Notes: generated by a model not told the origin, from the sequence alone. 39,459 nucleotides of DNA from Gemmataceae bacterium (GCA_019694755.1 JAIBBI010000035.1:1-39459); one strand, 5' to 3'; counted from the first letter of the stretch, positions 1-39,459 are shown. Numbers and translations are program-made.

Positions 1-1
1 T

Positions 2-503
<502 letters not shown>

Positions 504-669
504 TGGTGGGGCTTGCCCGTACAGACCGCCTTCGCGGCCCTCGGGTTCGCCAACCGGAATCTTACCTTGAGTTTCCGCCGCGGCAAGCGGATCGGCCTAC
601 TCTCCGTTGCCGGGGGGTCCGGTCACGCGGGCCGGGCGTATCATACCGGCATTCTCCCGGGAGTGCCGC

Positions 670-1470
670 ATGTCCGAGTCCGTCCGTGTCATCACCCGCC
701 CCGGCGTCTATGTCGTCGGGCAGCAGTCGGTCCGCCCGGCCGAACTCGACCGGTTCCTGGCCGATCACGGCGTGAGCTGGGCCAGCGACTCGACCATCGC
801 CGCCGAGGTGCTCACCGAGACCGCCGGCCGGGTCTGCTATATGTCGTTCGCCAAGCCCCGCCCGGGCGGCAACGCGGCGTACCTCGGCCACATCAAGGAG
901 TCCGGCCACGGGTCGGTCCTCGAGCATGCCGTCTGGAATCTGCTCATCACCGGCGTGTCGCGGTCGCTCACCCACGAACTCGTCCGTCATCGCGCGGGTA
1001 TGGGCTACTCCCAGCTTTCGCAGCGGTATGTCGACGAGTCCGTGGCCGAATATGTCGAGCCGACGATCATCGCGGCCGACCCGGAGTTGCACAAGCTCTG
1101 GCTCGAGACCGTGCAGCTTGCCCATGCCGGCTATGTGAAACTCGCCGACGCACTCGCGAAGAAGATCGCGGCCGACCCGGACACGAAGGACCTGCCCGCG
1201 ACCGACCGGCGCAAAGCGGCCCGGCAGGCGGCGCGGAGCGTGCTGCCGAACGCGACCGAGACCAAGATCTTCGTGACGGCCAACGGCCGTGCGCTGCGGC
1301 ACTTCCTCGAGCAGCGCGGCAGTCGACACGCCGAGCCCGAAATCCGCTTGCTCGCCAACGAGGTTTGTAAGACACTGCAACGGGAAGCCCCGAATCTGTT
1401 CGGCGATTACCGGCTCGAACCGCTGCCGGACGGAACTGCCGAGGTGACGACCGAGTATCGTAAGGTATGA
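670..1470 (+). CDS. thyX: FAD-dependent thymidylate synthase ThyX
   Basis: This 266-residue protein matches the flavin-dependent thymidylate synthase family, which methylates dUMP to dTMP using methylenetetrahydrofolate, FAD and NADPH. The ThyX signature is at residues 106-120 (RHRAGMGYSQLSQRY), followed by VDES. In the classical motif RHRX7S seven residues separate RHR from the serine; here eight do. The C-terminal region has the expected R-x-A-x-x-E-I-R segment (RHAEPEIRLLANEV). The ATG at 670 was chosen because it is preceded by a GGGAG-like site and gives the usual family N-terminus; a TTG at 607 is possible but poorly placed. It is followed 25 bp later by a hydrolase on the same strand. 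Confidence 0.93.
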   Translation: MSESVRVITRPGVYVVGQQSVRPAELDRFLADHGVSWASDSTIAAEVLTETAGRVCYMSFAKPRPGGNAAYLGHIKESGHGSVLEHAVWNLLITGVSRSLTHELVRHRAGMGYSQLSQRYVDESVAEYVEPTIIAADPELHKLWLETVQLAHAGYVKLADALAKKIAADPDTKDLPATDRRKAARQAARSVLPNATETKIFVTANGRALRHFLEQRGSRHAEPEIRLLANEVCKTLQREAPNLFGDYRLEPLPDGTAEVTTEYRKV

Positions 1471-1495
1471 GTCCGCGGGGCCCGGAGAGTTGATC

Positions 1496-2386
1496 ATGCT
1501 GTCGCTTGTATCACTGATGCTGACCATGGCCGCGCCGGCCGAGGCTCCGCCGGTCGCTGTCGTTCGCAACGTGGCATATTCCACTGAATCCGATCGCGAC
1601 GAATATCGGAACCGCTGCGACCTGTATCTGCCGACAGGTGTTGATAAGTTCCCGACAGTGATCTTCGTCCACGGCGGCTCGTGGTCGATGGGCAGCAAAG
1701 ACGGCTTCCTCATGTTGCCGGGCCACAAGGCCCAGGACCACGGGCGGTTCTTCGCCGAGCGAGGCATCGCGGCCGTTCACGTCAACTACAGGCTCTCGCC
1801 CAAGGTGAAGCATCCGGATCACGTCGCCGACGTGGCCCGGGCCATTGCGTGGGTGCGCCGCAACATCGCAAAGCGGGGCGGCGACCCGGATCAGATCTTC
1901 CTCATGGGTCACTCGGCCGGCGGGCACCTCGTCGCCCTCGCCGCCACCGACCCGCAGTATCTGATGGCCGAGGGGCTGACCCCGTCGATGATCCGCGGCG
2001 TGATCGGCGTCAGCGGCGTGTATTCTCTGACGGGCGAACTGACACCCACGGCGAAGCCGTTGGCCGCCGGTCAGCCGAGCGGGCCGGGCGTGCTGCTGGG
2101 CCATGTGTTCGGGGCGGACGTCCGCGAGCATTTCCAGGCGTCGCCGGTCCAGCACGTCACCAAGTCCTCGCCGCCGTTCCTGCTGGCGTACGCGGACCGC
2201 GACCTGTTGTTGCTGCCCGCGCAGGCGGTGGCGTTCCAGGAATCGCTGTCGGCGGCAGGGGTGCCGGCCCGCAAACTGCTCGTCGCGCCGCGCGATCACC
2301 AGACCATTCTCAAGTCGATGCTCACGCCGGGCGACCCGCTCGGCGACGCGGTGCTGGCGTTCATCCGCACCGGGAAACCGGGCTGA
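1496..2386 (+). CDS. Exported alpha/beta hydrolase (carboxylesterase-like)
   Basis: The protein has 296 residues and begins with a hydrophobic stretch ending near AEA, probably a signal peptide. It then shows the hormone-sensitive-lipase-like or BD-FAE-type alpha/beta hydrolase fold: HGGSW oxyanion loop, GHSAGG nucleophile elbow (catalytic Ser), a late Asp in YADRD and a His in PRDHQTI. These enzymes hydrolyse carboxyl esters; the substrate cannot be told. The ATG at 1496 is preceded at six bases by GGAGAG. It lies 25 bp after thyX and 53 bp before the pirin gene, so co-transcription is likely although the three functions are not obviously linked. Confidence 0.85.
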   Translation: MLSLVSLMLTMAAPAEAPPVAVVRNVAYSTESDRDEYRNRCDLYLPTGVDKFPTVIFVHGGSWSMGSKDGFLMLPGHKAQDHGRFFAERGIAAVHVNYRLSPKVKHPDHVADVARAIAWVRRNIAKRGGDPDQIFLMGHSAGGHLVALAATDPQYLMAEGLTPSMIRGVIGVSGVYSLTGELTPTAKPLAAGQPSGPGVLLGHVFGADVREHFQASPVQHVTKSSPPFLLAYADRDLLLLPAQAVAFQESLSAAGVPARKLLVAPRDHQTILKSMLTPGDPLGDAVLAFIRTGKPG

Positions 2387-2439
2387 CGAATCCGAACGCC
2401 CGCAGGCCGCATCCAAGATCGACAGAAAGGATGTGGCCC

Positions 2440-3126
2440 ATGTTGAAGATTCGGAAAGCCGCCGACCGAGGTTCGTTCGACCACGGCTGGCTTCAGACGT
2501 CGCACAGTTTCTCCTTCGCGGACTATTACGACCCGGCCCACATGGGATTCCGGAGCCTTCGCGTCATCAATGACGACGTGGTCGCGCCCGGCCAGGGCTT
2601 CGGCAAGCATCCGCACCGCGACATGGAGATTGTCACGGTCGTGCTGTCGGGCGAACTGGAACACCGCGACAGCCTCGGCACCGGAGCGGTCATCCACCCG
2701 GGCGAAGTGCAGGTGATGACGGCCGGCACGGGGATACTTCACAGTGAGTTCAACCCGTCGGCCACGGCACCTGTGCATCTATACCAGATCTGGCTGTTGC
2801 CGGAACGCAAAGGGCTCGCACCGCGGTACGAGCAGCGGGCGTTTCCCACGGCCGGGTGGCGGCGACTGGCCTCGGGGTCGGAAGCCGAGGGCGCGCTCAA
2901 GATCCATCAGGACGCGGAACTAATCCGCGGGACCTTCGCGGCCGGCGAAACCCGTGACTACGTTTTGACCGCGGGCCGGCATGCTTGGGTGCAGGTGCTC
3001 GACGGGTCGCTCACGGTGAACGGTCTGGCTCTGGCGACCGGCGACGGCCTGGCCGTCAGCGACGAAACCCGGCTGATGATGCGGGCGGAAGGCCCGGCTG
3101 ACATACTGCTGTTCGACCTTGGGTGA
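2440..3126 (+). CDS. Pirin family protein
   Basis: This 228-residue double cupin belongs to the pirin/YhhW family, iron-binding proteins some of which act as quercetin 2,3-dioxygenases. The metal ligands appear as H-x-H in KHPHRDME and H-x-E in ILHSEF in the N-terminal cupin; the C-terminal cupin (from about residue 150) lacks an obvious metal site, as is usual. The N-terminus MLKIRKA and the segment SFSFADYYDPAHMGF are typical. An AGAAAGG site lies nine bases before the ATG at 2440; an in-frame ATG at 2431 directly abuts it and is less likely. Physiological substrate unknown. Confidence 0.88.
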   Translation: MLKIRKAADRGSFDHGWLQTSHSFSFADYYDPAHMGFRSLRVINDDVVAPGQGFGKHPHRDMEIVTVVLSGELEHRDSLGTGAVIHPGEVQVMTAGTGILHSEFNPSATAPVHLYQIWLLPERKGLAPRYEQRAFPTAGWRRLASGSEAEGALKIHQDAELIRGTFAAGETRDYVLTAGRHAWVQVLDGSLTVNGLALATGDGLAVSDETRLMMRAEGPADILLFDLG

Positions 3127-3470
3127 CACGCGATATGAAGCTGTCGTGACTTCGCGGGTAATTCCGTCAACAACCACGAGGGCGCGAAGGACAACGCTAA
3201 GATTAAGGAATCGGCGAGCGGATCGGGTGCCCGATTCCCGGCTGACTCCCCGGAGGCCGACGACAAAAACCCCGCAGACCTCGTTACCGTTATCTCCCGC
3301 GAATGCAATAAACAGCTCTGGTTCATCCGGTCGCACCTGCAGTAGGAATGCCGCGGCTGAGAATCTGTACCGGATGCGCCACGGTGCCGATCACGTGCCG
3401 TGGCGTTTTCATTTGTCTTCGGCCATTGAGTTTGTTGCAATGGTCCGCGCCGCGATAGGATCGGGGATTG
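3127..3470. other. Intergenic region between pirin and patatin genes
   Basis: This 344-bp stretch has no convincing gene. It contains an open stretch from 3139 to a TAG at 3343-3345 (about 68 codons) with no ATG, GTG or TTG start in a suitable place. Its base use is less GC-rich than the neighbouring genes, so it may be the remnant of a decayed gene. A terminator hairpin follows at 3377-3409. The last 60 bases should hold the patatin promoter, but I could not identify one. Confidence 0.5.
3377..3409 (+). terminator. Rho-independent terminator
   Basis: A perfect 8-bp stem (CGCCACGG at 3377-3384 with CCGTGGCG at 3398-3405) encloses a 13-nt loop and is followed directly by TTTT. It is placed to end the thyX-hydrolase-pirin transcript, although it lies 250 bp after the pirin stop. 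Confidence 0.65.
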
Positions 3471-4739
3471 ATGAATCTCCCGGTGCTGCGGTGCGCGACG
3501 TGGCTGGTGATGGCGATTGCCTTCGCCGGTTCGGGCTGCGCCCACAGCCAGCGCAACTGCGTGCCGAAAGAACTGGTCCGCAGTGAACCGACGGTGGATC
3601 TGAACGCGCCGCCGGGCGAAGACCATGCCATTGACCGGGACATCGTCAACCAACTTCTCAACCGCGATACTTCCGACGCCGACCTGCCGCCCGGCGCGAA
3701 GCGGTACCAAATTCTGGCGATGTCGGGCGGCGGGGCCTTCGGAGCGTATACGGCCGGGGTGCTCAACGGCTGGACGGCCGCGGGCGACCGGCCCTGCTTC
3801 GACATCGTCACGGGCATCAGTACCGGCGGGCTGATCGCGACGCTCGCCTTCGTCGGGTCCTCGCAGGATCGCACGCTCTGCGAGATGTATACGCAGGTCA
3901 GTTCGAGCGACATCTACACGATGCGTCCGACCGTGTCGCTGCTCTGGTCAGAGTCGGCCGCGTCGTCGGCACCGCTCAAGAAGCTGATCGACAGGCAGAT
4001 CACGCCCGAGATCGTGAATCAGGTCGCGTGTGCCCACGCGCAAGGTCGGCGGCTCTACATCGGCACGACGAATCTTGACGCGCGAAAGCTCGTCGTGTGG
4101 GACATGGGCGCGCTCGCCAGCAGCCAGCGGCCGGACCGCGTCGAATTGTACCGCAAGGTCGTGCTGGCGTCGGCATCGGTGCCCGGGTTCTTCCCGCCCG
4201 TGTGCATTGATGTAACGGTGAACGGCCAGCGATTTACCGAAATGCACGGCGACGGTGCGGCGACCAGCCAGGTGTTCATCCCGGGCGCGGCACTCAAAAT
4301 CGATCGCGAGTTGCTCCGGCAGGGGAAGAAGCCGCTGGCCGGCTCGCAGGTTTACGTCGTCCTGGCCGGCAAACTGTACGCCGATCCGGACTGCGTCGAG
4401 CCGAAGATAAAAAGCATCGCGGGCAGCGCGCTCTCGTCGCTGACGTATGCCGAGACGCGGGTCGACATGATCCGCATCTGGTCGCTGTGCAAGATGGGTG
4501 GCATGGGCTACCAGTCGACGGCTATCCCGCAAGACCTGGAATTGCCGGGCGACCCGCTGGAGTTCGACCCGGTGCCGATGGGCAAGATGTATCAGGCCGG
4601 CATCTGCGACGGGCGGGATCGCCGGCGTTGGCGGACCACGCCGCCGGGCAGCGAGCCGAGCGAGCAACTGGTACCGCGAGCCGGCACCGAGTTCGTCACG
4701 CCGGTGATCCAGGTGCCGTCGTGTCCGCCGGGCCGATGA
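3471..4739 (+). CDS. Patatin-like phospholipase, lipoprotein
   Basis: The 422-residue protein starts with a hydrophobic signal ending in the lipobox FAGSGC, so it is probably lipid-anchored outside the cytoplasm. From about residue 80 it carries the patatin fold: oxyanion loop SGGGAFGAYTAG, nucleophile elbow GISTGG (catalytic Ser), and the second dyad residue Asp in HGDGAA. Patatin enzymes hydrolyse acyl esters of phospholipids with a Ser-Asp dyad. The C-terminus (RRRWRTTPPGS onward) is Pro-rich and not part of the domain. ATG 3471 was chosen over a TTG one codon earlier. It is monocistronic as far as can be seen. Confidence 0.85.
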   Translation: MNLPVLRCATWLVMAIAFAGSGCAHSQRNCVPKELVRSEPTVDLNAPPGEDHAIDRDIVNQLLNRDTSDADLPPGAKRYQILAMSGGGAFGAYTAGVLNGWTAAGDRPCFDIVTGISTGGLIATLAFVGSSQDRTLCEMYTQVSSSDIYTMRPTVSLLWSESAASSAPLKKLIDRQITPEIVNQVACAHAQGRRLYIGTTNLDARKLVVWDMGALASSQRPDRVELYRKVVLASASVPGFFPPVCIDVTVNGQRFTEMHGDGAATSQVFIPGAALKIDRELLRQGKKPLAGSQVYVVLAGKLYADPDCVEPKIKSIAGSALSSLTYAETRVDMIRIWSLCKMGGMGYQSTAIPQDLELPGDPLEFDPVPMGKMYQAGICDGRDRRRWRTTPPGSEPSEQLVPRAGTEFVTPVIQVPSCPPGR

Positions 4740-4878
4740 GCGACCCTGCTGGGCAAGCGCTTTCCAGTCTGTGAGAAGAATTGCCAGTCGACAGTGTCGG
4801 CTGCGTCATCGTTGTCGAATCAAGCCAGAGTATTGCGAAATTCGAACGCGCAGTTGTTAGCATCGGCTTGCGTTCGTC

Positions 4879-4892
4879 GGCACGGTCTTTGC
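4879..4892 (+). promoter_or_regulatory. Candidate sigma-54 (-24/-12) promoter for the repeat protein
   Basis: The sequence CGGCACGGTCTTTGCG (4878-4893) matches the sigma-54 consensus TGGCACG-N4-TTGC at all but the first base, with GG (4879-4880) and GC (4891-4892) exactly ten bases apart. Transcription would begin near 4904, giving a leader of about 80 bases before the ATG at 4987. Confidence 0.5.
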
Positions 4893-4986
4893 GTTGAGTG
4901 ATGTCGAACCGGCCTTACGGGTGTGGTGGGCTGTTGCCCCGATCCGTGTGGCTGCCTTTGAGTTACTCTCCATCGAGGCTGCAATC

Positions 4987-7900
4987 ATGGTTTCAAAAAT
5001 GTGGCGGCGATTGGTCTCGGGTTCGCGGAGCGGGGCGGGCAGGTCGCGCCGATTCCGGCCGCGGCTGTGGTCGCTCGAAGGCCGCGACGTGCCGTCGACC
5101 ACCTGGATCGGTGGAGCCCGCATTGACATTGCGGGTAATACCTCGGGCAACCCCGCCGATCTGACCAACCCGTTCAACTGGACGAACGGCCTTCCGGATG
5201 GCACGTCGCAGGTGATCTTCACTTATGATGTGAGCCAACTGATCGGCTACGACACCAACAACAATCCGATCTACCATTTCGGCCCCTGGAACGCACCTAC
5301 CGTTTTCAGCGGCCAGAACATCACCCTTGTGAATGCTGTATTCGAAGCGAGTTGGGGCGGGCTCGGCGTCAGCATTTCGGACCTCGGCACGCTGACTCTG
5401 CAGGGCCAGTCGCGGTTGAATGCGGGCGAGTTCAGCACGCCGATGTCGGCGACCGCGCTCATCAACACCGGTACGTTGTCTATCGGCGGTACGACCCGCA
5501 TCGGCCACGGATTGACGCTGTCCAACTCAGGGACTGTAGTGGTGGAGAGCACCGGTAATCTCGTCACCAACACGATCATCAACGACGCCGGCGCGCTCGT
5601 CAACCAGTCTGGCGGACTCGTCGACTTCCGGGGTGACGGTGGGCTGGTTTCGGGCTTGGGTAGCTTCACCAACATCGGCACACTTCGGCGGTCGGTCGGC
5701 ACGGGAACGGCCAGTATCACGTGCGGGTTCAACGATGTCTCCGCGCCGATCGATGTTCAGACCGGCACGCTGAGCTTTCAACCGGGCTTCAACCAGTCGG
5801 CCGTACTCGACGGTGCGAGCTTTTCCGTCGCCGGTGGCGCGGTCGCGGACTTCCCGGTCGGCGCGGGCTTCACGGGAACGGTCACGGGGACCGGAGCGGG
5901 GCGCGTGCAGTTCGCGGGCGGATTCCTGGCGACCCCAATCGCGACGGTCGACTTCGTCGACGGACTTCTGCATTGGTCCGGCGGGACAATGACAAAGAAC
6001 GGCGGCAACTTCATCAACAACGGTTTCCTCACCGTCGATGGTACGACGCGGTTTGGCGCGGGGTTGACGGTCGCCAACTTCGGCACTTTCGTCATCTCGG
6101 AGAATGCGAACTTCGTAACCAGCACGCTCGCCAACGACGCCGGGACATTTTCCAATCAGGGCAGCGGCGTAGTCGAGTTGCTGGGCGATGGTTCGGTTTC
6201 CGGCCTGGGGGCGTTTCAAAACCTCGGGACGCTCCGAAAGCCGACCGGGACGGGAACGTCATTCATCAGCAGTAACTACAGCGACCTGACCGGCAAGATC
6301 GACGTAACTGCCGGCGCGATCAGTTTCAGCCCGGCGGCCTTTATCGGCCTGCCGGCGCTGACCGGGACGACGATGACGGTAGCCGCGGGATCTTCCGTTA
6401 CCTTCCCCGCCGGCGCGAACTCGATCGGGACCATCGCCGGCACGGGCGGCGGACTCGTCACCTGGAACGGAGGGACGTTCCCGCTCGGGGGAGCCGACTT
6501 CTCGTTTGCGCCCGGTCTTCTGCACTGGTCGGGCGGTACCTTCAGCGGCTTGAGCGCGGTGGCCACCAATTTCGGGAGTATCACAATCGATGGCGAGGTC
6601 CGCATTGCCGGCGGCATGCGCCTCACCAATGCGGGGAAGATCAACATCTTCGGCGGCGGAAGCTTGATCACCAACGATACGGGCAATAGCGGCGGCAGCA
6701 TCCTGAACAACCTCGGCGGGGTCATCGACATGCAGGGCACGGGTGACATCACCGGCCTCGGCGGATTCACCAACCATGGCATCCTCCGCCGGTCGTCGTT
6801 ATCCGCATCGTCCAGTGTGTCATGTCCTTTCACGTCCGATGGACTGATCGATGTCGTGTCCGGCCAACTTGTGGTCAACGGCGGGCGGCTAAGCGGGACC
6901 GCTCAAGCGGTCGCCGGCGCGTCGCTTGCCGTCAACTCGGCGACATTCTTCGGAACATTCTTCGGCTTCGGCGCGGGAAGGGTCGACCTGGTCGGCGGAG
7001 TATACTCCGTCGAGGCACCGGGCGCGACGCTCAACGTCGCGGGACCGATGCTGAACTGGGTCGGCGGCCAGTGGAGCGCCGGCTACACGACCTCCGTCAT
7101 TAATGCCGGTCGGATCACGCTGCCGAGCGATACGGCAGTGCGGTTCACCGGGAACTTCGTCAATCAGGGTGAGTTCGTCGTCACCGGCACGGGTGGCCTG
7201 ATCTTCAGCGACGTGGCGAACAACGGTGGCGGGCTCACCAATCAGTCGGGCGGCGTGATCGACCTGCAAGGCAACGCCGTTTTCACGGGACTTGGCTCGC
7301 TGAACAATCAGGGGACGATCCGGCGCTCGACGGGCACGGGTCTGTTCGACATCAACCTCTACTACGGCTTCTCGAACCCGGGCACGGTGGAGGTTCTTTC
7401 GGGCGCGCTCAATCTTGCCGGCCCGGTCTCCCAGGTCGTCGGCAACACGTTGACCGGCGGATCGTGGACAGTCGCCGGCTACGGTTCGCTCGCGCTGACC
7501 GCGGCGATCACGTCCAATCAGGCGACGGTGACGATTCTCGGCTCCGATGCCAGCTTCCCCAATCTGTCCCCCCTCAGTTCGAACAGCGGCACATTGAACC
7601 TGCTCAACGGGGTGACATTCCAGACGTTGGGGTCTGTCACCAACGACGGCGTGCTCGTTCTCGGCGCGGGCAGCGTTCTGACCGTCCCCGGCACTGCGAC
7701 GCAGGGTGCAATGGGTCGATTGACCTTTCAACTCGGTGGGATCCCGGCCAGCAGCCAGTTCGGCCGGCTCAATGTCACCAACGGCGGCACGGCGATGCTG
7801 GCCGGCACGCTGTCGGCCGAGTTGGTCAATAGCTTCGTGCCCGCGCCCGGCGACACTTTCCCCGTGATGGCTTTCGGAGCAAAGGCTGGAGGTTTCACGA

Positions 7901-9459
7901 CGACCAGCCTTCCCACGCTTCCCGGCGGGAGCGTCATGCTGCCCGAGTACTCGGCAACGGCGCTGAACCTGCTGGTGGGTGCGGAACCGACCATCACGAG
8001 CACGGCGGGCACGACCTTTACCGAGGGGTTCTTCGGCGAGTTCACGGTCACAACGACGGGCAGCCCGACGCCGTCACTGATGGCCAACGGCGCACTGCCA
8101 TCGGGCGTGACGTTTACGGATCTCGGCAACGGCACTGCCACGATCGCCGGAACGCCCGGCGCGGGAACCTCCGGACTGTACACGCTGTCCATCACGGTCG
8201 GTAACGGCGTCGGCATGGGCGCGATGCAGTCGTTCCCCCTTCATGTGGTGGCCGCCCCGGTGATTACCATCAAGCCGGATACGTTGCCGAACCTGAATGT
8301 GAATCAGTCGCTGGAGCAGCGCTTGACGGCCGCGGGCGGCGCGACCCCCTATCAGTTCCTGGTGACCGCGGGCGATCTGCCGACCGGCCTGTTCCTCACC
8401 ACCGATGGCGTCCTCAAGGGGCAGGCACAAGCCGCGGGCACGTTTACCTTCACCGTCACAGCGACTGACTCGTCGAAGATTCCCGGCGGACCTTTCCACG
8501 TTGATCAGCAGTACACGATTAACGTCTCGCCGGTCGTCATGCCCGGCAGCGTCACCATCGTTGCCGGGGCGGGCGAGGGCGGGGGGCCGCACGTGCGCGT
8601 CTTCAACGCCGACGGGTCAGTGCGGCTCAGTTTCTTCGCGTATGATGCCGCCTTCCGTGGCGGCGTGCACGTCGCCTCGGCCGACATCACAGGCGACGGG
8701 ATCGACGATATCATCACCGGGCCCGGCGCGGGCGGCGGCCCGCACGTCCGTGTGTTCGACGGGACGACCGGCAAGCTGGTCCGCGAGTTCTTCGCCTACA
8801 ATGCGGGCTTCTTTGGCGGCGTGTTCGTGGCCGGCGCGGATGTCGATGGCGACGGCCGGGCCGACATCGTCACCGGCGCGGGTGCGTCCGGCGGGCCTCA
8901 CGTCAAAGTCTTCTCGGGCGCGACCGGCCTCGAGCTTCGCAGTTTCTTCGCTTACGCCGCGGGGTTCGCCGGCGGCGTCACGGTGGCCGCGGGCGATGTC
9001 GACGGCGACGGCAAGGCCGACATTATCACCGGAGCAGGTCCCGGTGGTGGGCCGCATGTCGAAGTCTTCTCCGGGAAGAACGGCGCGATGCTCCGGAGCT
9101 TCTTCGCATACTCGGCGAGCTTTACCGGCGGCGTTTCCGTCGCGGCGGGCGATGTCGATGGCGACGGCAAATCCGACGTCATCGCAGGTGCCATGACCCG
9201 TGGTGGGCCGCATGTCGAAGCGTTCTCCGGCGTGACCGGCAGTCGAATCGCCAGCTTCCTGGTCTACGATCCGGTATTCACCGGTGGCGTGAATGTTGCC
9301 GCCGCGGACCTGAACAACGACGGACGGGCCGACTTCATCACCGGCGCGGGCCCGGGCGGCGGATCTCACGTCCGCACCTTCGACGCGGCGAACGGCGAGG
9401 AAATGACCAGCTTCCTCGCCTTCGACGCCGCGTTCCTGGGCGGCGTGTTCGTCGGTTGA
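4987..9459 (+). CDS. Giant repeat protein: beta-rich repeats, Ig-like domains, FG-GAP repeats
   Basis: The 1,490-residue protein begins with an Arg-rich segment and the motif LEGRDVPST (about residues 31-39), a recurring N-terminal motif in large exported proteins of Gemmataceae. About residues 140-830 hold four tandem ~180-residue beta-rich repeats like those in autotransporter-type beta-helices, each with GLG-x-F/L-x-N-x-G-x-[IL]-R. Next come two Ig-like (putative Ig, He_PIG) domains at about 1,000-1,075 and 1,095-1,175. From about 1,190 to the end there are FG-GAP/VCBS-type repeats with Ca-binding-like D-x-D-x-D-G-x-x-D loops, a beta-propeller architecture linked to surface binding. The ATG at 4987 follows a GAGG site by eight bases. 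No classical signal peptide is seen, which is usual for this group. The ligand is unknown; a surface or adhesion role is inference. Confidence 0.8.
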   Translation: MVSKMWRRLVSGSRSGAGRSRRFRPRLWSLEGRDVPSTTWIGGARIDIAGNTSGNPADLTNPFNWTNGLPDGTSQVIFTYDVSQLIGYDTNNNPIYHFGPWNAPTVFSGQNITLVNAVFEASWGGLGVSISDLGTLTLQGQSRLNAGEFSTPMSATALINTGTLSIGGTTRIGHGLTLSNSGTVVVESTGNLVTNTIINDAGALVNQSGGLVDFRGDGGLVSGLGSFTNIGTLRRSVGTGTASITCGFNDVSAPIDVQTGTLSFQPGFNQSAVLDGASFSVAGGAVADFPVGAGFTGTVTGTGAGRVQFAGGFLATPIATVDFVDGLLHWSGGTMTKNGGNFINNGFLTVDGTTRFGAGLTVANFGTFVISENANFVTSTLANDAGTFSNQGSGVVELLGDGSVSGLGAFQNLGTLRKPTGTGTSFISSNYSDLTGKIDVTAGAISFSPAAFIGLPALTGTTMTVAAGSSVTFPAGANSIGTIAGTGGGLVTWNGGTFPLGGADFSFAPGLLHWSGGTFSGLSAVATNFGSITIDGEVRIAGGMRLTNAGKINIFGGGSLITNDTGNSGGSILNNLGGVIDMQGTGDITGLGGFTNHGILRRSSLSASSSVSCPFTSDGLIDVVSGQLVVNGGRLSGTAQAVAGASLAVNSATFFGTFFGFGAGRVDLVGGVYSVEAPGATLNVAGPMLNWVGGQWSAGYTTSVINAGRITLPSDTAVRFTGNFVNQGEFVVTGTGGLIFSDVANNGGGLTNQSGGVIDLQGNAVFTGLGSLNNQGTIRRSTGTGLFDINLYYGFSNPGTVEVLSGALNLAGPVSQVVGNTLTGGSWTVAGYGSLALTAAITSNQATVTILGSDASFPNLSPLSSNSGTLNLLNGVTFQTLGSVTNDGVLVLGAGSVLTVPGTATQGAMGRLTFQLGGIPASSQFGRLNVTNGGTAMLAGTLSAELVNSFVPAPGDTFPVMAFGAKAGGFTTTSLPTLPGGSVMLPEYSATALNLLVGAEPTITSTAGTTFTEGFFGEFTVTTTGSPTPSLMANGALPSGVTFTDLGNGTATIAGTPGAGTSGLYTLSITVGNGVGMGAMQSFPLHVVAAPVITIKPDTLPNLNVNQSLEQRLTAAGGATPYQFLVTAGDLPTGLFLTTDGVLKGQAQAAGTFTFTVTATDSSKIPGGPFHVDQQYTINVSPVVMPGSVTIVAGAGEGGGPHVRVFNADGSVRLSFFAYDAAFRGGVHVASADITGDGIDDIITGPGAGGGPHVRVFDGTTGKLVREFFAYNAGFFGGVFVAGADVDGDGRADIVTGAGASGGPHVKVFSGATGLELRSFFAYAAGFAGGVTVAAGDVDGDGKADIITGAGPGGGPHVEVFSGKNGAMLRSFFAYSASFTGGVSVAAGDVDGDGKSDVIAGAMTRGGPHVEAFSGVTGSRIASFLVYDPVFTGGVNVAAADLNNDGRADFITGAGPGGGSHVRTFDAANGEEMTSFLAFDAAFLGGVFVG
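5440..7420 (+). repeat. Four tandem ~540-bp coding repeats (beta-helix-like units)
   Basis: The anchor codons for GLG-x-F/L-x-N occur at 5653, 6202, 6754 and 7288, giving spacings of 549, 552 and 534 bp. Each unit also carries an LLHWSGGT/MLNWVGGQ segment before the anchor. The units have diverged in DNA sequence, so this is an old duplication within the gene. Outer limits are approximate. Confidence 0.75.
8550..9456 (+). repeat. Six-copy 156-bp FG-GAP coding repeat
   Basis: The codons for the FF/FL-x-Y/F core occur at 8632, 8788, 8944, 9100, 9256 and 9412, exactly 156 bp apart each time. Each unit encodes GGPHV-x-V/A-F, then the core, then GGV-x-VA-x-x-D-x-x-x-DG-x-x-D. The strict period with no indel is consistent with recent expansion or strong structural constraint as blades of a propeller. 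Confidence 0.92.
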
Positions 9460-9469
9460 TCCAAACGAA

Positions 9470-9504
9470 GACCCCGGCGGAATGCTATTCCGCCGGGGTC
9501 ATTT
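9470..9504 (+). terminator. Rho-independent terminator after the repeat protein
   Basis: A perfect 13-bp stem (GACCCCGGCGGAA with TTCCGCCGGGGTC) around the 5-nt loop TGCTA is followed by ATTTTG. It begins 10 bp after the stop codon. It also lies between convergent genes, but the T-run for the minus strand is poor. Confidence 0.88.
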
Positions 9505-9528
9505 TGATCGTTGGAGAACCCAGCCGAG

Positions 9529-9900
9529 TCAGCTTTTCGACTCCGACCTCGCGCAGTCGATGCAGTACCGGGCGTAGGGCAGGGCCTTCAGGCGGTTCTT
9601 TGCGATGTGGGCGTTGCACCGTTCGCAATTGCCGAACCGGCCTTGATCGATGCGGGCCAGAGCGTCGACAATCTCGCGCTGCAGGTGCCCCTCCACGCTG
9701 AGCAGTCGCATGGCCACGTCCTCGTCGGCATGGCGGTGCGACAGTTCGGCCTGGTCCATCGGCTCGGCCGCCGGATCGCCCACTTCCGCACCCATCGGCG
9801 CATTAATCTCGCGCTTCAGGTCGCCGCGGACGTGCTCCAACTCGCGCAACATGCCCGCCAGTTGCTCCCGGAGCTGTGTCTTTTCGTCGGCCGTCCACAT
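9529..9900 (-). CDS. DksA/TraR-family zinc-finger protein
   Basis: This 123-residue protein has a coiled-coil-prone N-terminal half (about residues 5-85) and a C-terminal C4 zinc finger of the DksA/TraR type: C92-x2-C95 and C113-x2-C116 (NCERCNAHI ... YCIDC). Family members bind the RNA polymerase secondary channel and modulate initiation, often with ppGpp under stress. The stretch GRFGNCERC is typical. The ATG at 9900 is preceded on the minus strand by AGGGAG. A near-perfect sigma-54 promoter points at this gene from 10018-10033. Whether it acts like true DksA cannot be told; it lacks a clear DxxDxA tip motif at the usual place. Confidence 0.85.
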   Translation of the reverse strand: MWTADEKTQLREQLAGMLRELEHVRGDLKREINAPMGAEVGDPAAEPMDQAELSHRHADEDVAMRLLSVEGHLQREIVDALARIDQGRFGNCERCNAHIAKNRLKALPYARYCIDCARSESKS

Positions 9901-9932
9901 GAGTCATCTCCCTGAAGCCAATGTTGGAATGC

Positions 9933-9949
9933 TGGATAGTTTCTATCCA
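9933..9949. promoter_or_regulatory. Perfect inverted repeat between dksA-like gene and its promoter
   Basis: TGGATAG-TTT-CTATCCA has two perfect 7-base arms. It lies about 100 bp upstream of the plus-strand sigma-54 promoter at 10047, the usual distance for an enhancer site of an NtrC-type activator, and also inside the predicted leader of the dksA-like transcript. It could be an activator site or an RNA hairpin; no second copy was seen near the other promoters. Confidence 0.35.
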
Positions 9950-10017
9950 CTGTTCGCTCCCGGGGCCGGCTGGTCACCGACTTTTCGGGAGAATTCTTGC
10001 CACGACCATTGAGTTTA

Positions 10018-10033
10018 CGCAACCGGCGTGCCA
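10018..10033 (-). promoter_or_regulatory. Sigma-54 (-24/-12) promoter for the dksA-like gene
   Basis: On the minus strand the sequence TGGCACGCCGGTTGCG matches the consensus TGGCACG-N4-TTGC at every defined base, with GG and GC ten bases apart. Initiation near 10007 would give a leader of about 107 bases before the ATG at 9900. Confidence 0.7.
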
Positions 10034-10045
10034 CAGCCCGGGAAT

Positions 10046-10061
10046 CGGCACGCGGATTGCC
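10046..10061 (+). promoter_or_regulatory. Sigma-54 (-24/-12) promoter for the phosphoribosyltransferase gene
   Basis: CGGCACGCGGATTGCC differs from TGGCACG-N4-TTGC only at the first base; GG (10047-10048) and GC (10059-10060) are ten bases apart. Initiation near 10072 leaves a leader of about 28 bases carrying the GGGAGG ribosome site. It diverges from the dksA-like promoter 13 bp away. Confidence 0.65.
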
Positions 10062-10099
10062 ACGGTACAATCGGGTAGGTTGTCGCACGGGAGGAAGCT

Positions 10100-10753
10100 G
10101 TGTATCGCGATCGCTTCGACGCCGGCCGGCAGTTGGCCAAGCCGTTCCGCGGGCGGGACATGTACCGCCCGGTCGTGCTCGCTGTCCCTCGGGGCGGCGT
10201 GCAGACCGGTGCGGCTCTCGCCCGCGAACTGGCCGCGGAACTCGATGTGGTCCTCGCCCGCAAACTACGTGCGCCGGGGCAACCGGAGTGCGCCCTTGGC
10301 GCGGTGGCCGAATCGGGCGAAGTGTACCTGTGCCCGGCCTACGAAGATTATCAGAGGCGCTACGCCACGGAACTGGTGGCCGAGCGCGAACACCAGCGGG
10401 AAGAGATCGACCGTCGACGCGAGTTGTATCGCGTCGTGCGTCCGCATTCCGACCTGACCGGCCGTACTGTTATCGTCACCGACGACGGCATCGCTACCGG
10501 GTCGACAATGGTGGCCGCGCTGATGTCCCTGACCGACAAGCACGCGCGCGAGGTGATTGTGGCCGTGCCGGTGGCCGCACCGGATCGGCTGGAAGACATC
10601 CGGCCGTGGTGCGACGAGATCGTCTGCCTTGATTCGCCAGAGTCGTTCCGGTCCGTGGGCCAGTACTACCAGAACTTCGCCCAGGTCGAAGATGCCGAGG
10701 TCGTCGAGCTGCTCCGCGCTAATAGTCCGTCAGGGAGCGCGGCCGAAGGGTGA
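10100..10753 (+). CDS. Phosphoribosyltransferase-domain protein
   Basis: The 217-residue protein has a type I phosphoribosyltransferase fold. The PRPP-binding loop is at residues 124-137 ([14 protein letters not shown]), and the early strand [14 protein letters not shown] is typical of stand-alone PRTases found with stress genes. The acceptor base is unknown; several such homologues are not nucleotide-salvage enzymes. The GTG start at 10100 is preceded at five bases by GGGAGG. Its 3' end overlaps the end of the convergent metal ATPase gene by 35 bp. A sigma-54 promoter precedes it, shared in type with the dksA-like and usp promoters, so it probably belongs to the same regulon. Confidence 0.85.
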
Positions 10754-12581
10754 TCCGAAGCGCGTTCAACACGGCCGCGACGTCAATCACTTCCTGAGTG
10801 ATCGCCCCGGCCACCGGCGGCAGCAGGCCCGCGGCCGCCAACAGCATCCCGCCCAGGCTGAGGATCATCCCGCCCACGGCGCTTTGCAGGGCAATCGCCC
10901 GCAAGCGCTGACTGATATGCAGGAACTCGTCGACTCGCCGGAGGTCGGCATCGAGGATGACCGCGCCGGCGGCCTCGGCCGTCACGTCGCTGTTCTGCCC
11001 GAAGGCGATCCCGACCGTGCAGGCGGTCAGCGCAGGCGCGTCGTTGATTCCGTCGCCGACGTACACGGTCTTGTTTGCGGCCGTCTCCCGACGGGCGATG
11101 GCGACTTTCTCCTCGGGCATCTGACCGGCGTAGATCTCCGTGATGCCGACCGCGTCGGCGAGATACTTCACTTCGTTTTCCCGGTCGCCCGACACGAGAA
11201 GCACCCGCTCGAAGTGGTGCTTCGCGCCCAGGTGGCGGATGAACTGCTTGCTGTCGTCGCGCGGCCGGTCGCGAAACCGCGCCGTGCCGGCCACGCGATT
11301 ATCAATCAGGATGATGCACTCGAGGCCGCCGGAGACGGGAGGCAGTTCGGCGGCCCGGCCCGGTTCCGATGCCAGCAACTTCGACCGGCCGGTGACACGA
11401 AGCGACCGCCCCTCGACGGTGCCGACGAGTCCCTTGCCCGGCATCTCCGAGAGATTGGAAACTTCGAGTAATTGCAGTCGCGCCGCCTCGGCTGCGTCGA
11501 GGATCGCCCCGGCCAGCGGGTGCCGGGAGTAGCGCTCGAGACTCGCCGTGAGTTGCAGCACGCGCTCGGCCGTGAAGTCGGACGTGGGGATGATCTCTAC
11601 TAGCTTCGGTCGCCCGCACGTCAGAGTGCCGGTCTTGTCGAAGATCGCTACCTTGCACCCGGTTACCGTCTCCAGTACGGCAGGGTCCTTGATTACGATG
11701 CCGCGCCGGGCCGACAGCGAAACTGCCCCGATGATCGCCACCGGGATCGCGATCAAGAGCGGGCAGGGCGTCGCCACGACCAACACTGCGAGAAAGCGGA
11801 CGGGATCGCGGCTGATCAGGCCGGCGGCCAGTGCGATTGCCACGGCGAGGGGCGTGTACAGCGCGCCGAGTTGATCCCCGAGTCGGCGGAGTCGCGGCCG
11901 CCGCTGCTCCGACTCACGCATCACGTGCAGGATCTTCGCGTAGCGCGAGTCCTCGGCCAGGCGCTCCGCGCGGATCGTCAGGGCACTGTCGCCGTTGACC
12001 GCGCCGGAGAGCGTGGCCGAGCCCGGCGCCTTGGCCAGCATGTACGGCTCGCCGGTGAGATACGACTCGTCCATGGTGCCGTGTCCGTCGACGACGATAC
12101 CGTCCACCGGACACGTCTCGTGCGGGAAAACGACGACCAGATCGCCGACGGCGATGTCGGCCAGCGCGACATCGACCAGCGTGCCCTGCCGACTGCGGTG
12201 GGCCACGGACGGCATCCGGCGGGCAAGCGCTTCGAGCGCCGACGACGCCCGCCGCACGGCATACGCCTCGAGCGCCTCGCCGCCGGAGAGCATGAGCACG
12301 ACCAACGTCCCCGCCAGATATTGCCCGAGCAGGACAGCCGTAATGATCGAAAGACCGGCCAATAGATCAGAACCGAACTGCCCGCGGAATAGCTTGCCGA
12401 GAAGCCCGAAGACGAGATAACCGCCACCGAAGACCAGCGCGACGAGCAGCGGTCCATCGGCCGATCCGGACAGGCCGAGTGGTTGCCAGAGCAGGTATAT
12501 TACGATCGCAAAGGTCGCCCCGATGGCGATCAGCGTCTGCGGCAGGCCGGCCCGGGCGAGATCGTTCGAGGAGTTGGCCAC
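10719..12581 (-). CDS. Heavy-metal P1B-type ATPase
   Basis: This 620-residue membrane ATPase carries the P-type hallmarks in order: TGEP in the actuator domain (176-179), the membrane metal motif TPC (271-273, in [10 protein letters not shown]), the phosphorylation site DKTGT (Asp315), the HP pair of P1B pumps (354-355), and GDGINDAP near residue 515. It pumps a metal cation out of the cytoplasm at the cost of ATP. It has no N-terminal HMA or other Cys-rich metal domain, and TPC replaces the better known CPC, so the metal cannot be assigned. The GTG start was chosen because no in-frame ATG precedes it. It is the last gene of the usp-BON-CBS operon, 56 bp after the CBS gene. Confidence 0.88.
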
Positions 12582-12637
12582 GCGGTAGATTCCCGGGTCA
12601 TCGAGGGAGTGCTGACGGGGTCATCCTAGCCCGCGGG

Positions 12638-13261
12638 TCACGGCTGAACTTTCGACCGCGCCAACGCGGCCACGAGGTCGAGACTGGAAACGATCCCCAG
12701 TGGATGAAACTGCCGGTCGACCACGATCACGCGATGGACCATCGCGTCGATCATCTCCCTCGCCAGCACGCGGATCGGCGTGTCTGCCGCCACTGTCACA
12801 GGGTCGGCGGTCATGTAATGCCGGACATCCTCGGGCGGGAGCGTGTTCAACTCGACGGTGTGCCAGTCGTTCACGATCTCGGTGGGGGCGATGCAGGCCG
12901 TCACCGGAACGCCGGCCAATGTCGCGCCACCCCGTTGGAAAGGACATCGGCCGGCATCGAGTTTGCACACGACGATCTCTTCGCCACGGGGGAGTCGCTT
13001 CGACTCCTGATAGTCGCACGAACGGATCGTGCCGACCCCGGCCGTCGGCTGCCGGGCGACGGACCGAACGATATCGGAGACGGAGATGACGCCGACCAGC
13101 CGCCCCGTCGTATCGGCAACCGGCGCACCGGAATGCCGGCCCTCGGCGAGCAATTTGGCCGCGTCCTGCAGGCTCGCGGTCAATGGAATGCTCAGCACCT
13201 TTTCCGATGCGATCTCGCCGGCAGTCAGTTCGTAAAGCGGTTTTTCGGTGGTCGGCGGCAT
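12638..13261 (-). CDS. CBS-domain pair protein with four-Cys insert
   Basis: The 207-residue protein has two CBS domains, at about 12-72 and 145-205, which usually bind adenosine nucleotides and act as energy sensors. Motifs include LVGVISVSDIV and LGIVSSLDLV at the ends of the two domains. Between them lies a ~70-residue insert with four cysteines, C82, C99, C106 and C123, spaced C-x16-C-x6-C-x16-C. Such an arrangement could bind a metal or form disulfides, but this is inference. The ATG at 13261 follows a GAAAGG site by seven bases. The gene lies 26 bp after the BON gene and 56 bp before the ATPase gene. Confidence 0.85.
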   Translation of the reverse strand: MPPTTEKPLYELTAGEIASEKVLSIPLTASLQDAAKLLAEGRHSGAPVADTTGRLVGVISVSDIVRSVARQPTAGVGTIRSCDYQESKRLPRGEEIVVCKLDAGRCPFQRGGATLAGVPVTACIAPTEIVNDWHTVELNTLPPEDVRHYMTADPVTVAADTPIRVLAREMIDAMVHRVIVVDRQFHPLGIVSSLDLVAALARSKVQP

Positions 13262-13287
13262 GGTTGGACCTTTCACGACCGGCGGCT

Positions 13288-13938
13288 TCACGCCAGCACG
13301 GTTAGTTCGTTGCTGACACTGGTCACACCGGGCGCGCCCCAGGCAGCCCGGCCCGCCTCGTCGCGCTCGGCCCAGTTTCGCACGGTGCCGGTGAGGGTGA
13401 CATGCCCGCCGTCGGCCGTGACCTTGATCCGGCGGGCGTCGACTTCGGCGTTGCGTTTCAGGGCGGTTTCGATGGCCGACCGGACGGCGGCCGGCTTCGC
13501 GCACGGTTTGACGGCGATGTGGTTGTTCACGTCGCGGACGCCGGGCAGATACCGGATCGCTTCCTCGACCGCCCGCCGCTGATAGTCCCAGCCGGAGCAA
13601 CCGCTGAGCGTCACCCGGCCGCGTTCGACGGTGACGTGGACATCGGCCGGCACCCAGACGTGCTCCCGCAGCGCGGCCAGAACGCTGGCGGCGATTTCCG
13701 CGTCGCTTCGTTCGTGTGGGCCGAGAGGTATGACCTGTAACTCCTCGGCAATAGCCGTCACGCCGGCCACACGGCGGGCCGCCCGTTCGGCCGCGGCCTT
13801 CTCGGCGTAACTCGGCACGCTGCCACTCAAGGTCGCGACGCCGTTGCAGACGGCTACGCCGATGCCTGTCGCGGTGACACTGGGCTCCCACCGCAATTCG
13901 TCGATTACGTCCTGCTGGATCTGTTGATCGGATCTCAT
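13288..13938 (-). CDS. Triple BON-domain protein
   Basis: The 216-residue protein consists of three BON domains in tandem (about 5-72, 78-147, 150-216), each with the hallmark G-x-V-x-L-x-G: [33 protein letters not shown] domains are thought to bind phospholipid or assist stress responses at membranes. No signal peptide is evident, so unlike OsmY it is probably cytoplasmic. The ATG at 13938 gives the natural N-terminus [11 protein letters not shown]; an upstream in-frame start at 14001 would run into the usp gene. It lies 16 bp after usp. Confidence 0.85.
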
Positions 13939-13954
13939 CGCATCACCCGCGCTT

Positions 13955-14440
13955 TCACTCGATGCTGACATCGACACGCGAGGGCTTGGCGGGCGGCGCA
14001 TCCGGCGCGGCCGCCAGCGGCGTTTTCACTGTCAGTACCGGGCAGGTGGACAGGCGCATTACGCTCTCGGCCACGCTGCCAAGCAGGAGGCGCGACAGGC
14101 CGCCCCGGCCGTGCGTGCCCATCACGATAACATCGGCCTTCGCTTCCCCGGCCATGCGCGTGATTTCATCGGCAGCATCGCCTTCGACTAGTTTGTACTC
14201 GACCGCGATCCGCGAGTCGGCGGGGCGCACCGTCTTCAGCCGTTCCATGAGCGTGTCGATGTTGCCCACCGGGTAATTCACGAACCCGCCATCGCCGACG
14301 ACCTGGATCAGCGGCGGCGACACGTGGGCGATCACCATGCGGGCACCGTAGTCGCGGGCTAGGGCGCAGGCAAACTCGAATGCCGGCTCGGCCTGCTCCG
14401 AGAAGTCGGTCGGGTAGAAGACGGTTCGGATCGGCAACAT
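13955..14440 (-). CDS. Universal stress protein UspA family
   Basis: The 161-residue single-domain UspA protein begins with the typical strand [19 protein letters not shown] and carries the ATP-binding motif G-x2-G-x9-G-S in [15 protein letters not shown], so it probably binds ATP. The C-terminal 25 residues are Ala/Pro-rich. The start at 14440 was chosen for its GAGGTG site four bases upstream; an ATG four codons earlier (14452) has none. It is the first gene of a four-gene minus-strand operon (usp, BON, CBS, metal ATPase) and has a sigma-54 promoter 50 bp upstream. Confidence 0.9.
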
Positions 14441-14491
14441 ACAACACCTCATCTTGCGGATGACTCGGCCTATCCCGCAAATCGACAAGCC

Positions 14492-14507
14492 GCAAATGCA
14501 GTGCCAC
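14492..14507 (-). promoter_or_regulatory. Sigma-54 (-24/-12) promoter for the usp operon
   Basis: On the minus strand GTGGCACTGCATTTGC has TGGCAC and TTGC with GG and GC exactly ten bases apart. Initiation near 14480 gives a leader of about 40 bases before the usp ATG. Confidence 0.65.
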
Positions 14508-14636
14508 GAGCCGTCGAGACCCGCCGAATGCTGACTTCGCGGGGTTTGCGCGGCGAAGCGGCCCGGATACAGATTGACCAGCGCGGACGATTGTTTTCCA
14601 CCTGCACCCGGCCGCGTGATTGCCTCTGGATTTCTG

Positions 14637-14649
14637 CGGGTCAGACCCG
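14637..14649. promoter_or_regulatory. Perfect 13-bp inverted repeat near the kinase start
   Basis: CGGGTC-A-GACCCG is a perfect palindrome in the divergent region, about 130 bp upstream of the usp -24 element. It could be an activator site, but its sequence is unlike the inverted repeat at 9933-9949. Confidence 0.25.
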
Positions 14650-14684
14650 ATATGGTGACCGAATCAGGAAGCCGGGATCAGTCG

Positions 14685-16982
14685 ATGCCGAACGACGCGA
14701 GCATGCAGGCCGCCTATGAGATCGAAGCGCGGTTGCGCGCCGTCTTCGATGCCGCAATCGACGCCATCATCACGATCGACGACCGAGGGATCGTCCGCAG
14801 CATGAACGGGTCCGCAGAGCGGATGTTCGGTTATCCGGCTGCGGAGATCTTGGGGCAGAACATCCGTGTGCTGATGCCGGAACCGTATTCCAGCGAGCAC
14901 GACGGCTACATCGCCCGGTATCTCGCTACGGGCGAGAAGCACATCATCGGCGTGGGCCGGGAGGCGGTCGCCCGCCGCAAGGACGGCTCGACGTTTCCGA
15001 TCGAGTTGGCGGTCTGCGAGGGAGTAGTCGGCTCGCCGCACCGGTTTACGGGGATCGTCCGCGACGTCACTGCCCGCAAGCGCGCCGAGGAAAACCAGGA
15101 CCGGTTGCGAAGAGAGCTGGAATCGACACTGGCCCACCTGCAACTTTTGATGGCCAACCTTCCGCTGAGCTGCCTGGTAATCGATCCGGAGTTCCGCGTC
15201 ACGGAGTGGAACCCGGCGAGCGAGCGGCTGTTCGGGTATTGCCGGGAGGAGGCCATCGGGCGCACGCCCCTGGAGACCATCATCCCGCCCGCCGGCCACG
15301 AGCGAGTCGGCGAACTCTGGGAGCGGGTAAACTCAACGAATAAGCCGCTGATCGTCCTACTCGAGAATTGCACCCGCGACGGGCGGACCCTTCTGTGCGA
15401 GTGGTTTGCGACGCCACTCGTCGACGGCGACGGCCGAAAGCTTGGCGTGCTGGCAATGGGCCTCGACGTGACGGAGCGCGAGCAGGCCGCCGCCCGGATC
15501 CGCGAGCAGGCGGCGCTCCTCGACAAAGTAACCAATGCCATCGTCGTCTGCGACCGCGGTGACCGCATTACATACTGGAATCATGCCGCGGAGGTCATGT
15601 CCGGTCGGGCATCTGGGGACGCGGTCGGCCAACCTCTAGAAGGAGTCTTCGGCCCTTCACCGCCCGATGCGCTGAGTTCGCCGTCGTGGAATGGTGAGCT
15701 GCGTTTGCCGAAGCCGGATGGGACATTTGTCGCCGTCGAGTCGCACTGGACGTCGTTCCGTGACCCGTCTGGTGAGCCGGATGGCCGGATCATTATCAAC
15801 ATCGACATCACGGAAAAGAAGGAACTCGAAGCGAAATTCCTCCGGGCCCAGCGACTGGAGAGCATCGGCACGCTCGTCAGCGGCATCGCCCACGACCTGA
15901 ACAACGTCATGATGCCAATCCTGATGGCTGTCCGACTGCTCAAGAAGGACATCCACGATGGCCGCAAGCGGGAGATGCTCGACACGGCCGAGGCGAGCGT
16001 CGAGCGCGGCACGGCGATGATCCGGCAACTACTCACATTTGCGGGTGGCGTCGAAGGCGAGCGCCGGCCCGTCGTCATCGGCGACCTCGTGAACGAAGTC
16101 CGGGCAATGCTCGATCACTCGCTTCCGAAGTCAATCCACCTCGTTACCGAATTGCCTCCCCGGCCGTGGACCGTGCTCGGCGATGCCACGCAACTGTCGC
16201 AGGTGTTGCTCAACCTCTGCGTGAACTCCCGCGACGCCATGCCGGCGGGAGGCACACTGACGATCCGCATCGATCACCGAATGATGAACGGCAATCTGAC
16301 CTCACTGTATCCCGAGGCCAAGCCCGGCGCGTACATCCTGCTCTCGGTCACCGACACCGGCATCGGCATCCCCGAACACGTGAAGGATCGGATTTTCGAC
16401 CCGTTCTTCACGACCAAACCGCAGGGCCAGGGCACGGGCCTGGGGCTCTCTACCGTCGTCGGTATCGTGAAGTCGCACGGCGGATTCGTGAACCTGTACT
16501 CGGAGGAGGGGCGGGGCACCAAGATGACGGTCTACCTGCCGGCCCACGACGCACCCGCAACGAGTCAGCCCGAAGCCTCCCACCCACCGTCCGGGGCGAC
16601 CGGTGAGTTGATCCTGCTCATCGACGACGAGTCGGCCATCCGGTCGATGACCCGGGCCGCACTCGAGGATCACGGCTTCCGAGTCATCACCGCGGCCGAA
16701 GGCGGCGAGGGACTGATTCTGTTTCGGCAGAACTCCGGCACGATTCGTGCTGTCGTCGTCGACATGATGATGCCGGGCGTCGACGGACCACAGGTCATGG
16801 CCGAGTTGCGCCGCGACTGGCCGACGGTCCCGATCGTGGCCGCCAGCGGACTGAAGCCGACGGGCGCGACGGCCCGGGCGATCGAGGAGTTCGCCTCGAC
16901 GTTTCTGCTCAAACCGTATTCCGACGACGATCTGGTCCGGACCCTGAACCAATTGCTCGGCGGGGCGCGGACACTTCAGTGA
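14685..16982 (+). CDS. Hybrid histidine kinase with FixL-like haem PAS domain
   Basis: The predicted 765-residue cytoplasmic kinase has no membrane segment. PAS1 (about 14-128) closely resembles the oxygen-sensing domain of FixL: MPEPY...EHDGY with the proximal haem His equivalent at H72, and Arg92 exactly 20 residues later, the position of Arg220 relative to His200 in Bradyrhizobium FixL. PAS2 (about 148-264) and PAS3 (275-378) follow. HisKA has H403 in GIAHDLNN; the ATPase has N-box NLCVNSRDAMP, DTGIGIP and GTGLGLS. A C-terminal receiver has Asp693 in VVDMMMPGVDG. The kinase probably senses O2 or another gas. ATG 14685 follows a CGGGA site; 14652 is an alternative start. It is followed 73 bp later by the response regulator gene. 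Confidence 0.88.
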   Translation: MPNDASMQAAYEIEARLRAVFDAAIDAIITIDDRGIVRSMNGSAERMFGYPAAEILGQNIRVLMPEPYSSEHDGYIARYLATGEKHIIGVGREAVARRKDGSTFPIELAVCEGVVGSPHRFTGIVRDVTARKRAEENQDRLRRELESTLAHLQLLMANLPLSCLVIDPEFRVTEWNPASERLFGYCREEAIGRTPLETIIPPAGHERVGELWERVNSTNKPLIVLLENCTRDGRTLLCEWFATPLVDGDGRKLGVLAMGLDVTEREQAAARIREQAALLDKVTNAIVVCDRGDRITYWNHAAEVMSGRASGDAVGQPLEGVFGPSPPDALSSPSWNGELRLPKPDGTFVAVESHWTSFRDPSGEPDGRIIINIDITEKKELEAKFLRAQRLESIGTLVSGIAHDLNNVMMPILMAVRLLKKDIHDGRKREMLDTAEASVERGTAMIRQLLTFAGGVEGERRPVVIGDLVNEVRAMLDHSLPKSIHLVTELPPRPWTVLGDATQLSQVLLNLCVNSRDAMPAGGTLTIRIDHRMMNGNLTSLYPEAKPGAYILLSVTDTGIGIPEHVKDRIFDPFFTTKPQGQGTGLGLSTVVGIVKSHGGFVNLYSEEGRGTKMTVYLPAHDAPATSQPEASHPPSGATGELILLIDDESAIRSMTRAALEDHGFRVITAAEGGEGLILFRQNSGTIRAVVVDMMMPGVDGPQVMAELRRDWPTVPIVAASGLKPTGATARAIEEFASTFLLKPYSDDDLVRTLNQLLGGARTLQ

Positions 16983-17005
16983 GATGATTGGGACTATGAT
17001 AAGCA

Positions 17006-17025
17006 GGGGGTGAACGCACACCCCC
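17006..17025 (+). other. Hairpin between kinase and regulator genes
   Basis: A perfect 7-bp GC-rich stem (GGGGGTG with CACCCCC) encloses AACGCA. No T-run follows, so it is not a classic terminator; it may stabilise the kinase mRNA or lower expression of the next gene. Confidence 0.35.
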
Positions 17026-17055
17026 GACCTACCCGCCGGCTTTACAGGTCGCATT

Positions 17056-18504
17056 ATGTCCTCGCTTCTGGTCATCGACGACGATCCGCTCGTGCTGAAG
17101 TGCATCGACTTCGCGCTGGCGTCCGACGACGTCGTCATCCGCCCGAACATGACCGCCGCGGACGGTATCGCCGACTTCCGCCGGCACCGTCCGGATGCTG
17201 TACTCTGCGACGTACGACTGCCCGACATGTGCGGCCTCGACATCCTCGCAAAGTTTCACGAGATCGATCCGAAAGTGCCAGTCATTCTCATGACCGGGTT
17301 CGGCACGGCTGAGACGGCCATCGAAGCCATGCGCCGCGGCGCGTTCGACTACGTCTTGAAACCGATCGACCCGGACCGATTGACGGGCCTGGTCGAGCAC
17401 GCCTTCGACGTGAACCGGTTGATGCGGGTGCCGACCCGGATTCCGGAATCTTCGTCGGCGGGGGCGGGTGAACCGGACGCCGACTTGTTTGTCGGCCACG
17501 CGCCGGCGATGCAGGAAGTGTTCAAGACGATCGGCCGGGTCGCCCCGACGGGCGCGACCGTCCTGATCCTCGGCGAGAGCGGCACCGGAAAAGAGATGGT
17601 GGCGCGGGCGATCTACCACTACAGCCGGCGGGCCGACAAACCGTTTCTCACGATTAACTGCGCCGCCATCCCCGAGACGCTGCTCGAAAGCGAATTGTTC
17701 GGCCATGAGAAGGGCGCATTTACCGGGGCGGACCGCCGGCGGATCGGCAAGTTCGAGCAGTGTACCGCGGGCACGCTGTTCCTTGACGAAATCGGCGACA
17801 TGACGCCGCTCACGCAGGCTAAGATCCTGCGTGTGCTTCAGGATCAGAAATTCGAACGCGTCGGTGGCAACGAGGAAGTGAAGACCGACGTAAGGGTCAT
17901 CGCCGCGACTAACCGTGACCTGAAGCGGATGATCGAAGACGGCGACTTCCGCGAAGACCTGTTTTATCGTCTCAACGTCTGCACCATTCGCCTGCCAGCG
18001 CTCCGTGAGCGCAAGGGAGACATCCCGCTGCTGGCCGATCATTTCCTGCGAACTTATTCGCGCGACTTCGGCAAGGACGCGCGGTCGATCGAGCCGGCCG
18101 CGATTGCGCTGCTCCAGGAGTTCCCATGGCCGGGCAACGTCCGGCAGTTGCAGAGCACGATCAAACACTCACTATTGCACGTCACCGGCCCGACACTGAC
18201 CGTCGCGGACCTGCCGGTCGAGATTCGCGGCGGATCGCCGGCCGGCAGCCACGAATCGCCGGTCGCGGTCGGCGGTTTGCAAGCGTACATCGCGGCCCGC
18301 CTCCAGGACGGGACAAATGACTTGTACACCGAGGTCATCACCCGGGTCGAGCGCGAGGTGATCTCGGCCGCCCTCCAGCACACGGAGGGCAATATCTCGA
18401 AGACTGCCGCCCTGCTCGGCATTACTCGCCCCACCCTGCGCAGCAAAATCGCCAGCCTGGGCATCAACGTCGAAAGTTCGCTGACCGTCAGTCACGCCTG
18501 GTAG
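17056..18504 (+). CDS. NtrC-type sigma-54-dependent response regulator
   Basis: The 482-residue regulator has a receiver domain (2-118; phosphoacceptor Asp52 in CDVRLPD, Lys in LKP near 102), an AAA+ sigma-54 interaction domain (about 145-380) and a Fis-type helix-turn-helix (about 440-475, NISKTAALLGITRPTLRSKI). Walker A is GESGTGKE (173-180), the sigma-54 contact loop is GAFTGA (220-225), and Walker B is LFLDEI (241-246). Phosphorylation should allow it to open sigma-54 promoters by ATP hydrolysis. It follows the FixL-like kinase on the same strand and is the natural partner, although FixL normally pairs with FixJ, which has a different output domain. Its likely targets are the -24/-12 promoters found at 10018-10061 and 14492-14507. 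Confidence 0.93.
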   Translation: MSSLLVIDDDPLVLKCIDFALASDDVVIRPNMTAADGIADFRRHRPDAVLCDVRLPDMCGLDILAKFHEIDPKVPVILMTGFGTAETAIEAMRRGAFDYVLKPIDPDRLTGLVEHAFDVNRLMRVPTRIPESSSAGAGEPDADLFVGHAPAMQEVFKTIGRVAPTGATVLILGESGTGKEMVARAIYHYSRRADKPFLTINCAAIPETLLESELFGHEKGAFTGADRRRIGKFEQCTAGTLFLDEIGDMTPLTQAKILRVLQDQKFERVGGNEEVKTDVRVIAATNRDLKRMIEDGDFREDLFYRLNVCTIRLPALRERKGDIPLLADHFLRTYSRDFGKDARSIEPAAIALLQEFPWPGNVRQLQSTIKHSLLHVTGPTLTVADLPVEIRGGSPAGSHESPVAVGGLQAYIAARLQDGTNDLYTEVITRVEREVISAALQHTEGNISKTAALLGITRPTLRSKIASLGINVESSLTVSHAW

Positions 18505-18531
18505 GAAGGGCCGTGAATTCTCCCGATCCGG

Positions 18532-18560
18532 TTGACAAACCGCCTGTCCTCGAGTAAACA
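18532..18560 (+). promoter_or_regulatory. Candidate sigma-70 promoter for the Rrf2 gene
   Basis: A perfect TTGACA (18532-18537) is followed after 17 bp by TAAACA (18555-18560), a weak -10. Initiation would fall near 18567, four bases before the ATG at 18571 and 25 before the GTG at 18592, which favours the GTG as the start. Confidence 0.45.
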
Positions 18561-18591
18561 AGATAACGACATGCGATTACGGGGCATAACA

Positions 18592-19017
18592 GTGCTGACC
18601 AAATCCGGCCTACACGCGATCCGGGCGATGATCTTCCTCGGGCGGCTCCCCGCAGGCGAGCACGTCGGCGCGAACCGGGTCGCCAGCGAAATCCAAGCCC
18701 CGCCGAACTACCTCGGTAAGCTGTTGCAGACACTGACCCGCGAAGGGCTCGTATTCTCTCAAAAAGGGATCGGCGGAGGATTCCGCCTGGCCCGCCCGGC
18801 CAAAGAGATTTCCTTACTGGAGATTATCGAGCCGATCGAGCACATCGGCCGATGGTCCGGTTGCATCATCGGCCGGTCGGAATGCTCCGACGAGCACCCC
18901 TGCGTCGTCCACGAACGGTGGAAGAGGGTCCGCACCAGCTACATGAGCCTGCTCCAAGGCACTACGGTCGCGGACCTCGTCCGCTCCGGGGAGGGAATCC
19001 TGCAACTGGCCGAGTGA
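18592..19017 (+). CDS. Rrf2-family transcriptional regulator
   Basis: The 141-residue protein has the Rrf2 winged helix: TKSGLHAIRAMIFLGRL, then NRVASEIQAPPNYLGKLLQTLTREGLV and GGGFRLARP. Three cysteines in SGCIIGRSECSDEHPCV are spaced C-x6-C-x5-C, close to the Fe-S ligand pattern of IscR, NsrR and RirA, so it may sense Fe-S state, NO or iron. The GTG start at 18592 gives the family-typical N-terminus MLTKSG and sits behind a CGGGG site; ATG 18571 would leave almost no leader after the predicted promoter. It follows the sigma-54 regulator and precedes a membrane protein, a CMD-like and a cupredoxin-like gene on the same strand. Confidence 0.85.
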   Translation: MLTKSGLHAIRAMIFLGRLPAGEHVGANRVASEIQAPPNYLGKLLQTLTREGLVFSQKGIGGGFRLARPAKEISLLEIIEPIEHIGRWSGCIIGRSECSDEHPCVVHERWKRVRTSYMSLLQGTTVADLVRSGEGILQLAE

Positions 19018-19125
19018 GCGTGTTTTTTTGGCCCTAAATCAGACACGGGCATGCGAATTAGGATCGCCGCGGGTCTGAATCGGTGACCTGCTCCGACTAC
19101 GGGTCGGGGCGAGAGGAGTTGAAAG

Positions 19126-19524
19126 ATGAATTGCCAGCAATGCGGAAACTGCCCGATGGCCAACGCGCTGCGGTGGATGGGCCGGGTATCGGGGTTGGCC
19201 CTGCTTGGGCTGATGGGCGCGTTCCTGGCCGGCGACGGCGGGCCGGAGCTGTTCCGCCTCGACTCGCGCGACGCCACGCTGATGGTGCCGTTTGCCATCG
19301 CGATCGTCGGTCTCGTCGTGGGCTGGCGGTGGGAGCGCCTCGGCGGGTTGATGATTGTCGGCGGAGTCGCGCTCTTCTACGCCACGCACTTTCTGGTCGC
19401 CAGCGCGTGGCCCCGCGGTTGGGGCTTTGCCGCGCTGGTCGTTCCCGGCGTCTTCTTCCTGATGGCTTCGGGCTTCGAGGCGTGCCGGTCGCGACACCTG
19501 AAGGCTACCGCCGCCATGCGGTAA
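19126..19524 (+). CDS. Small membrane protein with N-terminal C-x2-C-x2-C
   Basis: The 132-residue protein has about four hydrophobic segments (about 20-36, 50-66, 73-90, 97-116) and is probably an inner-membrane protein. Its first residues, MNCQQCGNCP, hold C3, C6 and C9, a possible metal or cluster site on the cytoplasmic side. I do not recognise the family. An AGGAG site lies ten bases before the ATG. It sits between the Rrf2 regulator and the CMD-like gene and may be regulated by the former. Confidence 0.7.
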   Translation: MNCQQCGNCPMANALRWMGRVSGLALLGLMGAFLAGDGGPELFRLDSRDATLMVPFAIAIVGLVVGWRWERLGGLMIVGGVALFYATHFLVASAWPRGWGFAALVVPGVFFLMASGFEACRSRHLKATAAMR

Positions 19525-19576
19525 TCGCGCTGTGGGATTCATACAACGCCCGGGATGCCACCGCGGAGATTATCCC

Positions 19577-19903
19577 ATGAGCAAGCTGGCGAAACCCCCT
19601 GCCGCGTTCACGGCCTTCCAGGAGAAGTACCCCGCCATCGCCGAGGCCTGGGCGAAGCTGAGCGAGGCCGGCGGCGTGGGGCCGCTCGACGAGAAGGCTC
19701 AGCGAATGATCAAGCTCGGCATCGCTATCGGCGCGATGCGCGAGGGCGCGGTGCGATCTGCAGTGCGCAAGGCCGCGGCCGCCGGCGTCCCGGCCGAGGG
19801 CTTCGATCAGGTCGTCGCGCTGGCCGCGTCCACCATCGGTCTACCTTCCGCCGTCGCCGTCCACTCGTGGATTCAGGAACAGCTCGCACGGTCGGCTCAA
19901 TAG
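19577..19903 (+). CDS. Carboxymuconolactone decarboxylase/AhpD-like protein without Cys pair
   Basis: The 108-residue all-helical protein matches the CMD/AhpD fold: PLDEKAQRMIKLGIAIGAMREGAVRSAVRKAAAAGV. In AhpD the corresponding position carries C-x2-C for peroxide reduction; here the residues are Ala and Ser, so redox activity of that kind is not expected. Function unknown; relatives include decarboxylases and proteins of unassigned role. The ATG at 19577 follows a GGAG site by eight to nine bases. It lies 52 bp after the membrane protein gene and 16 bp before the cupredoxin-like gene. Confidence 0.8.
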   Translation: MSKLAKPPAAFTAFQEKYPAIAEAWAKLSEAGGVGPLDEKAQRMIKLGIAIGAMREGAVRSAVRKAAAAGVPAEGFDQVVALAASTIGLPSAVAVHSWIQEQLARSAQ

Positions 19904-19919
19904 TCCGGAGCATCCCGAC

Positions 19920-20699
19920 ATGAACTCTCTACCGGGGTCCGCGTTATTGGTGATGGCACTGACCGCGCTGCCGATCAGCGCGCAGGAGAGGAAGTGGCTC
20001 GAGGGCACGGGAACCGGCACCATCCGCGGAAAGGTCACTCTCGACGGCACTGCGCCCGGCGACGTGAAAGTGCCCATCAACCCCAAGCACACCGACTACG
20101 ACCACTGCATGAAGGGCGATCTCGACGATCTCACGTGGGTGGTCGGCCCAGGCAACGCATTGGCCAACGTCGTGGTGTACCTCGTGCCTCCCGCCAAGTC
20201 GTCGTTCAAGGTCGATTTGTCGAAGAAGACCTGGCCCGATGAAGTCGTCATCGACCAGCCCTTTTGCGCATTCAAGCCGCACGTCTCGGTCGTGTTCCCG
20301 GAATACGACGGCCAGCCGACCGGTCAGAAGTTCATCGTGAAGAACAGCGCACCGATCCTGCACAACGTTCGGATCGCGGGCTCGGCCTTTCGCAGCCCGG
20401 CCAGGAGCGAGACACTGCTGGCCGGGCAGGAAAAGCAGTTCAAGCTCCGTTCGGATCATCAACCCCTTACGGTTCGGTGCGACGTTCACCGTTGGATGGC
20501 GGCGTACCTCTGGTCGTTCGACCATCCGTTCGCGGCTGTTTCAAAAGCCGACGGGACGTTCGAGATCAAGAACGTCCCCCTCGGCGCCGAGCTTACCGTG
20601 ATGGCGTGGCACGAGATGGGCACGCCGGGCAATGGTCGGGAGATTCGCAAAGGGGCGCTCAAAGACGGTGACCGAATCGACTTCAGCATCCGGAAGTAA
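19920..20699 (+). CDS. Exported cupredoxin-like protein
   Basis: The 259-residue protein has a signal peptide (cleavage near ISA-QER, residue 21). The middle part resembles a plastocyanin-like cupredoxin: H148 in ILHNVRI and the cluster C187-x2-H190-x2-M193 in RCDVHRWM are in the order of type 1 copper ligands. After it comes a short beta-rich segment, KADGTFEIKNVPLG, like a carboxypeptidase regulatory domain. It probably acts outside the cytoplasm, perhaps in electron transfer, but this is inference; the Cys-His-Met spacing is shorter than in plastocyanin. It is the last gene before the bidirectional terminator at 20712-20753. Confidence 0.72.
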   Translation: MNSLPGSALLVMALTALPISAQERKWLEGTGTGTIRGKVTLDGTAPGDVKVPINPKHTDYDHCMKGDLDDLTWVVGPGNALANVVVYLVPPAKSSFKVDLSKKTWPDEVVIDQPFCAFKPHVSVVFPEYDGQPTGQKFIVKNSAPILHNVRIAGSAFRSPARSETLLAGQEKQFKLRSDHQPLTVRCDVHRWMAAYLWSFDHPFAAVSKADGTFEIKNVPLGAELTVMAWHEMGTPGNGREIRKGALKDGDRIDFSIRK

Positions 20700-20711
20700 C
20701 GGCGCATAAAG

Positions 20712-20753
20712 AAACCGGCGGGTGCGGTATCGATGCCGCACCCGCCGGTTTTT
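20712..20753. terminator. Bidirectional rho-independent terminator
   Basis: A perfect 16-bp stem (20712-20727 with 20736-20751) surrounds an 8-nt loop. The plus strand gives TTTTT at its end, and the minus strand reads TTT then CTTT. It separates the convergent cupredoxin-like and porin genes. Confidence 0.9.
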
Positions 20754-20764
20754 CGCTGCGCGGA

Positions 20765-22423
20765 TTACCAGCGGTAGCCGTACTGCACGTAGAACAGTTC
20801 GGGCGACACGGCCGGGCCGGTGTTCTGGATGAAGTCGCCGCGGTAAAGCTTCGAGTAACCGAGTAGGAAGTCGGAGTGGGCCGACAGGTGGAAGCTCAGC
20901 ACCAGGTCGAGCTCACAGCCGACATCGCGGCCCGAGCTGCCGGTCGGGTCGTTGCGGATCGCCCGGCCTGCCGCATTGTAAAGCGCGTCGCCGGCTTCCG
21001 CGAGCCAGAAGCGGTGGAACTGCACGATGCCGGTCACCCACGGGGCCGGGTAGAAGACCGTCTGGCAGCTCACGTCCTGGATGTTCTGCCGGCCGACGAG
21101 GTCGAGGAACCCGAAGTAGTAGTGGCCGAACGGGAACAACTGCTGGAACGTCGAACGGGTGCCGCCCGCGCCGGGCGTCGACTCGCCCGAGGCCCAGTCG
21201 TAGTAGACCCAGAACTGCGGGTTCATCGGGGCGTCGGCGAAGTGATAACCGAGGCCGGCGGTGGCGGCACCGGCCACGAGATCCTGGTTGGCCCACTCGC
21301 CGAGTTGCAGCATGCCCTCGAAGTCCCACAACACATGGTTGCAGTCGCCGGAATAGCGGGTGCCGATCGTGTGCGCCGTGAAGCCCTGTGTCACGCCGCC
21401 GCTACCGCGGGCCACGTTGTTCGTGTTATCGAGCATGAGGTAGTACAGGTCGACGGCCGTTCCCTTGCGCGGCTTGTACGTGGTCCAGATACCGGCAAAG
21501 TTCTGATTGTTGTCGACGGAATCGAAGCTGTTGCGGTCGACGACGACGGGCTGGACCCAGAACAGGTCGACGTCGAAGTGTTCCTCAGTGCGATACGCCC
21601 GGACGCCTTGGAAGGTGCGCCGGGTGTTGGCCCAATCGAGCGTACTGATGAGCCGCTGCGAGCCGAAGAGCATCTCCTGCCGGCCGACGCGGACGTTGAC
21701 CGGGGCGCCGTCGACCTCGATGGTCTTGAACTCGACGAAGAGGTTGAGGAAGTCACTGCGGTTGATGTCGATGGGCGCGGGATTAACGTCGTGCCAGAAC
21801 GCGTCGGCGTACAGGAACTCGGCGAAGAACCGGACCTGGTCCTTGTACCACAAGTCGCCGTAGAGCCGGCTACGGAGGAGTCCGTAGGAGTCGTTTCCCG
21901 TGGAGAACTGCCGGTCAACTTCGTTCATCTGGCGGAACCAGGACTGACCGCCGGTCGAGAGCAGCCAGTTGTCGCCCAGGCGCATGCGCTTGAGCGGGTC
22001 CATGTAGTCGTGCTGCTTGTTATCGGGCTTGTCGAGGTAGCGGAAGTCGCTGTCGAAGAACGACGGCTGGTAGAAGCCGAAGTTGCCGTACGGCATGATC
22101 GGCGGCTTCTCCCGGCAATTGCCCTGGAGCATGTCGAGGAACGAGTAATAACCGCAGCCCGTGGGCGAAATCGTGAAATAGCCGGGGCGAGGGTGCGGCC
22201 GCGCCGGCGGAACTTTAGAGAAATCGAACTGACACGACGAACAATCGCATGCCGCTGGCGTCGTGACCGGTACGGTCACCGCAACCGGCGGAAGCTCATT
22301 CGGCGCACCGATCGCCGGCGCGGGCGATTGGGCAGCGGCCGGCAGAGCCGTGAGGGACAGGCCGGCCATCGTCGCCGCCGCCCGGAATTGGGATCGAATC
22401 CAACGAAGAGACCGACCGTTCAT
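20765..22423 (-). CDS. Alginate-export-type outer-membrane porin
   Basis: The 552-residue protein starts with a signal peptide (cleavage near PAAA-QSP, residue 31), a Pro-rich stretch and a CDCSSC segment. From about residue 150 it matches the alginate-export (AlgE-like) beta-barrel family: alternating aromatic strands, VRVGRQEMLFGSQRLIS, and a C-terminal Trp (YGYRW), typical for outer-membrane barrel proteins. Such porins pass anionic solutes or polymers through the outer membrane; the substrate here is unknown. It supports an outer membrane in this organism. The gene is divergent from fasciclin and ends at the shared terminator. Confidence 0.82.
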   Translation of the reverse strand: MNGRSLRWIRSQFRAAATMAGLSLTALPAAAQSPAPAIGAPNELPPVAVTVPVTTPAACDCSSCQFDFSKVPPARPHPRPGYFTISPTGCGYYSFLDMLQGNCREKPPIMPYGNFGFYQPSFFDSDFRYLDKPDNKQHDYMDPLKRMRLGDNWLLSTGGQSWFRQMNEVDRQFSTGNDSYGLLRSRLYGDLWYKDQVRFFAEFLYADAFWHDVNPAPIDINRSDFLNLFVEFKTIEVDGAPVNVRVGRQEMLFGSQRLISTLDWANTRRTFQGVRAYRTEEHFDVDLFWVQPVVVDRNSFDSVDNNQNFAGIWTTYKPRKGTAVDLYYLMLDNTNNVARGSGGVTQGFTAHTIGTRYSGDCNHVLWDFEGMLQLGEWANQDLVAGAATAGLGYHFADAPMNPQFWVYYDWASGESTPGAGGTRSTFQQLFPFGHYYFGFLDLVGRQNIQDVSCQTVFYPAPWVTGIVQFHRFWLAEAGDALYNAAGRAIRNDPTGSSGRDVGCELDLVLSFHLSAHSDFLLGYSKLYRGDFIQNTGPAVSPELFYVQYGYRW

Positions 22424-22801
22424 GGCACTGTTCCATCAGTGTTCGGAGTTACTCCTGACAATGGGATCGGTGGGGGTGGGCTGTCCGGAACAAACAAACG
22501 GCCTTGGCCGGTTGCAGTTGCCGGCCCGAGCGGGGCGGCCGGTCTAATTAGCGCGTCTGTGCCGTCTGGAGAATCGGGTGCGGTTTGATCCGAATCGAAG
22601 CAGTGCTGTTTACGGTACGATAGATTCGATCCGGCTGGAGGACCTTGGCCGCGACCCGGGAATAATGTGCGTTGTGGGACGGCTGGATGCACCGATCCGG
22701 TTTTTCTGGATCGGCGCGGTCGAGCTGCCTATGAATAGGACACGGAAGGTCCGGGTAACGTCACCCGGGCCGGGAAGATTTGGGCAACGGAGTTGCGGAT
22801 A
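22424..22801. other. Divergent intergenic region, porin/fasciclin
   Basis: The 378 bp hold no convincing gene; a 74-codon open frame here lacks a ribosome site and any recognisable product. Two hairpins are seen: CCGATCC/GGATCGG (22692-22714, loop with five T) and CCGGGT/ACCCGG (22751-22768), both in the leader of fasciclin. Promoters for both genes must lie here, but I found no clear one. Confidence 0.5.
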
Positions 22802-23428
22802 ATGCGTTCACTGATTCTGGGTACGGTAGCGTTTTGCGGTCTGGTGGCTTTGTCCCCCTGCGCGATCGCTCAGGACAAGAAGGACATCGTCGACACGGCC
22901 GTCGGTGCGGGACAGTTCAAGACCCTGGCAAAGGCGCTGACCGAGGCGGGGCTGATCGACACGCTGAAGGGCAAGGGCCCGTTCACGGTCTTTGCGCCGA
23001 CCGATGCGGCCTTTGCGAAGCTGCCCCCGGGCACCCTCGACGCGCTGCTCAAGGACAAGGCCAAGCTCACGGCCGTCCTGACCTATCACGTGGTGCCGGG
23101 CAAGGTGATGGCGGCCGACGTGGTGAAGCTGAACTCGGCCAAGACCGTGCAGGGTTCGCCCGTGAAGATCACGGTCAACAACGGCAAGGTGATGGTCAAC
23201 CAGGCCAACGTCGTGAAGACCGATATCGAAACCACTAACGGCGTCATCCACGTGATCGACGCGGTCATCCTGCCCCCGGAACAGATCAAGAGCGGGTCCG
23301 TCAACGCGGGTTACGCGCCGGTCGCGGGCGGGTGCGGCACCACGAATTGCGCGAGCGACGGTTGCAACAACGGTTGCGGCAACAACCACGGTCAGCGCCG
23401 CATGTTTCTGCGCCGCGGATGCCGCTAA
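22802..23428 (+). CDS. Exported fasciclin-domain protein with Cys-rich tail
   Basis: The 208-residue protein has a signal peptide (cleavage near AIA-QDK, residue 26) and one fasciclin (FAS1) domain (about 28-160) with H1 and H2 motifs [14 protein letters not shown] and [17 protein letters not shown]1 domains mediate cell-surface or matrix adhesion. The last ~40 residues form an unusual tail with six cysteines among Gly and Asn ([20 protein letters not shown]), ending in [10 protein letters not shown]. The ATG at 22802 follows a CGGAG site by nine bases. It is monocistronic with a terminator downstream. Confidence 0.85.
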
Positions 23429-23445
23429 CAACTGAGAGCGATTTC

Positions 23446-23496
23446 CCAACTCGATCGGGCGCGGCACATTGGCCGGCCGATCGAGTTGGTCTATTT
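23446..23496 (+). terminator. Terminator after fasciclin gene
   Basis: A perfect 13-bp stem (CCAACTCGATCGG with CCGATCGAGTTGG) around an 18-nt loop is followed by the T-rich TCTATTTG. Confidence 0.7.
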
Positions 23497-23505
23497 GCAC
23501 AGGCT

Positions 23506-25020
23506 TCAAGTTCTCGGCTTAACGCTGTAGCTATGCGCGATGTCGCCGGTTTTCTGAGATGATGTCTCGTCTTTGGGCAGCCAGGAACGGACGTAGTCCA
23601 CTTTGGCTTCTTCCGGTGATACGCTGACTCGAAGATAACCGGAGTTCGCCAGTTTCGTCCCGGATGTGTACGCGTCGTCATTGAATGCGGTATACGTCGG
23701 GTCGGCGGGGAGAGGCACTTCCTGATAGATGACGCCGTCGCGGATCTGGCGGGCGTAGAGGTGATCGTGCCCCTGGAAGAAAATGCTGACGCCATGCTTC
23801 GCCATCAGTTGATGGACCGGGAGTTCCCAGCCGGGCCGGTGCTTCTTGAATTCGCCGGCGGTTGACTTGCCCTTGGACTTGCCGCCCCATTCGTAGTTCT
23901 CGGAGGCTTCGACTCCGCCCCGGCCGGTGCCCATGACGTGGTGGGCAAAGACAAACTTGTACCTCGCCCGGCTGCCTTCGAGCGTCTTTCGGAACCAGTG
24001 ATATTGTTCGTCGCCCAGGGTGATGCCCCACCAGTCGCGGTTCTTTTTGTCGTCGGTGGCCTTCTTGTTGCCGCCACCCTTGAATCCGCTGTCGACAATG
24101 GCCTGCGAGTGCCAGTAATTGTCAAGCACGACAAACAGGGCGTCGCCCCAGGTCCAGGCGAAATAGTCGCGGAGCAAGCCGATACCCTTCAGCTCCTTCG
24201 TGTCGCCGGTGTAGATTCCGTCGGTGGCGGGCATCGGAAAGAACCGGTTACGGGCCGTCTGCACGCCGACAGCGACTTCGTGCCGCTCGTCGGTCTGGTT
24301 GTAGTTGAACAGCGACGCCTGCTCGTGATTTCCGTTGACGAGATAGAGCGACGCAAACTGAGCCACCAGACTGAGGAACGGCCGCTGGAGCAGGTACGGC
24401 GCGGCGAGACTGTCCGCGCTGACGGTGCGGACCTTGTCCACGCTGAAATCGTCACCCATGCAGAAGTACAGGTCGGGCCGGCAACCGGCGGCGTGTTGAA
24501 GGGTCCTGGCATAGAGATTGGGTTCGCTCATCTGCGGGCGTTCCGGGTGCGAGTCGCCCTGCACGCAGAATGTGAAACTGCTGCCGACAGGTCGCCGGGT
24601 GTGAAACTGACACTCGGGCCGGGCGTGAAAAGCCGATTCGCCGGGCTTCCGGCTCAACAGGCGGTAATAGTAGCGCGTGCCGGGTCGGAGGTCGTTGATC
24701 GCCATCTCCAGGGGCTGGCCGGTCGCCAGCGTCACGGGCGGGGTTCGCGAGCTGTACTTGTTCGGCTGTGTGCCGTATTCGACGACAGCTTCGAGTTTGT
24801 CCTGGGCGAACAAGTTGGCGGTGATCGCTCTGTCGCCGGCGCGGCCGAAGACCAGCGACAGCGCGTTGTACATCGCCAGGTTCGAAGGCAGGACGTAGCC
24901 TCCGTTAGCGGCGTTCTTCCCTTTCTGCCGGCCGTCCGCCGTCTCGGGAAACAGCGTCAACCCGCCGACGACGGCGCCTGCCGCCCTCAGAAACGCCCTG
25001 CGGTCCGTGCGGTGGTTCAT
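23506..25020 (-). CDS. Tat-exported metallophosphoesterase
   Basis: The 504-residue protein starts with a twin-arginine signal (RTDRRAFLRAAG), so it is exported folded with its metals. A fibronectin-like N-terminal domain (about 75-150, containing GTRYYYRL) precedes the calcineurin-like phosphoesterase domain. Metal-site motifs appear in order: GDSH, GDD, GNHE, AHH and GHDHLYAR, the pattern of purple acid phosphatases and related enzymes. It probably hydrolyses phosphoesters outside the cytoplasm; the substrate is unknown. The ATG at 25020 was chosen to place the Tat motif at residues 7-12. It is the last gene of the ECF-sigma operon, 45 bp after the YHYH-PEBP gene. Confidence 0.85.
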   Translation of the reverse strand: MNHRTDRRAFLRAAGAVVGGLTLFPETADGRQKGKNAANGGYVLPSNLAMYNALSLVFGRAGDRAITANLFAQDKLEAVVEYGTQPNKYSSRTPPVTLATGQPLEMAINDLRPGTRYYYRLLSRKPGESAFHARPECQFHTRRPVGSSFTFCVQGDSHPERPQMSEPNLYARTLQHAAGCRPDLYFCMGDDFSVDKVRTVSADSLAAPYLLQRPFLSLVAQFASLYLVNGNHEQASLFNYNQTDERHEVAVGVQTARNRFFPMPATDGIYTGDTKELKGIGLLRDYFAWTWGDALFVVLDNYWHSQAIVDSGFKGGGNKKATDDKKNRDWWGITLGDEQYHWFRKTLEGSRARYKFVFAHHVMGTGRGGVEASENYEWGGKSKGKSTAGEFKKHRPGWELPVHQLMAKHGVSIFFQGHDHLYARQIRDGVIYQEVPLPADPTYTAFNDDAYTSGTKLANSGYLRVSVSPEEAKVDYVRSWLPKDETSSQKTGDIAHSYSVKPRT

Positions 25021-25065
25021 TCTTCGTGTCTCGTTTCGGAAGGATTGGGGCACGGCGGCATAACA

Positions 25066-26943
25066 CTATTTGGGCTTCCGCTCGTAGGTGTAGGTCAGGG
25101 TCGACTCGGCGAGCGTGATGCCCTGGATCGCCTTCAGCAGATCGGCCCGTGTAACTTTGTCGGTCGCGAACTTCGGCTCGGCGGAGAGCGCGTACATCGT
25201 GATGTGGTACTCTTTCACGCCCGGCCCTTTGGAGTTCATGGGGTCGTAACCGGTTCGCTTCTTGTCGTTGTAACCGTCCTTGCCGACTCCCCGACTGTTC
25301 TTCTCCAGGCTCGTGACGTTGGCCGGAATATTGGTGACGACCCAGTACGACTTCACTTCGTCGCCGTCCGGGCGGGGCTTATGCCAGAGTTGAAGCGCGA
25401 AGAACTTCGTCCCGGCCGGTGCGCCGGACCATTTCAGCGGCGGAGAGATACCGTCGCCGTCGCCGGTGAACTCGGCGGGCATTTTGCCATCGGGTCCAAA
25501 AGCCGGGCTGGTGAGTTGGAACCCGTCTTTCGACCTGCCCGGCCGATCGTCCTTCTTTTGCGGCGGGGAGTCTTTCTTCGGCGGCCGATCATCCTTCTTC
25601 TGTTGCGGCCTTCGGCCTTCCGCGTTGGTGCGGTACGTCTCGGTCGTTTCCCGGCCATTGCCGTCCTTGAAGACGAATGTGTAGGCGCCGGCAGTCGCGG
25701 TGTACTTCACGGAATGAGTCTGGCCGCGAAGGTCGTATATTACAGTCACGGTTTTCCTGTCATCGTCGCGCTCGAATCCGGTGATCCTCGCCCCCCGCAA
25801 CGGCGTGAGTGCGGGCCGGGGAGAATAGGCCCGCGGCTGAGGATCGATCTGATCGTCCTTCACCGTCACAACGCCCCGCAGGCCGCCGTTGACGTAGGGA
25901 TACTTCTTCGTGGCGTAATAGCGGTAGCCGTCTTTCTCCATCCGGCCATTGAATTCGTCGAGGTCCTTCGGTTCCTTGCCGGCAGCATCGGTGAACCCGT
26001 AGAGCGGATAGCCGTCGAGCGCGTAGCCGATGGGGTTTCCTTTCCCGACCGTCTTTTCCAGGTGCACCGGGGCAATGTGGTAGTGGTAGTCGTCCGCCCG
26101 CCCGCAGTGACCGCCGTACTCGTCGAGTTCGCCCGCGACGAATGTGTCCGTCCGCCCGTCGTTCTTGATCGGATTGAAGATCGGCACGCCATTGGCGGCC
26201 AGAGCGATGGCTCCGCGGAACAGTTCCTTCTTCGCCGAGACGGGTTTGTCGGACATTCTGGGGTGCAGAGGGATCTGCCAGGCATTGCGGCCGGTGTACG
26301 CCTGCGGGATCGGCACCTGCTGCTGCCAGGCGCGGATACCGACCATCATCGGGTGGTCCGGCATCCCGTTCGATTCGACATAGAAGTAGCGGTCGTCACT
26401 GCGGAACTTGAGCTTGTTGCCGAACGGCTCGAAGTGTTTCTGGATGGCCGACACTGGTTTGTCATCGCGAGCTATCGCCAGAACGGAAAAGGAACAGATG
26501 ACCAGCGATGCGGCCAGCATCGATGTGGATACGCGGCGACGACCGACAAGCCGGATCGCCGCAATCCCACAACCCATGACAAACACCGCAGAGACAGCCG
26601 GTATGACGGCAGATAGCACCGGGCGGCCGGTCGCTTCGACGGGTTCCGGGGCATCGGTCGCACCGTTCAGTGCGCGGATGGCGTCGAGACGGTTCCTTAT
26701 CCAGATCCCGTCGGACTGGCTGAGTTTGTCGAGTGGTACCCAGACCGTCGTACCGTCGTCTTTGCAGAGCTGGACTCTGCCATCGCGAGCCATCACGAAG
26801 GTCGCCTCAATCTCGAACAACCCGTCTCTGTCTTTCCAGACTCGGAGGTCCGGAGAATGAGAGTGGCCGGGGTGGGCCTGCAGTGGGCCGGCACCCGGGA
26901 TTACCAGGACCAGCATCGCGATTACGGCAATAACTCTGCTCAT
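25066..26943 (-). CDS. SHD1-YHYH-PEBP fusion protein
   Basis: The 625-residue protein has a signal peptide (1-23, then HPGHSHS), an SHD1-like domain (about 30-88, RDGRVQLCKDDGTTVWVPLDKLS), a membrane segment (110-132), and a second hydrophobic stretch (140-158, ending VLAIA-RDD) that looks like another signal peptide. Then comes a YHYH domain (about 160-380; YHYH at 286-289, GYALDGYPLYG), a charged Lys/Pro linker (445-473), and a PEBP/YbhB-like domain (475-625, PPLKWSGAPAG). The parts occur separately in other proteins, so this is a fusion, perhaps of an SHD1 protein with a secreted YHYH-PEBP protein. Function unknown. Its ATG overlaps the stop of the gene before it (ATGA), a sign of coupled translation. 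Confidence 0.8.
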   Translation of the reverse strand: MSRVIAVIAMLVLVIPGAGPLQAHPGHSHSPDLRVWKDRDGLFEIEATFVMARDGRVQLCKDDGTTVWVPLDKLSQSDGIWIRNRLDAIRALNGATDAPEPVEATGRPVLSAVIPAVSAVFVMGCGIAAIRLVGRRRVSTSMLAASLVICSFSVLAIARDDKPVSAIQKHFEPFGNKLKFRSDDRYFYVESNGMPDHPMMVGIRAWQQQVPIPQAYTGRNAWQIPLHPRMSDKPVSAKKELFRGAIALAANGVPIFNPIKNDGRTDTFVAGELDEYGGHCGRADDYHYHIAPVHLEKTVGKGNPIGYALDGYPLYGFTDAAGKEPKDLDEFNGRMEKDGYRYYATKKYPYVNGGLRGVVTVKDDQIDPQPRAYSPRPALTPLRGARITGFERDDDRKTVTVIYDLRGQTHSVKYTATAGAYTFVFKDGNGRETTETYRTNAEGRRPQQKKDDRPPKKDSPPQKKDDRPGRSKDGFQLTSPAFGPDGKMPAEFTGDGDGISPPLKWSGAPAGTKFFALQLWHKPRPDGDEVKSYWVVTNIPANVTSLEKNSRGVGKDGYNDKKRTGYDPMNSKGPGVKEYHITMYALSAEPKFATDKVTRADLLKAIQGITLAESTLTYTYERKPK

Positions 26944-27716
26944 TTGGATGGCCCCCACGGGATCGCCCCGGACACGTCCAGGTTCGGCTTGGTATTCCAG
27001 CGCGGCTTCCAACCCGGCTTGTCCACACGGAGCCGGAAGATGATCGTATTGTCGAGGTCGAGATCGCCCGTCCAGATGAACTTCGCACCCTTGAAGTCGG
27101 CCTTGTAATACGACTCCTTGGGATTAACCCGTTCCTCGGTGTACTCCGTCGCATGGGCCCATTTGCTGTCGTCGAAGTCCACGGCCCACCAGTCCTCCGG
27201 GATCGACTCGTGCCGGACCTGCGGGTTCCTGACGTCCCGGTCGAGCGGCCCGGTGAAGAAGCACCGGGCCTTCCATTGGGCGTTGGTGACCGTGCCGTCG
27301 CCGAATTTGAGAATGAAACCGCCATCCCCGATGTGGTCGCCGTACTCCAATCCAGTCTTCGGGTCGGCGTTGTCTTTGGCCATGACGGCAATGGTCATCG
27401 GGTACTCGGGCAGGATGTCCACCGAGATCACGTTGTGCGGTATGAAATCAATCGAATCAACTGCCGTAAGCCTGCCGTTGATGTAAAGAACGAACCAGTT
27501 GTCAGCGTAAATATTGGCTTTGATCGTGTCGGCCATGGTCGGCTTGACGAGCCCCGCGGGACCGCCCTTGCCTTTCCCTTTGCCTTTGCCCTTCTCGTCC
27601 TTCTGACCGCCCGGCGGCTGGGCCACCGTGAACGACAGCGTCGCCAGGCCGGCGATCGCTCCGATCACGAGCATGAAAACCAGTGCCCGAAGCCCGGGAG
27701 CTTTCCGTTGGTACAT
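26940..27716 (-). CDS. Exported protein of unknown function, ECF operon
   Basis: The 258-residue protein has an N-terminal hydrophobic segment (9-32), a Gly/Lys linker (KGKGKGKGKGG) and a beta-rich body with YADNWFVLYINGRL, FDDSKWAHATEY and FKGAKFIWTGDLDLDNTIIFRLRVD. The pattern resembles galactose-binding-like (jelly-roll) modules such as those fused to glycosidases, but I do not recognise the family. The ATG at 27716 follows GGAGGA by five bases and starts one base after the stop of the anti-sigma-like gene. Its own stop overlaps the start of the YHYH-PEBP gene. It is probably extracytoplasmic. Confidence 0.75.
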   Translation of the reverse strand: MYQRKAPGLRALVFMLVIGAIAGLATLSFTVAQPPGGQKDEKGKGKGKGKGGPAGLVKPTMADTIKANIYADNWFVLYINGRLTAVDSIDFIPHNVISVDILPEYPMTIAVMAKDNADPKTGLEYGDHIGDGGFILKFGDGTVTNAQWKARCFFTGPLDRDVRNPQVRHESIPEDWWAVDFDDSKWAHATEYTEERVNPKESYYKADFKGAKFIWTGDLDLDNTIIFRLRVDKPGWKPRWNTKPNLDVSGAIPWGPSK

Positions 27717-27717
27717 C

Positions 27718-28668
27718 TCATTCCTCCTCGACGACCGTCCTGTCGGCGTCGCGATGGGCCTGGTGATGAAAGAACTCGCCCTGCAACTTGTCCTGGCTGA
27801 CCAGTTCCACCGCGAGGCTGTCCGGGCCACCCCGGGCCCGCGGCATACCGCTAAACACCATGCGGCGAATGACGCCGGTGTCCGGGTCGAACCAGAGTTC
27901 GACCCGGTTCGGACCGCGGTACTCGGTCGACTTCTTTACCGCCAGCAGGCCGCTCTGGCCCGACGGCACTCTTCCCAGCGGCGTGACAGTGTAGGCATCC
28001 CGGAGTTGCACGAGATCTGATCGCAGGTCGACGAACGGTATTCCGTGCTGATGGCCCGGGACGGGCCCGCGAAATCGCAACGGGTCGCTGCTCACTCGAA
28101 CCAGTCCGTCTGGCGGCACGGCCCAGCTTCGTTCGCCGTCGCTGCCGGTGACGAACCTCCGGCCATCGGGGTACTGCCGGACGAGTACGTACTGATCCGG
28201 TTTTCGAACGTGCAGCGTGGCTTTGTCAATCGGCGGCTGGCGATCCCTGACCTGTTCCGATTGGCCGTCGAGGTTGCGAATGATGTAGGTCCGGTCGCAG
28301 TTGTCGGAGGCCAGATCAATCAGGCGGTCAAGTTGGGTCGCCGCGCTGACCGACGCAGCACTACTCCACCACACTGCGATCAAAGCGATCGCGGCAATGA
28401 TCGCCAGCCCTCCGGCGACACTCCATCGCCGACGCAAGTTGGCGGGACTGACGCGTATTGTCGACGGCACCGCGCGGTTGTCGGATTGGCGATCAGCCGC
28501 CATCCCCCCAATGACGCTTTGCAGACGATCATGAAGCCGGACCATCGCCGCAAACTCGGCGGCATTCTCCGGGGCCGACTTGATCCAGACGCCGAGTTCC
28601 ACCTCCCCTTCACGGTCCAGAATCCCGTCAAGGTACGCATTCACGAGCGTCGTCATGTGCTGGTTCAT
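27718..28668 (-). CDS. Membrane anti-sigma-like protein with RseB/LolA-like domain
   Basis: The 316-residue protein has an N-terminal helical segment (1-60; YLDGILDREGEVELGVWI) typical of planctomycete anti-sigma or FecR-type regulators without the zinc HxxxCxxC motif, a membrane helix at about 80-100, and a beta-rich outside domain (110-300). That domain, with LHVRKPDQYVLVRQYPDG and ELWFDPDTGVIRRM, resembles the RseB/LolA-type sensor fold. The protein likely holds the ECF sigma factor at the membrane and senses an extracytoplasmic signal (inference). Its start overlaps the sigma gene stop by ATGA. Confidence 0.72.
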   Translation of the reverse strand: MNQHMTTLVNAYLDGILDREGEVELGVWIKSAPENAAEFAAMVRLHDRLQSVIGGMAADRQSDNRAVPSTIRVSPANLRRRWSVAGGLAIIAAIALIAVWWSSAASVSAATQLDRLIDLASDNCDRTYIIRNLDGQSEQVRDRQPPIDKATLHVRKPDQYVLVRQYPDGRRFVTGSDGERSWAVPPDGLVRVSSDPLRFRGPVPGHQHGIPFVDLRSDLVQLRDAYTVTPLGRVPSGQSGLLAVKKSTEYRGPNRVELWFDPDTGVIRRMVFSGMPRARGGPDSLAVELVSQDKLQGEFFHHQAHRDADRTVVEEE

Positions 28669-29198
28669 GCCTCGGCCCCGGCGACTTTCCGTTCGACACA
28701 GTCCCTCAAGCCGTCGCGAATGCGCTGGAGAGCCTTGGCCACGGCATTGGGGGCCATGCCCTTCTGCTCGCCGATCGCTGCGGGCTTCAGGTCCTGCTCG
28801 TAACGCAGGCGACACAGTTCCCGCGACTTCGCATCAAGTTGCTCGACGCACTCGCTGAGATGATCGAGTCGCTGGTCCTGTTGGGAGGAATCGGCGAAAG
28901 CCCGTGCCAGGGCTTCGATGGTTTCGGAATCGAAGGCGATCCGCTCCCGGCCTTTGCGCCGAAAGTGCAGGCGGACCTGATTGCGGGCGATACCGATGGC
29001 CCAGCCGACGAACGGCTGCGCCGGATCGTACCTCGCATAAGATTGCAGCACGGCGACTGCCGTTTCCTGCATCACGTCATCCCGATCCTGAAACCGATCT
29101 ACGAGGGAGGTAACCAACGCGGAAACCGTCGGCACTGCCAACGTCCACAGCCGGGCCGCATTCAGCGTTTGTTTGTCCACAGGCATCCACGGAGGCAT
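28665..29198 (-). CDS. ECF RNA polymerase sigma factor
   Basis: The 177-residue protein has sigma region 2 (about 28-90; DRDDVMQETAVAVLQSYARYDPAQPFVGWAIGIARNQ) and region 4 (about 120-170; LDAKSRELCRLRYEQDLKPAAIGEQKGMAPNAVAKALQRIRDGLRDCV), typical of ECF sigma factors expanded in planctomycetes. Region 4 should recognise a -35 element and region 2 a -10. It heads a five-gene operon in which the sigma, anti-sigma-like, 258-residue and YHYH-PEBP genes overlap or nearly abut, and it probably controls that operon. The ATG at 29198 is used; 29186 is a possible alternative, and neither has a clear ribosome site. Confidence 0.9.
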   Translation of the reverse strand: MPPWMPVDKQTLNAARLWTLAVPTVSALVTSLVDRFQDRDDVMQETAVAVLQSYARYDPAQPFVGWAIGIARNQVRLHFRRKGRERIAFDSETIEALARAFADSSQQDQRLDHLSECVEQLDAKSRELCRLRYEQDLKPAAIGEQKGMAPNAVAKALQRIRDGLRDCVERKVAGAEA

Positions 29199-29344
29199 CT
29201 GGAGTCGCTGCCGAACCCTTACATTGAATTAACCCTGGACGGCGAATCGTGACAGAATTTTCTCAAAGGGCTCAAACAGCAGTAGTGCGGAATTTCGGTG
29301 CGGTGGACCTAACATGAGGTAACACCCCACCGGGAGAGAATCTG

Positions 29345-30409
29345 ATGATCCGCTTCGTTCGAACGCCCGTGCTGGCCGCCGTGGTTGGCGTGCTGGGACT
29401 GTCGGCCAGCCTGCCCGATGCGGCCGCCTGTTCGCGGGTGGTACACTCGTCGAAGGACGGCAAGCTTGTCGTCACGGGCCGGAACATGGACTGGTTCGAG
29501 GACATCAAGTCGAACCTCTGGATCATGCCGGCCGGCCTGGAGCGGAACGGGTCGGCCGGGGCGAACTCCGTCAAATGGGTCTCGAAGCACGGCAGCGTGA
29601 TCACAGCCGGGTTCGACGTCGGCACCACCGACGGGCTCAACAAAAAGGGGCTGGCCGTCAACCTGCTCTATCTGGCCGAATCGGACTTCGGGCCGCGCGA
29701 CGCAAGGCCCGGCATCTCGTGGTCGGCGTACACGCAGTACCTGCTCGATTCCTATGCCACAGTCGCGGAAGCGGTGGCCGGGGAAAAGGGCGACCGCATC
29801 CAGATCGTCGCATCGCCGCTGCCCGGCACTACGAGCAAGCCGCCCGCGCTGCACTTCTCGCTGTCCGATGCGACCGGCGACTCGGCCATCTTCGAGCACA
29901 TCGGCGGTAAGCTGGTGATCCACCACGGCAAGCAGTACAAGGTGATGACCAACTCGCCGATCTACGACCAGCAACTGGCCCTGAACGCGTACTGGCAATC
30001 GATCGGCGGCGACGCGATGCTGCCGGGTACCCGCAGGGCGGCGGACCGGTTCGTTCGTGCCAGCTTTTACGAAAGCAAGCTGCCGGACCCGACGAGCCCG
30101 CGGCAGGCCGTGGCCAACGTCATGTCCGTGATGCGCAACGTGTCCGCGCCGTTCGGCGAGGCGGACCCGACGAAGCCGAACGTCTCTGCCACGATCTGGC
30201 GCACGGTCGCGGACCACACCAACCGCGTGTACTACTTCGAATCGACCATGTCCCCCAGCCTCGTCTGGGTGAAGTTCGATGCGATCGACCTGAAGAAGGG
30301 TGCGCCCGTGAAGAGGATCCGGCTCGGCGAGAGCTTTGAGCACTCGGGAGATGTGAGTGCGAAGTTCGAGGAGGCCAAGCCGTTCGCCTTCGCCGGCCCC
30401 CAGAGTTAG
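29345..30409 (+). CDS. Exported choloylglycine-hydrolase-family Ntn amidase
   Basis: The 354-residue protein has a signal peptide ending in SLPDAAA before C29. In the linear amide C-N hydrolase family (bile salt hydrolase, penicillin V acylase) a cysteine freed at the mature N-terminus is the nucleophile, so signal removal here should expose it. Other family signatures are GRNMDW (Arg and Asp of the active site), GLNKKGLAVNLLYL, MTNSP and RRAADRF. It probably hydrolyses an amide such as an acyl-amino acid or acyl-homoserine lactone outside the cytoplasm; the substrate is unknown. GGGAGAG precedes the ATG. Its last codon overlaps the end of the convergent RND gene. Confidence 0.88.
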   Translation: MIRFVRTPVLAAVVGVLGLSASLPDAAACSRVVHSSKDGKLVVTGRNMDWFEDIKSNLWIMPAGLERNGSAGANSVKWVSKHGSVITAGFDVGTTDGLNKKGLAVNLLYLAESDFGPRDARPGISWSAYTQYLLDSYATVAEAVAGEKGDRIQIVASPLPGTTSKPPALHFSLSDATGDSAIFEHIGGKLVIHHGKQYKVMTNSPIYDQQLALNAYWQSIGGDAMLPGTRRAADRFVRASFYESKLPDPTSPRQAVANVMSVMRNVSAPFGEADPTKPNVSATIWRTVADHTNRVYYFESTMSPSLVWVKFDAIDLKKGAPVKRIRLGESFEHSGDVSAKFEEAKPFAFAGPQS

Positions 30410-33400
30410 TTGACCCAGTTGTCGTTCCAGGGTTCGTCGATCGTGGAAGCGGCCGGGGCCGCGGGTTGGTAGACCTTCCGGCCGAACTGCCAGAAGACCG
30501 CCGGCGTCACGATCTGGTCCATCAGCGTGGCGTCGAGCAGGCCGCCGATCACGACGAGGGCGAGCGGGTACAGGATCTCCTTGCCCGGCTGACCCGCGCC
30601 GAGGGCGAGCGGGATCAGGCCGAGGATGGCCGTCAGCGCGGTCATCAACACCGGTGCGAGGCGTTCGAGGGTGCCGCGGACGATCATGTCTTCGGAGAAC
30701 GCTTCGCCCTCGTGCGTCATCAGGTGGATGTAGTGCGCGATCATCATGATCCCGTTGCGGCTCACGATGCCGATCAGCGTGATGAAGCCGACCCAGTGCG
30801 CGAGTGACAGCGTGGTGGTGGCGGCCCAGACGCGCGGCCAGTCGTACCACGGGGTGGCGAGCAGGTCGTCCATGTGCGGGCGGTTCACGAGCAGCAGCAT
30901 GGCGATGGAGCCGACCGCGGCCAGCGGAATGTTGACGAGCAGCACCATCAGGGCGGCCCGCCAGGAATCGAGGCAGTGCCAGAGCAGGAGGAACACGCCG
31001 ACGAGGGCGAGGCCGGCGAGAAAGCTGAGGCGCGAGGCGGCCTGCTGCTGGGCCTCGAACTGGCCGCCGTACTCGATGCGGTAGCTGCCGGGCAGCGAGC
31101 GCAGCTTGTCCTCGGTCGGGGCGAGCGCGGCGCGGATGTCGGTGACGACGGTGCCGAGGTCCCGGCCCTGCACGTTGCAGGCCACGACGATTCTGCGCTG
31201 GACGTGTTCGTGGTTGAGTGTGTTCGGCCCGGTGGTGTCGAGCACCTCGGCGACTTGCGAGAGCGCGACCTTTCGGCCCGAGGGCGTGTCGAGGATCGTC
31301 TCGCCGATCACGCCGGGGTCGTTGCGGGCCTGCTCGTCGTACCAGACCACCAGTTGAAAGTAGCGGTCTTCGTCGAGCACGAGCGACACCGCCCGGCCCT
31401 TGTACGCGGTCTCCAGGAGTCGCGCGACATCGCCGGGAGCGAGGCCGTAGCGTGCCGCTTCGCCGCGACGAACTTTCAAGCGGACCTGCGGGATCTCGAC
31501 CTGTGGCTCGATCTGTAAGTCGACGACGCCGGGGATCGCGCTCATGGCGGTCTGCACGTCCTGGGCGGCGTTGCGGAGTTCGCGGAGGTCGGTGCCGAAG
31601 ACCTTGACGGCGACCTGCGACCGCACGCCGGACATCAGGTGATCGATGCGGTGACTGATCGGCTGGCCGATGTTCACCTTCACGTTGGGCAGGACGGTGA
31701 CTTTGTCGCGGATGTCGGCGAGGACCTGTTCGTGGGGCCGGCCGAGCGTCTCGACGCCCCAGCCGTGCAGGCCCGGGATGCCGCGGAGGGCGGCGAACAG
31801 GACGCCGGGCTTCGGCCGCTCGTGGGGCGTGAGTCGGACGTCGATCTCGGACGAGTTGATCCCCTCGGCGTGTTCGTCCTGCTCGGCCCGGCCGGTCCGG
31901 CGGGCGACGGCCGCGACTTCGGGCACCTGCAAGAGCAGCGATTCGGCCCGGCCCGCGACCCGCGTGCTCTCCTGCAGGCTGGTGCCGGGCTCGAGTTGCA
32001 GGTTGATCGTCAGCGTGCCCTCGTTGAACGGCGGGAGAAACTCCGAGCCCATCCACAGGACGATGAGCTTCGAGCCGATGCCGAAGAACGCCACCGCCGC
32101 AATGATGGGCCGGGGGTGCCGCAGCGACCAGCGGACGATCTTCTCGACCAGCCATTTCAGACCGCGGAGCAGCCAGGGGTCGCCGGCGTGGCTCATGAAC
32201 TTCGCGTGCGGCAGCAGGAACGACGCGAGCACCGGCGTGACAGTGAGCGATACGACGAGCGACGCCACCAGCGACAGCATGTACGCCAGGCCGAGCGGCG
32301 CGAACATCCGCCCCTCGAGCCCCGCCATCGCGAACAGCGGCAGCACGACCAGGCACACGATCAGCGTCGCGTACACGATCGAGTTGCGCACCTCGGACGA
32401 GGCGCGGTAGACCACCCGCAGCGCGGGCTGGGGCGTCGGGCTCTGGCGGTTCTGCTTCAGCCGGCGGTAGATATTCTCCACATCCACGATGGCGTCGTCG
32501 ACGAGTTCGCCGACGGCGACGGCGATGCCGCCGAGCGTCATCGTGTTGATGGTCACGCCGAACCAGCGGAAAATCAGGAACGTGCTGAGCACCGACAGCG
32601 GGATCGCGGTGAGCGTGATGAAGCTGGTGCGGAAGTTGGCGAGGAACAGGAACAGCACGACGACGACCCAGATCGTGCCGTCGCGGATGGCCTCGATGAC
32701 GTTGTCGACGGCGGTACGGATGAACTCGGCCTGGCGGAAGACGTGGCGGTCGATGGCGACGCCGGGCGGCAGTTCCTTCTCGAGTTGATCGATCACGCGG
32801 TCGATCTTGGGGTCGAGTTCGAGGGTGTTCGCGCCGGGCTGCTTCTGGATGGTGAGGATGACGGCCGGGCCGCCGACAAGGTCAGGGGTCTTGAGGCGGA
32901 CGCCGCCGTCGCCGCGTCGGACGGGCCCATCGAAGCGGACGTCGGCGACGTCGCGGATCTTGACGGCGCGGTTGCCGCGCCAGACCACTGGCGTCTCGCC
33001 GATCTCGGCAAGGGTGAGGCCCTGGCCGCTGATGCGAATGAGCGACTCGCGGACCTGCCGCTCCATGATGCCGCCGCCGGCGATGACGTTGGCCTTTTCG
33101 GCGGCTTCGGTGAGTTGCTGCAGGGTGACGTTTTGGGCAGCGAGGCGTTCGGGCGAGGTGACGACCTGATACTGCTTCAGCACGCCGCCCATGACCGTGA
33201 CCTGCGAGACGCCGTCGACCGCGAGCAGGCGGTTGCGCAGGGTGAACTCAGCGAGCGTGCGGAGGTCCATCGCCTGCTGCCGGCGGCCCGGCTCATCCGC
33301 GGCGGGCGTGGTCGCGCGGACGGCGAGGATGACGATCTCGCCCATGATCGAGGAGATCGGCGCGAGCACGGGATTCGCCTCGGCGGGCAGGCGCTCGCGG

Positions 33401-33750
33401 GCAAGTTGGAGTTTCTCGGCGACGATCTGCCGATCCTGGTAGATGTCCGTGCCCCAGCCGAACTCAACCCAGACGATCGACAGGCCGATCCCCGAGGCGG
33501 AGCGCACCCGCTGGACCCCGGTCGCACCGTTGAGCAGGTATTCGATCGGGCGGGTGACGAGGACTTCGACTTCTTCCGGTGCGAGGCCCGGTGCCTCGGT
33601 CATGACAGTGACGGTGGGGCGGTTGAGGTCGGGGAACACGTCGATGGGCATGGACGCGAGTTGCCAGGTGCCGACGACGATGAGGATCAGCGCGGCCAGC
33701 AGCACCATCCACCGGTGCTTGAGCGAGAACGCGATGACGGAGTCGAGCAT
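30406..33750 (-). CDS. Heavy-metal-type RND efflux pump (CusA/CzcA-like)
   Basis: The 1,114-residue inner-membrane protein matches the HME-RND family: an N-terminal helix (14-34), a large porter domain, and about 12 membrane helices. The transmembrane proton-relay segment at residues 415-427 reads GELVDDAIVDVEN, with the acidic residues D418/D419, D423 and E425 corresponding to the HME D-D-E pattern. Such pumps export mono- or divalent metal ions across the cell envelope with an adaptor and an outer-membrane channel. Which metal is exported cannot be read from sequence. It follows the double adaptor by 6 bp. No TolC-type channel gene is in the window. Confidence 0.9.
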   Translation of the reverse strand: MLDSVIAFSLKHRWMVLLAALILIVVGTWQLASMPIDVFPDLNRPTVTVMTEAPGLAPEEVEVLVTRPIEYLLNGATGVQRVRSASGIGLSIVWVEFGWGTDIYQDRQIVAEKLQLARERLPAEANPVLAPISSIMGEIVILAVRATTPAADEPGRRQQAMDLRTLAEFTLRNRLLAVDGVSQVTVMGGVLKQYQVVTSPERLAAQNVTLQQLTEAAEKANVIAGGGIMERQVRESLIRISGQGLTLAEIGETPVVWRGNRAVKIRDVADVRFDGPVRRGDGGVRLKTPDLVGGPAVILTIQKQPGANTLELDPKIDRVIDQLEKELPPGVAIDRHVFRQAEFIRTAVDNVIEAIRDGTIWVVVVLFLFLANFRTSFITLTAIPLSVLSTFLIFRWFGVTINTMTLGGIAVAVGELVDDAIVDVENIYRRLKQNRQSPTPQPALRVVYRASSEVRNSIVYATLIVCLVVLPLFAMAGLEGRMFAPLGLAYMLSLVASLVVSLTVTPVLASFLLPHAKFMSHAGDPWLLRGLKWLVEKIVRWSLRHPRPIIAAVAFFGIGSKLIVLWMGSEFLPPFNEGTLTINLQLEPGTSLQESTRVAGRAESLLLQVPEVAAVARRTGRAEQDEHAEGINSSEIDVRLTPHERPKPGVLFAALRGIPGLHGWGVETLGRPHEQVLADIRDKVTVLPNVKVNIGQPISHRIDHLMSGVRSQVAVKVFGTDLRELRNAAQDVQTAMSAIPGVVDLQIEPQVEIPQVRLKVRRGEAARYGLAPGDVARLLETAYKGRAVSLVLDEDRYFQLVVWYDEQARNDPGVIGETILDTPSGRKVALSQVAEVLDTTGPNTLNHEHVQRRIVVACNVQGRDLGTVVTDIRAALAPTEDKLRSLPGSYRIEYGGQFEAQQQAASRLSFLAGLALVGVFLLLWHCLDSWRAALMVLLVNIPLAAVGSIAMLLLVNRPHMDDLLATPWYDWPRVWAATTTLSLAHWVGFITLIGIVSRNGIMMIAHYIHLMTHEGEAFSEDMIVRGTLERLAPVLMTALTAILGLIPLALGAGQPGKEILYPLALVVIGGLLDATLMDQIVTPAVFWQFGRKVYQPAAPAASTIDEPWNDNWVN

Positions 33751-33756
33751 GCGTCG

Positions 33757-35973
33757 TCACCTGAGAGATGCGTAAGCCGTCTGCAAGCCGTTCACGCCGC
33801 GCACAGCGATGACCTCGGCTTCCGCCAGGCCGGCGGTCACTTCGGTCCATTGGTCGTCGGCCCGGCCGGTGGTCACGGGCCGGCGGTCGAACGCGCCGTC
33901 GGCCGAGCGCACGAACACGTAGGCCCGGGTCCCTTCGTGGAGGATCGCGGTATGGGGCACGGCGAGGGTCGGCGGCGAACTCGCCGCGACGATCGCGATG
34001 CCGGCCAATTGCCCGTCGCGGAGCATGGCCGGAGTCGGCTGCGGCAGGTCGACCCAGATCCGCAGCGTCTGATCGTCGGGCGAGACGACCCGGCTGCTGC
34101 GGACGACCCGCCCCTCCATCGTCGTGCGCGAGTCGGCCGTCAGCCGGACCCGTGCGGCCTGGCCCACGGCGATACGTCGGGCGTCGCGCTCGGAGACAAA
34201 CCCCTGCACCGCGGGGCGCGACAGGTCCTGTACTTCGAAGAGCGGCGTCTCGGCCTTCACCGATTGGCCGAGCGCTTTGTCGAAGCTGGTGATGGTGCCG
34301 GCGATCGGCGAACGGACGGGCACGCGGTCGAGCGGTCGGCGGGCCGAGACCATCGCGTCGATCTGCTCCGGCGTCAGGCCCGCGACCGCCAGGCGGTTGC
34401 GGACGCTGTCGCGGCGGAACCGCACGGCGTTGCGCTCCGCGGCCAGTTCGACCAGCTTGCGCCGGGGGACCGCGTCGCCGGCCGTCTGGTACGCCTTGTT
34501 CTGCTGCTCGAGCAGGTCGAGCGCGAGCTGTTCCCGGATCAGCTCCAGTTGCAGATTCATCGCCTCGAGGCTGAAGACCTCGGCGAGTACCTGCCCGGCC
34601 GTCACGGCCTGCCCGCGGTCGACCAGGATCGTGACGATGTTGCCCGCGAGCGGAGTCGAGGCGACGCTCCGGCGATCGGGCAGCACGTCGACCTGCCCTT
34701 CGACTTCGATGACGTCGGCGACCGGGTGCCGGGCGACGGGCGCGACCTGCAGACCGATCGTGGTCGCCGCCTCGGGGCTCAGCTTCAGGACGCCGGGCAC
34801 AAAGAAGCCGCCCAGTTCATGCGCGCCTTGCGTGACCACGCGGTCGCCGGGGAAGAGCGACGGCGCACGGACCTCGACCCGGTCGGCCGTGGCACGGACC
34901 ACGACGACGTTTTTCCGGCGATACTCCGATTGTTTGTCGGCCTTGGCCTCTTCGACGAGGATGTACTGGGCCAGCCCGTCGTCGATCAGCGCGGCGGCCG
35001 GCACCACCCGTGCGTCGGCGGGAACCGGCATCTGTATCCGTGCCTGGCCCGTCATGCCCGGCAGCAGCGTCGGCTCGACGCCCGGCGGGTTGGTCAACTC
35101 CACCCACACCGAGTTCAGATGCGAGACAGGGTCGAGCCCCGGGTTCACGACCTGCACCGTGCCGGCGAACACCGCGCCGGGCAGGGCCGACAGGCGTACT
35201 GCGACGGGCTGGCCGGGGGCGACGCGCTGGTAGTCCTTCTCGAGCACGCCGATCCGCGCCCACACGGTGGTCAGATCGACGACTTCGAAGAGGTGCTCGT
35301 TCGACTCGATGACTTTGCCGACGGAGAGGTCGGCGTGAACGACGGTGCCGGCCACGGGGCTGCGAATCGGGTAGCTGGCCACGCGGTGGTTCGGGTCGCG
35401 CACGACGGCGTCGAAGTCGGTGGCTTCGAGGCCGAGGCCCAGCCATTTGGCGCGGGCAACGGCCAGGGCGTTGACCGTCTGGAGTCGCTTGGCGTCGGCA
35501 TCGAGGACGGTCTGCCGGGGCACCGACCCGCCGGACTCGCGCAGGATCGCGAGCGATTGCTCCGCCAACTTCTGCTCGGTGTGAGCCGAGATGATCTCGA
35601 GATGGAGATTCTCCAACTCGAAGCTGACGATCTCGGCGACGGTCTGGCCGGCGGCGACCTTCTCGCCGGGCCGGGCGTGCATGCGGACGATGCGGCCCGG
35701 CAACCGCGACGTGGCGAAGGCGTGCCGTTGCCAGGGCGCGACGAGCGTGGCGTACGCCAGCACGGAGTCGGGGATGGGCCGGGTGGTGATCTCGGCCGCC
35801 TTCACGTCGAGCGCGTCGCGCGACTCCCGGCTGAGGACGATAAACCCCTTGACCGCGTCGACCTGCGCGCCGCGCGACGGCAGGGCGACGTGGCCCTCGT
35901 GGGCGTAGAGCCAGGTGACCGCCGCGGTGACGAGCACGGCGCACGCCAGCGCGCGGTAATGGAATGTCGGCAC
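33757..35973 (-). CDS. Double periplasmic adaptor (two fused RND adaptor modules)
   Basis: The 738-residue protein begins with a signal or anchor (6-24) followed by HEGH. It contains two complete RND adaptor modules: module 1 with lipoyl halves at 93-117 and 204-234 and a coiled-coil hairpin between, and module 2 (about 400-738) with lipoyl halves at 444-468 and after 550. Paired segments such as RSPVAGT...LFEVVDL and RSPIAGT...LFEVQDL show the duplication. Adaptors usually have about 350-450 residues. The GTG start at 35973 follows a GGGAGG site by nine bases. It lies between the YHS-like lipoprotein and the RND pump genes and should link the pump to an outer-membrane channel. Confidence 0.85.
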   Translation of the reverse strand: MPTFHYRALACAVLVTAAVTWLYAHEGHVALPSRGAQVDAVKGFIVLSRESRDALDVKAAEITTRPIPDSVLAYATLVAPWQRHAFATSRLPGRIVRMHARPGEKVAAGQTVAEIVSFELENLHLEIISAHTEQKLAEQSLAILRESGGSVPRQTVLDADAKRLQTVNALAVARAKWLGLGLEATDFDAVVRDPNHRVASYPIRSPVAGTVVHADLSVGKVIESNEHLFEVVDLTTVWARIGVLEKDYQRVAPGQPVAVRLSALPGAVFAGTVQVVNPGLDPVSHLNSVWVELTNPPGVEPTLLPGMTGQARIQMPVPADARVVPAAALIDDGLAQYILVEEAKADKQSEYRRKNVVVVRATADRVEVRAPSLFPGDRVVTQGAHELGGFFVPGVLKLSPEAATTIGLQVAPVARHPVADVIEVEGQVDVLPDRRSVASTPLAGNIVTILVDRGQAVTAGQVLAEVFSLEAMNLQLELIREQLALDLLEQQNKAYQTAGDAVPRRKLVELAAERNAVRFRRDSVRNRLAVAGLTPEQIDAMVSARRPLDRVPVRSPIAGTITSFDKALGQSVKAETPLFEVQDLSRPAVQGFVSERDARRIAVGQAARVRLTADSRTTMEGRVVRSSRVVSPDDQTLRIWVDLPQPTPAMLRDGQLAGIAIVAASSPPTLAVPHTAILHEGTRAYVFVRSADGAFDRRPVTTGRADDQWTEVTAGLAEAEVIAVRGVNGLQTAYASLR

Positions 35974-35990
35974 GGTGACGGGCCTCCCGG

Positions 35991-36833
35991 TTACTTCTTC
36001 TTGTACTCGTCGGGCGGGAGGATCTCGGCGGGCTTCTCCTTCGCCGTGGTGAGAAACTCGTCGACGCAGGGCGGGCAGCAGAACTCGTAAGTCTGGCCGC
36101 CGATCACCCACGAGAACTTCGGGTTGGCCTTGGTCAGCGTGATCGGGCAGACCTTGTCGCCGGGCTTCGGCTTCAAATCGTGCTCGGCTTTGACGCCTTT
36201 AAACTTCTCGCTGGCCGTGACGTTGCCGTTGGCCTTGATGTCGGCCTCGGTGTACTTGCCGCCGGCGGTGAGGTAAAGCTTGCGCTCGGCCTCGTCGGCG
36301 ACCTTGGTGGGCATGGCGTGATCCGCCGCCCTCTCGTCGGTCACGGACTTGAAGGAGATGCGGAACCGCTCGCCCTTGATCGTGATGCTGGGGACGGTGA
36401 CCTCGAGTTTCTTCCCGGCCAGTGGAGCGGGCAGGTTGCCCAGAAACATGCTGGTCATGCCCGCCTTGTCGCCCGGTTGCGGCTTGGCGTTCAGGGCGAA
36501 CGACTGCGCCTCGGCATCGCCCTCGGCTTTGACGTAGGCGGTGATCTGCTGGGCTTCGATTTCCTGGACCCGGCTCTCGTCCTGCCCGAGCAGGTAGAGT
36601 CGCAGCACGCCGCCTTTCTCGAACACGGCCTCGGCGTGGTAGTTGTCCCGGCCGATGGGTACGAGGATGCCACCGTGCGCGCTCGGCTTGTGGCCGTGCT
36701 CCTCGTCGGCGACCGCCGTCGCTGTGGTCGTCGCGGTCTTCGCGACCGGCACGGGCGACCGCGCGGGGTTCGAGCAGCCGAGGGTGATCGCTGCCAATGT
36801 CGAGAGTATTGCGATCTTCAGTAACTGGTTCAT
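35991..36833 (-). CDS. Lipoprotein with YHS/TRASH-like metal domain
   Basis: The 280-residue protein has a lipoprotein signal with lipobox ITLGC (C20). A beta-rich middle follows, then a C-terminal Cys cluster, CPITLTKAN ... YEFCCPPCVDEFL, resembling the YHS/TRASH metal-binding motif. It is probably an outer- or inner-membrane lipoprotein that binds metal for the efflux system (inference). The region HGHKPSAHGGIL near residues 48-60 is His-rich. GGAG lies eight bases before the ATG. It is 17 bp before the adaptor gene. Confidence 0.8.
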   Translation of the reverse strand: MNQLLKIAILSTLAAITLGCSNPARSPVPVAKTATTTATAVADEEHGHKPSAHGGILVPIGRDNYHAEAVFEKGGVLRLYLLGQDESRVQEIEAQQITAYVKAEGDAEAQSFALNAKPQPGDKAGMTSMFLGNLPAPLAGKKLEVTVPSITIKGERFRISFKSVTDERAADHAMPTKVADEAERKLYLTAGGKYTEADIKANGNVTASEKFKGVKAEHDLKPKPGDKVCPITLTKANPKFSWVIGGQTYEFCCPPCVDEFLTTAKEKPAEILPPDEYKKK

Positions 36834-36928
36834 CGTGAGTACTCCTGTCGGAATGCGCATGTCGTCCGTGTGGATCACTGCTCGCAGCAGTGGTCCGGGG
36901 GATGAGAAAGTTCGGGATCTGTCAGTGA

Positions 36929-37324
36929 CTAACAGCGCAGGATGTGGCAGGCGTACAGTATGTTGATCGTGAAATGAGACGGCGGACGGCTGCCGGCGAG
37001 GTGGCGAAAGTTGGCGATGATCGCGGTGGTTACTGGGTCGCCAGGCCAAGGGGCCACGACGTAACCAGCGATCGGTGAAACTGCCAGGTTCGTCGCGACG
37101 GACGCTTGTGCGACTTCGCGCGTCCGCTTGCAGGGGCAATCGTGGGTCGGGGCGGGGCTCGCGGGCTTATCGTCTTCAACGGGTATTTCGCAGCAGCAGG
37201 ATCGCTGCGCGGGCGGATCGTTCTCGTCCGGCGACGGGCCGGCCGCGCGCAGCGTGCAGCAGCAGACGCCCGGGCCGAGAAGGCTGATGAACGTGAACCA
37301 GATCGTGGTCAACACGCGGACCAT
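36929..37324 (-). CDS. Small Cys-rich exported protein
   Basis: The 131-residue protein starts with a hydrophobic segment (4-20), then C21-C23, C43-C45, and C63-x-C65 (CCC, CCC, CPC), with two more cysteines near the end (YACHILRC). The cysteine runs suggest metal binding outside the cytoplasm, in keeping with the metal efflux genes that follow on the same strand, 95 bp downstream. I recognise no family. The start ATG has no clear ribosome site. Confidence 0.6.
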   Translation of the reverse strand: MVRVLTTIWFTFISLLGPGVCCCTLRAAGPSPDENDPPAQRSCCCEIPVEDDKPASPAPTHDCPCKRTREVAQASVATNLAVSPIAGYVVAPWPGDPVTTAIIANFRHLAGSRPPSHFTINILYACHILRC

Positions 37325-37396
37325 GTCACTGTACTTTATCCGTGCCGCGGCGCGCTGGGAATGCCAACCCGACCGGGAAAGGATGTTCGAGAATTA

Positions 37397-37426
37397 TCAA
37401 CAAGGCTTGCCGGAACCGGGTACAAT
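37397..37426 (+). promoter_or_regulatory. Candidate sigma-70 promoter for the 72-residue gene
   Basis: TACAAT (37421-37426) matches the -10 box in five of six bases; TCAACA (37397-37402), 18 bp upstream, matches the -35 in four. The leader would be about 138 bases and includes the inverted arms CCGGCC/GGCCGG. Confidence 0.35.
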
Positions 37427-37570
37427 ATCGGGATGCGGGATCCCGGCCTCAGGATGAGGGGCCGGCCCCCAGGCCAGGTTGTATGCCGGAACGGCAGTGC
37501 CGAGAACATGCCGCGAGCTCCGAACCTGTCGGGGAGCGGCCACACGATCGCCCGCGGAAGGAGTCCTGTG

Positions 37571-37789
37571 ATGAGCGAAGTAGCCACAACTGTAGTGACG
37601 CGACCCGAAACGACGACCGCGACCGAGACGCTGGTGCCCGACGTGCGCTGCTCGTGGTGCCCGGCCGACCTGGCCGAGCGCCGGATGCAGGAGATTCTCG
37701 GCGAAGCGCCGCTGTCGGAAAGTGAGTTGTCGCGCCCGGTCCGCGGGCGTCTGGCCGGGGGAGACGTCGCGAGCATGTTGCGACAATAG
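37571..37789 (+). CDS. Small protein of unknown function, C-x2-C motif
   Basis: This 72-residue protein has a Thr/Glu-rich start, then VRCSWCPADLAERRMQEILGE and an acidic/basic tail. The single C-x2-C could bind metal only with a partner. A GGAAGGAG site seven bases before the ATG makes it a likely real gene. No family recognised. It is convergent with the TPR gene and close to it. Confidence 0.6.
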   Translation: MSEVATTVVTRPETTTATETLVPDVRCSWCPADLAERRMQEILGEAPLSESELSRPVRGRLAGGDVASMLRQ

Positions 37790-37812
37790 ATCGGGTACGG
37801 TCACTCGGCAGT

Positions 37813-39459
37813 CTATTTCGAGTGTGGGTTGCGAGGGATTCTGACCCCGGGCATCAGTGCCTGGAACTCGGGGCGGTCTCGGAACCGGTAGAACTCGTGG
37901 TAGATGGCGATGTCCGGGGCGATAGCCGGCTCGATGCGGACTGCCTCGCGCCAGTACTTCAGCATGGCTTCGAGTTCCCCGACAATCGCACAGGCCCGAG
38001 CCGCTATCATGGCGTCGTAAGAGTCCTTCGTGGTATTCATTTCGCCGGCCAACTTAAGCACCATTTCCGTGCGCCCGCGCCGTGCGCACTCCAGGATGCG
38101 GACGCGCTTCAGCATGCCCCGTGCTACGTCGTTCGGCCCGGCGAAGTCACCCTCAACCGCGAGGTCGTGCTTGGCCGCATAGCGAAACACATCCAACGCC
38201 GTGCGGTGGAGTTGGCGCATTTCCTTTGGTTGTAGGCGAGTAAAACGGCTCTCGGGTTCGAGCCGACCGAAGAGTTCGACAGCCCGGCCCGACCATTCCG
38301 CGGCGTCGGAGAATCTTCCGACAAAGTTGCAATTGTCGCGAATCCGTTCGTAAGCGATGGCCAAGTTGATTGCGAGCTCCACCGATTCGGGATCGTTCGC
38401 GAAGAGATCGGTGAAGATTCCGATGCTCTCGGCGTGGCCGGCAATCGCTTCATCGAACCGGCCGGCGACGGCGAGGGCGTCGGCCCACTGACTGATGGCC
38501 GTCGCCAACTGACGCTTGGCCAGCGCGCTGCCAGTGTCGGCGGCCGCGATCTCCCGGCGCAGGGCCACGCTCTCTCCCCGAAATCGCTCGGCCTGCGCAG
38601 GCTCAAACTTCCGGATCATTACGCCACCGAGCCGGTCCAGGGCGTTCGCGGTCTGAAACCGCCCGGCATTAACATCAAGCTTCGCGATGGCCCGACCACT
38701 ATCCACCGCAGCGGTCGCGTGACGTTCCGCGGCATCCAGATCCATTAGAAGTAGACAAACGTCGGTCAGCCGATTGTGCGTAAATCGCAAGTCGCTCAGT
38801 CGCGTCAGTTCATCGTTGGAGGTGTCGGGCTGCTCGCGCAGAGCTAAAGAATGCTCATAACAAGCCCGCGCGGCCGGGTAGTTTTTGGCGGTAAGTTCTG
38901 CATCGCCGATCTTGTTGTGACAGACGGATATGTCGCGAATATGTGACATATCAGCGGGATCGAGCGCCATGGCCTGGAGAAAGTTGTCCCGGGCCTGCTT
39001 GTAGTAGCCGAGAGCAGCAGTCGCGTCTTTGGCGGCGTTGGCCAGATCGCCGAGGCGGTTGCAGGCGTTGGCTGCGCCCCGCAAAGCGTCGGCATCCAGC
39101 GGCTGGCGGCGGAGCCAGTCGAGCGATCGCCTTTGGGCTGATTCAAACTCCCGCTGTGCGTCGGCGGTCCGGCCCAGATCGCGATAAACGTCGCCGAGAT
39201 TGGTGTGAGCAATGACCACGGTCTTATCGGCCCGCTCCGCGCTGGTCGGCCCGTGCATGACCTTGTTCAACCCGTCGGCCGCGGTCTCGAGCAGCTTGCG
39301 TTTCACGGGCAGCAGACCCGGTTGCGTGCCCATCTGCTTCTGCACGGTCTCCGCAAGTGTCTGCAACGAGTGCAAGGCGATATCGAAGTCGGTTTCCGCC
39401 TGCTGCGGGGCGACCACCGACCTGCCGTACGCGAGCGAGATGAGCACCGCGGCCGTCGT
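37813..39459 (-). CDS. TPR-repeat protein, C-terminal part (5' end outside window)
   Basis: The frame is open to the window edge, so only the last 548 codons are seen. After a short hydrophobic end (AAVLISLAYG) come TPR-like helical repeats such as AHTNLGDVYRDLGRTADAQREFE, ACNRLGDLANAAKDATAALGYYKQA and NKIGDAELTAKNYPAARACYEHSLAL, to about 110 residues before the end. In planctomycetes this kind of region often follows a Ser/Thr protein kinase and membrane helix; the missing N-terminus cannot be confirmed. TPRs mediate protein contacts. A GTG at 39447 is not a likely true start. Confidence 0.75.
   Translation of the reverse strand, partial: TTAAVLISLAYGRSVVAPQQAETDFDIALHSLQTLAETVQKQMGTQPGLLPVKRKLLETAADGLNKVMHGPTSAERADKTVVIAHTNLGDVYRDLGRTADAQREFESAQRRSLDWLRRQPLDADALRGAANACNRLGDLANAAKDATAALGYYKQARDNFLQAMALDPADMSHIRDISVCHNKIGDAELTAKNYPAARACYEHSLALREQPDTSNDELTRLSDLRFTHNRLTDVCLLLMDLDAAERHATAAVDSGRAIAKLDVNAGRFQTANALDRLGGVMIRKFEPAQAERFRGESVALRREIAAADTGSALAKRQLATAISQWADALAVAGRFDEAIAGHAESIGIFTDLFANDPESVELAINLAIAYERIRDNCNFVGRFSDAAEWSGRAVELFGRLEPESRFTRLQPKEMRQLHRTALDVFRYAAKHDLAVEGDFAGPNDVARGMLKRVRILECARRGRTEMVLKLAGEMNTTKDSYDAMIAARACAIVGELEAMLKYWREAVRIEPAIAPDIAIYHEFYRFRDRPEFQALMPGVRIPRNPHSK

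Follow-up and report, generated by a model that had tools for sequence, protein, structure and literature searches.

A predicted autoregulated ECF sigma factor operon with lectin-like and YHYH-PEBP outputs in a Gemmataceae bacterium

Planctomycetes possess very many ECF genes, including dozens of ECF sigma factors, and to our knowledge the targets of very few of these have been established. The closest described systems on the regulatory side are RpoE-RseA-RseB of E. coli, in which an ECF sigma factor is closely coupled to a membrane inhibitor and a LolA/RseB-type domain outside the membrane, and FecI-FecR, which works with a TonB receptor partner. Classical ECF promoters are recognised by an AAC in the -35 box and a CGT in the -10 box, and FecI-like systems are a stated exception to autoregulation (PMC8103513). 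On the output side, YHYH domains of jumbo phages and other sources have been predicted to be Zn-dependent hydrolases that use three His and one Asp (PMC7824862), and in mushroom lectins two consecutive Asp serve both calcium and sugar (PMC11512411). The open-access literature yielded no paper describing the operon considered here, its promoter or its outputs, and nothing on YHYH or on SHD1/PEBP proteins in planctomycetes beyond PMC7824862.

Operon layout and gene order in relatives

The window, a stretch of 39,459 nucleotides, comes from a Gemmataceae bacterium (GCA_019694755.1) whose assembly comprises 5.64 Mb in 335 contigs and is 97% complete. The minus strand of 23506-29198 carries all five operon genes, encoding an ECF sigma factor, an anti-sigma-like membrane protein, a secreted protein (EXP), an SHD1-YHYH-PEBP protein (SYP) and a phosphatase (PHO) (Table 1). 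The original prediction of five same-strand genes joined by two ATGA overlaps and a 1-bp gap is borne out by the coordinates, the overlaps lying between sigma and anti-sigma (28668-28665) and between EXP and SYP (26943-26940) and the gap between anti-sigma and EXP at 27717, while 45 bp separate SYP from PHO. The sigma gene likely starts at 29186 and not at 29198, because homologues align from Met5. The hairpin directly beyond PHO is a candidate transcription terminator, possibly acting in both directions; it has no T-run and is therefore absent from the list produced by the terminator scan. Scanning the region for the sigma-70 consensus gave no housekeeping promoter.

Table 1. Coordinates of the operon, its candidate promoter and its candidate terminator in the window.
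Feature	Position	Strand	Basis or detail
Predicted sigma promoter, GTCAC-N14-GGTTAA	29253-29229	-	PWM 30.9; sole exact core-pattern match in genome
ECF sigma gene	29198-28665	-	TIGR02989; PF04542 + PF08281 (sigma regions 2 and 4 only)
Anti-sigma-like gene	28668-27718	-	one membrane helix; alignment and profile comparison
EXP gene	27716-26940	-	AlphaFold2 fold and conservation
SYP gene	26943-25066	-	Pfam SHD1 + YHYH + PBP; AlphaFold2
SYP domains (residues)	signal peptide; SHD1 31-89; YHYH ~165-370; beta-sandwich ~385-440; PEBP-like 473-623
PHO gene	25020-23506	-	Pfam Metallophos 5.2e-7; invariant metal-site motifs
Hairpin directly 3' of PHO, between convergent genes	23446..23489	-	fold -32.2 kcal/mol, z -5.7

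On the side of PHO, the operon is bordered by a convergent gene for a secreted fasciclin-domain protein (22793-23428, plus strand), the strong hairpin lying in between, and then by an Alginate_exp (PF13372) outer-membrane barrel (20765-22423, minus strand). Divergent from the sigma gene lies a gene for a choloylglycine-hydrolase/penicillin-acylase family protein (29345-30409, plus strand), followed by a CusA-type RND pump and an HlyD/CusB-type fusion protein, possibly for metal efflux (30406-36111, minus strand).

Searching public genomes with SYP gave 80 loci. The order sigma, anti-sigma, EXP, SYP, with a sulfatase and/or PHO nearby, recurs in many planctomycete loci and contigs, the nearest relative (G008) showing sigma, anti-sigma, EXP, SYP, sulfatase and PHO on one strand, and the ATGA overlap of sigma and anti-sigma is retained in most loci with the operon order. 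A gene order peculiar to this one genome would have spoken against the original prediction, and the loci show the contrary; judged by its repetition in independent genomes the five-gene arrangement is far beyond chance. Among the 53 loci whose upstream sequence extends to 4.5 kb or more, EXP is found in 25, the sigma gene in 21 and the anti-sigma gene in 21; the EXP loci also hold the anti-sigma gene in 17 and a sulfatase in 23 of the 25 cases. Glycan hydrolases, lyases and transporters did not turn up as repeated neighbours. About half of the SYP loci have no sigma pair nearby, and the SYP tree requires several gains or losses of the linkage to sigma. At four loci of Verrucomicrobiota and Armatimonadota (L089, L092, L095, L097), the place of the sigma pair beside the output genes is taken by a two-component system, made up of a histidine kinase and an OmpR-type regulator. 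Two further loci carry tandem genes of the ammonium-transporter family just upstream of the sigma operon (L044, 47-3532; L045, 851-4329).

Promoter motif and predicted regulon

When the regions upstream of 24 sigma genes were compared, 22 proved to share a two-block motif, GTCA[TC]-N14-GGWTAAGT, the spacing between the blocks being fixed at exactly 14 bases and the fuller consensus reading wTTC..GTCAT[AG]AT-N11-CGG[TA]TAAGTa. Eleven of the 24 sequences contain the best exact two-block word, as against 2-3 in shuffles; among the regions compared, L087 showed no clear motif. A matrix was built from 23 sites (22 sigma upstream regions and that of L045), 22 of which score at least 18.9 when left out of its construction. 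When this matrix was run over 2.47 Mb of loci, all matches above 15 stood a short way ahead of a gene of the system, on its coding strand. Seven such matches lie outside the training set, ahead of a sigma gene (L033), SYP genes (L051, L062, L065, L066) and sulfatase genes (L058, L084), and at a threshold of at least 14 shuffled sequence gave one match and reversed sequence none. Within the window the operon site scores 30.9 and the next best 2.4. The sigma promoter that had been expected upstream of 29198 thus has a precise candidate, at the position given in Table 1.

Whole genomes were searched for exact matches to the core pattern. In the window genome there is a single one, ahead of the operon. 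The ten genomes searched hold 19 exact matches, of which 13 stand ahead of a sigma, EXP, SYP or sulfatase gene; the remaining six, away from genes of the system, are no more than a mirrored control yields. One genome (G346) has two motif matches, one ahead of the sigma/anti-sigma pair and one ahead of SYP; another (G347) carries the sigma/anti-sigma pair, EXP and a sulfatase-SYP unit on separate contigs with the motif ahead of each; a third (G345) has it ahead of two sulfatases. None of these sites ahead of EXP, SYP and sulfatase genes lying apart from the operon was used in deriving the motif. The window genome itself has an unlinked sulfatase orthologue of 74% identity (G000:C123), which was considered as a regulon member and is not supported, having no motif upstream.

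The predicted regulon of the operon's sigma factor in the window genome would accordingly comprise about one promoter, as a candidate set. That the operon forms an autoregulated, self-contained unit is well supported in silico and probably correct, because the pattern matches once in the genome and the motif also stands ahead of unlinked EXP, SYP and sulfatase genes. The original idea of a self-contained sensing and response unit is strongly favoured by these two observations together with the conserved gene order and the candidate promoter, with the qualification that the unit is divisible, since other phyla have the output genes but not the sigma pair with them.

Proteins encoded by the operon

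The sigma factor scores 149.8 bits against TIGR02989 (curated cut-off 124.55), and of the 49 matches to this family in the window genome it is the sole one above the cut-off, the other 48 being weaker. The anti-sigma-like protein has a cytoplasmic N-terminus, one membrane helix (around residues 84-103) and an outside domain (around 148-302). The window protein itself matches no Pfam family, DUF4880 (FecR_N-like) included, which is found at the N-terminus of 11 of 24 orthologues (best E 5.4e-6). In hhalign comparisons the outside domain matches a LolA alignment at 75.8% (E 2.3e-5, 143 columns), as against 0.1% for an unrelated control profile; a single LolA sequence gives only a weak profile match, the single sequence of E. 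coli RseB gives none (0.2%), and PF03888 (MucB_RseB) is matched by none of the 24 members. By profile comparison, the domain is of the LolA/RseB superfamily fold class, so that the RseB-like outside domain first proposed stands at the level of fold class through the LolA profile, but not by comparison with E. coli RseB alone or with PF03888. His206, His302 and His305 are conserved; His306 is present in most orthologues and replaced by Arg in the window protein.

EXP matches no Pfam family, and its sequence has no significant match in the PDB. Its AlphaFold2 model (pLDDT 84.2) is a secreted single-domain jelly roll, which VIA-align places closest to the CBM67 region of a Streptomyces rhamnosidase (3w5n; Z 10.6, rmsd 3.2 over 119 residues) and to a Pleurotus lectin (Z 9.8), both standing above the unrelated rows; a CBM67/galactose-binding-like lectin fold is thus predicted. 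Residues D72-N73 are invariant, lying just ahead of an LY-NG strand, and may be equivalent to the residue pair of the calcium-dependent sugar site of the mushroom lectins. EXP is rare, occurring in 12 of 294 genomes of the phylum, and its homologues, other phyla included, are 49-71% identical to the window's protein over whole-protein alignments, a combination that would fit a strongly constrained cassette spread by horizontal transfer.

In the AlphaFold2 model of SYP (pLDDT 85.3), two predicted membrane helices (113-135 and 140-156) lie between SHD1 and YHYH. The SHD1 domain scores 49.2 bits (cut-off 23.7), its predicted fold matching 2hbp with Z 9.0, and the YHYH domain (PF14240) scores 56 bits (cut-off 25) and is matched by all 61 orthologues. 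His279, Asp284, Asp285, His287 and His289, around the DDYHYH motif, are invariant in the 61 sequences, in line with the Zn-hydrolase prediction made for YHYH domains elsewhere (PMC7824862). Comparison of the model with the PDB and with viral models gave no match for the YHYH domain, the lists being filled by matches of the PEBP domain. The latter is predicted to have the PEBP fold (Z 23.3 to 3n08) but has lost the DPDxP anion-pocket motif, LWHKPRPD standing in its place, and the pocket His is also replaced. The same genome encodes a second SYP-like protein (L121, 1455-2768; G000:C26), 58% identical over residues 1-451, whose gene adjoins that of a PQQ beta-propeller protein and has no promoter motif.

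PHO is a calcineurin-like metallophosphatase with a purple-acid-phosphatase-like N-domain, and its metal-site motifs are all kept, D156, H158, GD190, GNH232, H360 and GHDH420 being invariant in 20 homologues. The gene had been described as encoding a Tat phosphatase; the metallophosphatase and an RRAFL pattern agree with this, but the twin-arginine signal, at 14.3 bits, stays below the TIGR01409 cut-off of 16.7. Five other loci (L086, L093, L099, L100, L101) have PHO genes of two subfamilies on either side of SYP, sharing roughly 40-49% and 34-37% identity with the PHO of the window. The sulfatases of relatives contain the CxP[ST]R motif in 60 of 67 cases. The outputs had been expected to be of unknown biochemistry, which is right in part: it still describes YHYH, but a CBM67-type lectin fold is predicted for EXP, phosphoesterase motifs are kept in PHO, and CxPxR sulfatases are added in relatives.

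Proposed function, alternatives and known systems

At rest, the membrane protein would hold the sigma factor through its cytoplasmic N-terminal domain, while the LolA/RseB-like domain outside, with its conserved His, may sense a ligand or the state of the envelope. We infer that a signal would free the sigma factor to bind core polymerase and to transcribe from GTCAY-N14-GGWTAAGT, raising its own level and that of the secreted set: SYP as a membrane-anchored SHD1-YHYH-PEBP protein, EXP as a CBM67-type lectin, PHO as a metallophosphatase and, in relatives, sulfatases too. This set would most likely bind and trim cell-surface glycans that carry sulfate or phosphate groups. The regulatory part, in which the ECF sigma/anti-sigma operon controls its own transcription and its dedicated regulon numbers about one promoter, is probable, being grounded in gene content, order, coupling and the motif as read from the genomes, at unlinked genes included. 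The glycan role, suggested by the lectin fold of EXP and by the sulfatases, is somewhat less than an even prospect, and sulfation is not tied to the window's copy because its sulfatase orthologue is unlinked and motif-free. More tentatively still, EXP, SYP, sulfatase and PHO could make up an undescribed surface glycan-processing machine of Planctomycetota, Verrucomicrobiota and Armatimonadota, a cassette placed under exchangeable sensors (the ECF sigma pair or a two-component system), in which YHYH would represent a new metallo-hydrolase class, with the same substrate being reported by the LolA-fold sensor.

Other readings of the secreted set have to be weighed against glycan processing. The inhibitor might sense metal through His206, His302, His305 and, in most orthologues, His306, with the outputs serving metal or phosphate homeostasis, an explanation compatible with the regulatory part of the preferred one and counting YHYH, PHO and the calcium site of the lectin as its metal-dependent outputs. 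It draws on the conserved H and HxxHH positions of the anti-sigma, on the invariant His/Asp around DDYHYH in SYP and on the metal-efflux-type CusA/HlyD genes upstream in the window; these genes, however, do not belong to the neighbour clusters that recur at the other loci, and the window's anti-sigma has Arg at 306, so that metal sensing is unlikely while far from negligible. Maintenance of lipids or cell wall, with lipids handled by the PEBP-like and LolA-like domains and phosphate removed from lipid-linked products by PHO, appears more doubtful again: the strongly matched PEBP fold and the LolA-like sensor suit it, but other residues stand in place of the DPDxP motif and the His in the PEBP pocket, and sulfatase and CBM67-type fold point to glycans.

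The remaining alternatives concern the regulator and the coherence of the gene set. A sigma pair that regulates envelope stress in general, as RpoE/RseA/RseB does, and merely adjoins unrelated secreted genes would fit the LolA/RseB-like outside domain and the occurrence of the output genes without sigma in other phyla. This is nonetheless improbable in view of the solitary exact promoter match that the genome contains and of a motif that EXP, SYP and sulfatase genes carry even when unlinked, other genes not rising above background. Nor is much to be said for an ordinary planctomycete ECF operon with a drifting gene set whose co-location reflects recent descent only. Despite the very large number of planctomycete ECF genes and the 48 weaker family matches in this genome, EXP is well conserved across phyla, the output genes are found repeatedly beside either of two regulator types, and the motif accompanies the gene set; its presence ahead of unlinked genes already disfavours drift, and we regard this reading as very improbable. 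If the preferred reading of a dedicated, autoregulated operon holds, one planctomycete sigma factor gains from sequence alone a precise candidate promoter and a closed candidate regulon, and EXP, YHYH and the DPDxP-less PEBP, three families without known function, are joined in one co-regulated set that crosses phyla.

Set against known systems, the regulator is of a known kind and its outputs are largely undescribed. The sigma factor belongs with the TIGR02989 subfamily of Rhodopirellula and Verrucomicrobium, exceeding its curated cut-off, and differs from classical ECFs in that the AAC/CGT hallmark (PMC8103513) is absent from GTCAT / GGWTAAGT. With RpoE-RseA-RseB the operon shares the closely coupled membrane inhibitor, the outside LolA/RseB-type domain and, as predicted, autoregulation, whereas here inhibitor and LolA-like domain form a single protein and the predicted regulon of about one promoter leads to a lectin-like protein, a YHYH-PEBP protein and hydrolases. 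With FecI-FecR it shares the DUF4880/FecR_N-like N-terminus of anti-sigma orthologues, but the locus has no TonB receptor partner and autoregulation is predicted. The regulator is filed under neither system because PF03888 and a TonB partner are lacking, autoregulation is predicted and the promoter is not of the AAC/CGT type. Among the outputs, EXP resembles the CBM67 of the Streptomyces rhamnosidase and the Pleurotus ostreatus lectin in its jelly-roll fold and in the acidic/amide pair before the LY-NG strand (site described in PMC11512411), but it is a stand-alone, secreted protein of 14-23% identity to them with putative sugar binding. SYP carries PF14240 as do the YHYH proteins of jumbo phages and others, in contrast to which its YHYH domain is joined with SHD1 and a PEBP-like domain within a cellular envelope protein, and it shares the PEBP fold of the bacterial YbhB/YbcL proteins (Z 20-23) in a form that has given up both the DPDxP pocket motif and the pocket His.
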